From contig JASEFK010000019.1 of assembly GCA_030019255.1 (NCBI GenBank), positions 1 to 38,260 of the forward strand: a DNA stretch of 38,260 nt. The letters run 5' to 3'. The notes beneath the pieces are model-generated. The model made no database searches, was not told the DNA's origin, and saw only the letters and a program-made list of their open reading frames with translations. The position numbers and the translations under genes are program-made. The number at the start of each line of letters is the position of its first letter. Position 1 is the stretch's first letter. Positions 1 to 38,260 of the stretch are shown one piece after another. This DNA is from Actinomycetota bacterium. Its GTDB lineage: Bacteria; Actinomycetota; Geothermincolia; Geothermincolales; RBG-13-55-18.

Positions 1-678
1 ATTGCTCTCCATAATGTCTATGGATTTGGTGACACAATTTCGTATACGCTACCTCCCGACCACACAAGATTATCCTACCCTCAAAGTACCGTTTTTTCGT
101 TGACCGCGGTCAAGCATCTTGCCAGAGCCTCGTATCATCCAGCGGACGGAAGTCCTGGATGGGTAAACCGTTGCCGTAAGACTCTGCTCCCAAAGATCCA
201 TCCCAAGGATTTTAATGAAGATTCTACTCCCGTCGTAACTGGAAGAAATAGGGGATCAAGCTCCCAATGATCCATCCCAAGGATTTTAATGAAGATGACA
301 TCTGGGATATACGGTTGGACTGAAGCGCAAGAGGGAGGCGTGATGGATGCTTCCGAAAGGTGGGGACAAAGATGACGCAGTTATGACATCCGTATTCCGG
401 ATGGCCATGTACGCACCTCTCCCCCTTGCATCACCGTTTCCAGGCCAAGTGGAGCTCACCGTGGGTATTTTCCCGAAGCGAAGGGGATGGACGGCGACCC
501 GCCCGCTCCTGTCGCCTTTCACGCGTGGGACGACCTGGTCTCGATGGGAAGGCAGTGTATGGATGACGACCCGCGGCTCCTATCCACTTCTACCGCAGCC
601 TGTTACAATCACTGTGAACAAACCATGGTGAACAGGAGGACCCGTGGGGAACGGGGGATGGAAACGGGAGGTGCTCTC
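1..678. other. Gene-poor stretch at window start
   Basis: I see no convincing coding region here. Open frames exist on both strands, but none matches a family I recognise, none has a good ribosome-binding site, and they overlap each other. The stretch is less GC-rich in its first 300 bases and holds a 37-base direct-repeat pair (186-222 and 260-296). The last part, about 600-678, should contain the flavodoxin promoter, but I cannot point to clear -35/-10 boxes. Confidence 0.55.
186..296. repeat. 37-bp direct repeat pair with 37-bp spacer
   Basis: Positions 186-222 and 260-296 are identical except for one base. Each begins GCTCCCAA and ends GGATTTTAATGAAGAT. The intervening 37 bases (223-259) are unique. 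The geometry (37-base repeat, 37-base spacer) resembles a two-repeat CRISPR remnant, but only two copies are present and no cas gene is in the window. A simple local duplication explains it equally well. Confidence 0.7.
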
Positions 679-1182
679 ATGAAAGTACTGGTCACCTATC
701 TCTCCCAGACCGGCAATACCAGGCGGGTGGCGGAAGTCATCTACGAGGAGATCGAGGAAGAAAAGGAGCTCCGGCCCCTTTCGGAGGTGGAGAGCCTGGA
801 GGGCTACGACCTGGCCTTTATCGGCTTTCCCATCCATGCCTCCAACCCGGCGGCGGAGGCCCGGGCTTTTTTAGAGGAGAAGGCCAGGGGCAGAAGGGTA
901 GCCGTCTTCGTCACCCACGCCGCCCCGGAGGACCACGAGGAGACGCGGAAGTACCTGGAGAACTGCCGGGCCTCCCTGAGCGGTGCCGACCTGATAGGTA
1001 TGTTCGACTGCCAGGGAGAGCTGGACCAAGCGGTCATCGACCTCCTGGCCAGGAGCGAAAACCCGCAGCACCGCCAGTTCGCCGAATACGGACCGCTGAC
1101 CAAGGGCCAGCCGGACGACTCCCGCCTGGAGAAGGCCCGGGCCTTCGCTCGGCAGGTAATGAAAGAATGCGACAAGACCTGA
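679..1182 (+). CDS. Flavodoxin / flavodoxin-like domain protein
   Basis: Encodes 167 residues, a normal length for a short-chain flavodoxin, a soluble FMN electron carrier that can replace ferredoxin. The N-terminus has the FMN phosphate-binding loop S-Q-T-G-N-T (residues 9-14) after a hydrophobic first strand (KVLVTYL). A second hydrophobic strand (LAFIGFPI) is followed by HASNPAAEA, in the place of the loop that flanks the isoalloxazine ring. The ATG at 679 is chosen because GGGAGGTG lies about six bases upstream; the frame stays open further upstream without a ribosome-binding site. The gene stands alone, with the redox region starting downstream on the opposite strand, so it could carry electrons for those flavoproteins, but nothing in the sequence proves this. 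The middle of the protein (VFVTHAAPEDHEETRKYLENC) fits the flavodoxin_4/WrbA-like fold. The redox partner is unknown. Confidence 0.85.
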   Translation: MKVLVTYLSQTGNTRRVAEVIYEEIEEEKELRPLSEVESLEGYDLAFIGFPIHASNPAAEARAFLEEKARGRRVAVFVTHAAPEDHEETRKYLENCRASLSGADLIGMFDCQGELDQAVIDLLARSENPQHRQFAEYGPLTKGQPDDSRLEKARAFARQVMKECDKT

Positions 1183-1217
1183 GGCGGGTGCCTGTTTCAT
1201 CCCGCCGGGGATCCGGG

Positions 1218-1333
1218 GGCACGCACGTGCTCACCACGCAGTACATGAAAGAAACGTCAGCCATTCCATAGGTTTGGGAGCCCAGACGGGGCTAGGCACG
1301 CACGTGCTCACCACTTAGTACACGAAAGAAACG
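1218..1333. repeat. 39-bp direct repeat pair containing GCACGTGC palindrome
   Basis: Positions 1218-1256 and 1295-1333 share GGCACGCACGTGCTCACCAC followed by a diverged (G/T)(C/T)AGTACA(T/C)GAAAGAAACG. Each copy has the 8-base palindrome GCACGTGC. The spacing between copies is 77 bases. They lie in the 293-base gap between the flavodoxin gene and the convergent flavoprotein gene, so they sit downstream of both genes rather than at a promoter. Confidence 0.7.
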
Positions 1334-1475
1334 ACCCCATCTTCCCGGGCAAAGAAGGACAGCCATGTAGGTGTGACCGTCGGCGTTATTGGTACGATGC
1401 ACGCCCTAAAGGACCCTCATGAAGCGGGAAGGATCCCACACCCAGCACGTGCCCCGGGAATCTCCCTACAATCCC

Positions 1476-2552
1476 TCAGAACCGGCCATATCCGGTTACG
1501 TTGATCTTGAAGGCCTGGCGCATGAGCAGGGGTCCGAAGAGGGGCATCAGCCGCATGGCCATGCGCGCCGGGTACTTGATGACCAGGTCCCGGGGGCTTA
1601 TGTCCAACAGCCTCTTGGCCAGGAGCACGGGGTAGAAGGTGATGTTCAGGCGGCGGAACTCGTCGTAGGCCCCCGCCGGGTCCTCCACCGCCCGCGCGGC
1701 AATCTTCCCGGAGAGGAAGGCGCCGTGCATGCCGAAGAAGAGGATGGGATCCATCATCCCGGCCACCGTCCCGGCCAGGATCATGTCTCCCTGGAAAAGC
1801 CTGGGGTTGGTGATGCGCCGCACGGGGGCGGCCCCTCCTTCCAGTAATTGGAATTTCTTAAACGGGTAACCATCCTCCATGACCGCCTGCTCGGCGAACT
1901 TCTCCACCTCCCAGCGGGCCACCGGACGGTGACGGTTGAAGATGAGGGCGAAGGCGATGCCGTTCACCGAACAGGTGAAGGCGTAATCCGGGGTGTAGTC
2001 GTCGAAATACATGGTCACCCGGGCTTCCTTCCAGGGCACCCGGCACTTGGCGAAGTATCCGTGCAGGATCTGGTAGGGAACGTTGGCGGCCTCAAAGCCG
2101 TCCACGTGCAGGCCGGTGGCCACTATGGAATTGCGGGGGAGCTGGTTGATCTGGCGGTCGCTCACCACGGGCTGGTCGAACTCGAAACGCACGCCCTCCT
2201 TCACCGCCAGGCGGTACAGGTAGTGGTCCATGGAAGTCTTGCGGGGGCCTCTCTCGATCATCCAGGCCCGCACGTTGCGAGGGAACTTCTGGCGGTACCT
2301 CTTGCCCCAGATGGATATCACCCCTTCCTCGAGGGGCACCATGGCCGGACGCAGGTCTATTCCCGTATAACAGGACATGGCCTCGGCGTCCATGGGCGTG
2401 CCGTGTGGGGATGGATTGTATATCGCCAGTCCGCCCACCCGCTTCCCCTTCTCCAGGACCACCACCTCCCTGCCCCGGCGGGCCAGGTTGATGGCCGCGG
2501 TCAGCCCCGCGAGCCCTGCCCCCACCACGTATACGGGCCCTCCGTCCTTCAC
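1476..2552 (-). CDS. FAD-dependent oxidoreductase, small paralogue 1
   Basis: Encodes 358 residues from a GTG start preceded by GGGGGTAAGGAGA. The N-terminus is a dinucleotide-binding Rossmann motif, VVGAGLAGLTAAINLARRG, ending in the acidic VVVLEKGKRVGG typical of FAD-binding amine-oxidase, phytoene-desaturase and geranylgeranyl-reductase type flavoproteins. Features shared with three other genes here are ERGPRKTSMDHYLYRLA near residue 100, IVATGL near 145, a Tyr/Asp-rich YFDDYTPDYAF segment, and the C-terminal FAD-contact block GDMILAGTVAGMMDP...GKIAARAVED. At about 360 residues it is shorter than CrtI desaturases (about 490) and lacks their C-terminal substrate lid. It is third in a minus-strand run of three paralogues, with gaps of 17 and about 200 bases between genes. 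Substrate and electron acceptor are unknown. The fold assignment is secure; the reaction is not. Confidence 0.8.
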   Translation of the reverse strand: MKDGGPVYVVGAGLAGLTAAINLARRGREVVVLEKGKRVGGLAIYNPSPHGTPMDAEAMSCYTGIDLRPAMVPLEEGVISIWGKRYRQKFPRNVRAWMIERGPRKTSMDHYLYRLAVKEGVRFEFDQPVVSDRQINQLPRNSIVATGLHVDGFEAANVPYQILHGYFAKCRVPWKEARVTMYFDDYTPDYAFTCSVNGIAFALIFNRHRPVARWEVEKFAEQAVMEDGYPFKKFQLLEGGAAPVRRITNPRLFQGDMILAGTVAGMMDPILFFGMHGAFLSGKIAARAVEDPAGAYDEFRRLNITFYPVLLAKRLLDISPRDLVIKYPARMAMRLMPLFGPLLMRQAFKINVTGYGRF

Positions 2553-2756
2553 TCTCCTTACCCCCTTTCCAACCCCGGATTTCTCTGTTCGGTCAGCCTC
2601 ACCCGGGCAGCGACCGCTCCGCCGGACAAGGTTTTCCGCACCGCGTCCTGCCTGGCGTATCGAGCCGATTCGAGAAAACCTATCGTCAAGTTGGATCCTG
2701 ACTTCTCCACCTCCGCCAGGCCGACGGCGAGTCCCCGGTTGCCCTTGCCCGCCGCC

Positions 2757-3881
2757 TCACATGTCCAGGTACTTCGCGTATTTTTCCATGCGTAAAAGCA
2801 GCAGGTAACCCGGTATCATGCGCTTGAAACTTCTCCCCTGCATCTTTCCCAGGATCTCCCACTTGGTAACAAATCCCAGGGCGGTGTTCAGGAGGGACTC
2901 GCGCAGGAATTCCGGCATGTAGTTGATGGCCACCCGCCGCAGGAACCACATGTAATTGAAGCTTCGGTTGCAGAGGTCGAACATCTCCTGTGCTAGGGCC
3001 TTGTCCTCCAGGGCGATGGCGGCTATCTTTCCCGAGATCATGGCCCCGTGGCATCCGAAGTAAGTGCCCGGGTCCTGGGCTCCCGCCAGGGTCCCGGCCA
3101 GAATCTTGTCCCCGGCGAAGAGGCGCGGCTGGCAGGGATAGCGCGAGGCGAAACAGCCCCGCTCCATCCTCCAGGTCTTGAACTCCACCCCCTCGGTCTC
3201 CCTTATCTGCTTTTCCCACGTCGCCCGCTGTTCCTCCCCCACCGGGCGGCGGGCGAAGAAGAGCCCGGCCACGATGCCGTTGGCGGCCGGTAGATAGCAG
3301 TAATCGCGGGTATAACGGTCGAAGTAAACGGTGCACCGCCGGGCGTACGACCTTTCCCCCCACGGCCGGTAGATCCCGCTCATCACGTACCCGTAGGCCG
3401 TCTCGTAGGGTATACGCAGGGCGTCGAAAACCTCGCGGTAGGGCCCGGTGGCCACGATGGTGTTGGGCGGGAACTGGGCCAGATCCTTCCGGCTGAGCAC
3501 CGGGTTTCCCCATTCGAAAGTCACCCCCATGTCCAGGGCCAGGTCGTGGAGATAGCGGTCGATGGCCGTCTTTCGCGGCCCCCGCTCCACGTTGTGCAGG
3601 CCGGAAAGGGCGGGGTTCAGCCGGTACAGCTTCCCGAAGGAATAGACGTTGAAATTCTCGCACGGACCCACCTGTGGTTCCCCTATGGGCACGCCGAGAA
3701 AGCGGGACATGAGCGCGGGATCGAAGGGGGTAGAATCCACGAAGGGGTGTGCGCCGGGCATGCCGCCCACCCGGTTGTAGCGGTCCACGCAGTGGACCTC
3801 GTAGCCCAGCTTGCGCGCGGTTATGGCCGCGCACAGGCCGGCCAGGCCAGCCCCTATGATGAACACTTTCTTGGTCGTCAT
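2757..3881 (-). CDS. FAD-dependent oxidoreductase, small paralogue 2
   Basis: Encodes 374 residues from the ATG at 3881, immediately after GGAGG with a further G-rich stretch upstream. The frame could be opened further, to 3983, but the extra residues overlap the neighbouring gene and look non-coding. Domain layout matches paralogue 1: FIIGAGLAGLCAAI at the N-terminus, NRVGG near residue 42, VERGPRKTAIDRYLHDLA, TIVATG, CTVYFDRYTRDYCY, and FAGDKILAGTLAGAQDP...GKIAAIALED. It diverges strongly in the middle and has a longer C-terminal tail ending in an alternating basic/hydrophobic stretch (YLLLLRMEKYAKYLDM) that could be amphipathic. It is cotranscribed with paralogue 3 upstream (17-base gap) and probably paralogue 1 downstream. 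Three diverged copies retained in tandem suggest different substrates or a multi-subunit flavoprotein, but this is inference. Confidence 0.8.
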   Translation of the reverse strand: MTTKKVFIIGAGLAGLCAAITARKLGYEVHCVDRYNRVGGMPGAHPFVDSTPFDPALMSRFLGVPIGEPQVGPCENFNVYSFGKLYRLNPALSGLHNVERGPRKTAIDRYLHDLALDMGVTFEWGNPVLSRKDLAQFPPNTIVATGPYREVFDALRIPYETAYGYVMSGIYRPWGERSYARRCTVYFDRYTRDYCYLPAANGIVAGLFFARRPVGEEQRATWEKQIRETEGVEFKTWRMERGCFASRYPCQPRLFAGDKILAGTLAGAQDPGTYFGCHGAMISGKIAAIALEDKALAQEMFDLCNRSFNYMWFLRRVAINYMPEFLRESLLNTALGFVTKWEILGKMQGRSFKRMIPGYLLLLRMEKYAKYLDM

Positions 3882-3898
3882 CCTCCGAACCCCCCTTC

Positions 3899-4960
3899 CT
3901 ATCCCAGCATCCCGAAGCCGGGAACGGATTTCAGCGCTTCGTCTAGGAGCGGGCGGAGCAAGGCTGGGAACCTTAAAAGACAACCGAAGGCAAGGTTCAA
4001 GCCTGGGCGCCGCAAGAAGTGTGGCTGGAGATCAAAGAGCGTCTTGTAAAGCCACATGTAACGGTAACGGGAGGTGAAGCGGCGGAAGAGCCGCCAGGCG
4101 TGCTCCCTGTTCTCCACGGCCATAGCGGCGATCTTTCCCGACACCAGCGAACCGTGCACCCCGAAGAGGAAGAGAGGGTCCTGCACCCCGGCCAGGGTCC
4201 CGGCCAGAATCTTGTCCCCGGCGAAGAGGGCGGGAGCGGAAACGCCCCGGGTGGCCACCACGCCCTTGTGGGGCCGCCACTCCCGGAAGCGGAATCCTTC
4301 CTCCTCCAACCTTTCCGCCCACTCCCGGCAGGCGGAATCCGGTAGAGGCCGAGTGTTGAAGGCCAGGGCGAAGGAGGTGCCGTGGAGGTTGGCGCAATAA
4401 TGGTAATACCTGGTATTTCGGTCGAAATAACCCAGGATACGCGGTTCCCCCTCGCAAGGGGCCACGGCCACGAAACCGAAGACGTCCAGGTAGGGGCGCC
4501 CCAGGGCCAGGAAGGGTTCCGCCTCCAGGCCGGTGGCCACGATGGTGTTTGCCGGAAGGCGTTCGAATTCCTCCCGCGAACCTACGTTCGTCCCGAACTC
4601 GAACTCCACGCCCGCCTCCCGGGCCAGGTCGTAGAGGTAGGTGTCCAGGGACGTGGAACGGCTCCCCCTCTCCACGGAATGCAGGCGGAAATAGTCGCCC
4701 GGAAAGAGGAACTTCTTCCCGTAAACATCCACCAGGAACTCCCGCGTGGGGACCACGAAAGGGGGCCCAAGCTCGATGCCGATGAAACGGCCGAGCTTGC
4801 CCGGCTCCATGGGGGTGACGTCCACCGTTGGCCTAATGCGTGGGTCTCCCCCCACCCTTTCCCTCTTCTCCAAGACCCTGACCCGGTGGCCGGAACGGGC
4901 GCAGTTGATGGCCGCCGTCAGCCCGGCCAGTCCGGCCCCCACCACGGTTACCTCGGCCAA
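3899..4960 (-). CDS. FAD-dependent oxidoreductase, small paralogue 3
   Basis: Encodes about 353 residues if translation starts at the TTG at 4960, which has GGGAGGT nine bases upstream and gives LAEVTVVGAGLAGL, aligning exactly with the start of paralogue 4 (MAEVRIVGAGLAGL). An upstream in-frame GTG at 5029 would add 23 residues but lacks a visible ribosome-binding site. Shared blocks are GAGLAGLTAAINCARSG, RVGG, VERGSRSTSLDTYLYDLA, TIVATGL, YFDRNTRYYHY, ALAFNTRP and FAGDKILAGTLAGVQDP...GKIAAMAVE. The C-terminus ends SVPGFGMLG, similar to TGYGRF and MPGYRNLFP at the ends of paralogues 1 and 4. This is the first gene of the three-paralogue run, about 480 bases downstream of the FAD/Fe-S trio. 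The family is clear; the specific reaction is unknown. Confidence 0.8.
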   Translation of the reverse strand: MAEVTVVGAGLAGLTAAINCARSGHRVRVLEKRERVGGDPRIRPTVDVTPMEPGKLGRFIGIELGPPFVVPTREFLVDVYGKKFLFPGDYFRLHSVERGSRSTSLDTYLYDLAREAGVEFEFGTNVGSREEFERLPANTIVATGLEAEPFLALGRPYLDVFGFVAVAPCEGEPRILGYFDRNTRYYHYCANLHGTSFALAFNTRPLPDSACREWAERLEEEGFRFREWRPHKGVVATRGVSAPALFAGDKILAGTLAGVQDPLFLFGVHGSLVSGKIAAMAVENREHAWRLFRRFTSRYRYMWLYKTLFDLQPHFLRRPGLNLAFGCLLRFPALLRPLLDEALKSVPGFGMLG

Positions 4961-5259
4961 ATCTTCCAACCTCCCGGAGCTGCACGCCTCCGCGGAAGAG
5001 CTTCCCCTGTTTCCCTCCCTTGTCGCCACCCGGATGGAATGGGAGGTCTCCCGGCGATTCTTACCAATCTATTCCAGGAAAGAAAAGCAAAGCACTCGTC
5101 CTTCCACGTGGTTCCCGTCTTCCTGCCCCGTGCTATTTCACCGTCCAGCTATCCCCGCCACACTCTGAGCGCAGGCTTCGAAGCGGCGGCCTTGATCGGT
5201 CATGAAACTTCGTTCCATCCCGGGTTGATCACCACCCTGCAACGGACGGCTGGTGGGTG

Positions 5260-5294
5260 GACCGCCCGCCGTATCCGGTGTCCGGCGGGCGGTC
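5260..5294 (-). terminator. 12-bp perfect GC hairpin in a 484-bp gap
   Basis: GACCGCCCGCCG (5260-5271) pairs perfectly with CGGCGGGCGGTC (5283-5294) across an 11-base loop. It lies downstream of the FAD/Fe-S trio (minus strand, stop at 5445) and upstream of paralogue 3. No U-run follows on either strand, so it would be a GC-rich, poorly canonical terminator or a transcript-stabilising hairpin. I see no gene in the rest of the gap (4961-5444) and no clear promoter for the paralogue run. Confidence 0.5.
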
Positions 5295-5444
5295 TCCCGA
5301 ACCCAGAATCGCCGTTTTCCGCTTCGCCGGAAAGAAGCGACGGGGCGATTGGTCCGCGCGCCGCCCGCGCCGCCTTCCTTCCCATGCCGGTCTTCCTCTC
5401 TCCTACCACCTCCCTCCTTGCCGACTATCCGGCATGTATGCCAG

Positions 5445-7088
5445 TCAAAGGGTCAGTTTCTTGCACAACCCGGTCTGGTAATCCCATCTCCGGGCGGAGA
5501 TGTTGTTGGGGTCCACGGCCATCTTGAAGGCGATGAAGGTATCCGTGAAGGTCGCGCTGTTGGGCATGATCAGCGGCATGAGGTCGTCCAGCTTGGGCAT
5601 GCCTTCGGGCAGGGGGACGGGCATTCCCTTGGTCAGGGGTATCGCCCCGCAGGCCAGGACCAGCCCGTGGCCCAGTATCCCCGTGAACATGGCCCGCATG
5701 TAGGTCATGAACATGCGCATGTTATCGTCCTTGTCCCCCTGGTTGGAATAGACGTCGTACTCCATGTACGCCGAGCGCCCCATGTGATAGGGCTGGAGGT
5801 AGGTGGAGGCGTCGTCCGGGGGCAGGTTGTCGTCGGTGTGGCCGGCCTGGTCGCTGGTGGCCACCCGCATGTTGCGTTCCGCCTCCAGGAAGTTGTCCAG
5901 GTGGCCGATGAGGGCCCCGATGAGGAAGGAGCCGCGCACCCGCATCACCCGCACGGTGACGTTGAAGTACTTCTGCCAGCGGTCCAGGTTCACGCTGCGC
6001 AGGTCGGCGGTGAGGTCTTCCACCGCCTCCGGGGGAAGGAACTCCCACTCCGGGTCTATTTTCAGTATCTCCCGCTGGATGATCTCCGCCTTGAGGCGCG
6101 CCTCCTCGGGGGTGGAGCCGGCGAAGATGGTGAAGAGGTTGTTGCGGGGGAAGGTCCCGGCGATGGCGCTGGCCTGGGCGTTGGTGGCCCCCACGAAGAT
6201 GCCGAAGAAGGAGTTCTGCATGTGGGCCAGCTCCAGGGTCAGGTTCTCGTTGGCCACCTTGTACAGGACGTCGATGACGCACTTGAGGTCGTCCTTCTCG
6301 TATGCAGGGAATATCTGGTAGATGTGCTCCGGCTCCGGGTAGAGGCGCAGGGTCATCTCGGTGACCGTCCCCAGGGTCCCGAAGGCGTAGCGGAAGAGGG
6401 AAGCCATGTCCGGACCCGGGCCCGGCACGTGGGCCTTGACCGCCCCGTAAGCGGCGGGGCCCGTCTTGAGGATGGTGCCGTCGGGCAGGACCATGGTCAT
6501 GTCGATGATGTTGTCGATGCCGAAGCCGTACTTGGAGGCCAGGGTATTGATGTTGCAGAAGGCGTGGTTGGAGATGACCCCGGCGGTGGCCGCCGTGGAG
6601 GGGTTGAGCACCCTGCACTTCACCTTCTGGGCCTCCACCTGGGCGGCCAGGTAGTTCACCCCCGGCTGGATGACCATGTACATGTTCTCCCCGTCCACCT
6701 CCAGGATCTTGTCCATGCGCCGGAGGTCCATGATGATGCCGCCGTAGAGGGGGATGTGCAGGGCCATGGTGGTGAGGCCGGTCCCCATGGGGATGACGTC
6801 CACCCGGCACTGGTTGGCGATGCGGTAGACCTCCGCCACCTCCTCCGTGGTCTCCGGCATGACCACCAGGTGGGGATATTGGGCGGGGAGCGGTGACTGG
6901 TCGCGGGAGTACCCGATGAGGATGACCGGGTCGTCGGTCACCCACTCCTCGCCCAGGGCCTCCACGAGCATCTCCTTGGCCCGGACCAGATCCTCGGGAC
7001 GGTTGTGGAGCGGCTCCGCCTCATGCTGGAAAATTATCCCTGATATGCGCCGCTCCTTGATGTCCTTGGCCACGTCCCTTATCCACAT
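5445..7088 (-). CDS. FAD-binding oxidase (GlcD/PCMH type), 547 aa
   Basis: FAD-linked oxidase with the PCMH fold used by glycolate and D-lactate dehydrogenases. The FAD-binding half shows VVMPETTEEVAEVYRIAN (about residues 75-95), VIPMGTGLTTMAL in place of the usual R-G-x-G-T loop, IMDLRRMDKILEVD, and VIQPGVNYLAAQ. These are followed by a glycine-rich TAATAGVISNHAF...YGFGIDNIIDMTMVLPDGT and FGTLGTVTEMTLRLYPEPE. The C-terminal half would be the substrate-binding cap, ending KMAVDPNNISARRWDYQTG, the usual closing motif (D-P-x-x-I) of this family. The ATG at 7088 has AGGAGGTG upstream. It is the third gene of a trio, four bases after the Fe-S protein, so it very likely forms an FAD/Fe-S dehydrogenase with that protein. 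The substrate (a 2-hydroxy acid or a bulkier alcohol or phenol) is not determinable. Confidence 0.85.
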   Translation of the reverse strand: MWIRDVAKDIKERRISGIIFQHEAEPLHNRPEDLVRAKEMLVEALGEEWVTDDPVILIGYSRDQSPLPAQYPHLVVMPETTEEVAEVYRIANQCRVDVIPMGTGLTTMALHIPLYGGIIMDLRRMDKILEVDGENMYMVIQPGVNYLAAQVEAQKVKCRVLNPSTAATAGVISNHAFCNINTLASKYGFGIDNIIDMTMVLPDGTILKTGPAAYGAVKAHVPGPGPDMASLFRYAFGTLGTVTEMTLRLYPEPEHIYQIFPAYEKDDLKCVIDVLYKVANENLTLELAHMQNSFFGIFVGATNAQASAIAGTFPRNNLFTIFAGSTPEEARLKAEIIQREILKIDPEWEFLPPEAVEDLTADLRSVNLDRWQKYFNVTVRVMRVRGSFLIGALIGHLDNFLEAERNMRVATSDQAGHTDDNLPPDDASTYLQPYHMGRSAYMEYDVYSNQGDKDDNMRMFMTYMRAMFTGILGHGLVLACGAIPLTKGMPVPLPEGMPKLDDLMPLIMPNSATFTDTFIAFKMAVDPNNISARRWDYQTGLCKKLTL

Positions 7089-7092
7089 CTCC

Positions 7093-8313
7093 CTACACCT
7101 CCTCCCCCAGCGACATGAGCAACGGCTCGGCCAGGTCGTAGACCTTGAGGGGACTGCCGGTGGCCTCCACCGCCTTTCTGAACATCTGCAGGCAGTAGGG
7201 ACAGCTGGTCACCACCGCCTCCGCTCCCGTCCACTCGGCCTCGTAAAGCCTCTCCTTGGCCGTCCACAGGGCGTAGTCCGGGAAGGCGTAGGGCACCCCG
7301 CCCCCGCCCCCGCAGCACAGGGAGTTGAAGGCGGCGCGGGGGAACTCCAGCAGCTCCAGCCCCGGTATGGCCCGCAGCACGCGGCGGGGTGGGTCGTAGA
7401 GGTCGAAGCGCCTCCCCAGCTTGCAGGGATCGTGGTAGACGGCCTTCATCGGCACTTCCTTCTCCGGCTTCAACTCGCCCTTCCTGATCATGCGGTCCAG
7501 GACCTCGCTTATGTGGCGCACCCTTATCTCCGGGGCCAGTTCCCGCGAGTACTCCTCCTTGAACACCCAGGCGGCGTGGGCGTCGGGGGTGACGATGGTC
7601 TTCACCCCCAGGGAGTTGAAGGTCTCCACGTTGTCGAAGGCGAAGGTCTCGAAGAAGTCGCGGTCCCCGATGAGCAGCATGAGGGCGCCGTCGCTCTTCT
7701 CCTTGGCGCCCAGGATGCCCAGGTCCATGCCCCCCAGCTGCAGGACGCGGGCCGCGGCGCGCACGGCGGGGAAGAGGGCGGGGTCGGTGGAATAGGCGTC
7801 TCCGGCGTAGAAGAGGGCCTCGGCCTTCTCCTTGGGCAGGTGCTTCAAGTCCAAACCCTTGGCCCATTCCCCCCTCTTTTTGGCCGGCACCCCGAAGGGG
7901 TTGTCGTTCTCCTCCAGGCTCTCGCGGAGCGGCTCGTGCTCCGGCATGGGGCCCCAGCCCTCGCGCACCGCTTTCTCCCGCATGAGTTCGAAGACCCGGG
8001 TGGGGTGCAGCTGTTTCACCTCCCAGCACTGCTCCTGGCAGGAGGAGCAGAGCATGCAGGTGTAAAGAATATGGCGCATGGAGTCGGAGGGCTCGAGCTC
8101 GTGGATATGCAGGCCGCGAGCGATCTCCATCTTTCCCGAGGCGTAGTAGGCGTCCCAGCGGAAACGCGTCCCAGAGGGGCAGTTGCGCCAGAAGCGGGAC
8201 TCGGTGCAGAACTGGACGTGCACCGCCTGGCAGATCTTGCACTTGGTGCAGATGAAGTAGTCCTGCTGGAGATCGTGCAGGACCTCCCGGGGAGCGGTGA
8301 TGCGCTTCTTCAT
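7093..8313 (-). CDS. Fe-S CCG-domain protein (HdrD/GlcF-like) with a degenerate first CCG motif
   Basis: Encodes 406 residues from the ATG at 8313. The N-terminal ferredoxin part has C-T-K-C-K-I-C with further cysteines, then a canonical C-x2-C-x2-C-x3-C (CMLCSSCQEQC), expected to hold 4Fe-4S clusters. The C-terminal CCG domain is intact: HDPCKLGR, then NSLCCGGGGGVPY, then SCPYC, matching the C-x(n)-CCG-x(n)-C-x2-C pattern of heterodisulfide reductase and glycolate oxidase Fe-S subunits. The region where the first CCG repeat belongs (about residues 190-270) keeps the scaffold (DNVETFNSLGVKTIVT) but has PDAHAAW where C-P-x-C is expected and no CCG, so that cluster site is lost. The gene sits between two FAD oxidase genes with 4- and 3-base gaps. 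It should pass electrons from flavin to a quinone, ferredoxin-like or thiol acceptor. Confidence 0.87.
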   Translation of the reverse strand: MKKRITAPREVLHDLQQDYFICTKCKICQAVHVQFCTESRFWRNCPSGTRFRWDAYYASGKMEIARGLHIHELEPSDSMRHILYTCMLCSSCQEQCWEVKQLHPTRVFELMREKAVREGWGPMPEHEPLRESLEENDNPFGVPAKKRGEWAKGLDLKHLPKEKAEALFYAGDAYSTDPALFPAVRAAARVLQLGGMDLGILGAKEKSDGALMLLIGDRDFFETFAFDNVETFNSLGVKTIVTPDAHAAWVFKEEYSRELAPEIRVRHISEVLDRMIRKGELKPEKEVPMKAVYHDPCKLGRRFDLYDPPRRVLRAIPGLELLEFPRAAFNSLCCGGGGGVPYAFPDYALWTAKERLYEAEWTGAEAVVTSCPYCLQMFRKAVEATGSPLKVYDLAEPLLMSLGEEV

Positions 8314-8316
8314 CCC

Positions 8317-9717
8317 TCACACCTCCTTGAGGAGCTGTCCGGGGTTCATGATCCCCGCCGGGTCCACGATGTTCTTGAAGGTCCTCATGACCTTGAGGAA
8401 CCCGGGGTCGGTCCGGGCGAAGACCATCTCCGCCACCTCTCCCCGGGGGCGGTCCACGAAGCTCGACTCGTCCAGCAGGTAGCGGTAACCCTCGCGGACC
8501 GTTTCCTCCACCCGCGCCCTCTCCGCCTCGTCGGCGGGGCGGAAGTAGAGGTCCGTCTCGCAGTAGAAGGACCCCCCGAAGTAGACGGGGATGAGCGCCT
8601 GCCCCACCTCTTCCGCCGGGTATCCCCTGGCCGAGGCCAACTCCCGCAGGCCGGAGAGCAGCCCCGGGGCACGCTTCTTGAAGTCGTAATGCTGGATCAC
8701 CGCCGTGCGGCCCTTAAGGTAATCCCTCTCGAAGAGGTACCAGGGTCTCTTGAACCGCGCGTCCATGGCCGCCGCCAGCTCGGCGTCCAGCTCCCGGGCC
8801 CCCAGCGCCTCCGCGTCCGCCCGCACATACTTCTCCCAGAGGTCCACCAGCTCCACGTGGTGCTCCATGCTGAGGGCGGTGACCCACGGCGGGAGCTTGG
8901 CGCGCAGCGCCTCCGCCCCCTCCGCGTCCCGGGAGAGGAGCACGGAAAGGTAGCGGGAGTTGGCGGTCAGGCACTCGAAGCAGTGCTCCTCCCGGTTCAC
9001 CTTGTAGGCCAGCTCCAGGGCCGGCTCCAGGGAATCGAAACCGAAGAGGAACACGCGGCGTTCCTCACGCAGGGGATAGAGGTAGACGATGCCGTAGAAG
9101 GGTATGCCGAAGATGTCCTCGCTGGCACCGAAGAAGAGGGAGAACTGCGGGCCCTGGTCCTCGCGGAAATCGGCGATCCCCTCCGCGGTCAGCTGCTGGG
9201 ACCCCGACACCCAGATGCGGCCGTCAGAGAGCACAGCATGAAAGATGGAAAGGTTCGGGAAACGGTAAACCGCGTTGCCGTTGAGGATGTCCCGGTCCAG
9301 GTAGGAACGGAGCACGGAACGCGACTCGGCGGCGGCGGGAAGCAGGAGCTTGCAGTCCCGCTTCAGGCATTCCTCCTGGAGCCGCTCGTAGGTCACCCCA
9401 GCGTAGATGTGGCCCATGAGGTTGCGCCGGTCTATCTCCTTTATGCCGTCCATGCGCGAGAGGTCGATGAGCAGTCCCTCCCCCGGGGGCGGGGCACCCT
9501 CCATCTTCTCCCGGCGTACCGAATAGACGGGTATCTTCTCCCGCTCCGCCAGGACCATGACCTCGCTGAGCTCGTACTCGTCGGCCGGCCTGACTAGGGT
9601 CAACCGGCTCCCCTCCCCGCTTTCTTGGTAATATTTACCGATTGCGGAGGCCTCCCGGCTGACGTTTTGCGGCCCCACGATGTCCCTTATCTCCTCCAGA
9701 ACGGTGCCCACCCTCAT
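8317..9717 (-). CDS. FAD-binding oxidoreductase (second GlcD-like subunit), 466 aa
   Basis: First gene of the FAD / Fe-S / FAD trio. The ATG at 9717 (MRVGTVLEEIRDIVG) follows GGAGGGAGG; the frame is open upstream to 9891 but that part is arginine/proline-rich and non-coding in character. The protein has a reduced PCMH-type FAD domain: LTLVRPADEYELSEVMVLAEREKIPVYSV, then LLIDLSRMDGIKEIDRRNLMGHIYAGVTYERLQEE, which parallels the IMDLRRMD...VIQPGVNYLAAQ blocks of the third gene. The C-terminus ends VRTFKNIVDPAGIMNPGQLL, the closing D-P-x-x-I-M-N-P-G of D-lactate dehydrogenase/vanillyl-alcohol-oxidase type flavoproteins. The glycine-rich FAD loop is poorly conserved (SVRREKMEGAPPPGEG), so FAD binding may differ from the partner subunit. 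It lies three bases before the Fe-S gene. Two dissimilar FAD subunits around one Fe-S subunit recalls GlcDEF, but the order and the distinct Fe-S protein set it apart. Confidence 0.82.
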   Translation of the reverse strand: MRVGTVLEEIRDIVGPQNVSREASAIGKYYQESGEGSRLTLVRPADEYELSEVMVLAEREKIPVYSVRREKMEGAPPPGEGLLIDLSRMDGIKEIDRRNLMGHIYAGVTYERLQEECLKRDCKLLLPAAAESRSVLRSYLDRDILNGNAVYRFPNLSIFHAVLSDGRIWVSGSQQLTAEGIADFREDQGPQFSLFFGASEDIFGIPFYGIVYLYPLREERRVFLFGFDSLEPALELAYKVNREEHCFECLTANSRYLSVLLSRDAEGAEALRAKLPPWVTALSMEHHVELVDLWEKYVRADAEALGARELDAELAAAMDARFKRPWYLFERDYLKGRTAVIQHYDFKKRAPGLLSGLRELASARGYPAEEVGQALIPVYFGGSFYCETDLYFRPADEAERARVEETVREGYRYLLDESSFVDRPRGEVAEMVFARTDPGFLKVMRTFKNIVDPAGIMNPGQLLKEV

Positions 9718-9741
9718 GGCCCTCCCTCCTCGCGTCATCCC

Positions 9742-9767
9742 CGGGACCGCCCGCGCGGCCGGTCCCG
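9742..9767 (-). other. Leader hairpin upstream of the FAD/Fe-S trio
   Basis: CGGGACCG (9742-9749) pairs with CGGTCCCG (9760-9767) across a 10-base loop. It lies inside the roughly 190-base untranslated leader predicted from the promoter near 9920, about 25 bases before the start codon. A role in translation or termination control is possible but unproven. Confidence 0.4.
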
Positions 9768-9918
9768 ACGAACGGCCTTGCCCTCCCCGGCCGGGCGGCG
9801 GAAGAAGACGCCGTTCCCACCCTGGAAACGAATCGCATGACCTTGCTTGCCGGACTCCCCTCGCAGCCTTCCCACCGGGGACTGTTCTCAAGGTTATTGC
9901 ATACAGGCGCTGAATATA

Positions 9919-9948
9919 TTATATACTTTGTGAACGACTGGTCAGTCA
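9919..9948 (-). promoter_or_regulatory. Promoter with operator-like palindrome for the FAD/Fe-S trio
   Basis: On the minus strand, TATAAT (9924-9919) lies 16 bases from CTGACC (9946-9941), a 4-of-6 match to the -35 consensus. The perfect palindrome GACTG-GT-CAGTC (9937-9948) covers that -35 box, as a TetR- or GntR-type operator would. The divergent gap to the plus-strand paralogue 4 is shared (9718-10245). On the plus side an AT-rich stretch around 10010-10070 includes TTGATA but no well-spaced -10. Confidence 0.5.
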
Positions 9949-10087
9949 CTCTTAACTGGATTATAGGGAGGCGCCGGAGGGGATGTCAAGCGGTTACGGA
10001 CTGAAAAAAGTGCTTGATAAAAAGGCTAAATTAGACGGTAGGATCATGAAAATATTTCGATATTAAGTCGGTTATCCAAGGGGGGAT

Positions 10088-10102
10088 GCGCAATCTTTGC
10101 GC
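10088..10102. other. Short hairpin GCGCAA-TCT-TTGCGC
   Basis: A perfect 6-3-6 inverted repeat is followed on the plus strand by GTTTTGCC. It lies in the leader of the plus-strand paralogue 4, about 145 bases before its start. The U-run is short, so it could be a weak terminator, an attenuator or an operator. Confidence 0.4.
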
Positions 10103-10245
10103 GTTTTGCCTCCAGGGCCCTGGGAAACCACTCCCGTGCGCCCTGGTGGTCACGGGGAATTTTAAGCCGGGAGCGGGAGCGTCTCGATGGCCCTGAGCGG
10201 GAGAAGGTGCGCGTTCCTTTCGAGGGTCACGGGGAGGGAGGATAG

Positions 10246-11304
10246 ATGGCCGAGGTGAGGATAGTGGGAGCCGGACTGGCGGGGTTGACGGCAGCCGTCA
10301 TCCTGGCCCGTAAAGGACACCGGGTGACCGTCCTGGAGCGGGAGGAGCGCATCGGGGGTTCTCCCCTGTACCACCCCTCCTGCCAGGGGAGCCCCCTCAG
10401 GCTGAAGGAGATGTACGCCTACCTCGGGCTGGACATCTCGCCGGGGGTGGAGCCCATCCGGGAGATGCGGGAGATCGCGGGGGGGAGGGCATACGACTTC
10501 GACCCCCGCCTCATCGGGGCTTGGTTCTTCGAGAGGGGGCCCCGGGAAACCAGCCTGGACAGCCACCTCTACCGCCTGGCCCGGGAGGCGGGGGTGGAGT
10601 TCCGTTTCTCCTCGCCGGTGCTCTCCCCCGAGGACCTCTGGGAATACTACCCTGACTGCATCGTGGCCACCGGACTGCACTTCGAGGGATTCGACGCCTT
10701 CGGGGTGCCTTACCTGACCTCCCATCATTACACCTACCGCGGCACTTGCGATCCGGAGCTCAACTTCGTGCACATGTACCACGACACCTACACCAGCGAC
10801 TACGGGTATGTGGCCGCCTTCCGGGGCATCCTCTACGTGCACCTCTTTAACCGTCGCCGTCCCGTATCCCTGGAAGCACGCGACCGTTTCGCCGCCCAGG
10901 TGGCCCGCTTCGAGGGCTTGCAGGTGCCGCGGTGGAGCAGCTTCACCTTCCCGGTGCCCGCCGCCTCCCCGCGCACCCCGCGCCTGTTCGCCGGGAGGGC
11001 CATACTGGCCGGTACCCTGGCCGGGGCCATGGACCCCTTCGCTTTCTTCGGGCTGCACGGTGCCCTGGTCTCGGGGAAGATCGCCGCCCTGGCCGTGGAG
11101 GACCGGGAGAGGGCGTGGCGGGAGTTCCGCCGCTGCGTGCGTCCCTACTACGCGGCCTACGGGGCGGCGCTCCTTAAGGAACTGGCCCCGGTCTCCCTTA
11201 ACGTGCTCGGGTTCCGGCTCGTCTTCCGCCGTTTCGAGAAACGTAGGCTGGCCCAGAGGATACTGGTGGAGCACATGCCGGGGTACCGGAACCTGTTTCC
11301 ATAA
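10246..11304 (+). CDS. FAD-dependent oxidoreductase, small paralogue 4
   Basis: Encodes 352 residues from an ATG preceded by GGGAGGGAGGATAG. It opens with MAEVRIVGAGLAGLTAAV and VTVLEREERIGG (FAD Rossmann fold) and carries the same blocks as the three minus-strand paralogues: FERGPRETSLDSHLYRLA, CIVATGL, YHDTYTSDYGYVA, YVHLFNRRRP, and PRLFAGRAILAGTLAGAMDP...SGKIAALAVED. It is separated from the others by the FAD/Fe-S trio and transcribed in the opposite direction, probably together with the CrtI-type gene 236 bases downstream. The C-terminus, VEHMPGYRNLFP, is duplicated in that gap. Substrate unknown; relation to the other three is very clear from the shared motifs. Confidence 0.82.
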   Translation: MAEVRIVGAGLAGLTAAVILARKGHRVTVLEREERIGGSPLYHPSCQGSPLRLKEMYAYLGLDISPGVEPIREMREIAGGRAYDFDPRLIGAWFFERGPRETSLDSHLYRLAREAGVEFRFSSPVLSPEDLWEYYPDCIVATGLHFEGFDAFGVPYLTSHHYTYRGTCDPELNFVHMYHDTYTSDYGYVAAFRGILYVHLFNRRRPVSLEARDRFAAQVARFEGLQVPRWSSFTFPVPAASPRTPRLFAGRAILAGTLAGAMDPFAFFGLHGALVSGKIAALAVEDRERAWREFRRCVRPYYAAYGAALLKELAPVSLNVLGFRLVFRRFEKRRLAQRILVEHMPGYRNLFP

Positions 11305-11446
11305 CCTGGGACCTCTGGCTTTCCATTATGGCGGGAAGGTCTTCTTCGAGACAGCTGGAGGCGAGTTTTGCCGGGGAAGGGGGAAAAGAGAAGAGGATAC
11401 GAGTGACCTGGAGGCTGCCGGTGGAGCACATGCCGGGGTACCGGAA
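11265..11446 (+). repeat. Direct repeat of the 3' end of paralogue 4 (scar of a lost copy)
   Basis: The 27 bases at 11265-11291, coding for the end of paralogue 4 (VEHMPGYR), recur identically at 11420-11446, and the following dozen bases are also similar (CCTGTTTCCAT versus ACCTTTTCCAT). The second copy, preceded by non-homologous DNA, has no reading frame for the rest of the protein. It looks like the tail of a duplicated or deleted tandem copy. Confidence 0.65.
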
Positions 11447-11540
11447 ACCTTTTCCATGCCCCGGGGCTGGTTCCCCTTTCCGTGCAAGGTAAGAGTATAG
11501 GGAGCGGATACGCACCGCGCGAATAAAGGGAGGTTGCCAA

Positions 11541-13043
11541 ATGGCTGTCGGTGGGAGAAGGATAGTGGTCATAGGGTCGGGCGTGGGGGGTGCGGGAGTG
11601 GCCGCCCTCCTCCAGGCCCGGGGCCACCGGGTGACCTTATTGGAAAAAAATGCCTTCTACGGCGGGAAGTGCTGGTCCTTCGAGAAGGACGGCTTCCTGG
11701 TGGATTCCGGGGTGCACATGTTCTCCATGGGCGCCTCCGGCCAACACGGGGACATCAACCGCCGGGTGCGGGGCGACCTGGAGTGGCTGACCGCCCAGCC
11801 CAGCGAACACCTCCTCATCGGGGGGAAGTACCGCATCAACCTCTACCAGAGCCCCTTCGACCCCCGCATGGCCCTGGACAACGCAGCCTCCCAGCTGGCC
11901 ATGCTGAAGGATAGGCTCCTGGCGCGCGGAGGAAAGGGTTCCGGCGTCACCAGGCTCCAGAACGAGGTCTACCGGGCCTCCCGGAAGAACACCTTCCTGG
12001 AATCCCTCCTGGCAGCGGCGAAGATAGCCCGCCTGAACCCCTCCTACCTCGTGGAGCTGGACGAGATAACCCTGCAGGAGTTCCTGCACCGCGTGACCGA
12101 GGACCGCACGGTACTGCAGGGCATGGCCGCCCTCTCCATGCTCCTGACCGTGGTCCCCTACCACCGGGTGAGCGCCGGGGAGTTCTTGTGGTGTGTCATC
12201 AACATCTTCCGCAAGAAGACCCTGGGGGTTCCCCGCGGCGGTTCGCGGGAGATACCCGGGGCCTTTCTGCGCTCCTTCCTGCGCGACGGGGGGGAGCTGC
12301 GCCTGAACTGCGAGGTCAAGAGCATCGTGGTGAAGGAGGGGAAGGCGCGAGGGGTGGTCACCGCGGAAGGCGAGGAGATCCCCGCCGACCTGGTGATCTC
12401 CAACGCGGGCATCAAGCGGACGGTGGAGATGGCCGGGGAGGAGAACTTTCCCGAGGAATACGTCTCCTACGTCAAAGGGCTGAAGGATTCCTATTCCTTC
12501 ATCACCGTCAAGTACGGCCTCGACCGGCGGGTGATCGACCTTCCGGCTCCAAGCTTCTTCAACATCCCCAACCTGGACCCCGACCACATGTTCGACTACC
12601 TGGAGAAGGGCGGGCTTCCCGAGGACCCCTTCCTCTTCACTCCCCTGCCCTCGGAGTGGGACCCCTACGCGGCTCCGCCGGGCAAGCAGCTGGTGATCAT
12701 GGGGGTGCCCGGGCCCATCGAGGTCAACCGGGAGAACGTGGAGTGGTGCGAGCGCATCCTGGACCGGGCGGAGGAGAGACTTATGGAAATATTTCCCAAC
12801 CTGCAGCCCCACGTGGAATGGAAGATGCGCACCCACATCGCTCACACCGCGTCCATCACCGGCAAGCCCACCGGCGAATGCATAGGCCTGGCCCAGTGCG
12901 TGGGACAGACGGGGGTACACAAGCCCACCCCCTGGACCCCGGTCCGGGACCTGTGGCTGGTGGGCGCGGACGCCGGCGCGCGGGGCGTGGGAACGGAGCA
13001 GGCGGCGGGAAGCGCCCTCTACGTTGCCAATCTCCTGGGGTGA
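11541..13043 (+). CDS. CrtI-family (phytoene desaturase-like) FAD oxidoreductase
   Basis: Encodes 500 residues, the usual size for the CrtI/CrtN/retinol-saturase family. The ATG follows GGGAGG at about eight bases. The N-terminus shows VVIGSGVGGAGVAALLQARGHRVTLLEKNAFYGGKCWSF, an FAD Rossmann motif with the G-G-K/R-x motif of the desaturases, then DSGVHMFSMG. The central part has PRGGSREIPGAFLRSFLRDGGELRLNCEVKSIVVKEGKARGV, the typical second FAD-contact segment, and LVISNAG. The C-terminus has LWLVGADAGARGVGTEQAAGSALYVAN, matching the family's closing G-x-x-x-x-P-G-x-G block with a variant sequence. No phytoene synthase or other carotenoid gene is present, so a carotenoid role is unsupported. 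It may act with paralogue 4 upstream on a lipid-like substrate. It ends seven bases before the stop of the convergent AOR gene. Confidence 0.82.
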   Translation: MAVGGRRIVVIGSGVGGAGVAALLQARGHRVTLLEKNAFYGGKCWSFEKDGFLVDSGVHMFSMGASGQHGDINRRVRGDLEWLTAQPSEHLLIGGKYRINLYQSPFDPRMALDNAASQLAMLKDRLLARGGKGSGVTRLQNEVYRASRKNTFLESLLAAAKIARLNPSYLVELDEITLQEFLHRVTEDRTVLQGMAALSMLLTVVPYHRVSAGEFLWCVINIFRKKTLGVPRGGSREIPGAFLRSFLRDGGELRLNCEVKSIVVKEGKARGVVTAEGEEIPADLVISNAGIKRTVEMAGEENFPEEYVSYVKGLKDSYSFITVKYGLDRRVIDLPAPSFFNIPNLDPDHMFDYLEKGGLPEDPFLFTPLPSEWDPYAAPPGKQLVIMGVPGPIEVNRENVEWCERILDRAEERLMEIFPNLQPHVEWKMRTHIAHTASITGKPTGECIGLAQCVGQTGVHKPTPWTPVRDLWLVGADAGARGVGTEQAAGSALYVANLLG

Positions 13044-13050
13044 GGAGGTT

Positions 13051-14871
13051 TCACAGGTCCAGCTTGTCCGGCGGTACCCTCCCATCCTCGTCCAGCCCGG
13101 CCAGGCGGTAGAACTCCCCGAGCATGAGCTCCATGTCCGGGACCGAGCCGGCGTTGGCCCCCTCCCGGGTGGGAGTGAGCGCCTTGGGGGGGAGGACGTC
13201 GTCGTTGCGCCCCGAACCGCGCAGGTTGAGGATGTGCCGCTTCAGGTACCATATCCTCCAGCCGCACTCCATGAGCTCGTCCAGGGTCCAGTCGAAGCCG
13301 CTGGCGGCGCGCATCATCTCCACCTGGTCGTGCAGGGAGAGGAAGGCGCCGATGAACTCGCACATGCACATGGAGTTGAACAGCTGGCCCACGGAGAGGC
13401 ACTTCCAGGTGAGCTCCGCCTTCCCCTTGCTGGTCATCCCCTTGAAGGGCCCCTTGAGGCCTATCTCCGGCCAGGAGGCCATGCCCCCCTCGATGAGGAG
13501 GTTGGTGGTGTTGAGGTGGCAGGCCCCCCGCGCCCCCACGGCGTAACCCAGCCCGTAACCGTGGAACCCGCGCGGGTCGTGGGCCGGGAAATCCAGCCCC
13601 CGCACGGTGACCGCCAGCTCGGGGGCCCCCAGCTCCCGCGCCAGGGCCCGGGAACCCTGGGCCATGCGCTCCCCGAAGCCCTCCCGGGCGGCGGTGAGGC
13701 GGATGGCCTCCAGGGCCGCCTCCATGTTCCCCCAGGAGAAGTCCAGCCCGGTATCCGAGGGCGAGACCAGGCCCTTCTCCTGGGCCTCCATGAGCAGGGC
13801 GATGACCGAGCCCATGGCGATGGTGTCCATCCCCAGCCGGTTGCACAAATCGTTGGCCTTGGCTACCGCCTCCAGGCTGGGGTTGAGGAGGTTGGTGCCC
13901 ATCATGCACACCGTCTCGTACTCCGGGCCCGCGTGCTCCTCCATGGCGTAGGGACCCTCTTCCACCCTGACCACCCGCTTGCAGCGCACCGTGCAGGCGT
14001 AGCAACCCGTGGTCTTCACCAGGATGTGGTCGTTGTAGTAGAAGGAGTTCAGGGTGTCCAGGGCCTCCATCCACTCCCCCACGTTCCAGTTACGGATGGG
14101 GATGTCCCCGGAGAGCATCCCCGTGTCCAGGGCCCCGTTGGTCCCCATCTCGTGGAGGGTCTGGGCCAGGAGGTGGTTGGCCAGCTTATCGGCCACCGCC
14201 TTGCGGACCTCCCGGGCCCTCTCCGGGTCGGCGTATCCCATCTTCCCTCCGCCGCGCACGGCCACCGCCTTGAGGTTCTTGCTCCCCATCACCGCCCCCA
14301 GGCCGCAACGCCCGGCCACGCTTCCCATCTCGTTGACGATGTTGGCGAAGCGCACCCCCTTCTCGCCCGCCGGCCCTATCTGCATGGTGCGCACCAGCCC
14401 CCCATCTCCCTTCAGTTCCTCCTGCAGGCGTTCGTTGACCGTATAAGTGTCCAGGCCCCAGAGATGGGAAGCGTCGCGGAGCTCGGCCCGCCCGCCGTCA
14501 ATCCAGAGGTACACGGGTGCATCGGCCATTCCCACCAGCACCACGCCGTCCAGGCCGGCCAGCTTCATGGCAGCCCCGAAGGCCCCGCCCACGTTGCACT
14601 CCCCCCAGAGGCCGGTCAGCGGCGAGAGGGCCACCACCGAGGAACGCCCGCTGCCCGGGAAATTGGTGCCCGTCAGGGGCCCGTCCAGGAACATCAGGGG
14701 AGCCTCTGGGGAGAGGGGATCCGCCAGGGGATCGTGCTCCTTGAGCATGAGGTAAGCGCCGAGCCCCGTGCCTCCCACGTACTTGCGGAAGACCTCCTCC
14801 CCCAGCTCCCTTTCCTCCACCTTCCTGCTTCCCAGGTCCACCAGAAGGTATTTGCCGCAGAAACCTCTCAT
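13051..14871 (-). CDS. Aldehyde:ferredoxin oxidoreductase family tungsten/molybdenum enzyme
   Basis: Encodes 606 residues from the ATG at 14871 (MRGFCGKYLLVDLGS) with GGAGGAA upstream, the same length as archaeal AOR. The N-terminal domain has YVGGTGLGAYLM; the pterin-binding region has VGRCGLGAVMGSKNLKAVAVRG. The 4Fe-4S ligands are visible: C290-x2-C293-x3-C297 (GCYACTVRC) and C504 (MCMCEF), matching the four cysteines of P. furiosus AOR (288, 291, 295, 494). The C-terminal FDWTLDELMECGWRIWYLKRHILNLR...NDDVLPPK is characteristic. The enzyme should oxidise an aldehyde to an acid with ferredoxin, or run the reverse reaction, in the cytoplasm. It is last in a minus-strand group after the methyltransferase (31-base gap). 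Substrate and metal cannot be told from sequence. Confidence 0.93.
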   Translation of the reverse strand: MRGFCGKYLLVDLGSRKVEERELGEEVFRKYVGGTGLGAYLMLKEHDPLADPLSPEAPLMFLDGPLTGTNFPGSGRSSVVALSPLTGLWGECNVGGAFGAAMKLAGLDGVVLVGMADAPVYLWIDGGRAELRDASHLWGLDTYTVNERLQEELKGDGGLVRTMQIGPAGEKGVRFANIVNEMGSVAGRCGLGAVMGSKNLKAVAVRGGGKMGYADPERAREVRKAVADKLANHLLAQTLHEMGTNGALDTGMLSGDIPIRNWNVGEWMEALDTLNSFYYNDHILVKTTGCYACTVRCKRVVRVEEGPYAMEEHAGPEYETVCMMGTNLLNPSLEAVAKANDLCNRLGMDTIAMGSVIALLMEAQEKGLVSPSDTGLDFSWGNMEAALEAIRLTAAREGFGERMAQGSRALARELGAPELAVTVRGLDFPAHDPRGFHGYGLGYAVGARGACHLNTTNLLIEGGMASWPEIGLKGPFKGMTSKGKAELTWKCLSVGQLFNSMCMCEFIGAFLSLHDQVEMMRAASGFDWTLDELMECGWRIWYLKRHILNLRGSGRNDDVLPPKALTPTREGANAGSVPDMELMLGEFYRLAGLDEDGRVPPDKLDL

Positions 14872-14902
14872 CACCCGTTCCTCCTCGCTCTTTTCCACCT
14901 CA

Positions 14903-15808
14903 TCATCGCATCCCAGGATCCCAGCTTTCCGCCGCATCGCTCCGTATCTCATTTTTCGCCGCGCCTTCGGGCCCCAACGGCTTCTCACCCCAGACGAAAC
15001 AGCAGGGCAGGATGTCCCGGTAGGAGAAACGCCGCGACTCCTCGGCCCAGCGCCGCACCAGGCGTTCTATTTCCTCCTCGCGCATGCCCCCCTCGAGCAG
15101 CCGCTCGAGGGGGGACAGCCGGCCTGGAAGTGCTTCTTCCAGTTCCTTCCAGGCCTCTTCCGCGTCCCGGAAGGGACGGGTGACGTCCGCGTACCAGACG
15201 AAGAAGTCCACCCTCGTAAATCCCGCCTCCCGGACCTCCCGGACCAGGTCGGAACGGCGGAAGGAATAGGCGGGGTGGTTATCCCTCAGGATGGCCGTGG
15301 CCTTCTCCCAGAGGGGAAGCTCGAGGTCCCAGTTCACCAGCAGCTCTTCCTCCACCAGCAGGGGCTCGCAGACGGAAAGCCTCCCCCCGGGTCGCAGGAC
15401 GCGGAAGCACTCCTTAAGGACTTTCGAGCGGTCCTCCAGGTAGGAGAACACCGACCTCGCCACCACCGCATCTGCCTCGCCCGCGGGAAGCGGCAGGTTG
15501 GTGATCTCCGCGTACACCGGGCTCACGTTGGCCAGGCCGGCTTCCTCGACCTTTACGCGCAGCTCCTCCAGGGCCTCCCGGTCCGCGTCCACGGCATATA
15601 CCCTGCCTTCCGGTCCCACCAGCCGCGCCGCTTCCAGGGAAAGGAGCCCCAGGCCGCATCCCAGGTCCACCACCACGGCACCGGGCCTCAAGCCGGCCTG
15701 GGCAAGCACCCGGTCCCTCGCCTGGCAACGGAGAAGGGTGGCCCACCTGTTCCGGGAAGCCTCCCGCTCCACGCCGTCCAGCCATCCCGCCCAGGGATCG
15801 GTGGGCAA
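14903..15808 (-). CDS. Class I SAM-dependent methyltransferase
   Basis: Encodes 301 residues from a TTG at 15808, chosen because GGGAGGTG lies about eight bases upstream. The SAM-binding motif I is VVDLGCGLGLLSLEAA (about residues 46-61), followed by the acidic strand-2 end VYAVDADREALEEL, motif II-like DAVVARSVFSYLEDR, and post-motif VLRPGGRLSVCEP. This is a Methyltransf_11/25-type Rossmann fold, similar in layout to UbiE/MenG and arsenite-type methyltransferases. The C-terminal third (EEAWKELEEALPGRLSPLERLLEGGMREEEIERLV) is helical and may bind substrate. It lies between the SCP2-like gene and AOR on the same strand, so a lipid or quinone-like substrate is plausible but not shown. Confidence 0.85.
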   Translation of the reverse strand: MPTDPWAGWLDGVEREASRNRWATLLRCQARDRVLAQAGLRPGAVVVDLGCGLGLLSLEAARLVGPEGRVYAVDADREALEELRVKVEEAGLANVSPVYAEITNLPLPAGEADAVVARSVFSYLEDRSKVLKECFRVLRPGGRLSVCEPLLVEEELLVNWDLELPLWEKATAILRDNHPAYSFRRSDLVREVREAGFTRVDFFVWYADVTRPFRDAEEAWKELEEALPGRLSPLERLLEGGMREEEIERLVRRWAEESRRFSYRDILPCCFVWGEKPLGPEGAAKNEIRSDAAESWDPGMR

Positions 15809-15978
15809 GCCGGCTCACCTCCCACGCGTTCCGAGTCCTCGATGCCCAGGAGCCGCCCACTTTCCCTGCCCGCTGTCCGAAGAGGTTGGAACCCCCCGGC
15901 GACCCTCGCGGACTCGCGACCTCGCGACCCTCGGGAGCCCCTACCGGAGAAGGGGCAACGAACGGTCGTAAACTCCTT

Positions 15979-16413
15979 TCAGTCCTCCTCTTCCTCCTCC
16001 ACGATGAGGTTCTCCAGGCCCTTCTCCCGGAGGAGGTTCTTGTAGACGTCGTAGGCCGGCTTGATGACCGGGAGCATCTTCAGGAGGCGGGGCATGGAGC
16101 CCTCGGCCTCGATCTCGCCGCTGGAAAGGGCTCCCAACAGGTTGAGCTGCCCGCACCAGAAGCGGTGGGCGGTGTCCAGCTCCATGGACATGATCGCGTC
16201 GGGGGTCATCTCCTCTCCCGGCCCTCCGGGATAGACCTTCACCTCGTCTCCCCGGCAGTCCACCCAGAATTCCCCCTCGGGGTTCCGGTAGACGAACCTG
16301 ACTAGGAGCCTGGAGTCGAGGGCCTTCTGCCGTATCCGGGGGTCCTTCATCAGGGCTTCGAAAACCCCGACCAGGAGATCGTAGAAGACCTGGATATCCT
16401 GGAAATAGGGCAT
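15979..16413 (-). CDS. SCP2 sterol-binding-like domain protein
   Basis: Encodes 144 residues, the size of a free-standing SCP2 domain. The central part resembles the SCP2 fold: VRFVYRNPEGEFWVDCRGDEVKVYPGG, then PDAIMSMELDTAHRFWCGQLNLLGALSSGEIEAEGSMPRLLKMLPVIKP. The last stretch matches the family pattern of a helix with an amide-rich loop followed by G-x-I-x-x-x-G and a hydrophobic helix. SCP2 domains bind acyl-CoA, fatty acid or sterol-type lipids. The ATG at 16413 follows AGGAGGAGGTC. The C-terminus is a run of glutamates (EEEEED). It heads the minus-strand group with the methyltransferase (170-base gap) and AOR, and a lipid carrier or scaffold role for that group is inference. Confidence 0.75.
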   Translation of the reverse strand: MPYFQDIQVFYDLLVGVFEALMKDPRIRQKALDSRLLVRFVYRNPEGEFWVDCRGDEVKVYPGGPGEEMTPDAIMSMELDTAHRFWCGQLNLLGALSSGEIEAEGSMPRLLKMLPVIKPAYDVYKNLLREKGLENLIVEEEEED

Positions 16414-16781
16414 GACCTCCTCCTTTCATCCCTCTTCAACCGGGAGACCCACTACTCAAATCCCTTTACTCCTCAAATCCCTTTATACGATCGGATATCG
16501 GCTCCCGAGGTGCCCCCGCCTTATTACTTTCCCCCTTGCGGGCCGGGTAATCCGCTTTCTGAGGGAAAGTAAAGGAAGGGGAATCTCCGGGAACCGTCGT
16601 TTTTCGGCGGGTGAGGGGCCTTCCCAGTATGGCGCGCGTCCTGGGAGGGGTAAACGGACAACTCCACGGAAGGCCCTCACCCAAAAGCTGTTCCCTCGAA
16701 GTGCTTTAAGCACGCGGAAGACCTTGAATTACAGTGGGAAATTCAGGCCTGGTACGTCGTCGAACCGGCGGCGCGCGGACG
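16414..16781 (-). ncRNA. Long structured leader upstream of the SCP2/methyltransferase/AOR group
   Basis: The predicted transcript start near 16781 leaves about 370 untranslated bases. Two strong inverted repeats are visible. GGGTGAGGGGCCTTCC (16609-16624) pairs with GGAAGGCCCTCACCC (16668-16682), 15 pairs with one bulged G, and encloses a smaller TCCCAG/CTGGGA stem. TTACTTTCCC (16524-16533) pairs with GGGAAAGTAA (16563-16572). Close to the gene, CTCAAATCCCTTTA is repeated at 16455 and 16472. Neither large stem ends in a U-run in the transcribed direction. It could be a cis-regulatory RNA or an accumulation of old inverted repeats. I do not recognise a known riboswitch consensus. Confidence 0.4.
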
Positions 16782-16787
16782 AAACTT

Positions 16788-16816
16788 AAGTTAACACGCC
16801 CCGCCTCCCATGTCAA
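16788..16816 (-). promoter_or_regulatory. Sigma-70-type promoter for the SCP2/methyltransferase/AOR group
   Basis: On the minus strand a perfect TTGACA (16816-16811) is followed after exactly 17 bases by TAACTT (16793-16788). The only minus-strand gene downstream is the SCP2-like gene, 370 bases away. Confidence 0.55.
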
Positions 16817-16941
16817 CGCAGGCCATCCGAACGGCGGTTAACCGGTTGAACGTACGGGAGATCTCCCTTCTTCCTGCCCGCCTTGCTTGTTTTTTCAGGA
16901 TGACAGGTTAGCCTTCCGATCCAGGCTTACCCGGAAAGGGT

Positions 16942-16973
16942 CCACCGGAACGATGTGGTACTCGTACCGGTGG
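16942..16973 (-). terminator. Inverted repeat downstream of the ABC-class ATPase gene
   Basis: CCACCGG (16942-16948) pairs with CCGGTGG (16967-16973), starting about 26 bases beyond the ATPase stop codon. The loop is 18 bases and no U-run follows, so this is a weak terminator candidate only. Confidence 0.35.
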
Positions 16974-16998
16974 GCACTTCACAGTTATAGCTGGGGGC

Positions 16999-18705
16999 TC
17001 AGGCCTTCACGGTAAAGGTACGCAGCCGGTTCATGGCCGCCGCCAGCTCGAAACCGCGGAAGGCGGCGTAATCCCCCCGATTGGGAGGTCCTATGACATC
17101 CAGCCCCTTCCGGCTCACGTCATCCATCACCTTGTTCACCACCTCCCTCACCGTGGCCTTCCCATCCATGTAGCGGGTGGCGTAGTGGAGCGCGTGCCCG
17201 ATGGCCCGGGTCTGGCTCTCGTCCACCAATTGTTCCACGCTGGAGAGGTCGATGGTCTCCCCCCCGAACTCGATGGCCCGCACCCCGCGGGCGCGTATCT
17301 TGACCTTGCCCCTCCTCTGGGGATCCACGCTACGGGCCAGGGGAACGCGGTGCTTCAGGGTACCGAAGGAATCGCCTCCCTCGGCCGCCCTGCGGGCCAC
17401 GTGCTCGGCGGCGATGGCCCGGGCCTGCTCTGTTACGTCGCGCGGTTCATAGTTGACCATGCAAACCACGTGGTGGGCGACGTCGAAGTAGTCGCCGGAG
17501 CCACCGATGACCAGGATGACCGAGACGCCGTAGTCCCGGAAGAGCTGCCCGGCCTTGTCGATGAAGGGGGTAATGGGCTCGAACTCCTTGGGCACCAGCT
17601 TCTGCATGCGCTCGTCGCGGATCATGAAGTTGGTGGCCGAGGTGTCCTCGTCGATGAGCAGCAGCGTGGCCCCCACCTCCAGGGCCTCGATGATGTTGGC
17701 GGCCTGGGAGGTGCTTCCGCTGGCGTTGTCCGTGCAGAAGGCGGTGGTGTCCTGGCCGAAGGGGAGGCCGCGGATGAAGGTGGAGATATCCACCTTCTCG
17801 ATGCGCCTCCCGTCCTCCGCCCTGATCTTCACCGCCCCCGGGTCGGCCACCACCAGCTCCCTGCCGTCCCCGGGAACGTGGTTGTACACCCCCAGCTCCA
17901 GGGCGTTCAACACCGTGGATTTACCGTGGTACCCGCCGCCCACGATGAGGGTGATACCAACCGGGATGCCCATACCGGTGACCCGGCCACGGTTGGGAAG
18001 CTCCACCTCCACTCGCAGGGAGGGTGGCGACTGGAAGGGTATCACCCTCCCCGTGGTGAGGGGCCTTGGGTCCACCCCGCTCCTCCGGGGCAGGACGGCC
18101 CCGTCGGCGATGAAGGCCGCCAGCCCCATCTCCCGGAGCTTTCCCCTCAGGTAGTCGGCGTCCTCGTTGGTCTCCACGTGCCGGTACAGGGCTCCCCGGT
18201 CCAGTCTCTCGAAGAAGAGCGAACCGGCCACGATATGGGGAAGCTCGCGGAAGAACATCTCCTCCGCCTCCCTCCCGGCGATGCTGCGGCCGTAGGCCGG
18301 AAGGCCTACCGCGAACCTGGCCTCCACCCACCTCTCGTCCACCAGCACCGAGGTCCTCTCCAGGATCTCCTGGTGGGGGCGGTCGATGGTTATGAGCCCG
18401 CTCTTGCCGCTGCCCCTCTTTCCCTCCCTTACCTGCTCGGCCAGGTCGTAGAACCTCCGGGTGAGGAAATCCCGCAGCCCCACCTCCCGACTGCGACCGG
18501 TGAAGGTGTCGCGGGGGAAGCGCGCCTTCTCCTGGGGAACCCTAACGATGACGTTGCTGGGGGCGGCGAAGGGGTCACCCTGCACGTGTTCCACCCAGAG
18601 GATGTAGCTCCCGAAGTCATACTGTCCCTCGATGTCCTTGTAGGCCTTGTAACCCCTTCCGTCTATGCGCCGCAGTATTCTCCTCAATTCCTCGCCGTCG
18701 CGCAT
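16999..18705 (-). CDS. Predicted ATPase of the ABC class (COG3044/PF09818 type)
   Basis: Encodes 568 residues. The ATG at 18705 is preferred because GAGGAGA lies about eight bases upstream; a GTG two codons earlier is too close to that site. The N-terminal half (about 1-230) has DGRGYKAYKDIEGQYDFGSYILWVEHVQGDPFAAPSNVIVRV and SGLITIDRP, hallmarks of this stand-alone family. The ATPase half has Walker A GGGYHGKST (K262), a signature-like ASGSTSQAANIIEALE, and Walker B LLLIDEDTSATNFMIRD. The C-terminal part has VILVIGGSGDYFDVAHHVVCMVNYEPRDVT, the switch region. No transmembrane partner or substrate-binding gene is nearby, so it is not a transporter. The trypanosome homologue MRB1590 is linked to mitochondrial RNA editing; the bacterial role is unknown. 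Last gene of the housekeeping cluster, 243 bases after the HAD gene. Confidence 0.88.
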   Translation of the reverse strand: MRDGEELRRILRRIDGRGYKAYKDIEGQYDFGSYILWVEHVQGDPFAAPSNVIVRVPQEKARFPRDTFTGRSREVGLRDFLTRRFYDLAEQVREGKRGSGKSGLITIDRPHQEILERTSVLVDERWVEARFAVGLPAYGRSIAGREAEEMFFRELPHIVAGSLFFERLDRGALYRHVETNEDADYLRGKLREMGLAAFIADGAVLPRRSGVDPRPLTTGRVIPFQSPPSLRVEVELPNRGRVTGMGIPVGITLIVGGGYHGKSTVLNALELGVYNHVPGDGRELVVADPGAVKIRAEDGRRIEKVDISTFIRGLPFGQDTTAFCTDNASGSTSQAANIIEALEVGATLLLIDEDTSATNFMIRDERMQKLVPKEFEPITPFIDKAGQLFRDYGVSVILVIGGSGDYFDVAHHVVCMVNYEPRDVTEQARAIAAEHVARRAAEGGDSFGTLKHRVPLARSVDPQRRGKVKIRARGVRAIEFGGETIDLSSVEQLVDESQTRAIGHALHYATRYMDGKATVREVVNKVMDDVSRKGLDVIGPPNRGDYAAFRGFELAAAMNRLRTFTVKA

Positions 18706-18948
18706 CCCCACATCTCCTCGTAGATTTACAGCGTCACCGCGATACCTTCCCGTGCCGTCTCCGCCGTCACCCTCTCGGTGCCCCCGCTTGAAGGCCGCCG
18801 GCCGCCGCTTCTTGCGCTCCGCCGCTCCTCGACCCGGTGCGGTCCAGGCCGCCCCCGTCCGGCGTCATGCTCCCACCCCTCCTCTCCGGGGTTTTCCCCC
18901 GCTGGAGAGCGCCTCCCGCTCCCACTACCTTCCCGCCGGCCATCCCCT

Positions 18949-19602
18949 TCAGGGGAAGATGCGCAGAAGGGAAGGCGGATCCGGTATCCAGTAGTCCGGT
19001 TTTTCCGCCTCCAGCACCTCCCGGGGGAATGGACCCCACGCCGCGGCTCCCGCCCGCACCCCTGCGGCGTGGGCGCTCCGTATGTCATAGGGACTGTCCC
19101 CGATGAACGCCGCCCTCTCCGGGCTTCCCCCCAGCTTCTCCAAGGCCTTGAAAACCGGCTCGGGATCTGGCTTGTGGTTCTCGGTGTCCTCCGCGGTTAC
19201 CAGGGCCTCCAGGTAAGACAGGAGCTCGAATCTCTCCAGGTCCAGGCGGGCGTTGGAGAAACGCTTGGAGGTTACCACCGCCAGGCGGTAGCCTCGTTCC
19301 TTCAGCCCGGCCAGGGCTTCGCGGACGCCGGGATAGTCCTTTACCAGTTCCTGGTAATGCCTGTCGTACATCTCCTGGTAAACCCGGAAAATCTCGTCCG
19401 CCCTTTCGGGGTCGATGTCCAGGGCCTGCTGGTGAAGTGGTTTTCCCACCTCGAGCAGCATCTCCCGGTCGTCGCGGGGGGGAAGCCCCAGGGCCTTGAA
19501 GGTCTCCCGGAAGGCATGCAGGATGAGCGGGATGGTGTTCACCAGCGTCCCGTCCAGGTCGAAAAGCAGGTATTCCGTTTCTTTCTTCATCTTCCCGGGC
19601 AT
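18949..19602 (-). CDS. HAD-superfamily hydrolase (phosphoglycolate phosphatase/PpaX-like)
   Basis: Encodes 217 residues, normal for the Gph/PpaX/pyrophosphatase subfamily. Motif I is FDLDGTLVNT (nucleophile D15, acid D17). Motif II is AVVTSK, with a further conserved lysine at HKPDPEPV, and motif III is FIGDSPYDIRSA. The cap domain between motif I and II is helical (type C1). ATGs at 19602 and 19590 are both possible; neither has a strong ribosome-binding site. The 5' end is duplicated just upstream (19654-19683). Expected to dephosphorylate a small phosphometabolite such as 2-phosphoglycolate, or pyrophosphate; the exact substrate is not evident. It lies 185 bases beyond the histidine phosphatase gene, which ends in a strong hairpin, so it may have its own promoter. 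Confidence 0.87.
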   Translation of the reverse strand: MPGKMKKETEYLLFDLDGTLVNTIPLILHAFRETFKALGLPPRDDREMLLEVGKPLHQQALDIDPERADEIFRVYQEMYDRHYQELVKDYPGVREALAGLKERGYRLAVVTSKRFSNARLDLERFELLSYLEALVTAEDTENHKPDPEPVFKALEKLGGSPERAAFIGDSPYDIRSAHAAGVRAGAAAWGPFPREVLEAEKPDYWIPDPPSLLRIFP

Positions 19603-19683
19603 AAGGATCGGCTCCGGACCATGTCCTCCAGCGGGGAAAACCTCGCTTCTATCCTTTCTTCATCTCCTCGGGCATAAGGATCG
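19581..19683 (-). repeat. 30-bp direct repeat of the HAD gene start
   Basis: Positions 19581-19610 and 19654-19683 match at 28 of 30 bases. The upstream copy reads, on the minus strand, ATG-CCC-GAG-GAG-ATG-AAG-AAA-GGA-TAG, an eight-residue frame that mimics the start of the HAD protein (MPGKMKK) and then stops. The copy is 73 bases away. It is either a duplication scar or a short upstream reading frame. Confidence 0.65.
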
Positions 19684-19747
19684 CCGCGGAACCCGTGCGG
19701 GCTCTTAGGCTTCCGGCCAACGGCGGCCCCTCGTCCCTACGTCCCGC

Positions 19748-19784
19748 CCCCCCGCGGGAGTCCCTCACGGCATCCCGTGGGGGG
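19748..19784 (-). terminator. 11-bp GC hairpin after the histidine phosphatase gene
   Basis: CCCCCCGCGGG (19748-19758) pairs with CCCGTGGGGGG (19774-19784), one G-U pair included, across a 15-base loop, four bases past the stop codon. The run of G/C and absence of a U-tract make it a non-canonical terminator or a 3'-end stabiliser. Confidence 0.45.
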
Positions 19785-19787
19785 CTC

Positions 19788-20408
19788 TCACCGCAGGTGG
19801 TAGGTCTCGTTGACCAGGGTCACTATGGCCGTCTCGGAGATCCCGCCGTCGAAGTACCTTACGGCGGAGATGGAGGCCAGGTCGATCTGGATGCGGAACA
19901 TCCCGTCCAGCTGCATGCCCAGTGCCTCGCATAGGATGCCCCGTATGGGCCCCCCGTGGGTCACCACGAGCACTCGCTGGTCACCGGGATGGCGGGAGGT
20001 TATCTCCCGCACCGCGCACATCACCCGGTCGCGCACCGCCCCGAAGTCCTCCCCTCCGGGGATGGTCACCGAGGAAGGGTTGCGCATCCACTTCCCCACC
20101 AGCTCCCCCTCCTCGCGGAAGAGCTCCTCGAAGGTGCGCCCGTCCCACTCACCCATGTCCACCTCCATGAGCCCTTCCAGGATCTGGATGGACAGCCCCT
20201 GGTCCTCGGCCACCGGGGCTGCCGTCTCCAGGCAGCGTTTAAGGGGGCTGGAATACACGGCGTCGAGCTTCAGGCCCCGGAAGAAATCAACCACCCGCCG
20301 GGCCTGTTCCCATCCCCTCTCGTTGAGCCCGATGTCCAGCCGTCCCAGCAGGCGCTGCTGGGCGTGGTATTCCGTCTCTCCGTGCCTTAAGAGATAAACC
20401 GTTCCCAT
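19788..20408 (-). CDS. Histidine phosphatase (phosphoglycerate mutase/CobC-like)
   Basis: Encodes 206 residues of the histidine phosphatase superfamily. The RHG motif LLRHGETEY (H9) supplies the phosphohistidine. YSSPLKRCLETA and LMEVDMGEWDGRTFEEL are the usual substrate-pocket blocks, and VVTHGGPIRGI gives the second catalytic histidine. This pattern is shared by alpha-ribazole phosphatase (CobC) and small phosphoglycerate mutase-like proteins. No other cobalamin gene is here. In M. tuberculosis Rv2228c a domain of this type is fused to RNase HI; here the two are separate genes with the membrane hydrolase between. Start ATG at 20408 with AGGTG upstream. It is seven bases after the membrane hydrolase stop, so probably cotranscribed. 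Confidence 0.88.
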   Translation of the reverse strand: MGTVYLLRHGETEYHAQQRLLGRLDIGLNERGWEQARRVVDFFRGLKLDAVYSSPLKRCLETAAPVAEDQGLSIQILEGLMEVDMGEWDGRTFEELFREEGELVGKWMRNPSSVTIPGGEDFGAVRDRVMCAVREITSRHPGDQRVLVVTHGGPIRGILCEALGMQLDGMFRIQIDLASISAVRYFDGGISETAIVTLVNETYHLR

Positions 20409-20415
20409 GTCGCAC

Positions 20416-20997
20416 CTATTTTAGCACCCCTCCAGTAGGCGGCAAGCGAAAGGCGGGCAGGGTCCCGCATCGCAGGAAGTCCTTCAGCCCTTCGAGGGAA
20501 TCCACCCCCAGCCAGCGGAGGGAAGCCACCAGCACCGCGGCCCCCGCCGTCTCCGTGACCCAGAAAACGGGGTCCCGCAGGTATTCCATCACCTGCTCGA
20601 GCAGGGTGAGATCGGAGGGATGGCGCAGGAAGGGCCCCAGGGAGGGCCACAGGGCGGTGGTGGGCTCTGTCCATATGCGGTCCAAGACCAGGTGGGAAAC
20701 CATTCCCAGGGAGAGCAGGAGCAGGCGGGCGTCCCTCCTCCTGGCCCACCCGTATACCCCGGCCAGCAAGAAAAGTAGAGTAAACAGGGAGGTGTGGAAC
20801 AAGATGCGGCCGTTCTGGAAATAGGAACGGAAGAGGACCTCCCCTACCGCCTTGTCCACCACGTCCGGGAGCACGGTGCCGGCCAGAAGCCACCTCAGGT
20901 CGGGCGCGCCGCATCGGAAACCACGGTTATCCCTCCACCAGGAGGATCCGGCTGCGGCGGGAGCGAGGGTGAAGCCGGCATGGGCGAGGATGAACAA
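20416..20997 (-). CDS. Membrane-bound metal-dependent hydrolase (YdjM/DUF457-like)
   Basis: Encodes 193 residues. The start is a TTG at 20997 that abuts the stop of the RNase HI gene and has GGGAGGGGAG upstream. FILAHAGFTLAPAA opens the protein; GTVLPDVVDKAVGE, the HTSLF before a first clear membrane segment (LFTLLFLLAGVYGWA), and LLLLSLGMVSHLVLDRIW are the conserved His/Asp-containing blocks of the YdjM-like family, whose members are predicted zinc-dependent membrane hydrolases. Two to four membrane segments are visible, including FWVTETAGAAVLVASLRWLG near residue 150. The function is unknown. Its position inside the RNase HI / phosphatase pair is unusual. Confidence 0.72.
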   Translation of the reverse strand: MFILAHAGFTLAPAAAGSSWWRDNRGFRCGAPDLRWLLAGTVLPDVVDKAVGEVLFRSYFQNGRILFHTSLFTLLFLLAGVYGWARRRDARLLLLSLGMVSHLVLDRIWTEPTTALWPSLGPFLRHPSDLTLLEQVMEYLRDPVFWVTETAGAAVLVASLRWLGVDSLEGLKDFLRCGTLPAFRLPPTGGVLK

Positions 20998-21552
20998 CTA
21001 CTCCCCTCCCTCTTCTTCCTCGTTGGGGAAGAGGGAGGGCTGCTCCTCCGGGGGAACTTCGCGGCGGTGCCCGGCGGCCATGGGCATGTCCACCGCTTCG
21101 TCCAGGGCCTGGTTGGCCAAGCGATCTGCCTCCCGGTTCTCCTCGCGCGGGATATGCTGGATGCTCCAGTCGCGGTAGCGCCCCAGCATGGACATGACCT
21201 GGGAATGCAGGCTGCGCAAGGACCTCTCCCTCACCCGGTACAGACCACGTATCTGCCGGACCACCAGCTCGCTATCGGCGTAGATGCGCAGGCGGTCCAC
21301 CTCGTACGCGGAGAGCAGGCGCAGGGCGTGTACCAGGGCGGTGTATTCGGCGAAATTATTGGTGGCCTCCCCGATGGCCTCCCCGAAGGCAGCCACCCGA
21401 CGCCCCTGGCGGGTGAGGATGAGCACCCCGATGGCCGCCGGCCCGGGGTTGCCCCTGGCGGCCCCGTCGATGAAGACGTGGAGCTCGTCGAAGCGCCTGG
21501 CTCCCTGGAATGCCGGTTCTACCACGCTCTTCCTGCTCTTTCTCCTCACCAA
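20998..21552 (-). CDS. rnhA: Ribonuclease HI
   Basis: Encodes 184 residues and should cleave RNA in RNA-DNA hybrids. The four catalytic acidic residues are visible: FIDGAARGNPGPAAIG (D29), NNFAEYTAL (E69), IYADSELVV (D93) and NREADRLAN (D near 148). The layout is of the short bacterial/archaeal RNase HI type found in many actinobacteria, with a conserved QIRGLYRV and HIPREENREADRLAN. The first 20 residues are basic and precede the fold. The C-terminal 30 residues are acidic and proline-rich (PPEEQPSLFPNEEEEGGE) and probably unstructured. Start TTG at 21552 or GTG at 21549, with GAGGGGGCGGG upstream. It follows the DUF164 gene by 28 bases and directly abuts the membrane hydrolase gene. Confidence 0.9.
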   Translation of the reverse strand: MVRRKSRKSVVEPAFQGARRFDELHVFIDGAARGNPGPAAIGVLILTRQGRRVAAFGEAIGEATNNFAEYTALVHALRLLSAYEVDRLRIYADSELVVRQIRGLYRVRERSLRSLHSQVMSMLGRYRDWSIQHIPREENREADRLANQALDEAVDMPMAAGHRREVPPEEQPSLFPNEEEEGGE

Positions 21553-21580
21553 GGATCCCGCCCCCTCGGGGCTTGCCGGG

Positions 21581-22288
21581 TCACCGGACCAGTATGCGCC
21601 CGCAGTTGGAGCAGCGGGAGACGCCCTCTGTTTTCAGGAAGCGGTCGTATTCCTTTCCCGGCAGCTCCACCCGACAGCCCTGGCACACCCCGTCGACGAC
21701 TTTCACTACGGCCAGGTTCTGCTTGGCGGCGAGGAGCTTCTCGTAGAGCTGCATGACTTCCTTGCCCACCCCGGAGGCCCATTTCTCCCGTTCCTTTTCC
21801 AACTCCGCGAGCTCGGAGGATAACTCCCCCATCTCCCTCTCCAGGAGGCCCTCCTTTTCATCGATGAGGGCCTTGAGCTCCTGGTCCCGGGACCTCAATT
21901 CCTCCGCCCTGGCCTTCACCCCGTCCTGCCCTTCCATTTCCTCGAGGAGCTCGGTCTCCAGGGCGTCCTTCTTCCTCTTCAGCGAGCGAACCTCGGCTTG
22001 CAGGCCCCTGAGTTCCTTGGGGTTGGTCACCTGCCCGCCGTAAAGCTTGCTCTCCTCCCGGGCCAGCTTCTGGTCCAGGCCCTGGATCTCGGCCTCCAGC
22101 GCAGCCTGTTTCCTGGCTGATTTTTCCAGGGACTCCTCGATCCGGGAAAGCTCTCCCGCGCATTCCGCCTCCTCCCCGCGCAGGCGGTCCAGTTCCTCCT
22201 TCAAGGGGTTGTTCTCCAGCCTCTCCCGCAGCTCAAATATCCTGGTGTCAAGCTGTTGCACCCGGTACAGCGACTCAAGTTCGCTCAA
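21581..22288 (-). CDS. C4 zinc-ribbon coiled-coil protein (DUF164/PF02591)
   Basis: Encodes 235 residues. Residues 1-185 are almost all charged heptad-like sequence (for example LKEELDRLRGEEAECAGELSRIEESLEKS), a long coiled coil. The C-terminus is a zinc ribbon: CQGC, then after about 25 residues CSNCGRILV. This matches the DUF164 family that sits beside Nif3 and RNase HI in many actinobacteria (M. tuberculosis Rv2229c). The TTG start at 22288 overlaps the Nif3 gene stop by four bases (TTGA) and has GGAGGTG upstream, implying translational coupling. The family has a suspected nucleic-acid-related role; its exact function is not known. Confidence 0.9.
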   Translation of the reverse strand: MSELESLYRVQQLDTRIFELRERLENNPLKEELDRLRGEEAECAGELSRIEESLEKSARKQAALEAEIQGLDQKLAREESKLYGGQVTNPKELRGLQAEVRSLKRKKDALETELLEEMEGQDGVKARAEELRSRDQELKALIDEKEGLLEREMGELSSELAELEKEREKWASGVGKEVMQLYEKLLAAKQNLAVVKVVDGVCQGCRVELPGKEYDRFLKTEGVSRCSNCGRILVR

Positions 22289-23430
22289 CTCGCACCTCCG
22301 ATCTTCCAGGGACAGGCATCCACGCGGGAAGCGATGACGTCAACCTCAAGCCCCTTCCGCGACGCCCTCTCCTTAAGCAGGCGCACCAGGAAGGGCACCA
22401 CGGTCCTCTCGGTATGATAATGTCCGGCGTCCACCACCGCCAAGCCCATGTTCAGGGCCGCCACCGCCTGGTGGTGGCCCACGTCCCCGGTCACCAGGAC
22501 CTCCGCCCCCGCCCGCAGGGCCTCCTTGGCCAGGTGGGCTCCCCGTCCGCCGCACACCGCCACCCGCTTTACCTCTCGTTCCGGACGGCCGGCGAAGCGT
22601 ACGGCGGGGTTTTGCAGGCGCTCCCGGCAGAGCTCCGCCAGCCCGTCGAGGCGCAGGGGCCTTTCCAGCTCGCCTACCCTTCCCATGCCACCCTTCGAGG
22701 GGATCCGTATGGAATAGACGTCCACCGCCGGCTCCTCGTAGGGGTGGGAGGCGAGAAGGGCACCCAGGGCCGTCCCTAAAAGCTTCTCCTCCACCTGCAC
22801 CTCCAGGCGGACCTCGCGGACCTCGTTCATCCTGCCCCTCTCCCCGTAGGCCGGGCTGGTCTCCGGGCCAGCGTAAAAGGTCCCCGTCCCCTCGGAGCGG
22901 AAGGAACATCCCGTGTATTCACCTATCACCCCCGCGCCGGCCGCGAAGAGGGAGCGGCTGACGGACTCCAGGTGCTCGGGGGGGAGGAAGGTCACCAGCT
23001 TGCATGCCGGCCTGGTAGGCCCTTCCACCAGGGGCACGTGTTCCCGCAACCCCAGGGACTCTGCCAGGGCCGTGTTCACTCCCAGGGGCGCCGCGTCCAG
23101 GTTGGTGTGAGACGCGTAAACCGCCAAGCCGGACCTCACCACGGAACACACCAGGTCGCCCGGAGGGCCGTCCTCCCGCAGGTCGGCCAGGGGCTCGAAG
23201 ATGAGAGGGTGGTGGCAGATGATCAGCCCCGCTCCCCTTTCCCGAGCCTCCTCCACAACCTCCCCGGTTACCTCCAGGGCCACCAGCACGGTATCCACCG
23301 CCATTTCCGGGGATCCGCACTGCAGTCCTACGCGGTCCCAGTCCTCCGCCAGCTCGGGAGGAGCGATGTCTTCCAAAATCTCGGAGAAGTCGCTCACCAA
23401 GCAACCCATCTCGGACTCCCCTTTTTCCAT
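22285..23430 (-). CDS. Nif3-like dinuclear metal-centre protein (YqfO/GTP cyclohydrolase I type 2 family)
   Basis: Encodes 381 residues, the longer form with an inserted PII/CutA-like domain. The N-terminal half has LAEDWDRVGLQCGSP, IICHHPLIFEPL (metal-binding His pair) and ASHTNLDAAPLGVN. The insert (about 130-240) ends with the typical ASHPYEEPAVDVYSI. The C-terminal half has VAVCGGRGAHLAKEALRAGAEVLVTGDVGHHQAVAALNMGLAVVDAGHYHTE, which completes the two-metal site. Members form hexamers or trimers of dimers; the biochemical role is still debated. Start ATG at 23430 or the one at 23409, which also has GGGGAG upstream. First gene of the housekeeping cluster, and the stop overlaps the next start. 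Confidence 0.92.
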   Translation of the reverse strand: MEKGESEMGCLVSDFSEILEDIAPPELAEDWDRVGLQCGSPEMAVDTVLVALEVTGEVVEEARERGAGLIICHHPLIFEPLADLREDGPPGDLVCSVVRSGLAVYASHTNLDAAPLGVNTALAESLGLREHVPLVEGPTRPACKLVTFLPPEHLESVSRSLFAAGAGVIGEYTGCSFRSEGTGTFYAGPETSPAYGERGRMNEVREVRLEVQVEEKLLGTALGALLASHPYEEPAVDVYSIRIPSKGGMGRVGELERPLRLDGLAELCRERLQNPAVRFAGRPEREVKRVAVCGGRGAHLAKEALRAGAEVLVTGDVGHHQAVAALNMGLAVVDAGHYHTERTVVPFLVRLLKERASRKGLEVDVIASRVDACPWKIGGAS

Positions 23431-23467
23431 CCTTCACCTCGAGCCTTCCATTCAAAGCACCATTTCT

Positions 23468-23473
23468 ATTATA
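23468..23473 (-). promoter_or_regulatory. Possible -10 box for the Nif3/DUF164/RNase HI cluster
   Basis: A perfect TATAAT on the minus strand lies 38 bases before the Nif3 start. No convincing -35 sits 16-18 bases upstream, so the call rests on the -10 and its position. Confidence 0.4.
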
Positions 23474-23679
23474 GGGGTAGAGGAATTCAAGCCGATGCCA
23501 ACATTTCTCAGGAGGGGCGGCCGGAAGAATGCCTTTTGGGCCAACATGTATCAGCAATCGACTTATTACGCGGCTTAAGAAACCGCATACACCCATCCAC
23601 CAATTAAAGAAACGTGAAAGCCGCCCCCGGGAATAGATCGTATTATCGAAAAACCTTGAGACACAAAGGGTTTTCACAA

Positions 23680-23688
23680 TGCTAAAAT
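23680..23688 (+). promoter_or_regulatory. Extended -10 promoter for the histidine kinase gene
   Basis: TGCTAAAAT fits the extended -10 pattern TG-N-TAAAAT and lies 35 bases before the kinase start. The 10-base palindrome CCTTCGAAGG (23711-23720), which includes the ribosome-binding bases, sits just before the ATG at 23723. Confidence 0.4.
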
Positions 23689-23722
23689 ATTAATGGAAAG
23701 TCGGCTGTAACCTTCGAAGGAA

Positions 23723-25699
23723 ATGGAAAAACCCGACACTAAACCGGCGATATGGGTGCTCACCGAGGATCGTTACTTCGTAGAAGAAGTGCGCTCTTCA
23801 CTGCAGAAATCCGGGGTGGAGGCTCACCTCCTGGTTTTCGCACCCGATGATTATTCGAAAATAGGTACCTTCAAGGGCAAGCTGCCACTGCTGCTTCTTG
23901 TCGATACCTCTACGGTTGACCTGGAACATATTTCTCCCCCCGTACGCAAGGATATTATCATTATTCCCCTTTCTCGACCCGATCCGGTTTCCATGAGAAT
24001 ATTCCTTGCGAACGCCGAGAATTACCGGGAGATGAAAGCAGAGCTTGCCGCCTCGCGAGAATCGCTCTCCCGCCTCAATTCAGTGATACGCGCTCTTGAC
24101 CGCCCTCTCGATGACGCACAAGTTCTGCCTTCTGCAATACGCGAAGTAGGTCTCATCTTCGATTCTCGGCACCTGGTCATGCTCTCTCCCTCGGAAGGTA
24201 ACGGTTTATGGCGATTGATCCATCAGCAGGGTGTGGATAACACCGTCATCCGCACGCTGATGTCGCCGCCAGGACAATCGATTCTGAGAAAAGTCTTCGA
24301 GGGAATGCTCTCCATAGTGGACATCCTTGACAAGACCCTTCTCCTGCATCTGGATCCCGGCGCCCGTGAATGGAGCCGCTTTCTGGACATAACCGGAAAT
24401 GGGGGGGAAGGGGACTTCCTGCTCTTAACCCTGAAGGGCAATCGCCGCCCGGTAGGTCTTCTGATCATGAGTTTCACGGAAAACCGAGTCTGGCACAGCC
24501 GGGACAAGGAATGTCTCTCCATAATCGGTTTCCAGTTAGGGCTCACGCTGGACAACTTGCAACTCTTCGAGAGTGTCCGCACGGCATGGCAGGACTGGCA
24601 GACCACGGTGGACTCCATGCGCGACATGGTGCTCCAGGCAGGACCCAAGGGTCTCGTGCGCCGGGCCAACCGAGCCCTGGTGGAATTTCTAGGCATCAAA
24701 CCGGAGGAGATAATCGGAAAACCCATTTCAGAAATTCTTCAACGTGGGTGGAAGACGAACGGACTACAGCTCGACCAGATGTTATGCGGCCGGTTGGACT
24801 CCTTTGAATTGGAGGACGGAAACGGGCGCTCCTACCGCGCTCTGGTGACTTCCTACTGCGCGGATAGGGAAGGAGCCACGGGTACGGTCTTTGTGATAAG
24901 AGATATCACAGAGGAAAAAGCGATCATTCGGCTGGAGGAGGAGAAAAGGCAGCTGGAGGAGTTGAATCGTTTAAAGAATCGTTTCATGGCTTCCGTGACC
25001 CACGAGTTAAAGACCCCCCTTAACGCGGTGATAGGATTCTCCGAACTGCTGATGTCCGGGGCATACGGAGAGATCAACGACGACCAAAGAAAATACCTGG
25101 AAAATATTTATACAAGCGGGAAACACCTTCTCTCGCTCATCAGCGACATCCTCGACTATACGCAAGCCCAGGCGGGCCACCTTTCCCTCCAGCTGGAGGA
25201 CACGGAAACGGAATCTCTGCTGGTTTCCACGCTGGAGCTCATGCGTCGGGAGGCGGACCGTCGAGGAATCGAATTATCCTTGAAAATGGAAGATCCACCC
25301 GCCCGCGTAACAGCCGACTCACGTCGCCTGCGCCAAATAATACTGAACCTGCTCTCCAACGCCCTGAAGTTCACCCCTTCCGGGGGGAGCGTTCTCTTAA
25401 GGGCAACCAGCGCAGACGGTGAGCTCCTCGTGGAGGTAAGCGACACGGGGATCGGCATCAAGCCGGAGGACCGGGAGAAACTCTTCCATGAATTCTCCCA
25501 GGTCGGAGAGGCCGCCCATGCCGTGGGGGGTACGGGACTGGGCCTCGCTTTAAGTAAGCAACTGGTTGAGCTTCACGGAGGTCGCATCTGGATGACCAGC
25601 GAATTCGGAAAGGGAACCACTTTTTCATTCACTATACCAGCGCGGCCGGCAGAAAAAGCGAATGACGGGAATTCAACCCTGGGTAAAAAGGGCCGATAA
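23723..25699 (+). CDS. PAS/GAF-type sensor histidine kinase with pseudo-receiver N-terminus
   Basis: Encodes 658 residues with no transmembrane segment, so cytoplasmic. Residues 1-110 resemble a receiver fold (AIWVLTEDRYFVEEVRSSLQKSG; LLLLVDTSTVDL; IIIIPLSRP) but do not give a confident phospho-acceptor set. About 125-290 is GAF-like, and about 295-410 is PAS with VRRANRALVEFLGIKPEEIIGKPISEIL. The HisKA block is FMASVTHELKTPLNAVIGFSELL (H427). The ATPase domain has N-box NLLSNALKF (N546), G1 DTGIGI (from D574) and G2 GGTGLGLALSKQLVELHGG. The HD-GYP response regulator follows 30 bases after the stop, strongly suggesting a cognate pair. Base composition is less GC-rich than in the preceding cluster. 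Confidence 0.88.
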   Translation: MEKPDTKPAIWVLTEDRYFVEEVRSSLQKSGVEAHLLVFAPDDYSKIGTFKGKLPLLLLVDTSTVDLEHISPPVRKDIIIIPLSRPDPVSMRIFLANAENYREMKAELAASRESLSRLNSVIRALDRPLDDAQVLPSAIREVGLIFDSRHLVMLSPSEGNGLWRLIHQQGVDNTVIRTLMSPPGQSILRKVFEGMLSIVDILDKTLLLHLDPGAREWSRFLDITGNGGEGDFLLLTLKGNRRPVGLLIMSFTENRVWHSRDKECLSIIGFQLGLTLDNLQLFESVRTAWQDWQTTVDSMRDMVLQAGPKGLVRRANRALVEFLGIKPEEIIGKPISEILQRGWKTNGLQLDQMLCGRLDSFELEDGNGRSYRALVTSYCADREGATGTVFVIRDITEEKAIIRLEEEKRQLEELNRLKNRFMASVTHELKTPLNAVIGFSELLMSGAYGEINDDQRKYLENIYTSGKHLLSLISDILDYTQAQAGHLSLQLEDTETESLLVSTLELMRREADRRGIELSLKMEDPPARVTADSRRLRQIILNLLSNALKFTPSGGSVLLRATSADGELLVEVSDTGIGIKPEDREKLFHEFSQVGEAAHAVGGTGLGLALSKQLVELHGGRIWMTSEFGKGTTFSFTIPARPAEKANDGNSTLGKKGR

Positions 25700-25729
25700 T
25701 GCATTTATGAGGAGGTCTGAGGATATTCC

Positions 25730-27235
25730 ATGAGTTTCACCGAAACCAACCCCGTGATATTGGTAGTGGACGACGAGCCCATAAACCTCGATCTGTTGAG
25801 AGCCTCGCTGGAGCCGGAAGGTTACGAGGTGATAACGGCGCAGAACGGCGAGGAAGCCCTGGCACTGATAAGCTCCAGGCAAGTCGACCTGGTTCTTCTG
25901 GATATTCTGATGCCCGGAATAGACGGAGTAGAAGTTTGCAGACGCCTCAAGGAAGACGTCTCTACAGCCTTCGTTCCCGTGGTCATGGTCACCGCACTGG
26001 ATGCGGTCTCCGATCGCGTAAGAGCTGTAGAGGCGGGCGCAGACGACTTCCTCTCCAAACCCGTGAACCGCCAAGAGCTACTGGCACGAACCAGGTCGCT
26101 CTTGCGCTTGAAATACCTTCGTGACCGATTGGAAAACGCTTACCAAGCCATGGCCTCGGTGACCTACTTTAGCACTATCCTTCTTAAAATGGCGGACGAA
26201 CAAGAATTTCTTACCAGGGATGTAGGAGCGGAACTGGCTCTTTCCTTTCTTTCCTCCAAGCAGATCAGGAAAAAACCCGGGGCCCTGTTCATCGGTAGGA
26301 TCGGGGTAGGCACAGGAGCAGAAGGCATACTGGTGCGGTGGAAAGGCACCTTCGTCGAAGAAGAGTCCTACTCTTTAACCTCCGATAAGCTATCCCTGAT
26401 CGAATTACCGGGAGAAACGTCCTTCCCGATACCTGGCATCGTTGAGGGGCAAACAAAAGCAGCTTGGCTTAATCCAGATCGACTTTCGCCGGCAGCCTGG
26501 GTGAGCGATGGTTCTCTTCTGGTCCTGGCAATCGATTATCCGGGGGAGGTAACAGAATTCGATCGTGAAGCCCTGAAGACCTTTTTCCTCGCCGTATCCT
26601 TTTTCCAGTCGCTTACAAGACACGCGAAGGAAACCGAGGAGGCCTTTCTTTACACCATAGAAGCGCTGGCCAGGGCAGCGGAGGCAAGCGATGAACTTAC
26701 AGGTGAACACATCAAGAGGGTCAACTTTTACTCGGCCCTGATAGCCGAAGAGCTCGGCCTACCATCACGTGAGGTAGAGATAATCGGATACTCGGCTCAG
26801 ATGCACGACGTAGGGAAGATACATGTCCATCCCGATATCCTGCGCAAAGAGGGCCCCCTGACTGCGGAGGAATGGGAGGAAGTCAAGAAACATTGCGAAG
26901 CCGGGGCTCACATACTGGGAAGCCACCCTCGACTGGCCGTGGCAGCGGAGATAGCCCTGAACCATCACGAGAAATGGGACGGCTCCGGTTATCCGCGCGG
27001 TTTACGGGAGGAGGAAATCCCCCTTACGGGTCGCATTGTGGCCTTAGCCGACGTCTATGACGCCCTCCGCAGCAAAAGATATTACAAACTAGGCTTCCCC
27101 CATGAAAAAGCCGCGGAAATTATCCTCCAGGGTGACGGGAGAAGCTTACCAGAGCACTTCGATCCAAAGGTGTTGGAGGTCTTCCGCAGACGGCAGCAGG
27201 ATTTTGCGGCCATTTACGACCGGCTTCCCGATTGA
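25730..27235 (+). CDS. Response regulator with HD-GYP phosphodiesterase domain
   Basis: Encodes 501 residues. An N-terminal receiver has the acidic pair D14-D15, phospho-acceptor D58 (LLDILMPGIDG) and K110 (SKPVN). A middle region of about 150 residues (130-300) has no motif I recognise. The C-terminus is HD-GYP: LTGEHIKRVNFYSALIAEELGL, then H359-D360 in MHDVGKIHV, HHEKWDGSGYPRG (G420-Y421-P422) and ALADVYDALRSKRYYK. All expected metal and catalytic positions look intact, so c-di-GMP hydrolysis controlled by phosphorylation is likely. GAGGATATTCC precedes the ATG and GGAGG lies further upstream. It is paired with the histidine kinase before it. Confidence 0.92.
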   Translation: MSFTETNPVILVVDDEPINLDLLRASLEPEGYEVITAQNGEEALALISSRQVDLVLLDILMPGIDGVEVCRRLKEDVSTAFVPVVMVTALDAVSDRVRAVEAGADDFLSKPVNRQELLARTRSLLRLKYLRDRLENAYQAMASVTYFSTILLKMADEQEFLTRDVGAELALSFLSSKQIRKKPGALFIGRIGVGTGAEGILVRWKGTFVEEESYSLTSDKLSLIELPGETSFPIPGIVEGQTKAAWLNPDRLSPAAWVSDGSLLVLAIDYPGEVTEFDREALKTFFLAVSFFQSLTRHAKETEEAFLYTIEALARAAEASDELTGEHIKRVNFYSALIAEELGLPSREVEIIGYSAQMHDVGKIHVHPDILRKEGPLTAEEWEEVKKHCEAGAHILGSHPRLAVAAEIALNHHEKWDGSGYPRGLREEEIPLTGRIVALADVYDALRSKRYYKLGFPHEKAAEIILQGDGRSLPEHFDPKVLEVFRRRQQDFAAIYDRLPD

Positions 27236-27401
27236 CGGCTTGCCGGGCGGAGAGTGCGTCCTATAATCCTTCGCCTTCGATCCACTTCCATTGTTTCTGA
27301 GAAAATAACGGCCTTACAACGGTGCATACACCGGTAATTCCGGTTTGACAAGTGAGTGATATACTCAATTATTGTCCGAGCACGAAAGGTGGGATTTAAA
27401 G

Positions 27402-28688
27402 ATGGCCAGGACCAGGTTCGTGATCAGCGACCTGCACCTGGGGGCAGGCGACCACCTGGACGAGTTCAACCAGGACGCCGCCTTCCGCTCCTTCCTGGAG
27501 ACCATCGGCGAACGCCGTCATTCCGAGCTGATAATCAACGGTGATTTCCTGGATTTCGTGGCCGTCAACCTGGAAAAGACCTCCGTTAAGCCCTTCTCCC
27601 GCCTGGGCTGCACGGAGGAGGAGTCCCTGCGGAAGCTGGAGCGCATTCTGGAAGCCCACCGGGACTGTTTTGACGCTCTGCGGCGTTTCCTGGAAAGCGG
27701 GCACCGCCTGGTCCTGGTACCCGGCAACCACGACGTGGACCTCTTCTGGCCCCGCGTCCGCGAGCGTCTGCTGGAGGAAATAGGGACACCGGACTCCGAC
27801 CACTTCCACTTCGCCTATACCGGTTATTACCGGGAGGGCGGACTCTACGTGGAGCACGGCAACCAGTATTACGCGGACAGCGCCTTCGAGAACTTCACCC
27901 ATCCCTTCCTGCGCGACCCGCGGACGGGCAAGCTGCGCCTGGAAAGGAGCTGGAGCAACTGTTTCCTTGAGTACTTCGCCAACGGGATGATGAGCGAGCG
28001 CAATCCCTTCATCAACAACGTGAGGCCCATTCCCAACATGGTCTTCCTGGGCATCCAGGACGAAAGCTGGTGGTTCAAGCTGGCCTACGGCTTCAAGCTG
28101 GCCCGCTTCATGGCCAAGGTGGGCTTCCCTCCCTTCCGGGAGAGCCGGGAACTGCAGAGGCGGCGCCGCGAAGGGAGGCTAGACACCTGGGGATATTCCC
28201 TGAAGAGGGCCCTGGGTATCATGACCGGAAGGGCCCGCGTGGAGGTGCAGGGCCTGGAGGAAGCGGAGAGGCTCAGCCACCACCTCCCCGCCGAGGAGGC
28301 CGAGGAAGAGGAGAGGCGATTAGACGACCTGCACCTGGATTCCCTGGCCACCCGGGAGGATGCCCTGTCCGTGGCCGCCCGGGACCTGCTCCTCTCGGAC
28401 CAAGGTATCGACGTAGTCGTCTTCGGCCACGACCACCGCTATTATTCCAACGAGATGCAGCCGGTCCTGGAGGGCAGGAAGGGCAAGTACTATATAAACA
28501 CGGGAACCTGGATACCCATGCTCTTCCTCACCCGGACCCGGCGGCAGCTGCGCTGGCGGGACCTGGCCGACCAGAGCCTCTACCAGCAGCTCCTGACCTA
28601 CGCGGCGGTGAGGAAGGGAATCCACGGTTACACCGCTTCCCTGCGCCGTTTCTCCCAGCAAGCGTCCCACCGGGAGACGGGCACTTAA
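27402..28688 (+). CDS. Calcineurin-like metallophosphoesterase
   Basis: Encodes 428 residues from the ATG at 27402 (AGGTGG about nine bases upstream); an alternative TTG at 27372 lacks a good site. The five metallophosphoesterase blocks are present: FVISDLHLG (D10, H12), IINGDFLDF, VLVPGNHDVDLFWP, VEHGNQYY, and VVFGHDHRYYSNE. The layout resembles the UDP-2,3-diacylglucosamine hydrolase (LpxH-like) subgroup with W/Y-rich inserts, but it is much longer than LpxH (about 240) because of a charged insert around 225-320 (RELQRRRREGRLD...EEAEEEERRLDDL). No lipid A gene is nearby. Substrate not determinable; likely cytoplasmic as no signal peptide is visible. Confidence 0.85.
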   Translation: MARTRFVISDLHLGAGDHLDEFNQDAAFRSFLETIGERRHSELIINGDFLDFVAVNLEKTSVKPFSRLGCTEEESLRKLERILEAHRDCFDALRRFLESGHRLVLVPGNHDVDLFWPRVRERLLEEIGTPDSDHFHFAYTGYYREGGLYVEHGNQYYADSAFENFTHPFLRDPRTGKLRLERSWSNCFLEYFANGMMSERNPFINNVRPIPNMVFLGIQDESWWFKLAYGFKLARFMAKVGFPPFRESRELQRRRREGRLDTWGYSLKRALGIMTGRARVEVQGLEEAERLSHHLPAEEAEEEERRLDDLHLDSLATREDALSVAARDLLLSDQGIDVVVFGHDHRYYSNEMQPVLEGRKGKYYINTGTWIPMLFLTRTRRQLRWRDLADQSLYQQLLTYAAVRKGIHGYTASLRRFSQQASHRETGT

Positions 28689-28851
28689 AGGGTGTCCTGG
28701 ACCTTCTATCTCTCGAACGGAGGCGATCCACTAAGAATCTCCGTACGGCGGCAACGCCACCGGATATCCAGGTTGCGAAGCCGGCCTTTTCCACGTTAAA
28801 TCCCTGACCGTTCCGCTCCCCGGGGCCGCGATAAACAGTACGGAAGCGGTG

Positions 28852-29643
28852 TCACGCCTTGGAACAGATAATCTGGACGTACTTTCCGACCCCCTTGAGG
28901 TGGGGTTCCTGCCCGGCCCTCAACTCCAGCTCGATCAAACCCTTGTAGCACTGCCCCTCCTCGAAGAGGGAGCAGTCCACGAATTCGGAGAAGACCAGCA
29001 GGCCGTACTGGCCCTCCAGGTTGTAGCCCAGGGGATCCAGCAGGGCCAGGATCTCGGTGTCGGAATACAGGTGTCCGCGCCCGCTGTGCAGGGGGGTGGG
29101 AAATACTTCCATGTCGAAGGCCTCCATGGCCAGGCGAATGTTGCCCTCCATGATCACCTTCTCCATGATGAAGCCGTAGCGGTTCAGGAAGACCAGGGAG
29201 AGCTTCCCGCGGGGGCGCAGCACCTTAGTGATGACATTCAGGGCCCGCAGGGGATCGTCCACGTACTCGATGGTCTCGTGGCAGATGATGAGGTCGAAAT
29301 CCTCGGCGATGCACTCTTCGAGGTTCTCGATGCGCTCGTTCAGGAAGCGCAGGTAGGAAGCGCGGTCGGGGAGCTGTTCCCGCGCCCGTTCCTCCGCGGT
29401 CTTGAGGAGGCAGGCCTGGGGCTCCAGCATGGTGACCCGGTGACCCAGGGCGGCGAAGCGCAGGGCCACCTCGCCCAGGCCGCTCCCCACGTCCAGCACG
29501 CTTAACTCTCCGCCGCTCCTCTTGAGGTCCCCCTCCAGGTGACGGTAGAGGTGTCGGAAGGCCAGCTCCGCCTCCAGGCGGGTCAGCGGCGCCTCCGCCA
29601 GTTCCATGAGCAGTTCGGCCTTTTCCTCCGGTTTCTTCTCCAT
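28852..29643 (-). CDS. Class I SAM-dependent methyltransferase (Methyltransf_11/23-like)
   Basis: Encodes 263 residues from the ATG at 29643 (MEKKPEEKAELLMELAE), with GGAGGTC six bases upstream; the open frame runs to 29814 but that extension is non-coding in character. Motif I is LDVGSGLGEVALRFAALGH and the acidic strand-2 end is VTMLEPQACLLKTAEE. FDLIICHETIEYVDDPLRAL is motif II, and VLRPRGKLSLVFLNRYG is the post-motif. This layout resembles CmoM (YecO/SmtA)-like tRNA methyltransferases: ERIENLEE near motif II and FLNRYGFIMEKVIMEGN are reminiscent of the family. The identification as CmoM is tentative. It is transcribed alone, convergent to the phosphoesterase gene. Confidence 0.78.
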   Translation of the reverse strand: MEKKPEEKAELLMELAEAPLTRLEAELAFRHLYRHLEGDLKRSGGELSVLDVGSGLGEVALRFAALGHRVTMLEPQACLLKTAEERAREQLPDRASYLRFLNERIENLEECIAEDFDLIICHETIEYVDDPLRALNVITKVLRPRGKLSLVFLNRYGFIMEKVIMEGNIRLAMEAFDMEVFPTPLHSGRGHLYSDTEILALLDPLGYNLEGQYGLLVFSEFVDCSLFEEGQCYKGLIELELRAGQEPHLKGVGKYVQIICSKA

Positions 29644-29841
29644 TTCTCGACCTCCATGCTCCGACTGATGCGCAAAAACATGATATGTCCCCGTTTTCGC
29701 ACCGGTCAACTTCCGCCGGCACGAGTGGTCTGCCATCCGTTTCGGCCATGGGGACAAGGAGTTTACGTGCCTTTCGCCGACATGGAAGCAGGGCAGGGGA
29801 AATACGAGAGTCATAAAGGAGGATCCCAGAAAAGAGGTGTA

Positions 29842-29898
29842 AGGGGCGGGGAGGAACCCCGCCCCTCCAGGATTCAGCCCGCAACCGTAGGGCTTTTT
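29842..29898. terminator. Two hairpins downstream of the RRM gene
   Basis: AGGGGCGGGG (29842-29851) pairs perfectly with CCCCGCCCCT (29857-29866). Immediately beside it AGCCC (29876-29880) pairs with GGGCT (29890-29894) and is followed by TTTT on the plus strand. The first stem suits termination of the minus-strand RRM transcript. The second is U-rich only for plus-strand reading, which would block transcription entering from the methyltransferase upstream region. Confidence 0.6.
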
Positions 29899-29916
29899 CG
29901 CTGCCGGGAAAGGTGA

Positions 29917-30189
29917 TCAGAAGCGGTAGGCGCTCCTGCTCTCCGTATTCCTGGGCTTAGCCTGGTTGACCTTGAGGGTCCTGCCGTCTATCTCCTTGCC
30001 GTTGAGGCCGGATATGGCCGCCCGGGCTTCGTTGTCGTCGGGCATCTCCACGAAGCCGAAGCCGCGCGAGCGGTTGGTGTGGCGGTCCATGACCACCTCC
30101 GCGGATTCCACGGTCCCGAACCTCTCGAAGGCCTTCTGGAGCTCCTCGGAATCCGTCGAGTAACTCAGGTTCCCCACGTATATCTTCAC
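29917..30189 (-). CDS. RRM-domain RNA-binding protein
   Basis: Encodes 90 residues, a single RNA recognition motif with a short tail, as in the cold-inducible Rbp proteins of cyanobacteria and several other bacteria. RNP2 is IYVGNL near the N-terminus and RNP1 is RGFGFVEM (about residues 42-49). The helices and strand between (SEELQKAFERFGTVESAEVVMDRHTNRS) fit the fold closely. The start is a GTG at 30189 with GGAGGTG about seven bases upstream. The gene has its own promoter near 30280-30307 and a terminator in its leader. Likely a single-stranded RNA binder; targets unknown. Confidence 0.93.
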   Translation of the reverse strand: MKIYVGNLSYSTDSEELQKAFERFGTVESAEVVMDRHTNRSRGFGFVEMPDDNEARAAISGLNGKEIDGRTLKVNQAKPRNTESRSAYRF

Positions 30190-30209
30190 CTTTTCACCTC
30201 CTTCGCTTC

Positions 30210-30242
30210 AAAAAAGTCCCGAGGAGCCGGTCTCCTCGGGAC
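30210..30242 (-). terminator. Intrinsic terminator inside the RRM gene leader (attenuator candidate)
   Basis: GTCCCGAGGAG pairs perfectly with CTCCTCGGGAC (30216-30226 and 30232-30242), 11 pairs with a five-base loop, and is followed on the minus strand by six U's (30215-30210). It lies about 21 bases before the GTG start and directly before the ribosome-binding site, downstream of the predicted promoter. It may alternatively end the kinase transcript from upstream. Confidence 0.75.
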
Positions 30243-30278
30243 GCATCAACGTAACACCTCAAAAACCAATGCATATTA

Positions 30279-30307
30279 ACTATATACCCTCGAAGAGGAA
30301 AAAGCAA
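30279..30307 (-). promoter_or_regulatory. Sigma-70-type promoter of the RRM gene
   Basis: On the minus strand TTGCTT (30307-30302) is 17 bases from TATAGT (30284-30279). The predicted start near 30272 leaves a leader of about 83 bases, most of which is the terminator hairpin. Confidence 0.55.
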
Positions 30308-30401
30308 ATTTTTATCTCAACCTCCCATCCCTCCGTCCACCCGCAGCGGAACTGCTTCTTCCTATGGTGTCTAATTTTCATGTACCTTTTTACATAGGTA
30401 A

Positions 30402-32924
30402 TCAACTATCAGGTGATCCTTGCGGTTTTCCCGGAATTTCAAAGCTGAATTCAGACCCGACATCCTCGCGATTCGTATGCCAGATCCTCCCTCCATGGGC
30501 TTCGACTATCTTCCGTGCCATATATAACCCGATACCAAGACCCGGTTTGGAATGGTGTATAACATCCTCCACCTGGTAAAAAAGTTCGAATATCCTCTCG
30601 CGATCCTCATCGGGAACGCCAATACCCCGGTCCAAAACGGAAAATCTTACCATCCCCTCTTTCCCTTCCCCCCTCACTTCGACAACCGTGCTGGGAGGGG
30701 AGAATTTGCACGCGTTTTCCAATAGGATGACGAAGAGTTGGGAAATCGCCTCCGGGTCCACGTAGACGTTCTCCAATTCGCCTCTCAAATCAAGAGTGAT
30801 TTCCCTATATTCCTTCATGCGCACCTCCTCGGCTACCCCCTCAACCAGAAGGCGCAGGTCCGTCGGCCTTCTCTTGGCAAGGTAAGTTCCATGTTCGATG
30901 CGAGTTATATCCAGGAGGCTTTCCACAATCCTTGTTAAGCGATTCACGCCGTGTCGAATCCCTTGCAGGGCGTGATCGTAGTCTTCCGCATCAAGTGAGT
31001 GCCTGTTCTTTTCCAGGATCGCGGCATAACCCTTTACCAGGGTCAAGGGATGCCGGAGTTCGTGAGAGGCGATGGCCAAAAAATCCTTCAACTGCTTTGC
31101 CTTTTCCTCTAAAATCCTCTCCCTGTCCTTTTCCCTGGAAATGTCGATCAGGGAAACGATACCGGCCTCACGGCCGGGTAACAAGTTTATCGTGGCAAGT
31201 GTTGGCATGAACTCCCCGCTACAGCGCTTGACCCTGGCTTCGAATTGAATCGGGCCGCTCGTCTCCCCGCGCCATAAACGCGAGGAGTATTCCACGGCTT
31301 TCCCTACATCATCCGGGTGCAGGAAATCCGTGTATTTCGCCTTCTCTACTACCTCTTCGCGCGCCCAACCGAGCATTCTCTCCGCCATCCGGTTGACATC
31401 GGAAACGGTACCGTCGCTCCCTATTATGAACATGGCCGTACCGGTAGTTTCGAATACGGTCCTGTACTTTTGTTCGCTTTCCTGCAAGGCCTTCTCTCGA
31501 CTTTTCCGCTCGGTGATATCCCTCAAGATGCCCACGGCATGCCATTCTCCCCTTCTCTGGAAGGAGCTGACCGAGAGCTCAAAAGGGAAGGTGGCGCCGT
31601 CTCTTCTCCTGCCCTCGAGTTCCAGGGTCTTTCCTATCACGGACCCGCTTCCCGTGGCCCTGAATCGCGAGATACCCTCTCTATAGGAGGCGTGGTACTT
31701 TTTGGGAGCCAGAAGCAAGTGGAGATCCTTTCCCATCATCTCTTCGGCCGTATAGCCGAAGATCTCCTCGGCAGCGGGGTTCCAGTAGCAGACCCTTCCC
31801 TCGCCGTTCAGGATAACGATGGCATCCTTGGCGGAGGAGGCTACGAGATCAAATATCTCCTCCCTCTCCCGAATGGCCTCCTGCATTCCGATACGCTCGG
31901 AGATATCCAATCCGATACCGAACAAGAATTCCAGGGAGCCATCTTCTGAAAGCATGCGCTTGCCGCACCATTCAACGGTTAATTTCCGACCATCCTTGGA
32001 GAGAACTCGATTTATGCTCATCCTCGGGCTTTCGGATACGGATAGAAGCCGCAATTCCTCCGCCACCGCGGCGTGTTCCTCTGGAGGCACGAAGGTACTC
32101 AGATAGTCCCTCCCCTTTACCTCCTCGAGGGTATAACCCAACTTGTGAAGCATGGTTTTGTTTGCAAAGACCGTCCTCCCCTCCCCGTCTATGGCCACAA
32201 AATAGGCGGGCATGGACTGAAGGAGGTCCTGGCTGAACTCCCGTTCCTTGCTCAACTGTTGTTCCAGAACCCTGCTGGATTCCAGGTTGCCGATCATGCG
32301 TTCGAGTATGGTCTCGTGCAAGCCCCGCTCCTGGTACTCCTCCGGTGTGAGGAAGTAACGGTTTTCGTATATCCACCTGTCCGCGGCTACGTACGGATGA
32401 AGCGAGAAAAGGTCCAGGATCAGCCTGGACTCGAATCGCCTTCGGTCATAATGGCAGATGGCGGTACAGGCACTTTCCCGGATATATAAATTAGCCCTTG
32501 CCTCATAATCCACCAGTCTTTCCGGGCCAATGATTTCATACAACATCTTGCTCATTTCCGAGGTGACGAGGACGCCCGAATATCCCTCCCTTAAAGATTG
32601 CCTGGATGCCCTTTGGATAAGGTCGAAAATGCGCTGGGCGTCAAACTCTCCCCCATGCAGGTAGGCTTCCTTGAAATCAAGGAGGTGGAGTTGCCCGATA
32701 TCCAGGGCTTTTTGGGCATCGAATTTTCCGAATCTTTTAAAATAACCTAAGATCTCGCCGGGCGGACAGGAATCGGTTATGCAAAATATTTTCTCGTTTT
32801 TCCTGATTCCTTGTTCCACGAAAAAAAGAAGTCCATCAAGGTATTCCTTGTCCTTCGCATATGCCTGAATTATATGATTTCCTGAACTTATAGCAATGGG
32901 TTTATTAGAAGCCCACCCGTTCAT
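30402..32924 (-). CDS. MEDS-domain PAS sensor histidine kinase
   Basis: Encodes 840 residues, cytoplasmic. Residues 1-190 resemble the MEDS (methanogen/methylotroph DcmR sensory) domain: SGNHIIQAYAKDKEYLDGLLFFVEQGIRKNEKIFCITD and an EMSKMLYEIIG segment. Three PAS domains follow at about 225-345 (FVAIDGEGRTVFANKTML), 350-475 (IVILNGEGRVCYWNPAAEEIFGY) and 480-600 (MFIIGSDGTVSDVNRMAERMLGW). The HisKA block is FLAIASHELRHPLTLVKGYAAIL (H621); the usual H-E-L-R-T-P is H-E-L-R-H-P. The ATPase domain has LLENACKFSPP (N-box), DRGIGVP (G1), and KPGLGIGLYMARKIVEAHGG (G2). No response regulator is adjacent. Start ATG at 32924 with a weak site. Signals sensed and target unknown. Base composition is noticeably more AT-rich than the redox region. 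Confidence 0.88.
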   Translation of the reverse strand: MNGWASNKPIAISSGNHIIQAYAKDKEYLDGLLFFVEQGIRKNEKIFCITDSCPPGEILGYFKRFGKFDAQKALDIGQLHLLDFKEAYLHGGEFDAQRIFDLIQRASRQSLREGYSGVLVTSEMSKMLYEIIGPERLVDYEARANLYIRESACTAICHYDRRRFESRLILDLFSLHPYVAADRWIYENRYFLTPEEYQERGLHETILERMIGNLESSRVLEQQLSKEREFSQDLLQSMPAYFVAIDGEGRTVFANKTMLHKLGYTLEEVKGRDYLSTFVPPEEHAAVAEELRLLSVSESPRMSINRVLSKDGRKLTVEWCGKRMLSEDGSLEFLFGIGLDISERIGMQEAIREREEIFDLVASSAKDAIVILNGEGRVCYWNPAAEEIFGYTAEEMMGKDLHLLLAPKKYHASYREGISRFRATGSGSVIGKTLELEGRRRDGATFPFELSVSSFQRRGEWHAVGILRDITERKSREKALQESEQKYRTVFETTGTAMFIIGSDGTVSDVNRMAERMLGWAREEVVEKAKYTDFLHPDDVGKAVEYSSRLWRGETSGPIQFEARVKRCSGEFMPTLATINLLPGREAGIVSLIDISREKDRERILEEKAKQLKDFLAIASHELRHPLTLVKGYAAILEKNRHSLDAEDYDHALQGIRHGVNRLTRIVESLLDITRIEHGTYLAKRRPTDLRLLVEGVAEEVRMKEYREITLDLRGELENVYVDPEAISQLFVILLENACKFSPPSTVVEVRGEGKEGMVRFSVLDRGIGVPDEDRERIFELFYQVEDVIHHSKPGLGIGLYMARKIVEAHGGRIWHTNREDVGSEFSFEIPGKPQGSPDS

Positions 32925-33039
32925 TCGCTACCGCTGTCTCTTGCATCTCTTCGATTTGATCTTTCACTAATCTACAATCATAAACGCTTTCGGTGTATCG
33001 CGCTTCAAACTTAACAGTGTATTATTTTATCCGATTAGA

Positions 33040-33048
33040 ATTATATCA
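33040..33048 (-). promoter_or_regulatory. Extended -10 box upstream of the MEDS kinase
   Basis: TGATATAAT on the minus strand is a perfect extended -10 (TG-N-TATAAT) about 115 bases before the kinase start, in an AT-rich gap. A -35 at the right spacing is not clear. Confidence 0.4.
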
Positions 33049-33172
33049 GGATGACAAACCAGCAATCCAAGCTCATTACTCGGTGAAAATGGTATCCCAA
33101 TCCTTGTTCTTTCCACAGAGAAACATAAATCCCGTATTGGCTGGTTGTTTCATCCACTGCTGAAAGCAATTC

Positions 33173-33320
33173 AATGATCTAATCTCCGACTACCTGGGCC
33201 ACAGCGATATCTCCAACCGACAAAATCTATCTTCACCTTGCGGACGAGGAATACGACAAGGGGGTGGATACCCTGCCCAAGAGGCTGGGAAGGGGCTCGA
33301 GGTTGATTCAGCTTGTTTAA
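33173..33320 (+). pseudogene. C-terminal remnant of a tyrosine recombinase (integrase)
   Basis: The plus strand reads NDLISDYLGHSDIS from 33173 and, after a single-base frameshift near 33213-33221, continues KIYLHLADEEYDKGVDTLPKRLG to a stop at 33318. LGHSDIS...KIYLH is the hallmark of the last catalytic segment of phage/XerC-type tyrosine recombinases, around the nucleophile tyrosine in K-I-Y. Nothing of the rest of the gene is present. Only this about 45-residue tail remains, with a frameshift, so it is inactive. It marks a past integration event beside the decayed genes that follow. Confidence 0.75.
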
Positions 33321-33390
33321 CAAGGGTTTCCGAGATAACCCCCCCGCCCATAAAACCAATGCATAATAGCCAATTCCCGGCGCCAGATAG

Positions 33391-33826
33391 CTGGACAACC
33401 TGCGGGAAGCCTGGGCCCTCTTCGGTTTCTCAGCCACCGTCACCCGCTTCAACTCCGACCTCCTCACCAGCGAGGAATTCGTCGATTTCTACATGGAGGA
33501 GAAGGGGTGCTTCCTCGGCTGGTACTTCCAGTACATGCACATCGGGACCCGCCCTTCCCTGGACCTCATGACCACCCCCGAGCAGCACATCCAGCGCTGG
33601 GACCGCATCAACCGCACGAGAAGGGAAAGCGACCATCCCTACGTCCTGCGGGAGTGCGTAGCCCTGAGCGCCGCCCGGCTCACCCCCCGAGGCAGAGGGC
33701 ATCCTCACCCAGCTGGCCCCAGACCTCGATCGCTACGGTGAGGAGCAGGGGCGCCTCGCGGACGAGGTGTGGATGGAGCATTACCAGGAGCCGTCCGTGG
33801 ATCTGAGGCAGGGCCGAACGGCTTAA
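33391..33826 (+). pseudogene. Broken radical SAM protein (internal and C-terminal fragments)
   Basis: From 33391 the plus strand reads LDNLREAWALFGFSATVTRFNSDLLTSEEFVDF then GWYFQYMHIGTRPSLDLMTTPEQ, characteristic of the middle of SPASM-type radical SAM proteins (F-G-F-S-A-T-V-T-R, W-Y-F-Q-Y-M, T-P-E-Q). It then jumps to a C-terminal piece, DHPYVLRECVALSAARLTP. A frameshift near 33690 lets the tail PEAEGILTQLAPDLDRYGEEQGRLADEVWMEHY follow, with a stop at 33824. The CxxxCxxC end of the gene, including the N-terminal third, and the cysteine-rich SPASM part are missing; a stop codon precedes 33391. At least one large internal deletion plus one frameshift make it non-functional. I infer family from the motifs only. 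Confidence 0.72.
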
Positions 33827-33837
33827 GGACGGTGCGA

Positions 33838-34722
33838 ATGTCGCTGAACTTCATGCAGCCGGCGGCCGGGCCGCCTATGCTGATGAAAACCGGGTTGGAC
33901 CACTTAGATGAGCACGAATGGATATCGGAAAAATATATCTCCGACGAGCGGATCGAGGCCGGGCTGAAAGCCGTCGCGGAATCCCTAAAGAAATTGTTAT
34001 CCAAAGGAAGAATCGACCAGGAGGATCATGACCGCGCCCTGGCGAATATCACGCCGACCACCTGTTTAGAGGATGCATCGAACGCCGATTTGGTGGTGGA
34101 GGCGGTCTTTGAGGACCTTGAGGTCAAGAGCAAGGTCTTCAGCGAACTGGACGGTATCTGCCCCGCTCGCACCATACTGGCCACCAACACCTCGGCCATC
34201 CCCATCTCCTCCATCGCCGCCGCCACGGAGAGGCCGGACAGGGTGGTGGGCACCCATTTTTTCAGTCCTGTACCCCTCATGCGCCTCTGCGAGATCATCC
34301 GCGGCATCCAGACCTCCGACGAGACGCTCAAGAGGGCAGACGAATGGGCCCGTTCCCTGGGCAAGGAAACGGTGATCGTTCGCAAGGACCATGCCGGCTT
34401 CCTCTCCAACCGCCTCTATCTGCCCATGGTCATGGAGGCCATCAAGACTCTGGAGTCGGGGGTGGCCTCCCCGGAGGACATAGATCGCGCCATGCGCCTG
34501 GGCTACAACCTACCCATGGGGCCCCTGGAGCTCACCGACATGACCGGGGTGGATATCCTGTATAACGCGGGACTGGCCATCTACAGGGACACCGGCGACC
34601 CCAAGTACCTCCCACCCCCTCTCATGCACCGTATGGTTACCGCGAGGCTGCTGGGCAGAAAGACCGGAAAGGGGTTCTACGACTACAGCTCGGGCGAGAA
34701 AAGGAGCTACTGGACAGTTTGA
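33838..34722 (+). CDS. 3-hydroxyacyl-CoA dehydrogenase lacking the N-terminal NAD-binding loop
   Basis: Encodes 294 residues. From residue about 40 it matches 3-hydroxyacyl-CoA dehydrogenases: ERIEAGLKAVAESLKKLLSKGRI, NADLVVEAVFEDLEVKSKVFSELD, ILATNTSAIPISSIA, and RVVGTHFFSPVPLMRLCEII with the catalytic histidine. A complete C-terminal domain follows (FLSNRLYLPMVMEAIKTLESG, NLPMGPLELTDMTGVDI, TGKGFYDYSSG). What precedes it, MSLNFMQPAAGPPMLMKTGLDHLDEHEWISEKYI, is not the usual first strand and G-x-G-x-x-G NAD loop, which is absent. The reading frame begins 11 bases after the radical SAM pseudogene, so a deletion probably fused unrelated DNA to the gene body. Without the loop it is unlikely to bind NAD normally. 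The start (ATG 33838) has only a weak AAGGA site. Could be an inactive pseudogene with an open frame. Confidence 0.7.
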   Translation: MSLNFMQPAAGPPMLMKTGLDHLDEHEWISEKYISDERIEAGLKAVAESLKKLLSKGRIDQEDHDRALANITPTTCLEDASNADLVVEAVFEDLEVKSKVFSELDGICPARTILATNTSAIPISSIAAATERPDRVVGTHFFSPVPLMRLCEIIRGIQTSDETLKRADEWARSLGKETVIVRKDHAGFLSNRLYLPMVMEAIKTLESGVASPEDIDRAMRLGYNLPMGPLELTDMTGVDILYNAGLAIYRDTGDPKYLPPPLMHRMVTARLLGRKTGKGFYDYSSGEKRSYWTV

Positions 34723-34819
34723 AATATCCGACGAAGGGAACCGATGCCGGCGGGTATGGAGGTTTAGCCCGGTGTTTCCGTGGAACGCAAATCCTGACCT
34801 TGGTAAATAGAGGCAGAAA

Positions 34820-35728
34820 ATGGAAAGCAGGGTAATCGAGATAGGAGAGGGCATCCACCTTATCGATTGTTTCTTCGCCGGCATGACCGGCCAATGCGGC
34901 GTCTATCTCCTGCGGGGAGAAAAAACGGCCCTGGTCGAAAGCGGTCCTTCCACGGGAGTGGAACACGTTCTCGCCGGTCTTGCGGAGCTGGGAATAGATG
35001 GAACGGAAATGGACTACGTCCTTCTCACCCACATTCATCTGGACCACGCGGGAGGAGCGGCCTTTCTTCTCCAGTACATGCCCAAGGCTCGGGTTCTGGT
35101 GGACGGGAGAAGCGCGAGATACCTCGTGGAACCCGAGAAGCTGGTGAGGAGCGCCGGCAAGGCGCTGGGGGTTATAGCGCCGCATTACGGCACCATGTAT
35201 CCGGTAAGCGAGGAAAGGATAATCCCCCTGCATGACGGCTTTATGCTGGACTTGGGCGAGGGGATGTCCTTGCAGGCGGTGCATACGCCGGGGCACTCCC
35301 ACGGACATTACGCCTTCTTCGAGCCGCACCGCGCGGACCTTTTCTGCGGCGACGCGCTGGGGCATTTCCTTGGGGAGGACCTCCCTCCCATGCCAGCCAC
35401 GCCCTCACCGGAGTTCGACCCGGAGCTCTCCCTAGCCAGCGCCCGGAGGCTTAGGGAGCTCTCGCCGAAGAAGCTCCTCTTTACCCACTTCGGCTCCACC
35501 TCCCGGACCCGGGAAACGATCGACCTTTTCATGGAGCGGCTGCAGCATCTGGTGCGGGTGGCCGAGAAGTTGCGGGGAATGGAGGACTGGGCAGAGCGCC
35601 TTTCCCAATCCATCTTGGAGGGCCTTTCCTGTTTATCGGGAGAAGAGCTGGAACTTTTATCCGGCATTGCGCGGGTAAACGCCCGGGGAATAATGCACTA
35701 TCTCAATCGTAAATCTACAAATCACTAA
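34820..35728 (+). CDS. MBL-fold metallo-hydrolase
   Basis: Encodes 302 residues of the metallo-beta-lactamase fold, most like the glyoxalase II/RNase Z-type hydrolases. The metal motif H71-x-H73-x-D75-H76 (THIHLDHAGGA) is intact. Further ligands are visible at HTPGHSHGHY, LFCGDALGHF, and LFTHFGS. The C-terminal 80 residues are helical. Start ATG at 34820 with GAGG upstream. It lies 97 bases after the dehydrogenase frame and before a terminator-like hairpin, so it may be the end of the same transcript. No substrate can be inferred; no signal peptide is visible. Confidence 0.87.
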   Translation: MESRVIEIGEGIHLIDCFFAGMTGQCGVYLLRGEKTALVESGPSTGVEHVLAGLAELGIDGTEMDYVLLTHIHLDHAGGAAFLLQYMPKARVLVDGRSARYLVEPEKLVRSAGKALGVIAPHYGTMYPVSEERIIPLHDGFMLDLGEGMSLQAVHTPGHSHGHYAFFEPHRADLFCGDALGHFLGEDLPPMPATPSPEFDPELSLASARRLRELSPKKLLFTHFGSTSRTRETIDLFMERLQHLVRVAEKLRGMEDWAERLSQSILEGLSCLSGEELELLSGIARVNARGIMHYLNRKSTNH

Positions 35729-35753
35729 AGCCCCCGTATGGGTGAACGATATA

Positions 35754-35780
35754 AGCCCGACTGCGGTCGGGCTCGTTTCT
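35754..35780 (+). terminator. Intrinsic terminator after the MBL gene
   Basis: AGCCCGAC pairs perfectly with GTCGGGCT (35754-35761 and 35766-35773) across a TGCG tetraloop, followed by CGTTTCTT. It is 26 bases past the stop codon. The rest of the 365-base gap (35729-36093) holds the aminotransferase promoter and operator; I see no gene in it. Confidence 0.7.
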
Positions 35781-36001
35781 TACTTGCCGGGTTTATGCGC
35801 TTTTGGTCTTACTTCAACTCCGGATGTTTACACAGGTTTATCGATTTTTCCCCGTCGCCGGGATGCACCGCCGCCCTCTACGCACTCATCGTATCATTGC
35901 CCGCTTGGCAGCCTTTCAAAATGTTAACCGGCGATGTTTTTACCTCCAATCTTTCCCGTCACTGGAGCGGAGGTGACGGAACGTAACGGAAGCAATATTA
36001 T

Positions 36002-36038
36002 TATATTGGTTGACTAACCAATATATAAAGTTTATATT
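36002..36038 (+). promoter_or_regulatory. Near-consensus promoter with a perfect 10-4-10 operator palindrome
   Basis: TATATTGGTT-GACT-AACCAATATA (36002-36025) is a perfect inverted repeat with ten pairs in each arm. The -35 box TTGACT (36010-36015) lies inside it and is exactly 17 bases from the -10 TATATT (36033-36038). A repressor bound there would block RNA polymerase. The TetR gene downstream is the obvious candidate. Confidence 0.8.
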
Positions 36039-36093
36039 TTATATATCTATATCCATAACCGTCTCTGTCGGCTTGAAGGAGGTAATGAGAGAT

Positions 36094-37485
36094 ATGGCCC
36101 AAATAACACTGGAAAGAGTGAAGGAACTCGTGCAACGCGAGCAGGAGCGCTACGAAGCGGAGCATCCCAAATCGAAGAAGCTTTTCGAAGAAGCGAAGAA
36201 AAACTTGGTGGGCGGCGTCCCCATGTCCTGGATGCGCATCTGGGTGGGTGGTTTCCCCATCTTCGTGGAAAAGGCGGAGGGCGTGCACATAACCGACGTG
36301 GACGGCCATACTTACCTTGATTTATGCCTGGGAGATACCGGCGGTTTGTGCGGCCACGCGCATCCCAAGATCGTGGAGGCGATCTACGAACAGATAAAGA
36401 CCCGGGGCACCACCACCATGCTCCCCACCGAGGACTGCATATGGGTGGGGCAGGAGCTGGAACGTCGTTTCAAGTTGCCTTGTTGGCAGGTTCTAATGAC
36501 CGCATCCGACGCCAATCGCATGGCCTTGAAGGTGGCCCGCGAGTATACGGGCCGCCGACTTATCCTCGCTTTCAACGGCACCTATCACGGTTCTGTCGAC
36601 GAGACTCTCTGCGTGAATATCATGGGTCACCTGATCAACGTGCCGGGGTTGATGGGCCCCATCGTCCCCGATCCGTCGGTGATGACCCGCATGATAGAGT
36701 TCAACGACGTGGACGCCCTGGAGAAGGCCCTTGCCCCCCGGGACATCGCTTGCGTGATCACCGAGCCGGTGATGACCAACGTGGGCATCATCAAGCCGGA
36801 GCCGGGATTCCACGAGGCCCTGAGGGAACTGACCCGCAAGCACGGAACCTTGCTGCTCATCGACGAAACTCACTCCATGTGCGCGGGACCCCGGGGCGTG
36901 ACTGGTGAGATGGATCTGGATCCTGATATCTTTGTGGTAGGTAAGTTCATCGCCGGCGGTTATCCCGCCGCTGCCCTTGGCTTCAGTAGGGAGATCAGCG
37001 ATTGGATGGCCGCACGTCGACCCTGGCATGTCTTCTTCGGCTTCGGGGGGACTCTTTCCGGCAACGCCACCGCCGTAGCCGCTATGCGAGCCGCATTGGA
37101 ACACGTCCTCAACGAGGAGAACTTCGCGCGCATGATCGCCTTGGCCGAGCGAATGGAGGACGGTTTGGCAGCGATCATCAAGGAATACGGGCTGGACTGG
37201 TATGTGGCTCGCATCGGGTGTCGGGTGGAGTTCCGCTTCCTGCCCAAACCTCCCAAGAATGGGTCGGAGGCGCTGTTCGCGGAGGTGCCCTATAATGCGG
37301 TAGACCCTATAAACGAGGGCTTGACCGGACCATTGGAGGCGTTGATCCATCTCTATTGCGCCAACCGGGGTATCCTGCTCACCCCCGTACACGAGATGGC
37401 CCTGGTAGGACCGACTACCACCGAAGAGGAGGTAGACAAGTACGTGAACACCATCAGGGACCTGGTCAAAGAGCTGGTTCAATGA
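36094..37485 (+). CDS. Class III PLP aminotransferase (glutamate-1-semialdehyde aminomutase-like)
   Basis: Encodes 463 residues. An ATG at 36094 is preferred for its GGAGGT about 10 bases upstream; one at 36085 is closer. Residues around 40-100 have GIFVEKAEGVHITDVDGHTYLDLCLGDTGGLCGHAHP in the usual class III layout. LMTASDANRMALKVAREYTGRR replaces the usual S-E-A-x-x-x-A-L-K-x-A-R block, and GTYHG follows. The PLP-proximal LLLIDETHSMCAGPRG carries the conserved Asp, and DIFVVGKFIAGGYPAAALGF gives K284 for the Schiff base. Length and motifs match glutamate-1-semialdehyde mutase and related transaminases, but no haem gene is nearby, so an amine catabolism role is equally possible. It lies under the operator-controlled promoter and 132 bases before the TetR gene. 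Confidence 0.88.
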   Translation: MAQITLERVKELVQREQERYEAEHPKSKKLFEEAKKNLVGGVPMSWMRIWVGGFPIFVEKAEGVHITDVDGHTYLDLCLGDTGGLCGHAHPKIVEAIYEQIKTRGTTTMLPTEDCIWVGQELERRFKLPCWQVLMTASDANRMALKVAREYTGRRLILAFNGTYHGSVDETLCVNIMGHLINVPGLMGPIVPDPSVMTRMIEFNDVDALEKALAPRDIACVITEPVMTNVGIIKPEPGFHEALRELTRKHGTLLLIDETHSMCAGPRGVTGEMDLDPDIFVVGKFIAGGYPAAALGFSREISDWMAARRPWHVFFGFGGTLSGNATAVAAMRAALEHVLNEENFARMIALAERMEDGLAAIIKEYGLDWYVARIGCRVEFRFLPKPPKNGSEALFAEVPYNAVDPINEGLTGPLEALIHLYCANRGILLTPVHEMALVGPTTTEEEVDKYVNTIRDLVKELVQ

Positions 37486-37617
37486 GCAAGTGCCCCTTAA
37501 TGTACAGAGCGTCTTTTGGGCGTCATCGTCCCCACATGTGGTAAACTTCTTCTATCTTTTCGCATTCGTCCTGCGCGTCGCCCATACGCGAGTGTCGTGG
37601 TTTCATCGGAGGTAGGA

Positions 37618-38208
37618 GTGGGGAGGAAGCCGCTAAAAGATCAGCGTCGCAAGGAAATTCTGGAGGCTCTTTACCGATGTTTGCTGGAAAAATCATACAG
37701 CGAAACGTCCATCAAGGACATTGGCAGGAAGGCCGGTCTTAATCCTGCTATGCTGCACTATTATTTCGAGAGCAAGGAGGATATCCTGATCAATCTCGTC
37801 GACAGCATATACGAGGAGCACCGTCGTGCCTTCGAGAAACGTCTTCGCGAGCTGCAGGAAATGGGGCTGGAGGCTCGAGGGCTGGTTCGAGAAATTTTAC
37901 GCTATTTCAACGAAAACGTTACCTGTGATAAAAAGCTCCAGAAGGTTTTCTTCGAGATCTGGGAGGTAGCCTTACATAACCGCAACGTCAGCGAGCGGGT
38001 GAAGAGGATCTACCGCGAGTGGATAGACGGACTCTCGCGGATCTTTAATGAAACGATCGGCCCGTGTCCCGATGCCGACAATCTCGCCCTGGCAGCAGTG
38101 GCCTTCCAGGAGGGAGTGGGCATCTTTTCCGTGTTCTTCCGCTTCCGACGCGACTATACCCGGGCGCTTCTGGAGGGGTTCCAGGAAAGAATACTGGAGA
38201 TGCTTTAG
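37618..38208 (+). CDS. TetR/AcrR-family transcriptional regulator
   Basis: Encodes 196 residues from a GTG at 37618 with GGAGGTAGGA directly upstream; an earlier ATG at 37516 would add 34 residues that do not resemble a TetR start. The N-terminal helix-turn-helix is canonical: RRKEILEALYRCLLEKSYSETSIKDIGRKAGLNPAMLHYYFESKEDIL. The remaining two-thirds is an all-helical ligand-binding and dimerisation domain (FNENVTCDKKLQKVFFEIWEVALHNRNVSERVKRIYREWIDGLSRIF). It follows the aminotransferase gene on the same strand, probably on one transcript, and the palindrome upstream of that gene is the likely operator, giving autoregulation. The ligand is unknown. Confidence 0.92.
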   Translation: MGRKPLKDQRRKEILEALYRCLLEKSYSETSIKDIGRKAGLNPAMLHYYFESKEDILINLVDSIYEEHRRAFEKRLRELQEMGLEARGLVREILRYFNENVTCDKKLQKVFFEIWEVALHNRNVSERVKRIYREWIDGLSRIFNETIGPCPDADNLALAAVAFQEGVGIFSVFFRFRRDYTRALLEGFQERILEML

Positions 38209-38260
38209 CTCATCTTCTACAGTTGCATTTCCAAAATACCAGGTAGATGGGCATTTTTGG

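Follow-up and report, generated by a model that had tools for sequence, protein, structure and literature searches.

A leader hairpin maintained by compensating mutations is probably a new control element of an operon for a lipid-carrier protein, a methyltransferase and an aldehyde ferredoxin oxidoreductase

The window analysed here is a 38,260-nt stretch of DNA from a Candidatus Solincola-type member of the Actinomycetota, whose close relatives are Solincola, Geothermincola and Geohydrothermomicrobium. On its minus strand, a long leader precedes an operon for an SCP2-domain lipid-carrier protein, a SAM-dependent methyltransferase and an aldehyde ferredoxin oxidoreductase (AOR). Within that leader stands a hairpin that is probably a new control element of the operon, because its shape is kept by compensating mutations and it occupies a single site in the genome. 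Judging from sequence comparison, we favor with some confidence the reading that the leader belongs to a family of cis-regulatory RNAs not yet described and would control the operon after transcription begins. It makes a concrete candidate for a new leader-RNA family; the operon that follows it is uncharacterised and probably encodes a tungsten enzyme, and the lineage is known here from metagenome assemblies. Identifying the binding partner of the hairpin would also tell the role of the operon.

Table 1. Positions of the operon genes and leader features in the window
Feature	Position	Strand	Details
Aldehyde ferredoxin oxidoreductase (AOR) gene	13051..14988	(-)	Pfam AFOR_N/AFOR_C; operon order conserved
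SAM-dependent methyltransferase gene	14903..15808	(-)	Pfam Methyltransf_25/11; adjacency to SCP2 conserved
SCP2-domain gene, first of the operon	15979..16413	(-)	Pfam PF02036, E 9.1e-05
Shine-Dalgarno-like sequence of the SCP2 gene	16416..16423	(-)	GGAGGAGG
Second stem, lineage-specific	16524..16572	(-)	z -3.6; outside the conserved element
Conserved hairpin	16609..16682	(-)	P1 outer stem, 16668-16682 with 16609-16624, one bulged base
Hairpin core	16638..16659	(-)	GUCC (16659-16656), loop with CCCCUCC (16650-16644), GGAC (16641-16638)
Conserved transcript 5' end	16769..16780	(-)	GUCCGCGCGCCG; probable start 16780
Promoter	16788..16816	(-)	TTGACA (16816-16811), 17-nt spacer, TAACTT (16793-16788)

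The operon and its promoter

All features are on the minus strand; on one side the leader and promoter are bounded by the end of an ABC-class ATPase gene (16999-18711), on the other by the SCP2 gene. SCP2 orthologues in other genomes of the order are 76-94% identical. The AOR has 1aor as its best solved relative (E 7e-121) and is most similar to tungsten AORs; it is probably a tungsten enzyme. None of the operon genes examined is a cofactor-synthesis gene. A CrtI-like FAD oxidoreductase gene (11541-13043, plus strand) is convergent with the AOR gene, an arrangement kept in relatives including the outlying genome G017, and its product may share a pathway with those of the operon.

Orthologous SCP2 leaders were collected by DNA and protein searches, giving a comparison set of ten, all from draft assemblies: nine from one family and that of G017, from another. 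A GGAGG-type sequence precedes the start codon in all ten. The initial annotation had placed a near-perfect promoter about 370 bases before the first gene. The two hexamers are present and conserved, a -35/-10 pair standing at the equivalent site in every leader with a spacer of 17 nt (18 in one genome), but "near-perfect" overstates the match: the -10 element shares three of its six positions with TATAAT, which is why a consensus promoter scan omitted the pair. It fits TAnnnT, as do the -10 elements of all ten leaders. The transcript probably starts at the G at 16780, 367 nt 5' of the SCP2 ATG (16413), and a start near this point is argued for by the conservation of both promoter and 5' end. 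The sequence GUCYGCGCRC recurs in every one of the ten leaders, 6-7 nt past the -10 element in nine and 10 nt past it in G017. In seven genomes the combined pattern of promoter and 5' end occurs solely at the SCP2 operon, and an eighth has one extra, unrelated match; taken alone as a genome-wide motif, GTCYGCGCRC was no more frequent than a backward-pattern control in most genomes. When pairing of the 5' element with other regions of the leader was sought, the best partner was not the same from genome to genome. It is uncommon to find a conserved 5' terminus together with a hairpin some distance away.

A stable hairpin with covarying outer stem

The segment 16608-16683 has a predicted folding energy of -41.8 kcal/mol (z -4.89 against dinucleotide shuffles), and none of 200 shuffles was equally stable. 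The 15-pair stem with one bulge that had been read from the sequence is present on the minus strand, and an inner stem, GUCC/GGAC, is predicted inside it. The description of the leader as strongly folded did not hold for its whole length: over 372 nt the z-score is -0.96 and 14 of 100 shuffles are equally stable. The signal lies in one hairpin and the conserved 5' end. The separate stem at 16524-16572 does fold (Table 1); it was not found in the leaders of the relatives and was rejected as part of the conserved element.

Compensatory changes in homologous leaders, which the initial annotation had suggested looking for, were found. In a structural alignment of nine sequences, P1 is paired in 95% of cells and six of its pairs have changed on both sides. 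For the whole structure, 96.3% of cells are paired with 6 double-sided pair changes, neither of which was matched in 500 shuffles, and the structure also beats every slid version of itself. Because this alignment was fitted to the structure, the stem arms were realigned by hand without gaps and G017 was added; the same stem emerged, with 94% of cells paired (reached by 0 of 2000 shuffles) and five pairs changed on both sides, a count that 90 of 2000 shuffles reach. In this gap-free alignment, position 3 of P1 is U-A, G-C or C-G in three lineages. G017 forms the same P1 stem with further compensatory pairs; its P1 also carries a G-A tandem mismatch. A MAFFT alignment had set the Solincola 3' arm one base off, and counts from it were left out.

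The second of two covariance models, built from five and then nine sequences, scores the hairpin at 83.8 bits on the transcribed strand (model R2, E 1.3e-16; E-values are rough owing to short calibration) and at 25.3 bits on the opposite strand. Together with the U-G pairs on the transcribed strand, these scores indicate that this strand is the structured one. They also weigh against a DNA-level feature, such as a protein-binding palindrome or a mobile-element remnant: the stem is a long inverted repeat near a promoter, with an apparent insertion-sequence-end remnant nearby (16858-16954), but U-G pairs would be A-C on the other strand, the stem holds a fixed position in a single copy per genome, and its conserved core is asymmetric. 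We regard this explanation as extremely improbable.

A core more conserved than the stem

CCCCUCC, and GACG immediately after the loop, are invariant in 10 of 10 aligned sequences, and the core as a whole, CCCCUCCYRRGACG, is nearly so, its conservation exceeding that of the stem. Hairpins compared inside genus g4 or g6, or across the two, share 97-99% of their aligned bases, against 62-69% identity at SCP2 third codon positions and 21-66% (gaps counted) in the leader outside the hairpin for the g4/g6 contrast; third-codon values for G014 and G017, which were compared ungapped, were left out. Outside three conserved islands (the promoter, the GUCYGCGC 5' end and the hairpin), the leader aligns poorly, and the stretch from hairpin to gene varies from 86 to 275 nt. 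The inner stem GUCC/GGAC is identical in nine sequences and in G017 pairs only in a shifted register; as it never varies among the nine, covariation neither supports nor refutes it.

This pattern of conservation bears on whether the hairpin could be a constitutive element that stabilises or protects the transcript without sensing anything. If placed in a 5' leader, a very stable stem could shield the operon mRNA, and the lack of a recognisable expression platform fits such a role; yet a plain stabilising stem needs neither an invariant internal core nor a conserved 5' end, and here the core is the better conserved part, which makes this account unlikely in our view. A leader peptide, whose translation would be sensed to attenuate the operon, is very improbable and was rejected. 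In five leaders from g4 and g6, a GTG preceded by AGG opens the peptide VKGLPG within the 5' arm, but in Solincola the frame of the GTG is shifted against the conserved bases and another peptide results, and G017 has nothing of the kind at this site. Nor are the stops at constant positions, the loop indels do not come in multiples of three, and the stretch from the hairpin to the gene holds no terminator hairpin followed by a U run.

Distribution among relatives

The covariance model finds a single significant copy per genome in 9 of the 31 genomes of the class, each 5' of an SCP2 orthologue, and these nine belong to one family (genera g1, g4 and g6). In a scan of 396 genomes sampled from the phylum, with stricter filters that could miss weak matches, the hairpin reached E <= 0.01 in no further genome. 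In G017 the equivalent hairpin is the best site of the first model in the leader (15.5 bits, E 0.0023 for 531 bases). That leader (L026, 1184-1500) keeps promoter, 5' end and hairpin despite many base changes and makes a useful outgroup. Weak matches at G006:C4 and G027:C239 (E 0.02-0.05) were treated as chance, the former being only a G/C-rich repeat, and a search of viral contigs for the exact f1 core found none.

Five members of the family that are without the leader (G004, G005, G007, G009 and G011) have no close SCP2 and no close AOR. G012 has an AOR orthologue and no leader; its contig stops within the methyltransferase gene, and since this break interrupts the operon, the genome is uninformative. 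G016 has the operon and no leader, apparently with a different coding sequence directly 5' of SCP2.

Comparison with known RNAs

Within Rfam 15, no family reached its gathering score in the window, none relevant appeared in the leader at E <= 10, and four relatives gave no relevant match. The earlier view that this structured leader belongs to no recognised class is borne out. Its suggestion of a molybdenum or tungsten cofactor (Moco/Tuco) sensor fared less well. Moco RNA, which is known from Actinobacteria too, is a multi-stem junction with up to five paired elements, P1-P5 (PMC2408646). The present leader resembles the Moco/Tuco riboswitch in being a structured leader before genes that include a Mo/W-pterin enzyme (here AOR, the third gene); unlike it, the leader has as its conserved part a single long hairpin enclosing a core, gives no Moco RNA match, and is followed first by SCP2 rather than by a cofactor or transport gene. 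Given that the AOR is closest to tungsten AORs, a cofactor signal is a possibility, but an unsupported one.

With its conserved core on a covarying 5'-leader stem before one operon, the element is like the orphan leader RNAs and riboswitch candidates that come from comparative genomics. It differs from them in being very narrowly distributed, confined to three genera of a single family apart from one divergent copy in a second family, and because of this narrowness a ligand cannot be guessed from the spread of associated genes.

A further resemblance is to the 6C and B11 small RNAs of Actinobacteria, in that an invariant, C-rich, single-stranded loop is complementary to ribosome-binding sites; B11 of mycobacteria represses by means of C-rich loops (PMC10470900). 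By this analogy, CCCCUCC may bind purine-rich ribosome-binding sites, either in cis (SCP2) or in trans as a small RNA derived from the 5'-UTR, a proposal to which we give modest weight. The invariance of CCCCUCC in all ten sequences, its place in a predicted loop and its complementarity to GGAGG speak for it, as does the purine-rich 3' part of the leader in every genome (59-73%). However, pairing of the loop with the 3' part of the leader is in no genome significantly better than in dinucleotide shuffles, so a cis anti-Shine-Dalgarno role was rejected. Moreover, the RGACG next to the C run is equally conserved, and the element, unlike 6C and B11, has one C-rich loop rather than two, carries this RGACG tail, lies in a long mRNA leader and has no Rfam match.

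A model for the leader

If the leader is a cis-regulatory RNA, P1 would hold up the nearly invariant core, which could serve as a recognition site for a small molecule or a protein, and the state of the core would set the stability of the operon mRNA or the access of ribosomes to it. We infer these two routes because the ten leaders showed no intrinsic terminator in the stretch from hairpin to gene, which makes control of translation or mRNA stability likelier than intrinsic termination. Conserved sequestering of the Shine-Dalgarno sequence was not found in these leaders.

The most speculative step is a switch in which GGAC would pair either with the local GUCC, as the inner stem, or with the GUCC at the extreme 5' end. 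The 5' GUCC/GGAC combination of nine genomes becomes GUCU/AGAC in G017, where pairing of the 5' end with the core is thereby preserved and local pairing in the same register is lost. That the 5' GUCC competes with the inner stem for GGAC, a conserved sequence, is suggestive only; it rests on one changed pair, and the odds of its arising by accident are estimated at about 1 in 10.

As in riboswitches, the conserved, covarying structure lies in a 5' leader, with covariation in P1 and conservation of the promoter and 5' end. We hold it as a tentative idea that the element might be a new riboswitch class limited to this order, in which CCCCUCCYRRGACG would sense a metabolite of the pathway or a tungsten cofactor and the 5' GUCC would displace the inner stem.

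Repeats and insertions near the leader

Near the SCP2 ribosome-binding site, positions 16451-16484 hold two tandem 17-bp copies of ACTNCTCAAATCCCTTT, which are absent from other Solincola leaders. In G013 (L020), the hairpin (ending at 1226) and SCP2 (1501) are separated by an inserted segment, probably a MITE, whose long inverted repeat, CAGGCATA...TATGCCTG, is near-perfect. Positions 16858-16954 (minus strand) are a diverged copy (72%) of a dispersed element roughly 100 bp long; this genome has 18 matches to it, G002 has 22, G003 19 and G007 24. Because several longer copies enter an apparent ORF start (MFDLxxxVxRLVSEA), the element has the appearance of an insertion-sequence left end.

Follow-up and report, generated by a model that had tools for sequence, protein, structure and literature searches.

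Positions 33181–34722 of the window (the entire contig C19, 38,260 nucleotides, from a genome of 2.93 Mb in 43 contigs with an estimated completeness of 98.8%) hold four gene wrecks in series, head to tail and all on the plus strand (Table 1). They are best explained, with a probability that we put at about three in four, by an integration hotspot at which insertion of an IS, followed by deletions, left the fragments in place. The zone is a cluster of dead gene fragments (pseudogenes), of a well-known kind and a product of ordinary genome decay; intact counterparts of the radical SAM gene (contig C7) and of the dehydrogenase (contig C2) are present in the same genome. A preliminary description of this DNA had recognized three fragments; those three are retained here, but the count rises to four with an IS1634-family end (33319–33387) that had been overlooked.

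The wrecks are bounded on both sides by intact genes, which start again at 34820 with the hydrolase, followed by the aminotransferase and the TetR regulator. To the left, the spacer between the histidine kinase and the wrecks (32925–33180) is A+T-rich (39% G+C vs 61% for the window) and has no match elsewhere in the genome; no RNA families were matched in 32000–38260. Further away in the window, four similar reading frames, three of them consecutive (1476–5029 and 10246–11304), resemble small FAD-dependent oxidoreductases (GAGLAGLTAA-type starts).

Table 1. Features of the decayed zone and its neighbors, with positions in the window.
Feature	Coordinates	Strand	Evidence
RBP, a conserved gene resembling those of RNA-binding proteins; anchors the variable site on the left	29917..30189	-	Gene comparison with relatives
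MEDS-PAS histidine kinase, intact, left neighbor of the wrecks	30402..32924	-	Pfam MEDS, PAS, HisKA, HATPase_c
Probable C-terminal tail of a tyrosine integrase, frameshifted	33181..33318	+	Two-frame translation, sub-cut-off Pfam match, weak database matches
IS1634-family insertion sequence, left terminal end	33319..33387	+	Matches in G006, G010, G011; shuffle test
Radical SAM gene copy, codons 226–305 of the intact gene	33392..33629	+	Alignment with own C7 copy
Radical SAM gene copy, codon 386 to its own stop, frameshifted	33630..33826	+	Alignment with own C7 copy; translation
Stretch of unknown origin	33827..33936	.	Without match in own genome or Pfam
3-hydroxybutyryl-CoA dehydrogenase body without first 33 residues	33937..34722	+	Pfam; relatives' N-termini
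Metallo-beta-lactamase-fold hydrolase, intact, right neighbor	34820..35728	+	Pfam; ortholog comparison
Aminotransferase and TetR regulator, both intact	36010..38208	+	Domain profiles; comparison with relatives

The leftmost wreck (33181–33318) is probably the frameshifted C-terminus of a tyrosine integrase: with two frames joined near 33215, its peptide resembles the last ~46 residues of such an enzyme. With the Pfam Phage_integrase profile this peptide scores 14.5 bits (E 0.031), short of the 27.1 bits that the profile requires; tblastn searches of phages and plasmids reached about E 0.3 at best, with a recombinase or integrase annotation in 6/10 and 7/10, respectively, of the matches listed (151 and 41 records at E up to 10). 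Of the frameshifted integrase tail originally described, the frameshifted, tail-like peptide thus stands, but at this score the integrase identity is weakly supported. A XerC/D-like gene beside the intact C7 radical SAM gene was considered as the source of the tail and rejected, a DNA search with 32925–33400 having given only a 15-base chance match in C7. The stop codon of the tail (33318–33320) shares its last base with the first base of the IS end, an overlap which suggests that insertion of the IS may have cut the integrase gene.

Only ~68 bases of the left end of the IS1634-family element remain in the window, with 13/15 bases of the left terminal repeat kept; neither the transposase nor the right terminal repeat or end was found there. 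The remaining end is ~75% identical to ends in G006 (where the match lies upstream of a transposase) and G011 (where it lies at the point at which the contig stops), and a complete related IS in G010 spans 1957 bases with perfect 15-base terminal repeats and encodes a transposase of 588 aa that passes the IS1634 family model (305 bits vs a cut-off of 100). Alignment scores of the window end with these three copies (55, 57 and 37 for G006, G011 and G010) lie above the maxima of 1000 shuffles per copy (24, 26 and 22, in the same order). The end is matched in 4/59 genomes, our own counted among them, and has no second copy in its own genome; a 23-base pattern taken from it is absent from viral_contigs. 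Four filler bases separate the IS end from the radical SAM fragment.

Alignment with intact homologues, as the preliminary description had proposed, mapped the deletion points of the two remaining genes, using the C7 gene for the radical SAM copy and relatives for the dehydrogenase. The reference for the former is an intact radical SAM/SPASM gene of 450 aa, in which the Radical_SAM domain lies at 105–232 (with the CxxxCxxC motif at 111–118) and SPASM at 322–376. The first block of the fragment is identical to codons 226–305 of this gene at 216/238 bases, and 33630–33792 to codons 386–440 at 150/165 alignment columns, with one 2-base deletion that shifts the frame; between the two blocks precisely 240 bases, or 80 codons without a change of frame, are missing. 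The internal deletion and frameshift reported earlier are confirmed. Both iron–sulphur parts have been lost, the CxxxCxxC motif because it precedes codon 226, where the fragment begins, and the SPASM domain because it falls within the deleted codons 306–385.

Over 401 shared columns the fragment is 91% identical to the C7 copy, with which it groups in a FastTree phylogeny (support 0.969); it either arose by copying after the species had split from those genus mates that were sampled, or was acquired from a very near relative. The two differ at 5, 6 and 24 sites at codon positions 1, 2 and 3, compared with 7, 2 and 38 between the intact C7 gene and that of G003, and the excess of second-position changes in the fragment fits relaxed constraint during part of its history. 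Within the fragment, ~100 bases (33440–33535) are identical to the C7 copy and the ends are more different; gene conversion between the two around this stretch is possible.

These alignments also bear on whether an assembly error fused unrelated pieces, as might be suspected of a draft genome in 43 contigs when the fragments belong to several different families. We regard this as most improbable: the window contains no ambiguous N letters, the IS end lacks a second copy in the genome, and the radical SAM fragment differs by 9% from its single counterpart there and so does not stem from misplaced reads of that counterpart.

In the last wreck, homology to 3-hydroxybutyryl-CoA dehydrogenase begins at 33937; full-length relatives carry about 33 residues before this point, ending in MHD and including the NAD-binding loop GSGLMG. 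Pfam 3HCDH_N (PF02737) is matched only from profile position 30 and NCBIfam NF004474 from position 34 to its end (302 bits, below the cut-off of 408), and Pfam 3HCDH (PF00725) is complete (positions 1–97/97, E 1.6e-31). The Rossmann GxGxxG loop is absent from the N-terminus of the remnant; a profile search upstream of 33937 for the missing part gave no match, and the 110 unrelated bases that stand in its place (33827–33936) match nothing in the genome itself or in Pfam. Replacement of the start by unrelated sequence, as first described, is thus borne out together with the loss of the NAD loop, but the missing part amounts to about 33 residues rather than ~40. We also considered the new 33-residue N-terminus as an inversion of the old one and rejected this, the reverse-complement profile score being 14.2 vs a genomic null of 13.7 (SD 2.7).

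The remaining body (261 aa) is free of stops and frameshifts. At positions that are invariant in 17 relatives it is changed in 8/134, similar to the divergent full-length relatives L017 (6/140), L022 (7/141) and L023 (14/148), the other 14 relatives showing 0–2 changes; its differences from L017 at the three codon positions are 0.199, 0.130 and 0.475. A near-intact body with this codon-position pattern points to long constraint and a recent break, such that the gene would have been constrained for most of its history. The same body could be read as that of a living gene, made from a new start and functioning without need of the NAD loop, particularly as an in-frame ATG at 33838, preceded by an AAGGA stretch, gives a product of 294 aa, as long as the intact form (33 + 261), and as the motifs that we take to be those of the catalytic Ser, His, Glu and Asn are all present. 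We consider this very unlikely, given that the NAD loop is gone, that the new 33 residues match nothing, that a recent break accounts for the intact body equally well and that paralogs in the same genome (C2 and C6) carry the loop. It is barely credible that a 294-aa product with this unrelated N-terminus has taken on an NAD-independent role, e.g., in CoA-ester binding or in mixed oligomers with an intact paralog. The relatives have full-length versions, rather than sharing the short genes under selection.

The sequence is suggestive only of the old start codon having been kept at 33918. Scored there with a start profile built on 13 of the 17 relatives (the other four were left out or did not align in register at the start), the sequence gives a value reached by 182/2500 shuffles, and by 2/2500 under a post hoc condition that the match also fall on the start codon and the junction; with a profile from all 17 relatives the observed score is reached by 31/300 shuffles and by 86/297 random stretches of the window. 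As for the origin of the gene, the intact C2 paralog has 76% DNA identity to the remnant, which is no closer to it than to other members of the family. In neither tree does the remnant fall within the main cluster formed by the family's own copies, and its placement is uncertain; the nucleotide tree joins it to L017 (0.911) and the protein tree gives another grouping (0.792), and because the two disagree we name no donor. A close ortholog elsewhere was sought and rejected, the best hit of a genome_contigs scan having 55% identity, with family and order relatives nearer (65–76% protein identity).

Comparison of the locus in relatives places the wrecks at a site of variable content. Conservation extends over the left flank, with its calcineurin-like, methyltransferase-like and RBP genes: the methyltransferase was found in 13/14 family genomes, and the RBP gene lies beside the same genes, at 76–91% protein identity, in five of the family loci fetched besides the window (the genus mates G001, G002 and G003, and G007 and G011 of another genus in the same family). 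To the right of the RBP gene, the gene order differs in every genus member examined (G001, G002 and G003), and the histidine kinase has a counterpart in the same place only in G002, diverged at 59% identity. A tRNA-Val gene lies close by in 2/3 genus mates (G001 and G002); the distance from the RBP gene to it is 766 bases in G001, 5263 in G002, 2322 in G007 and 8244 in G011, with differing contents, those of G002 before the tRNA being the histidine kinase and an HpaB-type hydroxylase (Pfam). In G003 (L150, C16) the RBP gene is followed by a region that matches contig C2 of the genome under study at 227–233 kb (91% DNA identity); this is a rearrangement, not a simple insertion, and one of its ends lies at this hotspot. 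No tRNA was found in the stretch fetched to the right of the RBP gene there.

In the genome under study, tRNA-Val and the block after it are located on contig C6, from 5704 onward. An integrase remnant there scores 33.9 bits with Phage_integrase, above the cut-off of 27.1, and ends about 120 bases before tRNA-Val. C6 1–5778 (L163) runs from the interior of an IS1634-family transposase through a histidine kinase region (with N runs and a long run of lysine codons) to the integrase remnant and tRNA-Val; it is likely because C6 begins within such a transposase that the contig breaks at this point. C19 and C6 are unjoined in the assembly, and we infer that C19 leads toward C6. No stretch of the window is a convincing match to the tRNA-Val end (an att direct repeat), which leaves the left limit of the island undefined; the other att end may be on a different contig that is not linked to this one.

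The right-hand neighbors add to this variability, in that the hydrolase and the aminotransferase have no orthologs in the three genus mates; the aminotransferase and TetR regulator stay together as a pair in G008 and G005. Neighbors missing from the genus mates, at a variable site, might also be expected had the fragments come pre-broken as one block of mobile-element DNA, with no decay in place. Such an origin is unlikely: the gene most closely related to the radical SAM fragment is in its own genome, and the dehydrogenase body is little decayed. This combination indicates that the two breaks differ in age or history; some parts may still have arrived broken.

Decay in place at an integration hotspot, our preferred reading, suggests the following history. 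Foreign DNA would have entered repeatedly between the RBP and tRNA-Val genes, leaving the integrase remnants, and an IS1634-family element would have inserted at 33319/33320, beside or within the integrase gene. The transposase would then have been lost, together with the front half of the radical SAM copy, in a deletion that began ~68 bases within the IS and reached codon 226 of that copy; separate deletions of 240 bases and 2 bases would have completed the ruin of the copy, and a further deletion would have taken the NAD-binding loop of the adjoining dehydrogenase. In total, one hotspot would have taken several insertions and no fewer than four deletions. The earlier suggestion of insertion followed by deletions at one spot agrees with an IS end joined to the interior of a radical SAM gene, two further gene deletions to its right and a variable site, the order of events being what we infer. 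In the review PMC9330008, adjacent deletions are described as starting precisely at one element terminus, and an IS excision enhancer as promoting, among other outcomes, partial IS deletion. The deletion here begins ~68 bases inside the IS and not at its terminus, and we therefore call it a partial deletion involving the IS, with transposase action unproven; the element may have been active in the deletions rather than merely hit by them. Against the hotspot reading stand the weak match of the integrase tail, the rearrangement in G003, the lack of a tRNA-Val end in the window and the unjoined state of C19 and C6.

The locus is a readable record of one chromosomal site hit by integration, IS insertion and deletions in this lineage. 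For annotators it holds a caution, in that the listed reading frame of 317 aa (33769–34722), a "dehydrogenase", is a truncated remnant. The finding is real but ordinary, and leaves general understanding unchanged.

Each component can be set beside an intact system. The IS end shares with IS1634-family elements the left end and its terminal repeat (13/15), and differs from them by the missing transposase and right end. The radical SAM fragment departs from the C7 radical SAM/SPASM gene in lacking codons 1–225 and 306–385 and in being frameshifted, and the dehydrogenase remnant lacks the first 33 residues with the NAD loop but keeps the C-terminal domain of the 3-hydroxybutyryl-CoA dehydrogenase family. 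The site as a whole differs from tRNA-associated genomic islands in that no flanking repeat was found, its left limit is undefined and it is split over two contigs; it resembles them in the variable content beside tRNA-Val in relatives and in the integrase remnant by the tRNA on C6.
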